Below are positions 1-43,115 of a stretch of DNA of 43,115 bases, one piece after another. The notes beneath the pieces are model-generated. The model searched no databases, had not been told where the DNA came from, and saw only the letters and a program-made list of their open reading frames with translations. Position numbers and translations under genes: made by a program. Source of the stretch: Hydrogenophilus sp. (lineage in GTDB: Bacteria; Pseudomonadota; Gammaproteobacteria; Burkholderiales; Thiobacillaceae); NCBI GenBank assembly GCA_020692235.1, contig JAIMKU010000011.1, positions 1-43,115 on the forward strand, in the 5' to 3' direction. Each line of letters opens with the position of its first letter. The first letter of the stretch is position 1.

Positions 1-136
1 ATATGGTATTAACCCTAACTCAGGGCGCTTGTCTTAATCCCTTTGTTTTCAGGGCATTCGTTAATCAAAAGGGCGTCAGTTTAATTGACGCCAGAGGCAC
101 GTCTTAATCCCTTTGTTTTCAGGGCATTCGTTAATC
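1..136 (-). CRISPR. CRISPR array, leader-proximal end (2 repeats, one full and one partial spacer)
   Basis: Two identical 36-bp repeats lie at 31-66 and 101-136, separated by a 34-bp spacer (67-100). Bases 1-30 are the end of a further spacer, so the array continues leftward out of the window. Each repeat carries a short inverted repeat (CCCT ... AGGG) around a T-rich loop. Read on the minus strand, the repeat ends in ATTAAGAC, which fits the 8-nt 5' handle of type III crRNAs, so I infer leftward transcription. That agrees with the leftward cas operon immediately to the right. Only two repeats are visible; the assignment rests on their identity, spacing and the adjacent cas2-cas1. Confidence 0.93.
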
Positions 137-228
137 CGCGATTGACAATTTAATGTTCCAATTCAACCTGTTACGTGGCCCGTCAGGGCCAGGCAGGGTT
201 ACCTGGTAAGCAGTGTTTTCGCTGTTCA
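137..228 (-). promoter_or_regulatory. Probable CRISPR leader
   Basis: These 92 bases lie between the stop of the first cas2 and the last repeat. With leftward transcription this is the leader position. It is less GC-rich near the array (137-170). It also holds a small inverted repeat, CCAGG ... CCTGG, at about 190-207. I see no convincing -35/-10 pair, so the array may be read from the cas operon. Leader function is inferred from position only. Confidence 0.5.
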
Positions 229-525
229 TCATGTCTCTTCCATCCAGCGTGCCGGCAGGCCAGTGTACTGGATTCCGGTGGGGAATGTGGCTCGACCCAG
301 TCGCGTTTTTAGACCGCGCGATGGCAGCGGGTAGCAGCGCAGGTCGTCGCTGATCTTGTCGATGAGCGCTTCTGCCTCGGCCAGCAGTTTGCCGAGCTGG
401 CGCTCGTCGAGGCTGAGATAGAACACGCTGTACTGGATGGGAACGGCGACTTTTTGCAGGTAGCGATGCATCTTTTGTAGCCGGCGCGGGCTGGTGATGT
501 CGTAGGCGATGAGGTAGTCGCTCAT
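229..525 (-). CDS. cas2: CRISPR spacer-acquisition protein Cas2 (first copy)
   Basis: A 98-residue Cas2, the dimeric core of the Cas1-Cas2 integrase that inserts new spacers at the leader end of the array. The first strand carries the hallmark YLIAYDI, with the conserved Asp at residue 9, followed by a ferredoxin-like fold with the usual R(L)...YLQK...QYSVF pattern. The start ATG overlaps the cas1 stop by four bases (ATGA), so the two are translationally coupled. It is the last gene before the array. A second, divergent cas2 lies on the other side of cas1 (1518-1808). Family assignment is firm; which Cas2 works with Cas1 cannot be told. Confidence 0.95.
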   Translation of the reverse strand: MSDYLIAYDITSPRRLQKMHRYLQKVAVPIQYSVFYLSLDERQLGKLLAEAEALIDKISDDLRCYPLPSRGLKTRLGRATFPTGIQYTGLPARWMEET

Positions 526-1484
526 TCTTCGTTTGCACTGTCGTTTTCCGTCCCGTCGGCGGCGATGAGCCGGAGCAGGTCCCTGGCCTGGTGTTCCATC
601 TTTTTGCGCAGGTTTTCGGCCAGGGGGTCCCAGGCGCGGTAGAACTTTTCCCGCCCGGCCTTGCCCAGGAAGCAGCCGTCGGCAGTGCTGCTGAATGACT
701 CGGCGCGCAGTTCCTGCCTGTTGAATAGGGCCATGGCCCAGGCGTCGACATCGGCGCGCAAGGCTTCGATGAGGTCGGAGGCGAGCGATTCACGGCCAAA
801 TGCGGGCGCATGGAGAAAGCCGATGCAGGGATCGAGCCCGGCGGCGTGGGCGGCCAGGGTGGCCTCGGCGTGCAGCATGGTGTAGGCAAGCGATAGGGTG
901 GCGTTGAGCGGGTCTTTGGGCGGCCTTCGGTTGCGACCGTGGAAGCCCAGGCTTTCCGGGGCCAGGGCGGCGTAGGCGATGAAATACATGTTGGCGGCGG
1001 CGCCTTCAAGACCGCGCAGTTCGGCGAGGCTGTGTTTGTCGTCGATCTGGCCCAACATGCCGGAGATGGCCTTGATGACGCGGGTGAGTTCGTAGCGGCA
1101 GTCGAGCCGGCTTTCGACCTTGCTTTGCAGGTAGGTACGTTGCACCGCGAGTTTGGCGGCGACGATTTTTCTGGCGATGGCCAGGGTCTGTTGCGGGTCA
1201 CAGGCCGCCCGGTATTGCGCCAGACGGCGGGCCGCGTCGTTGTGCGCGCGCGGCATGAACAGGGTGGGTTCGGCCTTGCGCCCGGAGATGAGGATGACGC
1301 CGATGCCGTTTGCCCCCAGCTTGCCCAGCAGGCTGGTGTCGACGGTTACGCCGCCACGAATGACGATGCGTTGCAACGGCCCTAGCGGCACAGTGCCGAT
1401 GCGTTCGCCGTTTTCGTAAAACACCAGGGCCTCGGCGTCGAGGTCGAGGCGGACGTTTTTACGGTCGATGTAGAGGGTGGTCAT
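522..1484 (-). CDS. cas1: CRISPR-associated endonuclease/integrase Cas1
   Basis: A 320-residue Cas1, the metal-dependent integrase subunit of spacer acquisition. The expected metal ligands are visible: Glu160 in LEGAAANMYF, His225 in IGFLHAPAFGRESL, and Asp237/Glu240 in SLASDLIEALR. Length and the N-terminal beta domain (LYIDRKNVRLDLD...) are normal for the family. It overlaps cas2 downstream by 4 bp and lies 33 bp after the second cas2. No reverse transcriptase fusion is present, so acquisition should be from DNA. All acquisition genes sit between the effector operon and the array, in one orientation. Confidence 0.97.
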   Translation of the reverse strand: MTTLYIDRKNVRLDLDAEALVFYENGERIGTVPLGPLQRIVIRGGVTVDTSLLGKLGANGIGVILISGRKAEPTLFMPRAHNDAARRLAQYRAACDPQQTLAIARKIVAAKLAVQRTYLQSKVESRLDCRYELTRVIKAISGMLGQIDDKHSLAELRGLEGAAANMYFIAYAALAPESLGFHGRNRRPPKDPLNATLSLAYTMLHAEATLAAHAAGLDPCIGFLHAPAFGRESLASDLIEALRADVDAWAMALFNRQELRAESFSSTADGCFLGKAGREKFYRAWDPLAENLRKKMEHQARDLLRLIAADGTENDSANEE

Positions 1485-1517
1485 GGGGTTGTCGCGGTCC
1501 GTGCCCGCCGTCCCGGT

Positions 1518-1808
1518 TCAAAGAATAGCAAAGCAGTTATCCTGAAAATGCGTGGCGACGCCGTAGCACAGCGGCGTCATCCGTTCGTCGAGCTGGAACA
1601 GGTGGATGCGGTCTTCGACGGGGTCGATCAGTCCGGCCAGTTCGCGCATGACCTGGCCCCGCTCCGCAGGGGTCATCCAGCATTCGAAGAAGGATTTCTG
1701 CCCGGCCACCTTCCAACCCGTCAGGTATTTGTACACCTGCGCCAGCCGCTTGTGGTCGGCGATGTCGTAGGCGACGAGGTAAAGCGTGCGGGCGGGGGCG
1801 GCGGGCAT
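1518..1808 (-). CDS. cas2: Second Cas2-family protein
   Basis: A 96-residue protein with the Cas2 signature LYLVAYDIADHKRLAQVYKYL (conserved Asp15) and a C-terminal beta segment ending in FQLDERMTPLCYG. It differs strongly from the Cas2 at 229-525. Its middle contains the FF-C-W-x-T (FFECWMT) pattern rather than QYSVFYL. It is immediately upstream of cas1, so cas1 is flanked by two Cas2 proteins. The two could form a heterodimer, serve different conditions, or one could have taken another role. Cas2 membership is clear; function beyond that is inference. Confidence 0.88.
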   Translation of the reverse strand: MPAAPARTLYLVAYDIADHKRLAQVYKYLTGWKVAGQKSFFECWMTPAERGQVMRELAGLIDPVEDRIHLFQLDERMTPLCYGVATHFQDNCFAIL

Positions 1809-1935
1809 GTGATCTCCATAAAGCGCTGTGTGCGAGGCGGCGCGGGGAAGCTCACTCTAGGCTTTCGCGGTGCGGGTGTATGGCTTGGCAAGCTTGCGGG
1901 GATGTGCCAGTGGTCGCCGGTTGGCGCCGGCGGAT

Positions 1936-2463
1936 TCAGTCGAAGGTGTGCCGCAGCGGGCCCCAGTTTTCATAATTCCCTTGGCTGTGCTGGTAGATCA
2001 TGCAGCGCGTGCCGTTGGCGAACTCGGCGCCGATCAGGGCGGCAACCGCGGCCGGGCCGGCATAGAGGCAATGCACGGTGTCGCAGCCGGCGCGGGCGAT
2101 GTCGGCGGATCGGGCGCGGATTTCGCTGGCCAGATCGGCCAGGTCGTCGGGGCCGAGACGCCTGTTGCGCCCTAGTCGGTAGCGGCGGTCGTTCGGAATG
2201 GCGGCGAGCTCGGGTCGGCCGGCGATGTAACGTTCCATTTGTGCTAGGATGTCCTTGTCGGCCAGCAAATCGACCAGCAGCAGCGCTGGGCGCTGACCGG
2301 GGTCGCTCCGGACTTCGCGCAACCAGCGTCGGGCACGGCGTTTGCGGCCGATGACCAGGTTGAGCCAGGTCCAGACGATGGGGATGGCGAGGACGAGCCC
2401 GACCACGGTGGCGATGGGGTCGAGGGTGTCGGTGATGAAGCGGAGCAGGGTATCCATATTCAT
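1936..2463 (-). CDS. Membrane-anchored SAVED-like cyclic-nucleotide sensor (candidate type III effector)
   Basis: A 175-residue protein with one hydrophobic segment at about residues 16-38, a basic stop-transfer (GRKRRARR), and a soluble domain of about 130 residues. The C-terminal core reads VHCLYAGPAAVAALIG (130-145), followed by MIYQ (155-158) and YENW (164-167). This pattern, a beta strand with H-x-hydrophobic-x-A-G/A-P, then an Ala-rich helix with Gly, then a beta strand and Y...Y, resembles the C-terminal half of SAVED domains, which bind cyclic oligonucleotides in CBASS and some type III CRISPR systems. Lying between cas6 and cas2 in a locus whose Cas10 has a cyclase motif, it may be a membrane effector triggered by cyclic oligoadenylate. 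No nuclease or protease motif is visible. The SAVED call is by eye and needs a profile search. Confidence 0.6.
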   Translation of the reverse strand: MNMDTLLRFITDTLDPIATVVGLVLAIPIVWTWLNLVIGRKRRARRWLREVRSDPGQRPALLLVDLLADKDILAQMERYIAGRPELAAIPNDRRYRLGRNRRLGPDDLADLASEIRARSADIARAGCDTVHCLYAGPAAVAALIGAEFANGTRCMIYQHSQGNYENWGPLRHTFD

Positions 2464-2556
2464 GGTCCGGTTGGTTTGGGAAACTCGGAAATTCAGCGCG
2501 AAGACATAAATGGAGCGGCTTCAGTCGCGATAGCCGCCAGCCGATCGCGACCCGGC

Positions 2557-3603
2557 TCAGCGCCGGTGTTCGGCCGCCATGGGCTGCACTATTGGGGTTG
2601 GTGAGTGCTTACCGGTGGCCATGGTCCGCCCGATAGCGTGCGCGTCATCGGCGATTTCGTAGCGGCCTAACCCGAAGGTGGCGTTCTTGCCGACGTGCAG
2701 CCATTGGCCGAGGTGTAGGAAGGGCAGGAAGGGGACGAGGTCGCCGCCCAGGGTCCAGTCGCCGACCACGCCGCCGAGCGCCATTTCCTGTTTCTGGCGG
2801 TTGGAATAGCGTTTCCAGTCGCGCCAGCGCAAGTGTTTTTCGCTTTCGATGGCGGCACTGGCCTCGGCCAGGGCGTGAAAGTCGAGGTCGAGTTTGTGAC
2901 CGAGGTGGAATTCGCAGATCAGCGCCGTGCGTCGGACCAGGCCGATTAACAGGTCGCGCGCGGTAAGTTCCGTCGCGCCGAGCGGCCTGCCATTGCGCTG
3001 CAGGCGTAACGGGGTGTCGAAGCGCAAGCTGACAGGACGGCCCGTGGCTGCCGTGCCGGACAGGGTGTCATGGCTGCGCGGTTCGACGGCCAGGGACCGC
3101 CCTATGGTCGGTTCATGTTCCCGTAATTTGCCCTCGTCCGCCGCGTACACGGTTACACCCTCGTGGTCGATCCGTTGCAGCCGCGCCGTGCCGTCGCTCC
3201 TGCCGACGCCGTGCTCGAAGGCGCGTTGCCAGGCGTACACGATCAGCGGCAGGTGTTTCAGGCTTTGACCGACCAGGACGAGTTGAAAGGCCAGGGTCTC
3301 GCCCGGCGCATAGATACGTTCGCCCCAGTCGGGCGGTTCGACCACGAATGGGTTGGGTACCTGCGAAAAATTTTGCAATGCGTGCCCCGCCGGCGGCGGC
3401 GTTTCGAACACCGCCGGATAAGGACAGGTGCGGTACAGCGGGCACGGTTTGCACTCGCGCTCGCGGGTCATGCAGGCGGTGCGCCGCAGGGCATTGCCAA
3501 ACACGCCACGCAGGGTGGAACCGGCATACTCCGGCAGCCGGATGGGCGCCTCGACGGTAAATTCGAAACGGTAGCGGGCAGCGGGGAAGGGGCTGGGGAG
3601 CAT
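2557..3603 (-). CDS. cas6: Cas6-family pre-crRNA processing endoribonuclease (RAMP)
   Basis: A 348-residue RAMP protein of the Cas6 type that accompanies type III systems. It would cut the array transcript within repeats to give crRNAs with a repeat-derived 5' handle. The N-terminal region has the pattern LPEYAGSTLRGVFGNALR. A four-cysteine cluster follows (C44, C51, C54, C60, in RECKPCPLYRTCPY), usual in this subfamily. The C-terminus carries the RAMP glycine-rich loop GKNATFGLGRYEI near residues 307-319. It starts two bases after the stop of the CARF-HEPN gene, within the same operon. It is unrelated in detail to the Cas6-like protein at 33287-33940. Confidence 0.88.
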   Translation of the reverse strand: MLPSPFPAARYRFEFTVEAPIRLPEYAGSTLRGVFGNALRRTACMTRERECKPCPLYRTCPYPAVFETPPPAGHALQNFSQVPNPFVVEPPDWGERIYAPGETLAFQLVLVGQSLKHLPLIVYAWQRAFEHGVGRSDGTARLQRIDHEGVTVYAADEGKLREHEPTIGRSLAVEPRSHDTLSGTAATGRPVSLRFDTPLRLQRNGRPLGATELTARDLLIGLVRRTALICEFHLGHKLDLDFHALAEASAAIESEKHLRWRDWKRYSNRQKQEMALGGVVGDWTLGGDLVPFLPFLHLGQWLHVGKNATFGLGRYEIADDAHAIGRTMATGKHSPTPIVQPMAAEHRR

Positions 3604-3605
3604 GG

Positions 3606-7609
<4,004 letters not shown>

Positions 7610-7618
7610 TCACTCCCT

Positions 7619-8602
7619 TCAGGTATTCGGTTTGCTGGAGACCAGCAGATTGACGACGAGACGGATCATCAGATCCTTGTTGGTGGGCTGGCTCTCGGCC
7701 ACCAGCAGGGCCAGGGCGGTGAGCGCGTTTTCGTTGATGGTCATGGCTATGCCTTCCTGTTGCATATAGAGCAGGAACAGGAACGAGCCGATGCGCTTGT
7801 TGCCGTCGGAAAACGGATGGTCCTTGATGACGAAATACAGCAGATGCGCCGCTTTCTCCTCGCGGCTTTTATAGAGTGGCTCGCCGAACATGGTCTGCTC
7901 GATGCTGCCGAGGATGCCCTGAATCGCGTCTTCGCGTTCGCGGCCAAACAGATCGGTGGCCTCGCCGCGTTCGAAGAGCGCCGCTTTCAGTTTGTCGATG
8001 GCGGCGCGGGCCTGGGCGTAATCCAGCACGCCGCGCGCGGGTCGGCAGGTGGCGGGCAGCGCCAAGCCGTCCTCATCGTATTGCAGCAGCAGGCGCCAGG
8101 TTTTGGCGTAGCCGGCGATAAGGGCGATAACCTCGCGCCCGGCGTCCGTTACCAGCGACTGGTTTTCCAGGGTGCGGGCCAGCAGCTCGATGGCTTGCTG
8201 CGCCTCGGCCATGCCTTTTTCCGCCAGACGCGCCGGGTTGAAGGTGTAACCCTGGACCAGATGCTCGCGCAGGATGCGGGTGGCCCATTGACGGAACTGC
8301 ACACCGCGCTTGGAGTTGACCCGGTAGCCGACGGAAATGATGGCGTCGAGGTTGAAGTGCTTGAGGTTGCGCTGTACTTGGCGTTTGCCCTCGATTTGAA
8401 CTGCTAAGAAATCCTTAGCAGTTGCCGGTTCGTCGAGTTCACCATCGGCAAAGATGTTCTTCAGGTGCATCAGCACGTTTTCCGGTGTGGTATCGAATAA
8501 CTCGCCCATCTGCCGCTGGGTCAGCCAAACGGTTTCACCGTCCATGCGCACGGTGACGCCTGTTGCACCTTCCCCGGTTTCGTAAATCAGCAACTCACTC
8601 AT
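7619..8602 (-). CDS. RhuM-family protein with C-terminal Fic/Doc domain, embedded in the cmr operon
   Basis: A 327-residue protein. Residues 1 to about 130 match the RhuM virulence-protein family (VWLTQRQMGELFDTTPENV, HLKNIF, LDAIISVGYRVNSKRG, FRQWATRIL). The C-terminal half is a Fic/Doc fold with the active-site loop HPFSDGNKRIGS (catalytic His262, Lys269-Arg270). Fic proteins transfer AMP or phosphate to target proteins; the GNKR form resembles Doc-like members. The ATG at 8602 is used because the family starts at MSELLIYE and the longer frame runs through cmr3. Gaps to cmr3 and cmr4 are only 13 and 15 bp, so it must be co-transcribed with the effector complex. RhuM-Fic genes are usually free-standing; a role in the CRISPR response is inference. 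Confidence 0.88.
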   Translation of the reverse strand: MSELLIYETGEGATGVTVRMDGETVWLTQRQMGELFDTTPENVLMHLKNIFADGELDEPATAKDFLAVQIEGKRQVQRNLKHFNLDAIISVGYRVNSKRGVQFRQWATRILREHLVQGYTFNPARLAEKGMAEAQQAIELLARTLENQSLVTDAGREVIALIAGYAKTWRLLLQYDEDGLALPATCRPARGVLDYAQARAAIDKLKAALFERGEATDLFGREREDAIQGILGSIEQTMFGEPLYKSREEKAAHLLYFVIKDHPFSDGNKRIGSFLFLLYMQQEGIAMTINENALTALALLVAESQPTNKDLMIRLVVNLLVSSKPNT

Positions 8603-8615
8603 GTTTTTCTCCCTT

Positions 8616-9809
8616 TCAAATCCAGGCCGCCAGCCAGAACCGGTTGAAGCCTTCGGCCCGACGTTGTGCATCTTTGCCGCCTTTGCTCCACAAACCGACG
8701 TCGGCAAGCTTGCAAAGCGCCTCTGGTGTGGCGTCGATTTCGTCCAGCCAATAGACGCTGCCGGCAGGTGCGGCACGGCGGGCGGATTTGGGTTGCCAAC
8801 GCGCCAGGTCCCAGCCGGAAACAACCTCGGCACGGGTGACGGCGGCACAAACCAGACGGGCACTGACTTCGCCCAGGAGGAAGCGGCCATCGGCATCGGT
8901 GCCGGGAAGTTTCCAGCCTTCAGGAAAGATGCCGGGCGCCGCCAGAACAAGGCGGCAACGACCGGCGCGGGCGATGGCGGCATAGTCCGGTTCAATCGCA
9001 TTCGGCGCGGCGGGATGAATGGCCGCCGCGCGGCCATCGCCGCCCAGTCGAACCATGCCGCTTGCTGGCGGCATAGCCCCCGCAACGCCAGCCAGGAAGC
9101 CGACCTCGTAATCGGCAAGGATTGGCTTCTCCTCGCCATTTGCATTTTTCGTTCCGATGCGATGGTCATGTTTGATCATCGCCACCGCCTGCACGGAGAA
9201 CAGCCGCCCATCGGCGGCGCGGCGAGTCGTGGCATCAAGCCCAACACCCACACGCGGGTCAATGCGCCAGAGTTCACTGGACTTGATTACATCAACCGGC
9301 AGCGGCGTTTCGCCGGCCAAATATTTTTGCCAACCGGCTTCGGTCAGCCAGTACCCGGAAGCCGCTTTGCCGCGTTCGGCCTCGGCGAGCACCGGCAGAT
9401 TCGGCATGGGCGATGAGGACAGCACACCCGCAGCGGGTGTGCTGGGTTTCAGTGCGCGCACCAACGCGGCTTTGCCATCCTGCTCGGTGATGACCAGATC
9501 GGCAGGCGGGGCGATGAGTGCCTCGACCCGGCCGTCCGCGAACCGGCGCGCCATCTGGAACACCGTAACGCGAAATGTGCCGGGGTTCTCCGGCGTGCCC
9601 AGCGTCGGATGCGGCTCGCGCCCGGCGGCGAAGGCGGGCAAATCGACACCATCGTCGGCCAGCATGCGCGAGCGTAACGCCCCCGCCGCCACCGAAGGCC
9701 ACGGCGGCACCAGCGATTCGCCGTAACTGCCAGGGTCACCGAACAGCTTGTTGCCACGGAGAAAGAGGACATCCAGCGGTTCCAGAAAACGGTATTCGAT
9801 GGCGCTCAT
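8616..9809 (-). CDS. cmr3: Cmr3, RAMP subunit binding the crRNA 5' handle
   Basis: A 397-residue Cmr3 (Cas5-like), which holds the crRNA 5' end next to Cas10. The family hallmark is at the N-terminus: RFLEPLDVLFLRGNKLFG followed by VPPWPSVAAGALRSR. A C-terminal RAMP region with LARWQPKSARRAAPAG follows. It overlaps cmr2 by 4 bp (ATGA), so Cas10 and Cmr3 are translationally coupled, as expected for direct partners. The RhuM-Fic gene begins 13 bp after its stop. Confidence 0.94.
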   Translation of the reverse strand: MSAIEYRFLEPLDVLFLRGNKLFGDPGSYGESLVPPWPSVAAGALRSRMLADDGVDLPAFAAGREPHPTLGTPENPGTFRVTVFQMARRFADGRVEALIAPPADLVITEQDGKAALVRALKPSTPAAGVLSSSPMPNLPVLAEAERGKAASGYWLTEAGWQKYLAGETPLPVDVIKSSELWRIDPRVGVGLDATTRRAADGRLFSVQAVAMIKHDHRIGTKNANGEEKPILADYEVGFLAGVAGAMPPASGMVRLGGDGRAAAIHPAAPNAIEPDYAAIARAGRCRLVLAAPGIFPEGWKLPGTDADGRFLLGEVSARLVCAAVTRAEVVSGWDLARWQPKSARRAAPAGSVYWLDEIDATPEALCKLADVGLWSKGGKDAQRRAEGFNRFWLAAWI

Positions 9810-12800
9810 GCTTGTACTCCCGAGCGGGTTTCACGGGCGAGGAACTCGGCCACGGTCAGGAAGTTTTCCAACCAACTCAGCCGTTCCTTTGGCTGTACCA
9901 CGGTGAGCGCAGCCAGACGACGGGCCAGTCCAAGGGCGAGAACCTTCGCGCCCTTGTCGGCCTGGCGAGCCAGTTGGTAGGCCAGCAGGCTTTCGAGCAT
10001 GGCTGCATCGCCCGTCGGGTCGGGCAGGTCATGCAGCCATTCCAGCGTGTGGTAGACCGCGCGGCGGGAAACACCGGGTTCACGCAGAAAGTTGATCAGC
10101 GCATTAAGCAGCGCCACGGGTTTGCCCCACTCGGCAGTGAGATAGAGCGCGCCGCCGGAACGCTTGATGACGGTAATGGAGAGGGCATCCCGATCTGTCG
10201 TTTTTCCATTCACCCCAGGCCGCAAGTAGTTCTTGGCCCGCTTCTCCGCCTCGCGCAGCTCCCGCATCACCGCGCCCAGCGGGGCTTGGTGGTGGGCGAT
10301 GACCGCGCCGCAACTGGCCGTGGCTTTCGTCCCCATCATCCGCATCAGCTTGTCATTGAGGATGGCAAAGCCGTTTTGCAGGGTCAGGCCGCGCGGATCG
10401 CGTCCGCCTTCGTGGGCCGGCTCGTCCCCGGAATAGGCCAGCCGCAGCCGCTGCATGGTGGAGAGCAGGTCCGCCACCGGCAGCATGGCGAGCACGTCGT
10501 CGCCGCCGGCGTAGATCACCCGGCCCAAGTGTTCTTCCTCCACCACATGGCGCACCACGGTTTGGGAAAAATCGTTGAGCGCGCCGGAAATGGCCAGGTG
10601 CCGGTTGGGCGAAATTGGGCGCTTCTGCTTGCCGTAGGCTTCGATTAGCGATTGCCCGGCCGCGTGTTCATCAAAACCTTTTTGCACCTGCGGGTGAAAG
10701 CTCGCGCGGTATGGTATGGCGGTCTTCTCGTCGCCGGAGAGGATCGCCCCCATCTTGTCGCCGTCCATCATCAGCAGCGCGTAATAGGTTTCGAGCTTGA
10801 TTTCCTCGCCCTTGTCCGCGCCCATCGCCAGCGTCTTGCGCACGAGCCGTTGCGCCAGTTCGAGGGCCGCGTCGTCATCGGCATCGCGGGCGGCTTCGAA
10901 CAGGCCGGGCAGACGCTTGGCATCGGCCAGGGCGGGGTTTTTCGCGTGTTTTTTGGTCAGCTTGCGCGGCAGGGCGACGGGGCTGGCCTGCCTGGCTTGC
11001 TCGGCGAATCCTTCCGCCGTGTGTCCGCCATGCTCCAACCATTGGTCGAGTTGATGCGCCAGGGCCATGGTGTGGGTGGAGACGACGAAACGCCCTATCG
11101 ACTTTTGCTCGCCGCGTTCCCCGGTGGCCAGTGCCTTCCCGGCCTCCTCGGCAAAAATCGTCGGCCACAGGCGCTTGATGGCGGGTAGCGCGCCGAGATG
11201 CTCACCCCTTTTGGCCCAGGCAGGTTTTTTGTCAGCGACTCTTGTCCATAGTGTTTCGATGTGCTTGCTCTCGTTGAAATGCTCGTCCTTGCGGCTCTTG
11301 CGTTTGCCCGCCGGAACAGCCAGATGGCCCTTGTCCGTCGTCAGCCATTCACTTTCGCCGGTGAGCGAACAGCGCCAACCTTTTTGCTCGGTTTGCTGAA
11401 AGGTGCGCGTGGCCTTGGCGGCGGCCAGCACCCGCTCGGCGAGGTCGTACACCGCCGGGTAGAGCACGCCGGGATTGGGGGCAAAGAAGGTGGTGCCGTC
11501 GCTCCAGTCGATTTCCTTCGCCAGCATCTTCCAGGCCGGCGTGTCGAGAAAGCCGCACGCCTTGTCGGGCGCCGCACCGAAGAATGGCGCCAGCGCGGCG
11601 GAAAGCGCGCTGGTGTCGAGGTCAGTCTGCTTCGCCTTGTTGCGCGGGCGAATCAGTGAAAACGGCACCGCCGCCCAATGCACTTCCGGGAAGCCTGCGA
11701 GCTGTTCCTTCATTTGCGCGTAGGGGGTTTCGGTGGTTTCCAGGTCGAATCCGGCTACATCGAGCAGACGCATTACCACATCGCAGCCCAGTTTCTGTAG
11801 CCAACCGCGTACCGCCTGTGTGACGGTTTCGGCGATTTGCTGCGCCTGACTGGCCGGCACCACCGCGACAAACCGATTCGGCAAGGCAGCGGAAAACAGA
11901 GGGTTGGCATCCGTGCCACCCTTCGCCCAATCGCAACCCTTGAAGAGTTCGTCGGGCAGGTTCATCTCGTCGCGCAGCCACATATCCACTTGCGGCACGC
12001 CGCGCAGACGCGGGAACAGGATGGCATCCGGCCCCAGAGCTTCACATACCGGTTTCATAGCCTCCCAGACCAGCCGCGCGAGCAGGTGCGAACCGGCCCA
12101 GAGATCGGAAGTGGTGCGCGCGCTGGCGATAAAGCCCTGTACCGGACCGATGGACAACGCCAGCAGCGCGGCATCGCCTTCCGGGTCGGCGGCGAACGCC
12201 CCGGCAAAGGCAGAAGTCAGGTCCAGGTGGTCCCAGATCGAGTGATCCGGCACGCGGGTATCGGCGGGCAGCACACCCCACAACGCGCCAAGTTTGCCGT
12301 TGTCGTTTTCCTCGACCAGTTCCGGGCCAAAGCGCCAGTAGGTGAGCAGCGTTTTCCTTGGGTCTTCGACGGGGTCGGCCTGGTTGAGCGTGGCGAGCAA
12401 GCGCGAAAAATGATTGAAGCTGCGTTGCTTGATGTCACTAATATCGGTTTCGCTCAAGCCGCCCGGCAAGGTGAAACGCTCACCAGTGAGCGGGTGGATA
12501 AGCACGGGTTCTTTCGTCCAACGCACCTGCGCCCAGGGCGCAACCCCAAAGGTTTTCTGCTCGCCTTTCCTGGTTGTGACGGTGATTTCCTGCATCGGCC
12601 ACTGCGGCCGGTCGGCCGCCGCCGCCCACCAGTCGGCACGCTGGACATGACGGTACATGGTCAGCGGAATTCCCTTCTTGAAGATGATGCTGGAAAGCGC
12701 ATCGGCATTGTCCGGGTCGATGGTTTCTGCGCTGAGGTCGGACAGCCCCAGCAAGCGGGTCAGCGCCTTCGACGTGCCGCCTTCATGCCCGGCCGGGTCG

Positions 12801-12880
12801 CGCAACAACACCAGCGCCTTTTCCGCCGGGTCGTGGACGCGGGCGGCGAGTTTGGTTTGCCAGATGAGATCGTTGTTCAT
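9806..12880 (-). CDS. cmr2: Cmr2/Cas10, signalling subunit with cyclase motif
   Basis: A 1024-residue Cas10. The N-terminus carries His16-Asp17 in AARVHDPAEKALVLLRD, consistent with at least a residual HD region. The first Palm domain begins around LSIGPVQGFIASARTTSDLW. The second Palm contains YYALLMMDGDKMG and the catalytic GGDD at 792-795 (VIYAGGDDVLAML). Intact GGDD implies synthesis of cyclic oligoadenylate from ATP when target RNA is bound; this is what the CARF, SAVED and Csx16 proteins nearby would respond to. The start lies 9 bp after cmr1. DNase activity of the HD region cannot be judged from sequence. Confidence 0.96.
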   Translation of the reverse strand: MNNDLIWQTKLAARVHDPAEKALVLLRDPAGHEGGTSKALTRLLGLSDLSAETIDPDNADALSSIIFKKGIPLTMYRHVQRADWWAAAADRPQWPMQEITVTTRKGEQKTFGVAPWAQVRWTKEPVLIHPLTGERFTLPGGLSETDISDIKQRSFNHFSRLLATLNQADPVEDPRKTLLTYWRFGPELVEENDNGKLGALWGVLPADTRVPDHSIWDHLDLTSAFAGAFAADPEGDAALLALSIGPVQGFIASARTTSDLWAGSHLLARLVWEAMKPVCEALGPDAILFPRLRGVPQVDMWLRDEMNLPDELFKGCDWAKGGTDANPLFSAALPNRFVAVVPASQAQQIAETVTQAVRGWLQKLGCDVVMRLLDVAGFDLETTETPYAQMKEQLAGFPEVHWAAVPFSLIRPRNKAKQTDLDTSALSAALAPFFGAAPDKACGFLDTPAWKMLAKEIDWSDGTTFFAPNPGVLYPAVYDLAERVLAAAKATRTFQQTEQKGWRCSLTGESEWLTTDKGHLAVPAGKRKSRKDEHFNESKHIETLWTRVADKKPAWAKRGEHLGALPAIKRLWPTIFAEEAGKALATGERGEQKSIGRFVVSTHTMALAHQLDQWLEHGGHTAEGFAEQARQASPVALPRKLTKKHAKNPALADAKRLPGLFEAARDADDDAALELAQRLVRKTLAMGADKGEEIKLETYYALLMMDGDKMGAILSGDEKTAIPYRASFHPQVQKGFDEHAAGQSLIEAYGKQKRPISPNRHLAISGALNDFSQTVVRHVVEEEHLGRVIYAGGDDVLAMLPVADLLSTMQRLRLAYSGDEPAHEGGRDPRGLTLQNGFAILNDKLMRMMGTKATASCGAVIAHHQAPLGAVMRELREAEKRAKNYLRPGVNGKTTDRDALSITVIKRSGGALYLTAEWGKPVALLNALINFLREPGVSRRAVYHTLEWLHDLPDPTGDAAMLESLLAYQLARQADKGAKVLALGLARRLAALTVVQPKERLSWLENFLTVAEFLARETRSGVQA

Positions 12881-12889
12881 GTTGTCCTC

Positions 12890-13966
12890 TCAGGCAGGGA
12901 TGCGGGTCAGTTGTTGGGCAGGCACATCAAGAAACGCATGGACGCGCTGCCAGACGGACTCGATAACGCGGCGATCCGGCTTGAACTCAGACGGCGGCAG
13001 GCAAGGCACATGGAAGATCACGCCGACCAATTTGCCCTCGGTGGTCTTGCGAACCTTGAGGCGCAGGCTGTTGGGTAAACGCGCGTTGCTGCCCCAGGCT
13101 CGCACCGAGTGGTTGGTGATGGGGTAACTCAGCCAGTGGCGCTCTTCAGTTTTGGGAGAATTTTTTCCAGTCGTAAAGATGAACTGCGTGCGTAGCCCGA
13201 TCTTCACAATGGCCAACTCCCGCATCAGCGACTTCCAGTCGTCGAACGGGTGGGTTTGCCAGATCAGGGCGCCTTTTTCGTCCTGGCCAAGGGCGTGCGG
13301 CCAGTTGAGAGTAAGTGCGTCACGCCAGGGACGAAGCGGTACCGCGCCCTCGCCACCGGCCCCTCTACCGCTCGCGGGGGAGGGGAGCAATGCAAACGAG
13401 CCCCAGCCGTTGCGGCTCCGGCCACCGGCCGTGGCGTAGCGATCCATCAGCCAGAGCGCGCATTCGATGCGTGGCGCGTGGTCGTCGGGCACGGCGATGG
13501 AGAGGGTCGCTGATTCGCCGACCTGAATCGCGGCGTTGACCTTTGTCGATAACCTTGTGCCGCCTCGCCCATCCAGTGGACCAAAGCCCAGGTAAGCATG
13601 TGGCCCGACCTTATAGTTAGTTCGCTCCGTTTCAGGATGATGAACGCTCCCTTGCTCCAAACCTTCCCAACTCTTCAGCTTGCCAATCTCCCACCTGTCC
13701 AGCCGAATCCGCACTAGGCTTTTGCAGTGATCGGCCACGTCCCTTTCTTGCTCACGGTGCGAAAGCCAGGCATTGCCGAATAACAAACCTTCCTCGCGGC
13801 GCATGGCGACCGTGCTTTGCGGATACCGATGCGCTTCGGCATAGGCCACCCGCCACCATTGCCGCATCAACGCCTTGAACGGCGGTGTGCGCCACTGCCC
13901 TTGTTGCTCGGCGTTGCCGAGAAAGGCGGGGGTGTTGAATATCACTTGGTAATTCAGTGTTCGCAT
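12890..13966 (-). CDS. cmr1: Cmr1, RAMP subunit at the crRNA 3' end
   Basis: A 358-residue Cmr1, with the typical opening NYQVIFNTPAFLGNAEQQ and the PPFKALMRQWWRVAYA helix, followed by a HAYLGFGPLDGRGG RAMP loop. A strong ribosome binding site (AGGAG) lies 8 bases before the ATG. Residues 195-207 (PSPASGRGAGGEG), directly after the glycine-rich GGRSRNGWGS loop, come from the same 39-bp repeat that interrupts cmr6 and are likely a surface loop. It is the first core Cmr gene; cmr2 follows after 9 bp. Confidence 0.94.
   Translation of the reverse strand: MRTLNYQVIFNTPAFLGNAEQQGQWRTPPFKALMRQWWRVAYAEAHRYPQSTVAMRREEGLLFGNAWLSHREQERDVADHCKSLVRIRLDRWEIGKLKSWEGLEQGSVHHPETERTNYKVGPHAYLGFGPLDGRGGTRLSTKVNAAIQVGESATLSIAVPDDHAPRIECALWLMDRYATAGGRSRNGWGSFALLPSPASGRGAGGEGAVPLRPWRDALTLNWPHALGQDEKGALIWQTHPFDDWKSLMRELAIVKIGLRTQFIFTTGKNSPKTEERHWLSYPITNHSVRAWGSNARLPNSLRLKVRKTTEGKLVGVIFHVPCLPPSEFKPDRRVIESVWQRVHAFLDVPAQQLTRIPA
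13347..13385. repeat. 39-bp palindromic repeat inserted in cmr1 (copy 2)
   Basis: Ungapped partner of the element at 5780-5818, with 31 of 39 positions identical by my count and an inverted CCCCTCtaCCGC ... GCGGGGGAGGGG core. It is read in the same frame as the cmr6 copy and yields PSPASGRGAGGEG. Two subunits of one complex carrying the same inserted peptide is unusual. Confidence 0.82.
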
Positions 13967-14173
13967 GGGTGTTTCTCCTGTTTCTTATCATTCTTGCACC
14001 GTCCGGCATCATATCCGACGCCGGTAAGCTTGCCGATGACTTTTTGGCGGAAGGCGGCGCCAGTCAGTGTGTCATGGACATTGCAGGCGAGATCGGTGTC
14101 AAGGATGAATATCCTTTTCACCTGGGTGGCCCTATGGCGTTTCATGTTCCTGGACGGCGCTACGCCGTGTCCG
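13967..14173. other. Intergenic region before cmr1
   Basis: A 207-bp gap between the CARF gene and cmr1. It probably holds the promoter for the core cmr operon, but I cannot place a convincing -35/-10 pair. A 75-codon frame on the minus strand (13954-14181) has no recognisable family and no strong ribosome binding site, so I do not call it a gene. Confidence 0.4.
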
Positions 14174-15301
14174 TCAGTCATCGATTTGGATGTATTGCGG
14201 ATCGATCTGGAGCTCGAACCGGGCGTCTCGGCGCGGGCCTGCCCGGCGGATCAGGTAGGGTTGGGCGCCGCGCTCGCCCAGTGCGCGGATCAAGGCCTTG
14301 TGCAGGCGGTTCTTGGCGGGGCTGAACCAGGTACTGTCCATGCCGTTCTTCAGGCCGGTTTCGGCGCGTTCGACTTCGCTGCCGTGGCCGCCAAACAGGT
14401 TGCGGCACAGGTTCAGATAGTCCTGGGCGGCCCGTGGGTCGCTGTCGTACGTGCTGCTGTGGATCGGGCCTTTTCCTGCCAGGCGGCGGCGGGCGAGCCA
14501 GAGCAGCAGGGCGAAGTTTTGCGCGGTGAGCTTTAGCGGCTCGCCGCCGGCGCGGGCCTGGCGCGCGGCCAGGTCGAAGTGCAGTTCCGGACGGTGTCCC
14601 GGGCATTGGGCGGCGGCCACGGCCTGGGAGAAGCGTGCGCCGCCGGCGATCAGCTCTGCGGGCAGACCATCGCGCAGGCGCACGAAGGGAATGTCGGTCA
14701 GTTCCACCCGCGCGTCGCGGGCGTTGACGGTGATCTCCTTGTCGCCGCGCCGGCTGTGTATGGGTTGGTCTTGGAGGGTGGGGTAATAGAAATCCCGGTT
14801 GGTCTCGAAGGGGTCGGAGACCAGCACATGCGAGAGGCGGTCCTGGGGACGACCGAACAGGGACAGGGCGTAGCCGAGGTAATAGCCCATGGTCTTGCGG
14901 CCGCCGGCGATGGAGACGTGCAGTTCACTGTCCGCAGTGGCCGTAAGGTGCCGCACCTGCTCGGCGATGAAGTCGGCGGCCAGTGTGTTCTGCTCCGGGC
15001 TGCGGATGTCGTCCAGGGGCTGGCCGTCGGCGTCGGGCACGACATGGATGTGGGCCGGGGTGAAGGCGATGGCCGGCAGCCGGTAGTCGGCGCACAGGCG
15101 GTGGAACCAGCGTTGGCCGGCGAGTAGGTTGAGGCGCGCGTTTTCGGCGCCGGTGGCAGTGGTGATGAGGTGGATGGCGTCGGGAATCCAGGGCGGCTCC
15201 TGATGGGCCAGTGCGTACAGGGTCTCGGTGACCACTTGCGGGGTGAGTCCGGTGACCGCGAGCAGGATGCGGCGTGGCTGGCGGGTTTTTCTGTCTGACA
15301 T
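14174..15301 (-). CDS. CARF-domain protein, NE0113 family (putative CRISPR ring nuclease), with C-terminal winged-helix-like domain
   Basis: A 375-residue protein of the CRISPR-associated NE0113 family, often annotated as a Csm6-type ring nuclease. The CARF core is clear: ILLAVTGLTPQVVTETLYAL (12-31) supplies the nucleotide-binding loop, and VSIAGGRKTMGYYLGYALSL (129-148) the second conserved motif. I see no HEPN R-x4-H motif, so it is unlikely to be an RNase like true Csm6. The C-terminal part (about 238-290, with LKLTAQNFALLLWLARRRL) looks like a winged helix. It could degrade cyclic oligoadenylate or be a signal-controlled regulator. It lies 207 bp upstream of cmr1, same strand, and may have its own promoter. 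Confidence 0.82.
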   Translation of the reverse strand: MSDRKTRQPRRILLAVTGLTPQVVTETLYALAHQEPPWIPDAIHLITTATGAENARLNLLAGQRWFHRLCADYRLPAIAFTPAHIHVVPDADGQPLDDIRSPEQNTLAADFIAEQVRHLTATADSELHVSIAGGRKTMGYYLGYALSLFGRPQDRLSHVLVSDPFETNRDFYYPTLQDQPIHSRRGDKEITVNARDARVELTDIPFVRLRDGLPAELIAGGARFSQAVAAAQCPGHRPELHFDLAARQARAGGEPLKLTAQNFALLLWLARRRLAGKGPIHSSTYDSDPRAAQDYLNLCRNLFGGHGSEVERAETGLKNGMDSTWFSPAKNRLHKALIRALGERGAQPYLIRRAGPRRDARFELQIDPQYIQIDD

Positions 15302-15363
15302 GCGTTCCCCCTGGGTTTACTCAGGTCATTACCTTAACCGCGGTTGTCGGTGTGGCTCTCGGA

Positions 15364-15377
15364 CGGCAAGCTTGCCG
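15364..15377. promoter_or_regulatory. 14-bp perfect palindrome in the divergent CARF/valS intergenic region
   Basis: CGGCAAGCTTGCCG is a perfect 14-bp palindrome about 60 bp upstream of the CARF gene start and about 120 bp upstream of valS. Its position suits an operator, possibly for the winged-helix-like CARF protein itself, but it could be chance. Nothing else shows a regulator binds it. Confidence 0.3.
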
Positions 15378-15409
15378 GGATTATGCCATCGCCCGCCGGG
15401 GTGGTCGGC

Positions 15410-15415
15410 TATAAT
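15410..15415 (+). promoter_or_regulatory. Candidate -10 box for valS
   Basis: A perfect TATAAT lies 85 bp upstream of the valS ATG. The -35 region at the right distance is poor, so this is a partial match only. Confidence 0.4.
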
Positions 15416-15499
15416 GCGGCGCGGGCGCCGTCCAGGCGGATATGGCCCGCTCTTCTATTGGGGAATCGGCGGACCGGGTCCGCCCTATCACAGACAATC

Positions 15500-18223
15500 A
15501 TGGAACTCGCTAAAAGCTTCGAACCGCACGACATCGAGAAACGCTGGTACGGCCATTGGGAGGCCGCCGGCTATTACCAGATGGGTGCCGCCCCGGACCG
15601 GGATTTCTACTGCATCCTGCTGCCGCCGCCCAATGTCACCGGCACGCTGCACATGGGCCACGCCTTCCAGCACACGATCATGGATGCGCTCACCCGTTAC
15701 CATCGCATGGCTGGCGACAACACCCTGTGGCAGCCGGGCACCGACCACGCCGGCATCGCCACCCAGATAGTCGTGGAGCGGCAACTGGACGCCCAGAAGA
15801 TCAGCCGCCATGACCTCGGCCGGGAAAAGTTTCTGGAGAAGGTGTGGCAGTGGAAGGAGCATTCCGGCTCCAGCATCACCCGCCAGATGCGCCGGCTGGG
15901 CACCTCGCCGGACTGGTCGCGGGAACGCTTCACCATGGACGATGGCCTGTCCACGGCGGTCACTGAAGTCTTCGTGCGCCTCTATAACGAGGGCCTGATC
16001 TATCGCGGCAAGCGCCTGGTGAACTGGGACCCGGTGTTGATGACGGCGGTGTCCGACCTGGAGGTGGTGAGCGAGGAAGAGGATGGTTTCATCTGGGAGA
16101 TCAACTATCCGCTGGAAGACGGCTCGGGTTTTCTGACCGTCGCCACCACCCGGCCGGAGACCCTGCTCGGCGATACCGCCGTGGCGGTGAACCCGGCCGA
16201 TGAGCGCTATCTCCATCTGGTCGGCAAGAGCGTGCGTCTGCCCATTGCCGAACGCACCATACCGATCATCGCCGACGACTATGTCGATCGCGAGTTTGGC
16301 ACCGGCGTGGTGAAGATCACCCCGGCGCACGACTTCAACGACTGGCAGGTGGGCCAGCGGCATAATCTTGCCGCCATCGGCGTGCTGACCCTGGACGCCC
16401 GGATCAACGACCTCGGGCCGGCTGAATATCAGGGCCTGGACCGTTACGTCGCACGCCAGAAAATCCTCGATGAACTCCAGGCCAAGGGCCTCCTGGTTTC
16501 CGCCAAGCCGCACAAGCTGATGATCCCGCGCGGCGACCGCAGCCATGCGGTGATCGAGCCCATGCTCACCGACCAGTGGTTCATGCGCATGGAGAGCCTG
16601 GCCAAGCGTGCCCTGGCGGTGGTGGACAACGGCGAGTTGCGCTTCGTCCCGGAGAACTGGACCACCACTTACCGTCAGTGGCTCGACAATATCCAGGACT
16701 GGTGCCTGTCACGACAACTCTGGTGGGGCCACCGCATCCCCGCCTGGTATGACGAGGATGGCAACATCTACGTCGCCGCCACGGAAGCGGAAGCGAAACG
16801 CCAGGCCGGCGGCCGGGAAATCCGCCGCGACGAGGACGTGCTCGACACCTGGTTCTCCTCCGCGCTGTGGCCTTTCTCCACCCTGGGTTGGCCCGCTGAT
16901 ACCTGGGAACTGAAGCACTACCTGCCGACCAGTGTGCTGGTCACCGGCTTCGACATCATCTTTTTCTGGGTGGCGCGCATGGTCATGATGACCCTGCACT
17001 TCACCGGCAAGGTACCGTTCAGGGAGGTGTATGTAACGGGTCTGGTGCGCGATGCCCATGGCAACAAGATGAGCAAGTCCAAGGGCAACGTGCTCGACCC
17101 GATCGACCTGATCGACGGCATCGGCCTCGACGAGCTGGTCGCCAAGCGCACCACCGGCCTGATGAACCCGAAGCAGGCGGAAAGTATCGCCAAGTCCACT
17201 CGCAATGAGTTCGCCGCCGGCATCCAGAGCTTCGGCACCGACGCCCTGCGCTTCACCTTTGCCTCGTTGGCCACCCACGGCCGCGACATCAAGTTCGACT
17301 TGCAACGTTGCGAGGGCTATCGCAACTTCTGCAACAAGCTGTGGAACGCTACGCGCTTTGTGCTGATGAACTGCGAGGGGCAGGAAATCGCCGCCCATGC
17401 GCCGACCTTCGTCGACCGCTGGATCATCGGTCGCCTGGATGAGGCCGTCGCCGCCGTGCGCGCCGGCTTCGACCAGTATCGCTTCGACCAGGCCGCGCGC
17501 GCCATCTACGAATTCGTCTGGGACGAGTATTGCGACTGGTATCTGGAGCTGGCCAAGGTGCAGATTGCCGAGGGCGGCGCGCGCGCGGCGGCTACCCGTC
17601 ACACCCTGCTGACGGTACTCGAAACGGTGCTCCGCCTGGCGCACCCGATCATCCCCTTCGTCACCGAGGAACTGTGGCAGGCGGTAGCGACGCTGGCCGG
17701 CGCCAAGGGCAGCGAGAGCGTCATGCTCGCGCCCTTCCCGAAGACCGATCCCGGCCGCCACGATGCGACGGCCGCCGCCGAGATGGTCAAACTCAAGGCG
17801 CTCACCAACGCGGTGCGCAACCTGCGCGGCGAGATGAACCTATCCCCGGCGCTGAAGGTGCCTCTCTACCTGGAAGGCAATGCCGAGCAGGCGAACGCCT
17901 ACGCACCCTATATAAAGCTGCTGGGCCGCCTGTCGGAAGTCGAGGTGGTGGCAAGGCTGCCGGAAGGCGATGCCCCGGTCGCCATCGTCGGCGATTGGCG
18001 CTTGCTGCTGCACATCGAGATCGACCGCGAGGCCGAGATTGCCCGCCTGGACAAGGAGATTGCCCGCCTTACCGGCGAGATCGCCAAGGCCACGGCCAAG
18101 CTCGCCAACGCCAGCTTCGTCGACCGCGCCCCGCTTGCCGTGGTGGAACAGGAACGCGCGCGGCTGGCGGGTTTTGTCGCCACCGTCGATAAGGTGCGGG
18201 CCCAGCGGGGCAAGCTGGCCTGA
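15500..18223 (+). CDS. valS: Valyl-tRNA synthetase
   Basis: A 907-residue class I aminoacyl-tRNA synthetase charging tRNA-Val. The HIGH-type motif is HMGHAF (in [18 protein letters not shown]) and the KMSKS motif is NKMSKSKGN. The editing domain ([17 protein letters not shown]) and the C-terminal coiled coil (from about residue 845, alternating Ala/Lys/Glu and ending AQRGKLA) are complete. I chose the ATG at 15500 ([17 protein letters not shown]) because homologues begin there. It is divergent from the CRISPR locus and convergent with cysG. Confidence 0.97.
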
Positions 18224-18264
18224 CCTGGCACCGGCCTGTCCCGCCTGGCCCGACGAGGTTGATT

Positions 18265-18393
18265 GTTTTGTAGGTCGGGATTTATCCCGACGTCGCGGGT
18301 TCCACGGGCGCGTGGTTTTGTAGGTCGGGATTTATCCCGACGCCGCGGGTTCCACGGGCGGGGTTTGTCGGGATGAATCCCGACCTACAAACC
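18265..18393. repeat. REP-like palindromic repeat cluster, probable bidirectional terminator
   Basis: Two 46-bp direct repeats (18265-18310 and 18315-18360) differ at one base. Each contains TAGGTCGGGATTTATCCCGA, a GTCGGGAT...ATCCCGAC hairpin. A third, inverted copy follows at about 18367-18391. The cluster lies between the convergent ends of valS and cysG, the usual site for such extragenic palindromes, and the hairpins could stop transcription from both sides. It has no coding capacity. Confidence 0.85.
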
Positions 18394-18416
18394 GGACCTG
18401 TATCCATGGCTTGATC

Positions 18417-19856
18417 TCACATCGTCGCCGGTTGGTCCAGCGGCGTGCGCCAGTGGTCGTCTTCGGCCGGTTCCGGGTGGAACCAATTGAGCTTGGTGTG
18501 CAAGCTGACCACGCTGCCGACGATGATTAGTGCCGGCGGCTTGAGTTCGGCGTCCGCCGCCAGTGCCGGCAGGGTGTCCAGTGTGCCGGTGACGATCTTC
18601 TGGTTGAGCGTGGTGCCTTGCTGGATGATGGCGGCCGGGGTGTCGCTCGGCATACCGTGTTTCTTCATCTGGTCGCACAGCGTCACCAGACCTTTCAGCC
18701 CCATGTAGATGACGATGGTCTGACGCGGCCGGCAGAGCATGTCCCAGTCCAGGTCCATGGTGCCGTCCTTGAGATGGCCGGTGACCAGGACCAGCGCCTG
18801 GGCGTGGTCGCGGTGGGTGAGCGGGATGCCGGCATAGGATGCCACACCGGCCGCCGCCGTCACCGCCGGCACTACCTGGAATGGCACGCCGTGTTCGCGC
18901 AGGGTCTCGATCTCCTCGCCGCCACGGCCGAAGATGAATGGGTCGCCGCCCTTCAGGCGCAGCACCCGTTTGCCTTCCTTGGCCAGGCGCACCAGGATCA
19001 TATTGATCTCGTCTTGCGGTACGGTGTGGTTGTCGCGTTCCTTGCCGACATATAGCCGGTCGGCGTCGCGTCGGCACATGTCGAGGATGGGCGGCGAGAC
19101 CAGGCGGTCGTAGACGACCACGTCGGCCTGCTGCATCAGGCGCAAGGCGCGGAAGGTGAGCAGGTCCGGGTTGCCGGGGCCGGCGCCGACCAGATAGACC
19201 TCACCAACGCCGATGGCCGTGTCGCTTGCTTCCAGCATCTTGGTCAGGCTGTGCTCGGCTTCCTGTTCGCGGCCGGCGAAGACCATCTCGGCGATGGGCG
19301 AGAGCAGCGCCTTTTCCCAGAACTTGCGCCGGCCTTCAGTGGTCGGGAAGTGTTTGCGGACCGGTGTTTTGAAGCGCCCCGCCAGGGCCGCCAGACGACC
19401 GTAGGCGGCCGGGATCAGGGTCTCCAGCCGGGCGCGCAGCAGACGCGACAGGACCGGTGCCTCGCCGCTGCTGGAGACGGCCACCACGACCGGCGAACGG
19501 TCGATGATGCTGGGCATGATGAATGAGCAGTACTGGGGCCGGTCAGCCACGTTGACCGGCAGGTGGCGGGCATGGGCGGCCTCGTACACCTGTTTGTCCA
19601 GCGCGTCGTCGCCGCTGGCGGCGAAGACCACTTCGACGTCATCCAGGTGCTCAGGCCGGAAGACCTCCCGGCGATGAATGAGGCGATCAGTCTTGCTCAG
19701 GTTGTCATAGCTGGCGGCCAGAGGGCCAGGGGCGACGACATTGACCCAGGCGCCGGCATTGATAAGCAGCGTAGCCTTGCGGGCGGCCACATCGCCACCA
19801 CCGACGACCAGTCCGGTCTTGCCTTTAAGGGCTAGGAAAATCGGCAAATAGTCCAT
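18417..19856 (-). CDS. cysG: Siroheme synthase CysG (trifunctional)
   Basis: A 479-residue fusion. The N-terminal precorrin-2 dehydrogenase/ferrochelatase domain has the NAD loop LVVGGGDVAARKATLL and the SSSGEAPVLSRLLRARLE segment. The C-terminal uroporphyrinogen-III methyltransferase starts at VYLVGAGPGNPDLLTFRALR and has LKGGDPFIFGRGGEE. It converts uroporphyrinogen III to siroheme. The start MDYLPIFLALKG (19856) matches the family better than the ATG 21 bp upstream. Placed after dsrR at the end of the dsr cluster, it presumably supplies siroheme for DsrAB. Confidence 0.95.
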   Translation of the reverse strand: MDYLPIFLALKGKTGLVVGGGDVAARKATLLINAGAWVNVVAPGPLAASYDNLSKTDRLIHRREVFRPEHLDDVEVVFAASGDDALDKQVYEAAHARHLPVNVADRPQYCSFIMPSIIDRSPVVVAVSSSGEAPVLSRLLRARLETLIPAAYGRLAALAGRFKTPVRKHFPTTEGRRKFWEKALLSPIAEMVFAGREQEAEHSLTKMLEASDTAIGVGEVYLVGAGPGNPDLLTFRALRLMQQADVVVYDRLVSPPILDMCRRDADRLYVGKERDNHTVPQDEINMILVRLAKEGKRVLRLKGGDPFIFGRGGEEIETLREHGVPFQVVPAVTAAAGVASYAGIPLTHRDHAQALVLVTGHLKDGTMDLDWDMLCRPRQTIVIYMGLKGLVTLCDQMKKHGMPSDTPAAIIQQGTTLNQKIVTGTLDTLPALAADAELKPPALIIVGSVVSLHTKLNWFHPEPAEDDHWRTPLDQPATM

Positions 19857-19950
19857 AGTTCCAGAGAATAGATTCAAGTTTCAGGAAACAAGAGACAAGA
19901 GACACGGCGTAGCTATGGCATGGCGTCTTGTAACGTGCTGCTTGTATCTG

Positions 19951-20313
19951 TCAGCCGCCGCAGCCGCCCGAACCGCAACCGCCGGAGCCACAGCCGCCCG
20001 AACCGCAACCGCCGCCTTCGTCGCCGCCTTGGTTTGGCATCATGAAAATGAAGTGGGCCTCGCCGGGCGCAGATTCGGCATAGTCAATCGTCACCCCCTG
20101 CAAATACTCGGCGCTGGATGGGTGGACCAGCAGCGTGACACCGTAGGATTCAAGCCGGCTGTCATTGTCGCGTTCTTCATCGAAGCCCAGACCGAATTCC
20201 AACATGCCTGCTTCATTTAACCGAGCGGCGATGCGCAGGGCCATATTTTCGGCGCCGGATTCGCGTGCGGCTTGGGCGATCTGTTTGGCGGCAACTTTGG
20301 TCAAACTTATCAT
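19951..20313 (-). CDS. dsrR: DsrR, IscA-like protein with Gly/Cys-repeat tail
   Basis: A 120-residue A-type iron-sulfur-carrier fold (ISLTKVAAKQIAQAARESG at the start). The three cysteines that bind iron-sulfur clusters in IscA/ErpA are missing, as in DsrR of Allochromatium, where the protein is needed for normal dsr expression after transcription. Unusually the C-terminus is a repeat tail, GGCGS repeated (residues 101-120), with four cysteines spaced every five residues and encoded by a 30-bp direct repeat. The tail could bind metal or a cluster. The start at 20313 fits the family; the open frame upstream reaches into dsrN. Confidence 0.85.
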   Translation of the reverse strand: MISLTKVAAKQIAQAARESGAENMALRIAARLNEAGMLEFGLGFDEERDNDSRLESYGVTLLVHPSSAEYLQGVTIDYAESAPGEAHFIFMMPNQGGDEGGGCGSGGCGSGGCGSGGCGG

Positions 20314-20327
20314 GCGATTTTCTCCAA

Positions 20328-21764
20328 TTAAGCGGCAATGCGGGCCGCGTTGCAATCTTGGGCGTAGGCGCGGGCCTTAGCCAGAAAAGGGGCGATCCAA
20401 CCCTGGTCGCCGGAGCCGCGACGGTGGCAATAGGTGGCGAGCAGGTTTTTGTGGACAAAGCCGTCGTTGCGACCGTCGATGCCATGGCCCCGCGTGATCT
20501 GGTAGCCGTAGATTAGGCCATCGGCTAGATTTTCCAGATGTGAATGGTGAAATTCATGGGCCGGAATTTCCTGGCCCGGTCGGGTGACCAAAGGCGAATC
20601 GGCAGTCTCCAGGAAACTGGCATAGCCTCGGCCGACCGGCCGGGCGCCCATTATGGCATCGCCCGGGATCAGCCCCACCATCTCGCCCCGCTGGCCATTC
20701 CAAAGTATCGAACGGGACAAGTACATCAGGCCGCCGCACTCGGCATAGACCGGCAGGTTCGCTTCCACTGCTCGCTGTATGTCTTGGCGTAGGCTGTGGT
20801 TGGCGGATAGTTCGGATATAAAGGACTCTGGAAAGCCGCCGCCCAGGATCAGTCCGGCCACGTCTGGTAGCGCGGCGGTCTTCAAGGTGTCGAGAGGGAC
20901 CAGTTCCACCCCGCTATCGCGCAAGGTGTCCAGGTCTTCGCTGTAGTAAAAACCAAAGGCGCGGTCCATGGCGATGGCGATGCGGATAGGGCCTTGGTCA
21001 TTCCCGCGTAGCGCCTGCCCCTGCGAAGGCATGGGGCGGAAACCCGGATCGAATGGACTGGACTGCTTTTCGTGCGCGATCGGTGAAGCATTCGTCACCG
21101 CGAGCAGGGCATCGAGATCGACTTGATCGGCGACGATTTCGGCGATGGCCTTGATGCGCTGTTCGGCCGATGAGTCTTCGTTGCCGGGCACCAGCCCGAG
21201 GTGGCGTTCCTCGATGGCCAGACGGGCATCCCGATGGATGGCGCCGAGCACGGGAATATCGGTGTAGCGCTCAATGACCTGGCGGAGCTTGCCTTCATGA
21301 CGTGGGCCGCCGACCTTGTTCAGGATCACCCCGGCGATTTTGACCTCGGGATCGAATGCCTGATAGCCTAACAGTAGCGGCGCCACGCCACGGGTGATGC
21401 CGATCGCATCGATGACCAGCACCACGGGCAGCGCCAGTTCCTTGGCCAGGGCGGCATTGCTGTCCGAACCTTCGATATCCATGCCGTCATACAAGCCCTT
21501 GTTGCCTTCGACGATGACGATGTCGGCGGCCGCGGCGTGGCGATTGTATAGACCGTGGATTTCATCGCGCCTCATAAAGCGGAAATCCAGGTTATATGAA
21601 GGCCGTCCGCTCGCTTGCGCGTGCCAGATGGGGTCGATGTAATCAGGCCCCTTCTTGTATGCCTGTACCTTGAACCCGTGGTTTTTCAGCGCGCGACACA
21701 ACCCCAGGGTGACCGTGGTCTTGCCTGATGATTTATGGGCGGCGGCGATATACAAGTTAGCCAT
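20328..21764 (-). CDS. dsrN: DsrN, CobB-like glutamine-dependent amidotransferase
   Basis: A 478-residue homologue of cobyrinic acid a,c-diamide synthase. The N-terminal P-loop is AAAHKSSGKTTVTLGLCRAL, followed by KKGPDYIDPIWH. The C-terminal class I glutaminase has its nucleophile Cys in VYAECGGLMYLS and a HEFHHS histidine segment. In sulfur oxidisers DsrN is thought to amidate siroheme to the siro(heme)amide of DsrAB rather than to make cobalamin. It is separated from dsrP by 91 bp containing a perfect 35-bp palindrome, and followed 14 bp later by dsrR. Confidence 0.92.
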   Translation of the reverse strand: MANLYIAAAHKSSGKTTVTLGLCRALKNHGFKVQAYKKGPDYIDPIWHAQASGRPSYNLDFRFMRRDEIHGLYNRHAAAADIVIVEGNKGLYDGMDIEGSDSNAALAKELALPVVLVIDAIGITRGVAPLLLGYQAFDPEVKIAGVILNKVGGPRHEGKLRQVIERYTDIPVLGAIHRDARLAIEERHLGLVPGNEDSSAEQRIKAIAEIVADQVDLDALLAVTNASPIAHEKQSSPFDPGFRPMPSQGQALRGNDQGPIRIAIAMDRAFGFYYSEDLDTLRDSGVELVPLDTLKTAALPDVAGLILGGGFPESFISELSANHSLRQDIQRAVEANLPVYAECGGLMYLSRSILWNGQRGEMVGLIPGDAIMGARPVGRGYASFLETADSPLVTRPGQEIPAHEFHHSHLENLADGLIYGYQITRGHGIDGRNDGFVHKNLLATYCHRRGSGDQGWIAPFLAKARAYAQDCNAARIAA

Positions 21765-21786
21765 GGCGATAGTCTATCAGCCGAAA

Positions 21787-21821
21787 GTCGAAAAGCCGAC
21801 AATTATTGTCGGCTTTTCGAC
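21787..21821. repeat. 35-bp perfect palindrome between dsrP and dsrN
   Basis: Two 17-base arms around a single central T, GTCGAAAAGCCGACAAT and its exact complement, form a very stable hairpin in RNA from either strand. No T-run follows the stem, so it is not a standard intrinsic terminator. It may set apart expression or stability of dsrNR from dsrMKLJOP. Confidence 0.85.
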
Positions 21822-21855
21822 CTGCGACCGGCTTAATAGTCGGGACGGGTTTGTT

Positions 21856-23049
21856 TCAGTGTTTCTGGTCGAGCCTATCTATAGGCAGGAACTTGAGTAT
21901 CCGCACGGCGACCGTGGTGAGCAGAAAGGTCGTGGCCATGCCGCCCAGGGCGAGCATCACTTCCAGGGTGGAGGGCGAGTAAGGATGCACCACGCCATCG
22001 AAGAAGCTGCTGGTCTCGGCATAGCCGGGGAAGATAGCGAGCGGGAAGGCCTGGACACCGACTATGGTGACATACATCTGGGCGTGTCCGCCGACGATGA
22101 CCAGTAGGGAGGCAAGGAGTATCCGGGCGGGACTTTTGGCGGCGCCGGGACTGAAGATCATGAGCAGCGGGACGATGCCGCCGATGATGACCTGGCCAAG
22201 CCAGAAAATCATCGGGTAGGTATCGCCTTCCACTAGGATGAAGCGCTCGAAATCCCATTGCTTGGCGAAGTACATGTTGGTCAGATGCAGCACCGCCGTG
22301 AAGTAAAGACTGGCGGCGACGAACACGGCCAGCAGGTTCTTTATCCGGCCAAGGATATTTTCGTCGATCTGGATGTTGCTCCACTTGTACATCGCCGTCT
22401 GTACGACCAAAAAGCAGGCGAGGCCATAGGCGAAGGAATAGATGATGAACATGGGGGCGTAGAGAGCCGAGTTATAACCGGCACGCGCCACCAGAAAGCC
22501 GAAGACGGAGCCGGTGGCGGTAGTCAGGGCCAGGCGCCACAGAAAGGCCAGGAACCCGACCGGATGCGACCACGGCTTCAGCTTGCGATCCATCAGGGTC
22601 AACAGATACACACCGACAATGGCGAAAAAGCCAATGTAGAAGATCATATTGAGGGCGAAGATGGACTTGAAGTTGTAGTGGGTCATGGCCACGATGATGC
22701 GGTCCGACCGACCCAGGTCAAGCACCAGCACGGCGAGACCGCCCGCCAGTATGGTTAGCGCCAACAGGCCGGACAGCGGCGACCGGGTCTTGTATATCTT
22801 CTTGCCGAACACTGAGCCGATGGAGGCTACGTTGAGCACGCCGGAGGCGGCAACGATCAGAAAGACCGCGAAGACATGGGGCAGGCCCCAGACGATCTGA
22901 TTGTTCATGCCGGTTACGATGTGACCGTGATGCTCGATATAGAAGTAGGCGCTGAGGGTGCTCAGCATAACCAAACCGCCCAGGGCCAACAGGCCCCAGA
23001 ACAGTTTGCTTTTCTTGCAGTCGGCGGTGAAGCAGGTTACGTCAGTCAT
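21856..23049 (-). CDS. dsrP: DsrP, NrfD-type integral membrane subunit
   Basis: A 397-residue polytopic protein of the NrfD/PsrC family, with about ten hydrophobic segments, starting near residue 20 (FWGLLALGGLVMLSTLSAYF). It is the quinone-interacting subunit of the DsrMKJOP complex and partners the ferredoxin-like DsrO, encoded 3 bp upstream. The complex links the cytoplasmic Dsr reactions to the membrane quinone pool. It is the last gene of the dsrMKLJOP block and is followed by the 35-bp palindrome. Confidence 0.95.
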   Translation of the reverse strand: MTDVTCFTADCKKSKLFWGLLALGGLVMLSTLSAYFYIEHHGHIVTGMNNQIVWGLPHVFAVFLIVAASGVLNVASIGSVFGKKIYKTRSPLSGLLALTILAGGLAVLVLDLGRSDRIIVAMTHYNFKSIFALNMIFYIGFFAIVGVYLLTLMDRKLKPWSHPVGFLAFLWRLALTTATGSVFGFLVARAGYNSALYAPMFIIYSFAYGLACFLVVQTAMYKWSNIQIDENILGRIKNLLAVFVAASLYFTAVLHLTNMYFAKQWDFERFILVEGDTYPMIFWLGQVIIGGIVPLLMIFSPGAAKSPARILLASLLVIVGGHAQMYVTIVGVQAFPLAIFPGYAETSSFFDGVVHPYSPSTLEVMLALGGMATTFLLTTVAVRILKFLPIDRLDQKH

Positions 23050-23052
23050 GGT

Positions 23053-23787
23053 TCAAATCCCTTGGTAACGGACGCCGGTGTTCAGGCCAAGATCGCCGCG
23101 TACTTCGACGCTGGCATAGGCCTTCATGGCCTTGGCGATAGCACTTTCCGGGTTGCGAAGATCGCCGAACAACATGGCCTGATGGCCATCGGCATTGCAG
23201 GCTTCGACGCAGGCAGGCTGTTCATCCCGATCCACCCGCTGGACGCAGAAGGTGCAGGCCTCGACGCAGCCCTTGCCACGGGGAACATCGGGGTTCTGGT
23301 CGCTCAGCGGCTCGTGCACGAACGACCGCGCCTTGTAGGGGCAGGCCATCATGCAGTAGCGGCAGCCGATACAGATATGACGGTCGACCAGGACGATCCC
23401 GTCGGCGCGCTTCATCGACGCGCCGGTGGGACAAACATCGACGCAAGGCGGGTTGGCGCAATGCTGGCACAGCATCGGCAGATTGTGTTCGATGCCCGTT
23501 TGCAGATGCTTGATGTTCAGCTTGCGTATCCACTGTGAATCTTGCGGTCCGGTTTTGCCGGATAAGCCATTCTCATGGTTGCAGGCGTTGACGCACGCCG
23601 AACAGCCGTTGGCGCACTTGCTGGTGTCGATGAGCATGCCCCAGCGTACCAGGCTGGAGGCGCCTTCTTCCGGCGCCCGGCCTTGGGCAATGCCATAGAA
23701 CAAGATACCCGGGGCGATGGCGGCGCCAGCGACAACTGCACCAGTCTTGAGAAAATCGCGGCGATCGGGTTTATGTGACGTGGTCAT
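23053..23787 (-). CDS. dsrO: DsrO, periplasmic four-cluster ferredoxin subunit with Tat signal
   Basis: A 244-residue iron-sulfur protein. The start has a Tat signal (RRDFLKTGAVVAGAAIAPG), so it is exported folded. Four cysteine groups for [4Fe-4S] clusters are visible: CANGCSACVNAC, CQHCANPPCVDVC, CIGCRYCMMAC and CTFCVQ...ACVEAC. It passes electrons between the cytochrome DsrJ and the membrane protein DsrP. The ATG at 23787 is chosen because it gives the Tat signal and an ATGA overlap with the dsrJ stop. Confidence 0.95.
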   Translation of the reverse strand: MTTSHKPDRRDFLKTGAVVAGAAIAPGILFYGIAQGRAPEEGASSLVRWGMLIDTSKCANGCSACVNACNHENGLSGKTGPQDSQWIRKLNIKHLQTGIEHNLPMLCQHCANPPCVDVCPTGASMKRADGIVLVDRHICIGCRYCMMACPYKARSFVHEPLSDQNPDVPRGKGCVEACTFCVQRVDRDEQPACVEACNADGHQAMLFGDLRNPESAIAKAMKAYASVEVRGDLGLNTGVRYQGI

Positions 23788-24233
23788 TGGTTGGCTCCCC
23801 CGGTTTGGACAGGGTTCATCGTGGGCGAAGCTTGCTGCTCGGTAGCTTGCACCGGCTTTGTCTTCGGCTTGCTGGCATGACAGTCCCAGCAATCAAGCTG
23901 GACCCCGGCATAGGCATGACAAGTGACGCAGAAATCATCCTTGGCCGATGCTACGCTGCCCGTCTTGGCGCTGGCATGACACTCGACGCACCCCTTGAGA
24001 CTGTACTTGGTGGTGCGTATACCGTGACGCAGCGTCTCGATGCGGTGATGCTTGAGCAGGTCGGGGTGGTTGCGGCGGATGATGTCCACATCCTCCACGC
24101 ACTTATCACCCTTGCGGTTCTCAAGTCCAGGTAACTTAGCGTCCGCCGTCGCCTGCCGCAGGGGGATGGCGGCAAACGTCACCGCCACGCCCAGGAGGGC
24201 GGCCAACTTCAGCCAATAGGCAAATCTAGCCAT
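23784..24233 (-). CDS. dsrJ: DsrJ, triheme cytochrome c
   Basis: A 149-residue periplasmic protein with an N-terminal hydrophobic signal or anchor (about 5-24) and three CxxCH haem sites (82-86, 102-106, 115-119). Cys45, in GDKCVED, matches the position of the conserved cysteine (Cys46 in Allochromatium) proposed as an unusual haem axial ligand. The start at 24233 is supported by the signal sequence; the upstream frame overlaps dsrL. It lies between dsrL and dsrO in the usual order. Confidence 0.93.
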   Translation of the reverse strand: MARFAYWLKLAALLGVAVTFAAIPLRQATADAKLPGLENRKGDKCVEDVDIIRRNHPDLLKHHRIETLRHGIRTTKYSLKGCVECHASAKTGSVASAKDDFCVTCHAYAGVQLDCWDCHASKPKTKPVQATEQQASPTMNPVQTGGANQ

Positions 24234-24249
24234 GCCAGTTCCTTCCTTA

Positions 24250-26229
24250 TCAGTCGCCCATGCCCATCTGGATGTAGCCGGTCGGGCAGACATCGGCGCA
24301 GATATGGCAACCGATGCACTTGGAGTAGTCGGTATCCACATAACGGCCAGTGGTCGGATTGTCTTTCTTGCGGACCTTGAACACGGCGGTCTGCGGACAG
24401 TAGACAACGCAGTTGTCGCATTCGAAGCACAGGCCACAGGACATGCAACGCTTGGCTTCGGCCACGGTCTCCTGCTCGGATAGGGCATGGAGACGATCCT
24501 GGAAGTTGCCCAGGGCGGAATTCTTGTCCAGCACCGTTACCTGCCGCTTGTTGCGCGCTGTGCTGGCGAAGTGGCCCAGGAACAGCTCGGTGGAGGCGAT
24601 CACATAGCGGCCGGAGCGGTCCTCGAAGTTATGCAGTGTATCCTTCCATTCGGAAGTGCCCATCTCCTGGCCGTGGTGCTCGTTGTAATCGTGGCCTGCT
24701 TCCAGCCACTTACGGATCATGTCCCAACGGTGAACGTCGACCTTGGGCCGCTTGTCTGGTTCATCGCCGGACAGGTACTCGTCGATGCCTTCGGCGCAGA
24801 TGCGGGCATGGCCGATGGCGGTGGTCAACAAGTGGGGGCGAATCACGTCGCCGGCGACGAACACGTTGGTCTTGCCGGGGAAGCGGTAGTTCTTGTCGGT
24901 CTTGATCAGGCCATTGTTGTTGTTGAAGACTTCGAGGCCGGTAAAGTCCACTGCCTGGCCGATGGCTGAGACGATCAGGTCGCCGGTAATATCCTGCTCG
25001 GTACCCGCGATGATCTTGGTTTCCTTCTTGCCGGCCACCTTGAACTTGGCGACCCTCAAGGCGGTAGCGCGACCATCCGGTCCCTTGACGATGCCGACTG
25101 GCGTGACGCCGCCGACGATCTGAATGCCTTCGGCCTGGGCCTGTTCGACTTCGTGCTTGTTGGCGGCCATTTTGTCGATGGTGGCGCGGGAGATCAGCAC
25201 GACTTCAACGCCTTGGCGCGCGGCGATGGCGGTGACGTCATGAGCGGTCTGACCGGACAGTACATTCTCCGGCAGATCGGCGCTCGATGCGTTGGCGATC
25301 TTGCCGAGACGGCGCGCGACGGCAGCGACGTCGATGGAGGTGTCGCCACCGCCGATGACCACGACCTTATTGCCGACGTGTTGCAGGCGACCTTCGTTAA
25401 AGGCGCGCAGGAAGGCCATGGCGGTCACGCAGTTGGGCGCATCGGCGCCGTCGACCGGCAGGGCACGGCCAGCTTGGGCACCCATGCCCATGATGATGGC
25501 GTCACAGTCCTTTTCGATCTGCGCCATGGGTAGGTCAGTGCCCACGCGACAGTTCATCTTGGTCGCGACACCCAGGTCCAGAATGCGTTGGATTTCGGCG
25601 TCGAGCACCTCACGTGGGGTACGGAAACCGGGAATGCCGTAGCGCATCATACCGCCGAGTTCGGCGTGGTCGTCGAATATGGTGCAGCTATGACCCTTGA
25701 GGGAAAGCTGGTAGGCGGCGGCCAGGCCAGCGGGGCCGCCGCCGAGAATGGCGACCTTCTTGCCGGTCTTCTTGGTCGGTTTGCCGAAGGCCAGCTTGTG
25801 CTCTATGGCCCAGTTGCCGAGGTAGTGCTCGACCGAGTTGATGCCAACGTTCTCTTCCACCTGGTTACGGTTGCAGCCAGACTCGCAGGGCGCCGGGCAG
25901 ACGCGGCCCATTACCGCGGGGAAGGGGTTGGCTTCGGTCAGGCGACGCCAGGCATATTCCTGCCAAGTCATGCTGGGCTTGCCATCGGCACCAACCGGGG
26001 GCTTCTCGATGCCGCGCACGATGTTCAGGTAGGAACGGATGTCCTCGCCGGCCGGGCAGGAACCTTGGCAGGGTGGGGTGGAGAGCACATATTCCGGGCA
26101 CTTGTGACTCCAACTGGCCTGAAAAATCTTGTCCTGTCCGGACAGGTAGTCAGCCTCGGTCTGACCGTCCTTGTAACGGCGCCAGTTCAAGCCCTCAGTC
26201 TTCGATACGTCTTTTGATGTGACCGACAT
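24250..26229 (-). CDS. dsrL: DsrL, iron-sulfur flavoprotein NAD(P)H:acceptor oxidoreductase
   Basis: A 659-residue homologue of the glutamate synthase small subunit. N-terminal cysteines (STPPCQGSCPAGEDI, GRVCPAPCESGC) are followed by an FAD loop (VAILGGGPAGLAAAYQL), an NAD(P)-binding loop (VVVIGGGDTSIDVAAVARR), a second FAD segment (VFVAGDVIRP) and C-terminal ferredoxin clusters (CMSCGLCFECDNC, CIGCHICADVCPTGY). DsrL passes electrons from DsrAB to NAD+ in sulfur oxidisers. The start at 26229 has a good ribosome binding site (GGAGAG). Its presence marks the cluster as oxidative. Confidence 0.95.
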   Translation of the reverse strand: MSVTSKDVSKTEGLNWRRYKDGQTEADYLSGQDKIFQASWSHKCPEYVLSTPPCQGSCPAGEDIRSYLNIVRGIEKPPVGADGKPSMTWQEYAWRRLTEANPFPAVMGRVCPAPCESGCNRNQVEENVGINSVEHYLGNWAIEHKLAFGKPTKKTGKKVAILGGGPAGLAAAYQLSLKGHSCTIFDDHAELGGMMRYGIPGFRTPREVLDAEIQRILDLGVATKMNCRVGTDLPMAQIEKDCDAIIMGMGAQAGRALPVDGADAPNCVTAMAFLRAFNEGRLQHVGNKVVVIGGGDTSIDVAAVARRLGKIANASSADLPENVLSGQTAHDVTAIAARQGVEVVLISRATIDKMAANKHEVEQAQAEGIQIVGGVTPVGIVKGPDGRATALRVAKFKVAGKKETKIIAGTEQDITGDLIVSAIGQAVDFTGLEVFNNNNGLIKTDKNYRFPGKTNVFVAGDVIRPHLLTTAIGHARICAEGIDEYLSGDEPDKRPKVDVHRWDMIRKWLEAGHDYNEHHGQEMGTSEWKDTLHNFEDRSGRYVIASTELFLGHFASTARNKRQVTVLDKNSALGNFQDRLHALSEQETVAEAKRCMSCGLCFECDNCVVYCPQTAVFKVRKKDNPTTGRYVDTDYSKCIGCHICADVCPTGYIQMGMGD

Positions 26230-26311
26230 CTTCGCTCTCCTATCGTAAATCACGCGGCAGGGCCGCCTGTGTCTGTATGCGGTTACCCGCGACTACTTAT
26301 TAAATAAATAA

Positions 26312-27841
26312 TCAATCCTGTTCCAGCTTGATGGCCGTGCTGACCAACTGATGCACGCCGCCGATCTGGCTCATGTCGAAACCGTAATAAGGCACTACCT
26401 TGGTGAACTGCGCCTTGCAGATGGCGCAGATCAGGGCCATAAAGTTGACGCCCTTCTCCTGCGCCACGGCGTTGTAGGCATTCATGCGCGGCAGGGCGCC
26501 CTTGACCCGGACTTCTATCAGGTCGTCGGTCAATATGCCGGCTCCGCCGCCACAACAGAAAGTCGCTTCGCCAATGGTTTCCGGGGCCATGTCGTAGAAG
26601 TTGTTCGCCACCGCGCGGATGATGTTGCGCGGTATGGTGAACTGGCCGCCCGGCTCATCGCCCATGCGCGAACCGCGCGCCACGTTGCAGGAATCGTGGA
26701 AGGTAATGACCCGATCGTCATTGAGTGACTTGTCGAACTTCAGCACGCCTCGCTGGATCAAGTCCCAGGTGTATTCGCAGATATGGCTGGGCTGCTTGAA
26801 GCGGGGATCGAGTTGCTTTTGCAGTTCGATCGAGAAGGGATCGTTGCCGCCATAACCGATTCCGGTCAGGGTGTTCCAGAAGGCATAGGCGATGCGCCAG
26901 GCATGACCGCACTCGCCGACGATGATGCGCTTGACGCCCAGTTCCAGGGCCGCGTCGCGAATCCGCATGGCGACCTTGCGCATGGTTTCGTAGTTGCCGT
27001 TGAACAGGCCAAAGTTGCCGGCCTCCGAGGCATAACTGGAAAGGGTCCAGGACGCGCCGGCGGCGTGGAATACCTTGGCGTAACCGATCAGCGACTCGAC
27101 ATGCGGCTCGGAGAAGAAGTCAGCCGAAGGCGTGACCAGGAGTATCTCGGCGCCTTTGACATTAAGAGGCATCTTCACCGCCACGCCGGTATCCGCTTCG
27201 ATATCCTCCTCCAGACCGAGCAGGGTATCTTCCAGCGCCGGGCCGGGCAGACCGAGGTTGTTACCGATCTTGAAGACCTTGGCGATGATCTCGCTGGTGT
27301 ATTTCTGGCCCATGCCTACCGTGTTGAGTATCTCGCGACCGGCCATGGTGATTTCGGCGGTGTCGATGCCGTAGGGACAATATACCGAGCAACGGCGGCA
27401 CTCGGAACACTGGTGATAATAGCTGTACCAGTCGTCGAGCGTTTCCTTGGTGAGGTCTTCGGCGCCCACCAGCCAGGGGACCAGCTTGCCCGGCAGGGTG
27501 AAGTAGCGGCGGTAGACCTTGCGCATCAGGTCCTGGCGCGCGACCGGCATGTTCTTCGGGTCGGCGGTGCCAAGGAAGTAGTGGCACTTGTCAGTGCAGG
27601 CGCCGCAATGGACGCAGGCATCCATGAATACCCGCAGGCCGCGGTACTTGACTAGCAACTCGCCCATACGGTTGATCGCGCGATCATGCCAGTCATCAGT
27701 CAGTTTCCAGGGGAAACCCAGGCTGGTTTGGCTGGCCTCGGCGGCCGGGAAGGACTTGACATGCGCCATTGCCCCTTCCTTGATCTTGGGAACGTCGGTG
27801 TATTCCGACATCTTGGGTACTTCGAACTTGGGACCAGCCAC
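26312..27841 (-). CDS. dsrK: DsrK, cytoplasmic HdrD-like iron-sulfur subunit
   Basis: A 509-residue homologue of the heterodisulfide reductase catalytic subunit. Two [4Fe-4S] motifs (CVHCGACTDKC, CSECRRCSVYC) are followed by CCG-type cysteine regions (FHDSCNVARGSR ... FCCGGGAG, and ICAICKAQF) that bind the special cluster thought to act on the DsrC trisulfide. It starts at a GTG with AAGGAG 6 bases upstream. It partners DsrM, encoded 36 bp upstream, in the DsrMKJOP complex. Confidence 0.95.
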   Translation of the reverse strand: MAGPKFEVPKMSEYTDVPKIKEGAMAHVKSFPAAEASQTSLGFPWKLTDDWHDRAINRMGELLVKYRGLRVFMDACVHCGACTDKCHYFLGTADPKNMPVARQDLMRKVYRRYFTLPGKLVPWLVGAEDLTKETLDDWYSYYHQCSECRRCSVYCPYGIDTAEITMAGREILNTVGMGQKYTSEIIAKVFKIGNNLGLPGPALEDTLLGLEEDIEADTGVAVKMPLNVKGAEILLVTPSADFFSEPHVESLIGYAKVFHAAGASWTLSSYASEAGNFGLFNGNYETMRKVAMRIRDAALELGVKRIIVGECGHAWRIAYAFWNTLTGIGYGGNDPFSIELQKQLDPRFKQPSHICEYTWDLIQRGVLKFDKSLNDDRVITFHDSCNVARGSRMGDEPGGQFTIPRNIIRAVANNFYDMAPETIGEATFCCGGGAGILTDDLIEVRVKGALPRMNAYNAVAQEKGVNFMALICAICKAQFTKVVPYYGFDMSQIGGVHQLVSTAIKLEQD

Positions 27842-27877
27842 GTTTGCTCCTTGAATGCTTACAAACAGTCCGATGAA

Positions 27878-28615
27878 TCAGCCGTTATCCCGTTCGAGGG
27901 CGGCGGCCCAAGGGGCTAGATGCCGTTTCTCGCGGGGGTTGTCCACCTGATTGCGGGTGGGGCTGAAGAACACGCCAGGCGCGTGCAGAAGTTTGCTGAC
28001 CGGGAAAACGATCATCAACAGGGCGACCAGAAATAGATGCACCAGCAGGTTGGCATCGGTGGGCAATGGCTGGAAGTTGAGCATCATCATGCCGCGCACG
28101 AAGCCCTTGAGGTTGACGATGTCGGTATGAGCGACGAAGGTCATCGACATGCCCGACAGGCCGATGGCGATCAATAATGCCAGAATCAGGTGATCGGATG
28201 GGGTGGAGATGTAGCGCACCCGATCGACCAGGAAGCGCCGCGCCCAAAGCCCCGCCAGGCCGGCCACCATGACAAAACTGGCGTACTTGCCGAATGGCTG
28301 AATGAAGACCAGGAAGGAGCAGAGCGGCTCCGAGAAGTAGCGCACATGACGCAGCAGCACCAGCGCCAGACCGATATGGAACATATAGCCGAAGACCCAT
28401 ATCCATTTGTTGGACTTGAACAGACTTTCGAACAGAGCGACTTCCCGAAACATGCGGAAGGAGACGCCTATCCGAGTCGTCGGCGCCGGCGTGGTCGGGA
28501 TGTTCAGGGGGGCAGGAACCTTCCAGTATTCGTAAATACGGTAGGTCAGGCCAGCGACCAGCACAAACGTGGCAAAGTAGAACAAGCCAATATAGAAAAC
28601 GGTCAACGATGACAT
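27878..28615 (-). CDS. dsrM: DsrM, haem b membrane subunit
   Basis: A 245-residue NarI-like integral membrane protein with about five to six membrane helices and several histidines placed to bind haem b (FGYMFHIGLALVLLRHVRYF, LLVHLFLVALLMIVFPVSK). It anchors DsrK and exchanges electrons with quinone. It is the first gene of the dsrMKLJOP block. The 145 bp separating it from dsrC contain an imperfect 33-bp hairpin. Confidence 0.93.
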   Translation of the reverse strand: MSSLTVFYIGLFYFATFVLVAGLTYRIYEYWKVPAPLNIPTTPAPTTRIGVSFRMFREVALFESLFKSNKWIWVFGYMFHIGLALVLLRHVRYFSEPLCSFLVFIQPFGKYASFVMVAGLAGLWARRFLVDRVRYISTPSDHLILALLIAIGLSGMSMTFVAHTDIVNLKGFVRGMMMLNFQPLPTDANLLVHLFLVALLMIVFPVSKLLHAPGVFFSPTRNQVDNPREKRHLAPWAAALERDNG

Positions 28616-28634
28616 GCGTTCCTCTTTACTTACA

Positions 28635-28723
28635 GTCGAGAGTGGAGAGTGGAGAATAAAGGCCTTGGTGTCCTTCGTTTCACCACTCTCGACTCTCGAC
28701 TATTGAGACAATAGCCGAGAGTC
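28635..28723. repeat. Interlocking inverted repeats between dsrC and dsrM
   Basis: The stem arms 28691-28705 and 28709-28723 pair at 14 of 15 positions around an AGA loop (GACTCTCGACTATTG). The right part of the region can alternatively pair with 28635-28645 (GTCGAGAGTGG with CCACTCTCGAC at 28683-28693). Two mutually exclusive foldings are therefore possible, a shape expected of a processing or attenuation site that separates abundant dsrC from the membrane-complex genes. Confidence 0.75.
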
Positions 28724-28760
28724 GAGACCGCGCGGCGCGATGCCCGCGGTCAGAACAACA

Positions 28761-29096
28761 TCAGATACAGCCAGTCGGCTTGGGCAGGCCGGCGATCTTG
28801 CAGGCCTGTTTGGCGGGACCATAGGGGAACAGTTTATACAGGTACTTGTTGCTGCCCTTGTCCGCGCCGAGCTTTTTGCTGATGGCCTTGGTCAGCACGC
28901 GAATGGCCGGAGCGATCTGGTACTCGGAATAATATTCACGCAGGAAGTTGATGACTTCCCAGTGGTTCGGGGTCAATTCAACCTTTTCTTCGTTGGCCAG
29001 ATAAGCGGCGATGCCCTCATCCCAGTCGGACAGATTAATCAGGTAACCCTCTTCGTCTACTTCAAAGGACTTGCCAGCGGCTTCAATCATGGGCAT
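28761..29096 (-). CDS. dsrC: DsrC, sulfur carrier and DsrAB substrate protein
   Basis: A 111-residue DsrC/TusE-family protein with the full C-terminal arm (CKIAGLPKPTGCI) and both redox cysteines, Cys99 and Cys110. Sulfur bound as a persulfide or trisulfide on this arm is handed from DsrEFH to DsrAB and DsrMK. The AGGAG before the start is well placed. It closes the dsrEFHC block. A relative lacking both cysteines is encoded at 33983-34315. Confidence 0.96.
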   Translation of the reverse strand: MPMIEAAGKSFEVDEEGYLINLSDWDEGIAAYLANEEKVELTPNHWEVINFLREYYSEYQIAPAIRVLTKAISKKLGADKGSNKYLYKLFPYGPAKQACKIAGLPKPTGCI

Positions 29097-29120
29097 GGTA
29101 TTTCTCCTATCGATTCAAAA

Positions 29121-29420
29121 TTACAACCAGGACTGACAGTTGCTGTGCTCTGCTACCAGATCCACAAAACCGCCGTAATCCACAACACTCACCCCGTCCA
29201 GAACGCGATCGGCCATGCCGCGCGCGGATAGATCGGGACCTAGGGCATAAATCTTCAGGCCGGGTAACGCGGCCTGTAACGCGCCCTCAAAGCTGCCGCC
29301 CTTGACGGCGCCGTAAACGCCGTCCTCGATCAGCAGTACAGCGGAACCATTTATCGCTAGTCGCAGGCAGCTCTCAAGCGCGTTGCGTTCATAGGGCGAT
29401 TTGTTGACGATGTGCAGCAT
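29121..29420 (-). CDS. dsrH: DsrH, sulfurtransferase subunit (TusB-like)
   Basis: A 99-residue subunit of the DsrEFH hexamer, which moves sulfane sulfur toward DsrC. The start MLHIVNKSPYERN is typical of DsrH/TusB. An ATG 12 bp further up overlaps the dsrF stop, but a GGAGG sequence lies 5 bases before the ATG at 29420, so I use that start. The conserved Cys is near residue 18 (ESCLRL). Confidence 0.92.
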   Translation of the reverse strand: MLHIVNKSPYERNALESCLRLAINGSAVLLIEDGVYGAVKGGSFEGALQAALPGLKIYALGPDLSARGMADRVLDGVSVVDYGGFVDLVAEHSNCQSWL

Positions 29421-29431
29421 CTTGGCCTCCA

Positions 29432-29827
29432 TTAGAAACTGATCAGGACGTCTTGCTCGGCCATCTTGGCCGCCATTTCGGCGTGGTCGAGCACAGTCAC
29501 ATCCACCGCAAAGTCTTCCACGGTCAAACCGCGGACTGCCATGGATTCCTTCTCAACATACAGTTTCTCGATGTCGTAACCTTCCAGGGCGCGGTAGGTG
29601 GGCGAGAAATTCTTCTGCCCCAGTGCCTTGGTGTCCTGGCCCTTCTTCAGCTCATACACACCATCGTCGATAAAGGCCATGCTCACGTCTTGTTCAAAGG
29701 CTGCGGAGATCAGTACGACTTCCAAACCCTCCAAGGCGTAGATGGTGCCATAGGGGGCCTTGCGGTTAACAAACATGAACTGCTTGACGACGCCGCCTTC
29801 TTCCATATCCATTTCTTGGTCGCTCAT
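29432..29827 (-). CDS. dsrF: DsrF, sulfurtransferase subunit (TusC-like)
   Basis: A 131-residue DsrE/F-fold protein (KQFMFVNRKAPYGTIYALEGLEVVLISAAFEQ split by a normal loop; AFIDDGVYEL). It forms the DsrEFH complex with its two neighbours. The gene lies 10 bp after dsrE and abuts dsrH. No cysteine is present, consistent with DsrE being the sulfur-binding subunit. Confidence 0.93.
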   Translation of the reverse strand: MSDQEMDMEEGGVVKQFMFVNRKAPYGTIYALEGLEVVLISAAFEQDVSMAFIDDGVYELKKGQDTKALGQKNFSPTYRALEGYDIEKLYVEKESMAVRGLTVEDFAVDVTVLDHAEMAAKMAEQDVLISF

Positions 29828-29837
29828 TTCAAATTCC

Positions 29838-30230
29838 TCAGTCGCCGAAGGTCACCAGGCGATCGCTCTGGATGCCGGCCTCCACCAATTGGCCGAGGCC
29901 GGAGATACGGAAGCCCTCGGCGAGGTTATGGGCGTCCTTGCCCTGACGCTTGGCCTCGTTCTCGTCCATGACGCCGCGACGCTGGGCGGCGGCGATGCAG
30001 ACTACCAAGTCCAGGTTGTGCTGCTTGCTCAATTCACTCCAACGGTTGACGATGTTGCGGTCGTCGCGCGGCGGCTCAGTCAGCCGGGTCGCGTTGTTGA
30101 CGCCATCGTGGTAGAAGAACACGCGGTAAATCTCGTGCCCCTTTTCCAACGCCGCCTTGGTAAAGTTGTAGGCGCTATCGGAGGCCTCGTGGGTATAAGG
30201 CCCCTCGTTAACCAGTACACCGATCTTCAT
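29838..30230 (-). CDS. dsrE: DsrE, sulfur-binding subunit of DsrEFH
   Basis: A 130-residue DsrE/TusD protein. Cys78 in LDLVVCIAAAQRRGV is at the exact position of the active Cys78 known to carry persulfide in the Allochromatium protein. It receives sulfur from cytoplasmic carriers and hands it to DsrC. The dsrEFH set distinguishes sulfur oxidisers from sulfate reducers. It lies 79 bp after dsrB, and a GC-rich hairpin sits in that gap. Confidence 0.95.
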   Translation of the reverse strand: MKIGVLVNEGPYTHEASDSAYNFTKAALEKGHEIYRVFFYHDGVNNATRLTEPPRDDRNIVNRWSELSKQHNLDLVVCIAAAQRRGVMDENEAKRQGKDAHNLAEGFRISGLGQLVEAGIQSDRLVTFGD

Positions 30231-30271
30231 TTAACTATATCCCTAAATCCAAAATATCGATTCTCTAACTT

Positions 30272-30297
30272 GGGCCGGGCGCTTGCGCTCCCGGCCC
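30272..30297. repeat. GC-rich hairpin between dsrB and dsrE
   Basis: GGGCCGGG at 30272-30279 pairs perfectly with CCCGGCCC at 30290-30297. In the dsr transcript the stem is followed by AAGUUAG rather than a U-run, so full termination is unlikely. It may be an mRNA stabiliser or processing point at the end of dsrAB. Confidence 0.7.
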
Positions 30298-30309
30298 GAT
30301 TGCATCGGA

Positions 30310-31383
30310 TCAGAAGCGGATCTGAGCCGAGGCGTTGAGGCTGTGACGGCCACCGCGCCAGTTGTCGATGTGGTACTTAGTAAAGGGCAGACCAGTCTTT
30401 TCGAAGAAAGCGGGCCAGCCGATACGGTTGATCCAGTCGTTCATCCGTTCCCACGGACGACCATCGGCCTTGTAGGTCGCCAAAATCTTTTTGACGATGG
30501 TGGATACCTCGGGCCAACGCGGCGGGTTGTTCGGGATGCCCGACGCAACCAGTTTGTGGAAGGTGGGCTTGGACCGGGCATTGGAGTTCTTGCCACCTAC
30601 CCAGATCGCGAACTTGGAGTTGACCGGGTCGTTGATCTTCATCGGCGGGCACGGGGGGAAGCAGGCGCCGCAGCAGATGCATTTCTTTTCGTCGACTTCC
30701 AGGGACGGCTTGCCGTTCACCAGTGCCGGGCGGATGGCCGCAACCGGACAACGGGCGACGACGGTGGGGCGCTCGCAGACGTTGGCGACCATGTCATGGT
30801 TGATCTTGGGCGGCTTGGTGTGCTGGATGATGATAGCAATGTCGGCCTGGCCGCCGCAGTTGATCTCGCAGCAGGAGGTGGACAGCTTGACCCGGTTGGG
30901 CATCTCGCACTTGATGAACTCGCCATAGAGTTCGTCCATCAGTGCCTTGACCGCGCCGGAAGCGTCGGTACCGGGGATGTCGCAGTGCATCCAACCCTGG
31001 GTGTGGGCGATCATGGATACCGAGTTGGCGGTGCCGCCGACCGGGAAACCGTTGTCGGTCAGAGCCTTGATGAGGCCATCGACCTTGCCGCTATCGGTAA
31101 ACATGTACTCGATATTGGACCGGGTGGTGAAACGCACATAGCCGTCGGCGAACTGATCGGCGATGTCGGCCAGCTTGCGGATGGTGTAATGGTCCATCTG
31201 GCGCTGTGTGCCGGCCTTGACGGTCCAGATTTCGGCGCCGCTCTCGGCGCGGTGATACAGCACACCGGGCCTCGGATGGGAGTGGAACACCCACTTGCCA
31301 TAATTTTTGGCCATGACAGGGTGCATGTACTGCATCGGATCCGGTGCGCCGGATTCGATAGTCTCATGAGTACGTTCGCTCAT
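30310..31383 (-). CDS. dsrB: Reverse dissimilatory sulfite reductase beta subunit, DsrB
   Basis: A 357-residue DsrB. It binds siroheme-[4Fe-4S] with cysteines in LSTSCCEINCGG (about 168-178) and a ferredoxin domain (CICCGACFPPCPPMK). In sulfur oxidisers DsrAB oxidises DsrC-bound sulfur to sulfite. The ATG at 31383 is chosen because a GGAGG lies 6 bases before it; the codon four places upstream is TTG. It follows dsrA after 96 bp containing a hairpin. Confidence 0.97.
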   Translation of the reverse strand: MSERTHETIESGAPDPMQYMHPVMAKNYGKWVFHSHPRPGVLYHRAESGAEIWTVKAGTQRQMDHYTIRKLADIADQFADGYVRFTTRSNIEYMFTDSGKVDGLIKALTDNGFPVGGTANSVSMIAHTQGWMHCDIPGTDASGAVKALMDELYGEFIKCEMPNRVKLSTSCCEINCGGQADIAIIIQHTKPPKINHDMVANVCERPTVVARCPVAAIRPALVNGKPSLEVDEKKCICCGACFPPCPPMKINDPVNSKFAIWVGGKNSNARSKPTFHKLVASGIPNNPPRWPEVSTIVKKILATYKADGRPWERMNDWINRIGWPAFFEKTGLPFTKYHIDNWRGGRHSLNASAQIRF

Positions 31384-31436
31384 TCTTGCCTCCAACTAGG
31401 TGAGATCAGAAAACTTGTTGGTATCCGTTATCTTTT

Positions 31437-31468
31437 CCTGTTTTGCGGACGTTAGCCCGCGAAACAGG
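31437..31468. repeat. Hairpin between dsrA and dsrB
   Basis: CCTGTTTTGCGG (31437-31448) is complementary to CCGCGAAACAGG (31457-31468) at 11 of 12 positions, with an 8-base loop. No T-run follows on the dsr strand. It is one of four hairpins at dsr gene junctions. Confidence 0.7.
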
Positions 31469-31479
31469 AAGCAATCGGA

Positions 31480-32781
31480 TTACGCGGCGGCGTTCTTTCG
31501 CTTGTTCCACTTGGCCGCTTCCTCATCCCAACCATCCATGCGGACGTAGGGATTGGTACGCGGGTGGGTAATCATGCTGGGATCGATCGGGATATCGAGA
31601 CCTTCCAGGTAGTTGACCAGACCAATACGCTCGATCATTTCGCCAGTACGCTCATGTTCCAATGCGTTCTCGGCAAAGAAGTCCATCATGTTGCGTGCCA
31701 GATCGTTCAGCTTTTTGAAGTCCTCGTCGGATTTCATCTTCATGAACGGGATCATCACGGTACCCAGCGAGGCGCCGATCTTCAACACGCTCTTGCCGCC
31801 GACCAGGATGGTGACGCCCTTGTCCTTGCCGGGCAGCAGGGCGCCGGGCATGACATTCAGACAGTGCATGCAGCGCACGCAGTTATGGTTGTCGATCTCG
31901 ATGCAATTGGTATCAGAGACCGCGACCTTGGTCATGCCTGCGGCCGCCGCTTTGCCATTGTTCTTGACCAACTGAATGGCGCGAGTCGGACACATGCCGA
32001 TGACCATGTTGGTCAGGTCTTCCATGTTGTGAGCGGTCAGCCAGGCGCGGGCCTGCTTCTCGTTGGCACGGATGCTGTCGCGCCAGGTGCCGATAGTGGC
32101 CATGTCAGAACGCTGGATGGCGTTCGTGCAGTCGTTCGGGCAGCCGGAGAACTTGGACTTGAATTTGTACGGCATGGACGGGCGATGCATGTCGTCCAGG
32201 TTGTTGTTGATGACGGTGCGCAGGGCGCGGGCTTCGTCATAACAGGACATTTCGCAGCGAGCGGCACCGACGCAAGACATCGAGCTACGCAGATCGGGGC
32301 CGGCGCCACCCATATCGAAGCCCATCTCGTTGAAACGGTCGAAGGAGCGCTGTACGTCGGCAGTCCTGATGCCCTGGAACATGATGTCGCCGGATTGGCC
32401 ATGCATGGCGATCAGGCCCGAGCCACCGGTTTCGATCCATGCGTCGCACAATTGACGCAGCAGGTCGGAGGTGTAATGCATGCCGGCGGGCGGCATGATG
32501 CGCAGGGTGTGGAATTCGGCTGCTTCCGGGAACTTCGGGGTGCCGTCGGCATTCTTCAGTTCGGTGAAGCGGGGAATAACGCCGCCGCCATAGCCGATCA
32601 CGCCCACGGTGCCGCCCTTCCAGTAGCCGGTGCGAGTCTTGTAGGAGGTTTCCAGTTGGCCGAGCAGGTCGACCATCATGTCGTTATCCTTTGCCAGCCG
32701 TTTGATGCCGGTTATGAAGCTGGGCCACGGGCCTTTTTCCAGCTCGTCCAGATTCGGCGTGTCATGCATTTTCTTAGCCAT
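31480..32781 (-). CDS. dsrA: Reverse dissimilatory sulfite reductase alpha subunit, DsrA
   Basis: A 433-residue DsrA. Siroheme-cluster cysteines lie at Cys170, Cys176, Cys214 and Cys218 (SCVGAARC and FSGCPNDC), and the inserted ferredoxin domain has NCVRCMHC (300-307). A clear AGGAG precedes the ATG. It is the first gene of the leftward dsr cluster and divergent from the small gene at 33046. The whole gene set (EFH, L, N, R present; no sulfate-reducer dsrD seen) indicates the oxidative pathway. Confidence 0.97.
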   Translation of the reverse strand: MAKKMHDTPNLDELEKGPWPSFITGIKRLAKDNDMMVDLLGQLETSYKTRTGYWKGGTVGVIGYGGGVIPRFTELKNADGTPKFPEAAEFHTLRIMPPAGMHYTSDLLRQLCDAWIETGGSGLIAMHGQSGDIMFQGIRTADVQRSFDRFNEMGFDMGGAGPDLRSSMSCVGAARCEMSCYDEARALRTVINNNLDDMHRPSMPYKFKSKFSGCPNDCTNAIQRSDMATIGTWRDSIRANEKQARAWLTAHNMEDLTNMVIGMCPTRAIQLVKNNGKAAAAGMTKVAVSDTNCIEIDNHNCVRCMHCLNVMPGALLPGKDKGVTILVGGKSVLKIGASLGTVMIPFMKMKSDEDFKKLNDLARNMMDFFAENALEHERTGEMIERIGLVNYLEGLDIPIDPSMITHPRTNPYVRMDGWDEEAAKWNKRKNAAA

Positions 32782-32869
32782 CTGTTTCTCCTTTAGGTCT
32801 TGCGAAGCGGTATATCGTCACTCCGCCTATACACTGCTCGTGGACATCATGCCGGCACGAGACGAGTCC

Positions 32870-32875
32870 TATAAT
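32870..32875 (+). promoter_or_regulatory. Candidate rightward -10 box in the dsrA upstream region
   Basis: TATAAT occurs on the plus strand 171 bp before the gene at 33046. No good -35 lies at standard spacing. If used, the transcript would begin with a long leader containing the nested hairpin at 32913-32976. Confidence 0.3.
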
Positions 32876-32912
32876 CTTAGTAAGCCAGTTGGCCCGAAGC
32901 CATCATCCCGAT

Positions 32913-32976
32913 GGGGTAAATCGGTTTTTCGTGGGAGTGGTTCGTACCTACCCGATCAGGTAGGTTTGTTTACCCC
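32913..32976. promoter_or_regulatory. Nested inverted repeats between dsrA and the rightward genes
   Basis: An inner stem ACCTACC/GGTAGGT (32946-32952 with 32959-32965, 6-base loop) lies inside an outer stem GGGGTAAA/TTTACCCC (32913-32920 with 32969-32976). The inner stem is followed on the plus strand by TTGTTT, so it resembles a terminator or attenuator for rightward transcription. It may also be a binding site controlling the divergent genes. The 264-bp gap holds no gene. Confidence 0.6.
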
Positions 32977-33045
32977 ACGGCGTGATGCTCTTACTCGATA
33001 AAATCTGGCTCAATACAGCCCTAATTGCCAATCTGAACCGAAAAC

Positions 33046-33300
33046 ATGGACGAGATCAAGTCGCTGACCAAATTCCGCAACCCATATGGCAACCAGGAGA
33101 TCGAGTTCCAGGAGGTACGCTATGCGTCTGGCGGGACGCCCATGATGCGCCTGCGCATCCGCGAACGCGGCGCGCGCTTCACCATCTTCGACGTGGATCC
33201 GGTGACGGCCAAGCATTGGGCTGAGGAAATGTTGCAATGGGTCGCCAGCCAGGAACTCGGACCGGTCGCTTCGACAGGAGACGCTCATGCGGATGTATAA
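33046..33300 (+). CDS. Small conserved protein of unknown function next to dsrA
   Basis: An 84-residue soluble protein (MDEIKSLTKFRNPYGNQEIE...) with alternating beta strands, then VDPVTAKHWAEEMLQWV. I recognise it as the kind of small protein found with sulfur-oxidation genes, but no function is known to me. The ribosome binding site is weak. Its end overlaps the next gene by 14 bp, so the two are coupled. It is divergent from dsrA. Confidence 0.8.
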   Translation: MDEIKSLTKFRNPYGNQEIEFQEVRYASGGTPMMRLRIRERGARFTIFDVDPVTAKHWAEEMLQWVASQELGPVASTGDAHADV

Positions 33301-33940
33301 CCCGGATTGGGAAGCCATCAAGGATTTCCAGTACACCCCACGTTTCAAGGATTTGCATTTCGATCTGGTCGGTGCCGAGATTCCGGCCGACCATGGTCAA
33401 GCCCTGTTTGATGCCTTGGTGGCGCATCTGCCGTGGTTGAAGGACGAACCCGCCGTGGGTGTGCATCCTATCCATGGCGAGCCGACCGGGCGCAACGACA
33501 ACCTGATTATCAGCCGCCGCATCAAACTGGTGCTGCGCCTTCCCGTGGCGCGCATGGACGATGCCCGTGTACTGAGCGGCAAGCGCCTCGACACCGGCGC
33601 CGGCGAGCTGGCCGTCGGCCAGGCGAAGGAGAGACTACTGACGCCCTTCGCCACCTTGTACGCGCCTATCGTCGATTTCGGGACCGACGATGAAGCGGTT
33701 TTTTTGGCGGCGGCGCGCGTCGAATTGGAGGCCATGGAGATTCGCTGCCAGCTCCTTCCAGGCAGGAAGCGTAAAATTCACCTCGCCGAGGGGGCAGTAT
33801 TGGGTTATAGCCTCATGCTGCACGAAGTCGACCCTCAGCAATCATTGCGGGTTCAGGAACAAGGCTTGGGACGCCATCGCCGCTTTGGCTGCGGTATATT
33901 TGTCCCCCATAAATCGATTAAGGCAGTCGTGATCGACTGA
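33287..33940 (+). CDS. Cas6/Cmx6-family RNA endonuclease-like protein, away from any CRISPR array
   Basis: A 217-residue protein matching the Cas6/Cmx6 (type I-MYXAN) family along its length: an N-terminal strand then IPADHGQALFDAL (32-44), LPWL (48-51), AVGVHPIHGEP (56-66), a central LVLRLPVARM and SGKRLDTG, and the closing pattern LRVQEQGLGRHRRFGCGIFVP (187-207), the Gly-rich RNA-binding loop. An AGGAG lies 6 bases before the ATG at 33287. Cas6 proteins bind and cut RNA at hairpins or repeats. No CRISPR array or Cas gene is near it; it sits between a small dsr-associated gene and a DsrC-like gene, divergent from dsrA. Family membership is fairly strong by eye; a role outside CRISPR is inference. 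His36, in ADHG, is a possible catalytic residue. Confidence 0.82.
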   Translation: MRMYNPDWEAIKDFQYTPRFKDLHFDLVGAEIPADHGQALFDALVAHLPWLKDEPAVGVHPIHGEPTGRNDNLIISRRIKLVLRLPVARMDDARVLSGKRLDTGAGELAVGQAKERLLTPFATLYAPIVDFGTDDEAVFLAAARVELEAMEIRCQLLPGRKRKIHLAEGAVLGYSLMLHEVDPQQSLRVQEQGLGRHRRFGCGIFVPHKSIKAVVID

Positions 33941-33982
33941 GTCGATCACAGTTTTTTGTAACCTGTGTATAGGAGAAAAATC

Positions 33983-34315
33983 GTGGGATACGTACTAAAC
34001 GGCGAAGAGCTGGAAGTCGATGACGAGGATTTCCTGACCGAAGCCAATTTTAGCGATGAGATCGTACCGATCATCGCCGAAGCCGAAGGCCTGAAACTGA
34101 CTGAAGATCATTGGAAGGTCGTCCGCTTCATGCGCCAGAAATACCAGGAAGATGGTCATACCCCCAACTTCCGCAACATGTTCATGGGCATGGATGAAGA
34201 ATATCCCGGCACCGACTGGAAGAAGGTATTGTATGAGCTGTTCCCCAAACAGCCGAACCGTCAGTCTTCCAAGGTGGCCGGCCTGCCCAAGCCCTATGGC
34301 AAGGGCGGTTACTAA
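33983..34315 (+). CDS. DsrC-like protein lacking both redox cysteines (RspA type)
   Basis: A 110-residue DsrC/TusE-family protein (GYVLNGEELEVDDEDF, EDHWKVVRFMRQKYQE). The C-terminal arm reads SSKVAGLPKPYGKGGY: both cysteines of DsrC (Cys99 and Cys110) are replaced, by Ser and Gly. It therefore cannot carry sulfur and belongs with the cysteine-free relatives that have been proposed to be regulators. It starts at GTG 33983, 7 bases after AGGAG; a GTG 18 bp upstream lacks such a site. It has no other cysteine. Confidence 0.9.
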   Translation: MGYVLNGEELEVDDEDFLTEANFSDEIVPIIAEAEGLKLTEDHWKVVRFMRQKYQEDGHTPNFRNMFMGMDEEYPGTDWKKVLYELFPKQPNRQSSKVAGLPKPYGKGGY

Positions 34316-34320
34316 GGGTT

Positions 34321-34447
34321 GTGACGAGTGACAGGCGACGAGTGACAAGTCTTTCGTCACTCCGCCTGCCCTCTGGAAATTTTTCTTGAACCCATCACCC
34401 CGACGGGTTGCCGGTGTCGCGAGTTGAAGTCGTTTGTCACTCGTCAC
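34321..34447. repeat. Long-range 12-bp inverted repeat between the DsrC-like gene and sseA
   Basis: GTGACGAGTGAC (34321-34332) and its exact complement GTCACTCGTCAC (34436-34447) bracket the gap, with further partial copies (GACGAGTGAC at about 34337, CGTCAC at about 34355). The spacer of about 100 bp has no gene. It could be the remnant of a small non-autonomous element or a transcript stem. Confidence 0.65.
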
Positions 34448-34468
34448 TGGTCACTGGCCACTGGATTT

Positions 34469-35320
34469 ATGTTCTACACCACACTCGTTTCAACCGACGA
34501 TCTGGCTTATCATCTGGATGATCCGCACTGGGTCGTCGTGGATTGTCGGTTCGCCCTGACCGATCCCGAAGGCGGCCGTTCGGCGTACGGTAAAGGTCAC
34601 ATACCAGGCGCCCACTACGCTCATCTGGACGACGACCTGGCCGGTCCGACCGGGCCTGACACCGGGCGGCATCCGTTGCCCGATGTCGAGACACTGGCCT
34701 TGAAGCTGTGTCGCTGGGGCGTCGGCGTCAACAAACAGGTGGTGGTTTATGACGATAGCTTCGGTTCCATGGCGGTTCGTTTGTGGTGGCTGCTGCGCTG
34801 GCTAGGCCATCCAGGCGTGGCGCTGCTCGACGGCGGTTACCCGAAATGGCTGCGCGAGCGGCGCCCGATCAGCCAGGAAACGCCCGTGCCGATCTGTAAG
34901 GACGCCTGCGCCAGGTTGCCGGAGCCGAGCCTGTATGTCACGGTCGATCAAGTCATGGCGGCCATGCGAAGCGGCGACAAGCTGATACTGGATGCGCGCC
35001 CCGAGCGCCGTTTCAGCGGCGAATATGAGCCGCTCGACCCGGTGGCCGGTCACGTGCCAGGTGCGGTCAACTGGAACTTTGAGGAAAACCTGGATATCGA
35101 CGGTACCTACTCGCCGCCCGAGGCCCTGCGCGAGAACTACCAGGCGTTACTGAAGGGGCGGGCGCCGTCCGACGTCATCCACATGTGCGGTTCCGGCGTC
35201 ACCGCTTGCCACAACATCCTGGCCATGGAGATCGCCGGCCTGTCCGGCTCCCGGCTATATGTCGGTTCCTGGAGCGAGTGGGTCACCGACCCGTCGCGTC
35301 CGATTGCGCTTGGAGAATAA
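34469..35320 (+). CDS. sseA: Two-domain rhodanese, 3-mercaptopyruvate/thiosulfate sulfurtransferase
   Basis: A 283-residue tandem rhodanese. The first domain (VVVDCRFALTDPEGG, HIPGAHYAHLDDDLAG) is inactive. The second has the catalytic loop CGSGVTA with Cys240, the form found in 3-mercaptopyruvate sulfurtransferases. It may feed sulfane sulfur into the DsrE/DsrC relay. The start MFYTTLVSTDDL (34469) fits the family better than the frame's earlier start in the repeat region. The next gene follows after 3 bases. Confidence 0.92.
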   Translation: MFYTTLVSTDDLAYHLDDPHWVVVDCRFALTDPEGGRSAYGKGHIPGAHYAHLDDDLAGPTGPDTGRHPLPDVETLALKLCRWGVGVNKQVVVYDDSFGSMAVRLWWLLRWLGHPGVALLDGGYPKWLRERRPISQETPVPICKDACARLPEPSLYVTVDQVMAAMRSGDKLILDARPERRFSGEYEPLDPVAGHVPGAVNWNFEENLDIDGTYSPPEALRENYQALLKGRAPSDVIHMCGSGVTACHNILAMEIAGLSGSRLYVGSWSEWVTDPSRPIALGE

Positions 35321-35323
35321 CGA

Positions 35324-35911
35324 ATGGCCGCCCCCACCCGCGTTAAAACAACCTGGTTCAAGAAGGAGGCCGAGCACGCAGTCGAGGAGACTGCCAGCGC
35401 CCTGGCCACCACCATCTGGCGCATGGCCGACCGCGCCATGGATAATTTGTCCCACGCCGATTTCGATATCATCACGCCCCAGCGCGGCTTCAAGATCATC
35501 GGCGAGTTGACCGCGTTCGCGGTCCATTACGTCGATCGCCTGGTCTTTACCCGGCTGAGCGATGCTGCCCGGGGCGAACTGGTCAGCGCCCTGGGGGTGC
35601 GCCTGGCCGAGATCATGGAAGAAAACATTCTCGATTTCACCGAAGGTGAAAAGGATGCGAACTACGATTACCAGCAAGGCTACATCGACCTGCTGAATAG
35701 CCGCATGGCCGAGTACGGCCACTACGATTTCCCCGACGACCGGCCCAGCTTCCAGGCCCTGCGTTTCCTTAGCCTGCAAATTCGCGAGGACATGGAAAAG
35801 TCCGACCAGACCTGGATACAGGACCAGATCATGGACATCGAGATGCCCGATATTCTGGGCACGGTGAAGAAACAGGTCGATGGCTTCTATCCGGTAACGA
35901 ACGCGGCGTAG
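35324..35911 (+). CDS. Unknown conserved protein coupled to the sulfurtransferase
   Basis: A 195-residue, mostly helical, acidic soluble protein (FKKEAEHAVEETASALATT near the start, PQRGFKIIGELTAFAVHYVD in the middle). I do not recognise a family. A GGAG lies 9 bases before the ATG, within the end of sseA, and only 3 bases separate the genes, so they form an operon. No membrane segment, signal peptide or cysteine cluster is seen. Its neighbours suggest a link to sulfur metabolism. Confidence 0.85.
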   Translation: MAAPTRVKTTWFKKEAEHAVEETASALATTIWRMADRAMDNLSHADFDIITPQRGFKIIGELTAFAVHYVDRLVFTRLSDAARGELVSALGVRLAEIMEENILDFTEGEKDANYDYQQGYIDLLNSRMAEYGHYDFPDDRPSFQALRFLSLQIREDMEKSDQTWIQDQIMDIEMPDILGTVKKQVDGFYPVTNAA

Positions 35912-35978
35912 GCGCGGCGCCAGCCGTGCTTCGCCAATGTCTTCGCGGCCGCCGCCGCGGCCACCTGGAACATTTGAG

Positions 35979-36392
35979 ATGATCCCCACAAATTCCCCAT
36001 TCCATCCCGACAACGAGACCGACTACCAGCGCTGACGCGAGGCCAAGCTGGCCGGCTATCCGACCCGGGGCGAGGACCTCATCGTCGAGGTGCGTAACCC
36101 CCATGCCCTGAGCGATTCCGAATATCGCGCCATGATCGACCGCGTCGCCAAGACCGGCATGGCCATCTACGCCACCGCGCTGGGCGAGGCCGAGGACAAG
36201 GCCGCAGTGCGTGCGCTGTCGGCCCGGTTTGGCCTGACCCATCTCGACGCCAACTGGCTGGCCGACGAAGACGGCATCTCCAGCCTGACCCCGCGCGACG
36301 AGGATACCGGCGGCAAGCGTGGTGACTACATTCCCTATTTAACGACCTACCTGTCCTTTTATGTGCGCATGTTTACGAATGGCATAAGCTGA
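35979..36392 (+). pseudogene. Truncated TauD/TfdA-type dioxygenase with an internal stop
   Basis: The reading frame from ATG 35979 matches the N-terminal part of a TauD-like 2-oxoglutarate dioxygenase. Codon 19 is TGA (36033-36035), in DYQR-stop-REAKLAGYP, where homologues have Trp (TGG). The frame continues with AMIDRVAKTGMAIYA, LTHLDANWLADEDGISS and RGDYIPY, then at about 36340 homology ends abruptly before the HTD iron-binding motif. The last 17 codons are unrelated and AT-richer. The iron site is missing, so the product cannot be an active oxygenase. The gene is broken twice. Confidence 0.85.
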
Positions 36393-36418
36393 AAGCGGTT
36401 CTAGCGTTGAGAGCAGTT

Positions 36419-36706
36419 ATGAGCCATAAGCACGAACATCTGTTGTATGCCCTGTTTCAGGATCCGATCAGCGGCAATATCCACTGGCGGGAGGTGGAGT
36501 CGCTGCTGGAGCACTTGGGGGCCAAGGTGGAGTCGCTGTCTGGCGCGCGCATTCGGATGGTGTTGAACGGTGTCGAAGGCGTATTGCACCGGCCGCATCA
36601 CAGCAAAGTGTGCGGGCGCGAGGAGATCAAGCACATCCGCGAATACCTGGCCTCGGCGCGGGTGACCCCGTCGCTGTACGAGGCAACAAAACACCCCGGC
36701 GGTTAG
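36419..36706 (+). CDS. Orphan HicA-like toxin-family protein
   Basis: A 95-residue protein resembling the HicA mRNA-interferase family: HWREVESLLEHLGAKVESL, RIRMVLNGVEGVLHRPHHS, with His in VLHRPHHS at the position of the catalytic His, then REEIKHIREYLA. No HicB antitoxin is encoded on either side; the upstream gene is a broken dioxygenase and mutL follows. Solo members of this family are often annotated as hypothetical. Start chosen at the ATG at 36419 over TTG 36407. Confidence 0.75.
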   Translation: MSHKHEHLLYALFQDPISGNIHWREVESLLEHLGAKVESLSGARIRMVLNGVEGVLHRPHHSKVCGREEIKHIREYLASARVTPSLYEATKHPGG

Positions 36707-36742
36707 GGTCGGCGGCTCGATGGCGGCGGGGTAAAATGCCGT

Positions 36743-38512
<1,770 letters not shown>

Positions 38513-38902
38513 ATGAGCAAAGCGAAACCCTTCCCTATCCCGGTGCGCCCCGCGCCAGAACCCTCCGAGACCGAGCAGGACCTCGCCGCGTCGGCCTGCG
38601 CCGGTAGCGAGCCCTATGCCCTGATGGTGCTGGGCGACTCCATGGTCCCGGAATTCGTCGAGGGTGAGATCATCGTGGTCGAGCCGGATGGCATCGCCAA
38701 GGATGGCGCCTATGTGGTGGCCTGGGCCAACGAGGAATACATCTTCCGGCAACTGGTACGAAACAAAGAGGGCTGGATGCTCAAGCCGCTCAACCCGCTG
38801 TATCCCAACATCCCGGTCGACGACGTCAAGGAAACGGTGAAGGGCGTGGTGGTGTTGAAAAAGAAGCCTGGACGGCGCAGGGAAGCGAAGCGCTACGACT
38901 GA
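38513..38902 (+). CDS. Small S24/LexA-type protein without DNA-binding domain
   Basis: A 129-residue protein consisting mainly of a LexA-like S24 peptidase fold. The catalytic Ser motif is present: [20 protein letters not shown] (Ser about residue 43). The catalytic Lys of LexA-type proteins aligns with Arg in YIFRQL, so self-cleavage may be lost. No helix-turn-helix precedes it, and the C-terminus is very basic ([12 protein letters not shown]). It starts directly at the mutL stop and lies 4 bases before miaA, so it is co-transcribed with repair and tRNA-modification genes. Confidence 0.85.
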
Positions 38903-38906
38903 GACG

Positions 38907-39854
38907 ATGCCGACACCGGAGCGACTGCCGCCGGCAATCTTTCTAATGGGCCCCACCGCCTGCGGCAAGACCGACCTGGCGGTGACCCTGGCGGCGCGCT
39001 TTCCGCTGGAGGTTGTCAGCGTCGATTCGGCCCTGGTCTATCGGGACATGGACATCGGCACGGCCAAGCCGGACGCGGCTACCCTGGCCGCCTGCCCGCA
39101 CCATCTGATCGACATTGTGGCCCCCACCGAGACCTACTCTGCCGGCCGTTTTCGTGCCGATGCCCTGGCGCTCATGGCGGACATCGTCGCGCGCGGCAGG
39201 GTGCCGCTGCTGGTGGGCGGCACCCTGCTTTATTTCAAGGCCCTGAAAGACGGTCTGGACGCATTACCCAAGGCCGACCCGGCGATACGCGCGGAACTGC
39301 TCGCACGGGCGGCCGCAGAGGGTTATCCGGCGCTGCACGCCGAACTGGCCCGGTTTGATCCGGCATCGGCGGCGCGAATTCAGGCCAATGACAGTCAGCG
39401 CATCCAACGCGCCCTGGAGGTGTACCGGGTATCCGGCCGGCCCTTGTCCGAACTACGGTCCGGGGCGGGAAACGCAGCGTTGCCCTACCGCCTGATCGAG
39501 ATCGCCCTCATGCCATCCGATCGGGCGGCGCTGCACAAGCGTATCGAGGCTCGTTTCCGTGCCATGCTCGCGGCGGGATTCTTGGCCGAGGTACGGTATT
39601 TGCGCGAACGCTATGCACTGACCCCGGATATGGCTGCCATGCGCAGTGTCGGCTATCGTCAGGCCTGGCGCTTCCTGGATGGCGAGATTGACGAAATACA
39701 GTTGTACGAGACCGGCGCGGCAGCGACCCGCCAGTTGGCCAAGCGCCAGATCACCTGGCTGCGTGGTTGGCAGGGAGCCACGCTGTTCGATTGCCTGCAG
39801 GCCGACCATGCGGATCGGGTAGCCGACTGGTTGAGCGAGCAGTTAATAGCTTAA
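38907..39854 (+). CDS. miaA: tRNA dimethylallyltransferase MiaA
   Basis: A 315-residue MiaA, which adds dimethylallyl to A37 of tRNAs reading UNN codons. The P-loop [12 protein letters not shown], then [36 protein letters not shown] and [11 protein letters not shown] are the family hallmarks. Full length. The mutL-x-miaA order is a variant of the common mutL-miaA-hfq arrangement; hfq is not present here. It ends 4 bp into the convergent gene on the other strand. Confidence 0.96.
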
Positions 39855-40219
39855 AACAGGGCGGCCCGCAGCGAGGCCAATTCTTCCTTGGCTTGTGCCA
39901 GAATTTCCGTTTGCGCCTCGGCGGTCAGCAGGTCTTCCGAAATCGAGCGAGGGTTGCTGGCGCGCAGATCTGCCGGCGCCCAGTCGGCGATCTGCTGGCC
40001 CAGATAGTCGGCGCAGGCCAGCAGCGAGGTCCAGTTGGTGAGGCTTGTATAGGTGGCTGCGGCCTCGTGATCCTGCACTGCGGTAAGGATGTCATCGGTT
40101 TGGTTCATGGTCGATAGCAGGGCATGACCGATGCCGTCGTGCCACTGAAACACCAGCCCCAATCGGGTTGCTTTGTCCAGGTATTCATGTGCTACCGGGG
40201 CAAACCGCTCAAGGCTCAA
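39851..40219 (-). CDS. Unknown protein downstream of xseA
   Basis: A frame of about 122 residues, mostly helical, without a family I recognise ([35 protein letters not shown]). It overlaps the xseA stop by 11 bp if the TTG at 40219 is the start; no ATG lies near the N-terminus. Base composition and codon use look normal for the region. It ends tail to tail with miaA. Confidence 0.6.
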
Positions 40220-41543
40220 GCTCGATGACTCGCGCCCTCAATTGGCCTTGGGCCAGGGTGACCGCGATTGCCTCGCCCTCGGTCGCCTGACGGCTGTCCG
40301 TCAAGAGGTCGCCGGCCTGATTCCGGACGATGCTATAACCTCGCGCCAGGACCGCCCGCGGGTTCAGGTGGACAAGCTGGGCCGCCAGGGAATCCAGCCG
40401 GTCGGCCCGGCGCCGAAGCCCGACTCGATATAGATAATCCAGACGGTGGCGTAACTCGGTCAGGCGTTCGATGTTCCGGCCAAAACTGGGCCTGCTGGCA
40501 GCCAGCCGTTCGATCAAGCGCTCGCCAAGCAGGCGGCAATAGGCCAGCTTGGTCTGTTTGGCCAGCGCCAGGCGTTGACTCAAATGAGCGATCTGGCGCG
40601 ACTGGTCCGCCAATCGGGCGCCCGGATGTTGCAGTCGACGACTTAGACCATCCAGGTGTTGGCCGAGAAAGTCCAGACGGCGGCGCATATCCAGGGCCAA
40701 GACGCGACCGGATCGGGCCACTTGCAGTAACAGCGCGTCCCGATCCGGGGTCGCCAACTGCGCCGCGCCAGTCGGCGTCGGCGCACGCAGGTCGGCGACA
40801 AAATCGGCGATGGTGAAATCGGTCTCATGGCCGATCCCGGACACCACTGGCAGTGGGCAAGCCGCGATCGCCCGCGCCACCCCTTCATCGTTGAAGACCC
40901 ACAGATCCTCGATGCCGCCGCCGCCCCGCACCACCAGCAAGACATCGCACTCCAGACGGACACCGGCCACGCCTATGGCGGTGGTGATCCGCCCCGCTGC
41001 ATCGGCGCCCTGCACTGGGGTCGGGTACAACACCACGCGCGCCAAAGGCCAGCGCCGCTTCAGCGTCGTCAAGACATCCCGGAGCGCGGCGGCGCGCGCT
41101 GAGGTCACCACCCCGATGCAGGCCGGCAGCTCTGGCATGGCGCGCTTTCTGGCTGGATCGAACAGGCCTTCCTGTTCCAGCTTTTCCTTGAGTCGCTGAA
41201 AGGCCTCGAACAAGGCCCCCAAGCCCGCCCGGCGCATCGCCTCGACCGTGAGCTGAAACTCGCCGCGCGGTTCATACACGCTCGCCTGAGCACGTACCTC
41301 CACCTGCATCCCATTGTCCGGCCGCCAGTCCACGAACTGATTGCGGTTGCGGAACATCGCGCAGCGCACGCTGGCGTTTGCGTCCTTCAGGGTGAAATAC
41401 CAATGGCCCGACGGCGCCCGGGTCAGATTTGAAATCTCGCCGCTGATCCAGGCGCTGGGCAAGGCACGCTCGATCGCCAATCGCGCCATGCGATTGAGTT
41501 CCGAGACGGTGAGGACAGGTGGGCTGGATTCGAGTGCGAACAT
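40209..41543 (-). CDS. xseA: Exodeoxyribonuclease VII large subunit
   Basis: A 444-residue XseA. The N-terminal OB fold (LTVSELNRMARLAIERAL, WISGEISNLTRAPSGHWYF) and the catalytic core (GVVTSARAAALRDVLTTL, VVRGGGGIEDLWVFNDE, PVVSGIGHETDFTIADFVAD, RAPTPTGAAQLA) are complete, with the coiled-coil C-terminus. I use the ATG at 41543 (MFALESSPPVLTVSELN) rather than the frame's earlier start. The small subunit xseB is not adjacent. Confidence 0.96.
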   Translation of the reverse strand: MFALESSPPVLTVSELNRMARLAIERALPSAWISGEISNLTRAPSGHWYFTLKDANASVRCAMFRNRNQFVDWRPDNGMQVEVRAQASVYEPRGEFQLTVEAMRRAGLGALFEAFQRLKEKLEQEGLFDPARKRAMPELPACIGVVTSARAAALRDVLTTLKRRWPLARVVLYPTPVQGADAAGRITTAIGVAGVRLECDVLLVVRGGGGIEDLWVFNDEGVARAIAACPLPVVSGIGHETDFTIADFVADLRAPTPTGAAQLATPDRDALLLQVARSGRVLALDMRRRLDFLGQHLDGLSRRLQHPGARLADQSRQIAHLSQRLALAKQTKLAYCRLLGERLIERLAASRPSFGRNIERLTELRHRLDYLYRVGLRRRADRLDSLAAQLVHLNPRAVLARGYSIVRNQAGDLLTDSRQATEGEAIAVTLAQGQLRARVIELEP

Positions 41544-41593
41544 GACGGCCTTGGGGTTATCCGGGCACAGATTAATGGAACGACCCGCTGGGT

Positions 41594-41920
41594 TCAATCG
41601 CCGGGCCGCATCGTCACGTTGTTAGCACTGTGTCGCCGAAAGGCGGCGAACAAGCCTAGGTCGTAGACGATCTTCAAGATTCCGCAGGCCGCCAACGGCG
41701 CGGCCAGCCAGCCGGCGGCGAACAACGCGCCGCCCAGGGTGGCGAAGGCCGAACCGAGCAGGGTCGCCGAGCTGAGTATGCCAACCTGCCAGGTGGCCAT
41801 GCCCAAGGCCAGTAGATAGGCCGGCAGCAGCACCGCCACATAGCCATCGGCCAACGCCCGCAGGGCGCGGGCAATGAGCAGGAAGCGCGCCTCGGGGGCG
41901 GCGCCGGCGGGTAGGATCAC
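41594..41920 (-). pseudogene. MFS transporter remnant with a large internal deletion
   Basis: A 108-residue frame starting at GTG 41920, overlapping the ChrB-like stop (GTGA). Residues about 11-62 (RFLLIARALRALADGYVAVL...SATLLGSAFATLG) match the first two membrane segments of a major-facilitator transporter. They are joined directly to what looks like the last segment (LAACGILKIVYDLGLFAAFR). About ten membrane helices are missing, so it cannot transport. The join is near residue 63. Confidence 0.75.
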
Positions 41921-42336
41921 GAGTCGGCGCACCAGGCATAGAGCGCGTCGTAGATCACCATGCCGTGCTTCAGTATCTCGTGGTCGTCGCCGAAGTTGCG
42001 CGATAGGCCCCTGGAAATCGCCAGCAGGCCGGCGGCTTCCGGCGCCAGATGCGGCGCGCCGCAATCGGCGCCGCGCACGATCAGGGCGAGTTTGAGCAGG
42101 GCCGGGTCGGTCAGTTTATGTTTGGCGATAAAGGCGTCGAAGCTGCACCGGTCACCGTGGTGGCCGTATTCCACGCCGGGGATGTCATAGGCTGTGGCGC
42201 CGGTTTCGGCCGCCACCTTCAGCACCTCCTCGCCCGGCACGTAGAGAAACTCCGGGTCGGCGTCGATGAAGCGGGCGATCAGCCAGGGGCAGGCGATGCG
42301 GTCGATCTTGGGGCGTTCGCGGGTGACCCATTTCAT
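41917..42336 (-). CDS. ChrB-type chromate resistance protein (C-terminal domain only)
   Basis: A 139-residue protein corresponding to the conserved C-terminal domain of ChrB (KWVTRERPKIDRIACPWLIARF, PEFLYVPGEEV, DIPGVEYGHHGDRCSFDAF). ChrB is a chromate-resistance and regulatory protein. It appears intact. It lies between a broken chrA and a broken MFS gene, in one leftward operon with a second ChrB-like gene upstream. Confidence 0.85.
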   Translation of the reverse strand: MKWVTRERPKIDRIACPWLIARFIDADPEFLYVPGEEVLKVAAETGATAYDIPGVEYGHHGDRCSFDAFIAKHKLTDPALLKLALIVRGADCGAPHLAPEAAGLLAISRGLSRNFGDDHEILKHGMVIYDALYAWCADS

Positions 42337-42338
42337 GT

Positions 42339-42600
42339 TCAGGCGCCCATGGCGAAGGTGTAAACTAGGCCCACCGCCGCGCAGGCGGCGATGACCCGCA
42401 TGATGTCCTGCTTGTACCGCCACAGGGCGATGAAGGCCACCACCATAATCAGCGGGCCGGGCGTGGTCTCGCCCAGGGCCAGGCCGTCCATCATCTGTGG
42501 GCCGGTGAGCCACTGGTAATGCTCGACGCCGCCCTGATAGACATAGAAATGAGGGATGGGCGGGGCGCACCATATCTGTCGACTCTGTCGTCTCGCTCAT
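42339..42600 (-). pseudogene. chrA: chrA (chromate transporter) remnant
   Basis: The ATG at 42600 overlaps the upstream ChrB-like stop (ATGA) and begins MSETTESTD, but that frame runs on without homology. A second frame reads GGVEHYQWLTGPQMMDGLAL and GETTPGPLIMVVAF, a clear chromate-transporter segment, then jumps to a last helix (DIMRVIAACAAVGLVYTF) and stops at 42339. Most of the roughly 400-residue transporter is missing and the start is out of frame. Confidence 0.8.
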
Positions 42601-43115
42601 GTTGGTTCTCCTGTTTTGAAATTTAGGGTTATCCCGTCGAAAACGCCGCCGGCGGCCACGAGCAGCGCATCGTCATCCGGCAAACTGGCGCGCAGCCCGC
42701 CCAGCACCATCTCCAGCCCCGCCGCTTCCGCCACCGGCAGTCCCCCGACGTCGAGACAATGCACCAGCGTTGCCAACTTCATCAGGGCGGGGTTGGTTTC
42801 CAGCCCGAAACTCGCCAGCAACACCTCGAACGTCACGCGCTGGTCGACGTGGGTGAATTCGGCGCCGTCAAAGTCAAAACCCAGTGCCTCGGTGGGGCAA
42901 TTGGCGGGTGCGGTAAGCCAAAGAAAGCGCGCCTCCGGGTCGATGAAACGGCGAATCAGCCAGGCCGAGGCGAGGCGGTCCACCCAGGGGCGCTTACGGG
43001 TAGCCCAGGTCCGGCCACGATAGTCAGCGATATCGAGATGCGGGATTTCAGTCTGGCGCGGTGTCGGTTCGTCCGGCGACTGTTTGGCCAGAATACGGTG
43101 TTCCAGTGTGTCCAG
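42597..43115 (-). CDS. ChrB-like chromate resistance protein, partial at the window edge
   Basis: The frame is open to the right edge of the window; the visible 172 residues are the C-terminal part. It has the ChrB domain pattern (TWATRKRPWVDRLASAWLIR, FIDPEARFLWLT, GAEFTHVDQRVTFEVLL) and overlaps the chrA remnant by 4 bp. It is a paralogue of the 41917-42336 protein, much diverged. The start lies outside the window. Confidence 0.85.
   Translation of the reverse strand: MDTLEHRILAKQSPDEPTPRQTEIPHLDIADYRGRTWATRKRPWVDRLASAWLIRRFIDPEARFLWLTAPANCPTEALGFDFDGAEFTHVDQRVTFEVLLASFGLETNPALMKLATLVHCLDVGGLPVAEAAGLEMVLGGLRASLPDDDALLVAAGGVFDGITLNFKTGEPT

Follow-up and report, generated by a model that had tools for sequence, protein, structure and literature searches.

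The DNA analysed here, referred to throughout as the window, is the whole of a 43,115-nucleotide contig of Hydrogenophilus sp. (JAIMKU010000011.1, assembly GCA_020692235.1), in which a gene of the Cas6 family lies beside the dsr genes of sulfur oxidation. Cas6 is the crRNA-processing protein of CRISPR-Cas systems. In the window, the gene is separated from dsrA by a DUF6967 gene and a 264-nt intergenic region, and is followed by genes for a DsrC paralog and a rhodanese-domain protein (Table 1). The first-pass annotation had described it as next to dsrA: the adjacency is indeed near and divergent, with one small gene in between. The overlap with this small upstream gene and the presence of a DsrC-like gene downstream, both noted in the same annotation, were confirmed by the family assignments. 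The start of the DsrC paralog is taken as the GTG at 33983, while the list of open reading frames begins it at 33965. Further downstream of the operon, a short frame at about 36045-36392 is similar to TauD-type dioxygenases, with no Pfam match, and a small ORF at 36407-36706 carries a HicA toxin domain (PF07927, E 1.3e-7).

Table 1. Features of the window and of related loci, with the basis of each assignment
Feature	Position	Strand	Basis and remarks
Cas6 of the Cmr locus, family PF10040 (contrast)	2557..3603	-	profile, BLASTP
dsrC-dsrM spacer, 16-bp stem with one G-U pair	28616..28760	-	by eye; candidate substrate or partial terminator
Canonical dsrC, both C-terminal cysteines, tail CKIAGLPKPTGCI	28761..29096	-	sequence, profile
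8-bp hairpin in dsrB-dsrE spacer	30272..30297	-	candidate RNA substrate
dsrA-dsrB spacer, imperfect hairpin (CCTGTTT...AAACAGG arms)	31384..31479	-	by eye; candidate substrate
dsrA, divergent from the Cas6 operon	31480..32781	-	TIGR02064, 477 bits
Palindrome ACCTACCCGATCAGGTAGGT, dsrA/DUF6967 intergenic	32946..32965		sequence; putative DNA operator
DUF6967 (PF22295), 84 aa	33046..33300	+	E 6.9e-28; 14-nt overlap with Cas6 gene
Cas6-family gene (PF09559/TIGR02807), dsr-linked clade	33287..33940	+	217 aa, ATG start; profiles, model
DsrC paralog, no cysteine, tail KPYGKGGY	33983..34315	+	PF04358, E 1.1e-29; TIGR03342
Rhodanese-domain protein (PF00581), 3' of DsrC paralog	34448..35320	+	Pfam; start uncertain
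GGGTAG/CTACCC palindromes in loci besides the window	L002-L012, L015, L017, L018, L020, L023, L026, L038, L046, L053, L072, L075		

Membership in the Cas6 family is indicated by curated profile cut-offs passed over the full domain and by a fold in which the C-terminal Gly-rich loop is present. The PF09559 'Cas6' profile matches with 199.2 bits (cut-off 26.7, E 8e-59), residues 22-210 of the protein covering positions 2-191 of the 191 in the profile, while NCBIfam TIGR02807 ('type I-MYXAN Cas6/Cmx6', of the 'equivalog' type, its name taken from type I-MYXAN CRISPR) gives 170.9 bits (cut-off 98.85) and the Cas6 models of PADLOC concur. An AlphaFold2 model built from 62 aligned sequences has the Cas6 fold, with a mean pLDDT of 92.4. 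The closest solved structure is the Cas6 of a type I-B CAST (8fcj chain B), matched with Z 26.6 and an rmsd of 1.8 Å over 196 residues (Foldseek E 2e-18; phmmer E 2.6e-16); the next matches are other Cas6 proteins at Z 10-17, among them those of P. furiosus and related ones at 15-17. The full-length Cas6-type pattern originally read from the letters, for which a profile search and a structure prediction had been suggested as checks, is thus upheld by both. As assembled, the source genome contains a single PF09559 gene. As had been stated, the Cmr locus, placed at the opposite end of the window, carries its own and different Cas6, which belongs to PF10040 and shows no meaningful similarity to the dsr-linked protein in BLASTP.

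The family was surveyed within Pseudomonadota and cyanobacterial plasmids, and its association with dsrA was followed in several sets of genomes. In a scan of 84,980 species genomes, which favours near relatives, 98 relatives were obtained and 80 kept; together with the window copy, dsrA lies divergently upstream in 78 of these 81 loci, and in the other three the Cas6 match starts at most 414 nt from the start of the locus. A class draw, namely 369 genomes sampled evenly from the window's GTDB class, in which betaproteobacteria are included, gave PF09559 in 118 and dsrA in 119 (112 above cut-off and 7 fragments); both genes occur in 111 genomes, PF09559 only in 7, dsrA only in 8 and neither in 243 (odds ratio about 480). 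Where the two share a contig, a distance of 4.5 kb or less separates the genes in 82 of the 84 pairs, all 82 of them divergent, and two are far apart (G375, G159); another 27 pairs are on different contigs. In six of the seven genomes with PF09559 and without dsrA (G117, G143, G177, G236, G349, G367, G368), the contig breaks off on the dsrA side after no more than about 2.3 kb; a dsrA fragment opens the contig of G368, and G349 is arranged differently. Among those with dsrA and without PF09559 (G120, G129, G160, G173, G257, G261, G288, G405), the contig ends near dsrA in G173 and G257. In the window's own family, the gene was found in 56 of 61 genomes and in 39 of the 40 good ones.

The survey beside dsrA that had been proposed in the first-pass annotation therefore gives dsrA in 111 of the 118 PF09559 genomes of the class, genomes without detected Cas1 included, and the homologues are not confined to CRISPR loci, as might have been the case, but go with dsrA. 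Outside the class the picture is different: a draw of 200 Pseudomonadota contained 45 genomes with dsrA above cut-off, 44 of them in other classes, and PF09559 was found in none of these 44, so the gene is a habit of one class and is not required for Dsr chemistry. In one family (f111), the Cas6-like gene is remote from dsrA and has a ribonuclease III gene as its neighbour, as seen by Pfam in locus L126 (G375), by tblastn in L173 (G276) and perhaps in L127 (G159), where an ORF of the same size and position is present.

The neighbours of the Cas6-like gene are also recurrent. DUF6967 sits between dsrA and the Cas6 gene in 73 of the 78 first-survey loci, and in the class draw it was found in 7 of 369 genomes, in four of them beside a Cas6-like gene; the three without PF09559 are G257, which has dsrA, and G156 and G273, which do not (their DUF6967 genes being at loci L144 and L145, respectively). 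The predicted structure is beta-beta-beta-beta-alpha (pLDDT 84.4), and 9 of the top 11 rows of the structural search are Pur-alpha or PC4 homologs, all with Z of 7.1 or less and a best Foldseek E of 0.048, which suggests a borderline resemblance to the PUR/PC4 nucleic-acid-binding folds. In many gammaproteobacteria, the space between dsrA and the Cas6-like gene is occupied by the gene of a TauD/TfdA-family dioxygenase (assigned by Pfam on two; examples are L131 8632-9561 and L128 5721-6569). A TauD-like gene divergent from dsrA is also present in L140 and L141, from other classes, with Cas6 absent.

A DsrC paralog is found within 1.5 kb downstream of the Cas6-like gene in 92 of 101 loci. The window paralog matches TIGR03342 with 82 bits (cut-off 53.5) and resembles the DsrC/TusE family by PF04358 as well; it differs from it in having Gly instead of Cys at the penultimate position, and the two C-terminal cysteines of the DsrC type are missing, with no cysteine at all in the protein. 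Such cysteine-less DsrC-like proteins were reportedly named RspA by Venceslau and co-workers in 2014. The feature is shared by the other paralogs: none of the complete tails has the penultimate Cys, replaced by Gly, and 88 of 92 end in KGGY, although 19 of 92 retain one Cys elsewhere among the last 16 residues. Among 70 canonical DsrC tails, 69 contain two cysteines. A passage of PMC3397948 states that DsrC of A. vinosum needs its penultimate cysteine to interact with DsrE; the paralog should therefore not carry sulfur in that way, and it may instead act as a competitor or a sensor.

As regards CRISPR itself, the neighbours of the dsr-linked Cas6 are dsr genes and not cas genes or arrays. No CRISPR-like array was detected in the window by Tandem Repeats Finder or by a script searching three regularly spaced exact 22-mers, which agrees with the original remark that none lies beside the gene; the scan covered this one contig, and arrays may exist elsewhere in the genome. 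The same script, which recovers the arrays of two of seven cyanobacterial control loci, found none in 133 entries (132 loci and the window, some overlapping), a scan that covered loci other than L140-L175. In the 27 split-contig loci, there was no match to cas queries taken from the window and one cyanobacterial operon, a comparison from which distant cas genes could escape. At the genome level, with absence of Cas1 as a proxy for absence of CRISPR, Cas1 was found in 39 and not found in 41 of 80 PF09559 genomes (completeness of 90% or more, contamination of 5% or less, the most complete being chosen from 117 further PF09559 genomes), and it was missing from 8 of the 12 single-contig ones. Likewise, it was not found in 25 of 50 first-survey genomes, picked from the 80 first-survey loci for their longer contigs; PF09559 is single-copy in 49 of these 50, the fiftieth having a second, partial match. 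Moreover, small genomes of 1.0-1.1 Mb (G089, G192, G305, G337, G401) keep PF09559 and have no Cas1. The term 'domesticated', used from the beginning for this protein, is thus well supported by the Cas1-less genomes and the company of dsrA. Carriage by phages or plasmids was considered and rejected: no relative was found in phage records, none of the nine stretches retrieved from viral contigs with one peptide pattern was confirmed, and the eight plasmid records each belong to a cyanobacterium.

The known proteins nearest to the dsr-linked clade are the type I-MYXAN Cas6/Cmx6 of cyanobacterial plasmid operons, with which it has in common the profile family, the C-terminal Gly-rich loop and R84. 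In the tree, 111 dsr-linked rows are split from seven cyanobacterial rows with support 100/98, these seven being the only rows outside the clade and the program giving a long-branch warning; the root was not inferred, and the tree does not give the direction of domestication. The dsr-linked set includes, as rows L082-L111, the 30 best matches of the PF09559 search in the class draw. Six of the seven cyanobacterial loci lie in cas6-cas3-cas8/cmx8-cas7-cas5 operons, in contrast to the dsr neighbours of the clade under study. On the plasmid of Gloeobacter morelensis (L115, 5968-6759), a PF09559-type Cas6 without annotated cas neighbours lies near a gene of the phosphoadenosine phosphosulfate reductase family and a cupin gene, possibly another non-CRISPR use. 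The type I-B CAST Cas6, part of a transposon-encoded Cascade, is 28% identical to the window protein.

Within the clade, the alignment of 111 proteins shows no variation at G193, G195, G201 and G203 of the Gly-rich loop or at R84, which are features typical of the family. Position 36, which by its place near the first helix would be that of the catalytic histidine, is His in 76 of 111 (including the window protein), Tyr in 29, Ser in 3 and Ala in 3, whereas it is His in all six aligned sequences of type I-MYXAN CRISPR operons and Asn in the type I-B CAST Cas6. Since His36 is replaced in 35 of 111, classical cleavage is not the function of the whole clade unless the active site has moved, for which H208 and K209, beside the Gly-rich loop, may be candidates. 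Both belong to a set of near-invariant residues proper to the clade (R78 in 109, E136 in 110, G159 in 110, H208 in 108 and K209 in 110 of the 111), not kept in the cyanobacterial set save for one R78. The gene is under purifying selection, with dN/dS of 0.033-0.351 across 16 close pairs (0.073 between the window and L002).

The region between dsrA and DUF6967 contains a further conserved element. Within the palindrome of this region (Table 1), which is probably a DNA operator, lies CCTACCNNNNNNGGTAGG, a sequence with no other exact match in the genome. Palindromes of GGGTAG/CTACCC half-sites, varying in order and spacing, are kept at this place in other loci and look like the operator of a dsr regulator; CTATCCC..GGGATAG-like forms were seen in some gammaproteobacterial loci (L034, L130, L131, L138). 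The palindrome as a target of the Cas6 protein was set aside, given that the half-sites occur in both orientations and at different spacings, upstream of the putative dsrA promoter.

The search for an RNA target was centred on the dsr spacers. In the window, hairpins are present in all three of the spacers dsrA-dsrB, dsrB-dsrE and dsrC-dsrM, two of them read by eye. When perfect stems of at least 8 bp were counted against shuffles, dropping spacers shorter than 25 nt or with ambiguous bases, they were over-represented in the same three spacers (A-B 17/72, 0.3 expected; B-E 13/36, 0.2 expected; C-M 20/64, 0.9 expected) and also upstream of dsrA (12/89, 2.5 expected), where they look like DNA operators. 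The other dsr spacers gave 0/19 (E-F), 1/9 (F-H), 2/68 (H-C) and 0/35 (M-K), and the counts were 3/100 downstream of Cas6 (2.1 expected) and 3/46 between DUF6967 and Cas6 (0.2 expected). Many loci have no such hairpins in their dsr spacers, and those that are present differ from each other in sequence and may be partial terminators. Strong, sequence-unrelated hairpins were observed in the dsrC-dsrM spacers of L130, L131, L133, L135-L137 and the window, which may serve as partial terminators or as stabilisers that raise dsrC.

The local hairpin energies of 11 regions of the dsr locus (up to the first 45 loci of each) had medians mostly near zero relative to shuffles, the exceptions being the regions upstream of dsrA (-1.4) and upstream of DUF6967 (-1.2), which are the same DNA, and dsrC-dsrM (-0.8). 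The consensus fold of the dsrA leader in 12 relatives amounted to six weak pairs (-1.7 kcal/mol), and among 88 clade-by-region tests of consensus folding over ten clades, six had z < -3.5, with no agreement between clades; on inspection, three of the six came down to unrelated hairpins following dsrC and to inverted repeats that adjoin a promoter-like element in the region upstream of dsrA, for which DNA operators are the better interpretation. Rfam gave nothing above the gathering score over 18000-38600. A post hoc comparison showed no link between hairpins and His36, hairpins being present at 15 of 30 loci with His and at 10 of 27 without it (Fisher p 0.42). The early suggestion of an RNase acting on dsr transcripts stands as plausible; the usual His is replaced in part of the proteins, a conserved RNA target was not found in these searches, and the hairpins do not track the histidine.

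Taken together, these data indicate that a Cas6-type protein was probably co-opted to work on RNA in sulfur metabolism, and not for immunity. Regarding its action, the chances are roughly even that it is a domesticated RNA-binding protein of Cas6 fold, perhaps a nuclease, which would act on hairpins of the dsr transcripts and so control dsr expression. According to this proposal, a Cas6-family protein off CRISPR duty would be a lineage-wide member of the reverse-Dsr locus in beta- and gammaproteobacteria, encoded in a small putative operon divergent from dsrA that would comprise DUF6967 (in most betaproteobacterial loci) or, in gammaproteobacterial ones, often a TauD-like dioxygenase in its place, followed by the Cas6-fold protein and the DsrC paralog. 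The Cas6-fold protein would bind structured RNA of the dsr transcript, the candidates being the hairpins that follow dsrA, dsrB and dsrC, and would cut it, or only bind it where the His has been lost; the proportions of DsrAB, DsrEFH and DsrC would be set in this way. Unable to carry sulfur at the usual cysteine, the DsrC paralog might compete for the partners of DsrC, a competition that would couple the control to the sulfur load of the pathway. There is room for such control in A. vinosum: on sulfide, the dsrEFH and dsrC transcripts exceed that of dsrA (a passage of PMC3397948, citing Grimm et al. 2010), and PMC3368242 describes a single transcript for the dsr cluster, dsrC and dsrS being the only genes for which additional promoters are named. 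As dsrEFH lies upstream of dsrC, these promoters do not account for the dsrEFH level, while RNA processing or unequal decay would. The more ambitious version, in which the Cas6-fold protein, a PUR/PC4-like RNA-binding partner and a DsrC paralog sensing the sulfur load form a dedicated post-transcriptional system acting at hairpins, where the dsr polycistron would be cut or capped, and tuning sulfur oxidation across beta- and gammaproteobacteria, is put forward tentatively, as a possibility on the doubtful side.

The same neighbourhood lends itself to other readings. The protein might bind or process RNA other than that of dsr, such as tRNA or a small RNA, its DsrC/TusE-like partner tying it to sulfur transfer to RNA; a DsrC/TusE paralog indeed comes after the Cas6-fold gene in 92 of 101 loci, TusE hands sulfur toward tRNA thiolation in E. 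coli (as a passage of PMC3397948 has it) and in G375 the Cas6-like gene abuts a ribonuclease III gene. Nevertheless, the paralog is devoid of the penultimate cysteine that TusE and DsrC use to carry sulfur, and the linkage to dsrA is far tighter than that to any RNA-modification gene seen in the loci, which makes a non-dsr substrate unlikely. Somewhat more unlikely still is a Cas6 fold reduced to a scaffold for protein-protein or DNA-level regulation, with no RNA role, working with the DsrC paralog at the divergent promoter: the palindromes with repeated GGGTAG/CTACCC half-sites upstream of dsrA and the 35 of 111 proteins that have lost the usual His would suit it, but the Gly-rich loop and R84 are invariant, DUF6967 also looks nucleic-acid-binding, and the Cas6 proteins of known function bind RNA.

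A further reading would be that of a spare Cas6 which matures crRNA on behalf of CRISPR loci elsewhere in the cell and stands beside dsrA by history. It could appeal to the full Cas6 domain and to the Cmr locus in the genome of the window; this Cmr locus, however, has its own Cas6, the gene order with dsr is conserved, and Cas1 was not detected in about half of the good genomes or in most of the single-contig ones, so this reading is very improbable.

The exapted CRISPR modules treated in PMC8730458 are multi-gene derived systems, e.g. the cas5-cas6-cas7-cas8 of Streptomyces; they are alike in serving other purposes, and a lone Cas6 in a metabolic cluster is not described in the sections of that paper that were covered. 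No paper on a dsr-linked Cas6 was found in the open-access literature, most subscription journals being outside this scope, and the words CRISPR and Cas6 are absent from PMC11406059, on the history of Dsr sulfur oxidation.

For the biology of these bacteria, the finding means that a clade of Cas6 accompanies the reverse-Dsr genes class-wide, in genomes of small as well as large size; among the good ones tested, about half have no detected Cas1. The labels of the two curated models, 'Cas6 Crispr' and 'type I-MYXAN CRISPR-associated protein Cas6/Cmx6', are misleading here, as they can mark sulfur oxidisers that have no CRISPR. If the protein acts on RNA, it would represent a CRISPR enzyme recruited for the control of metabolic genes, and would offer a handle on the way in which DsrAB, DsrEFH and DsrC come to differ in amount although a single dsr transcript encodes them.
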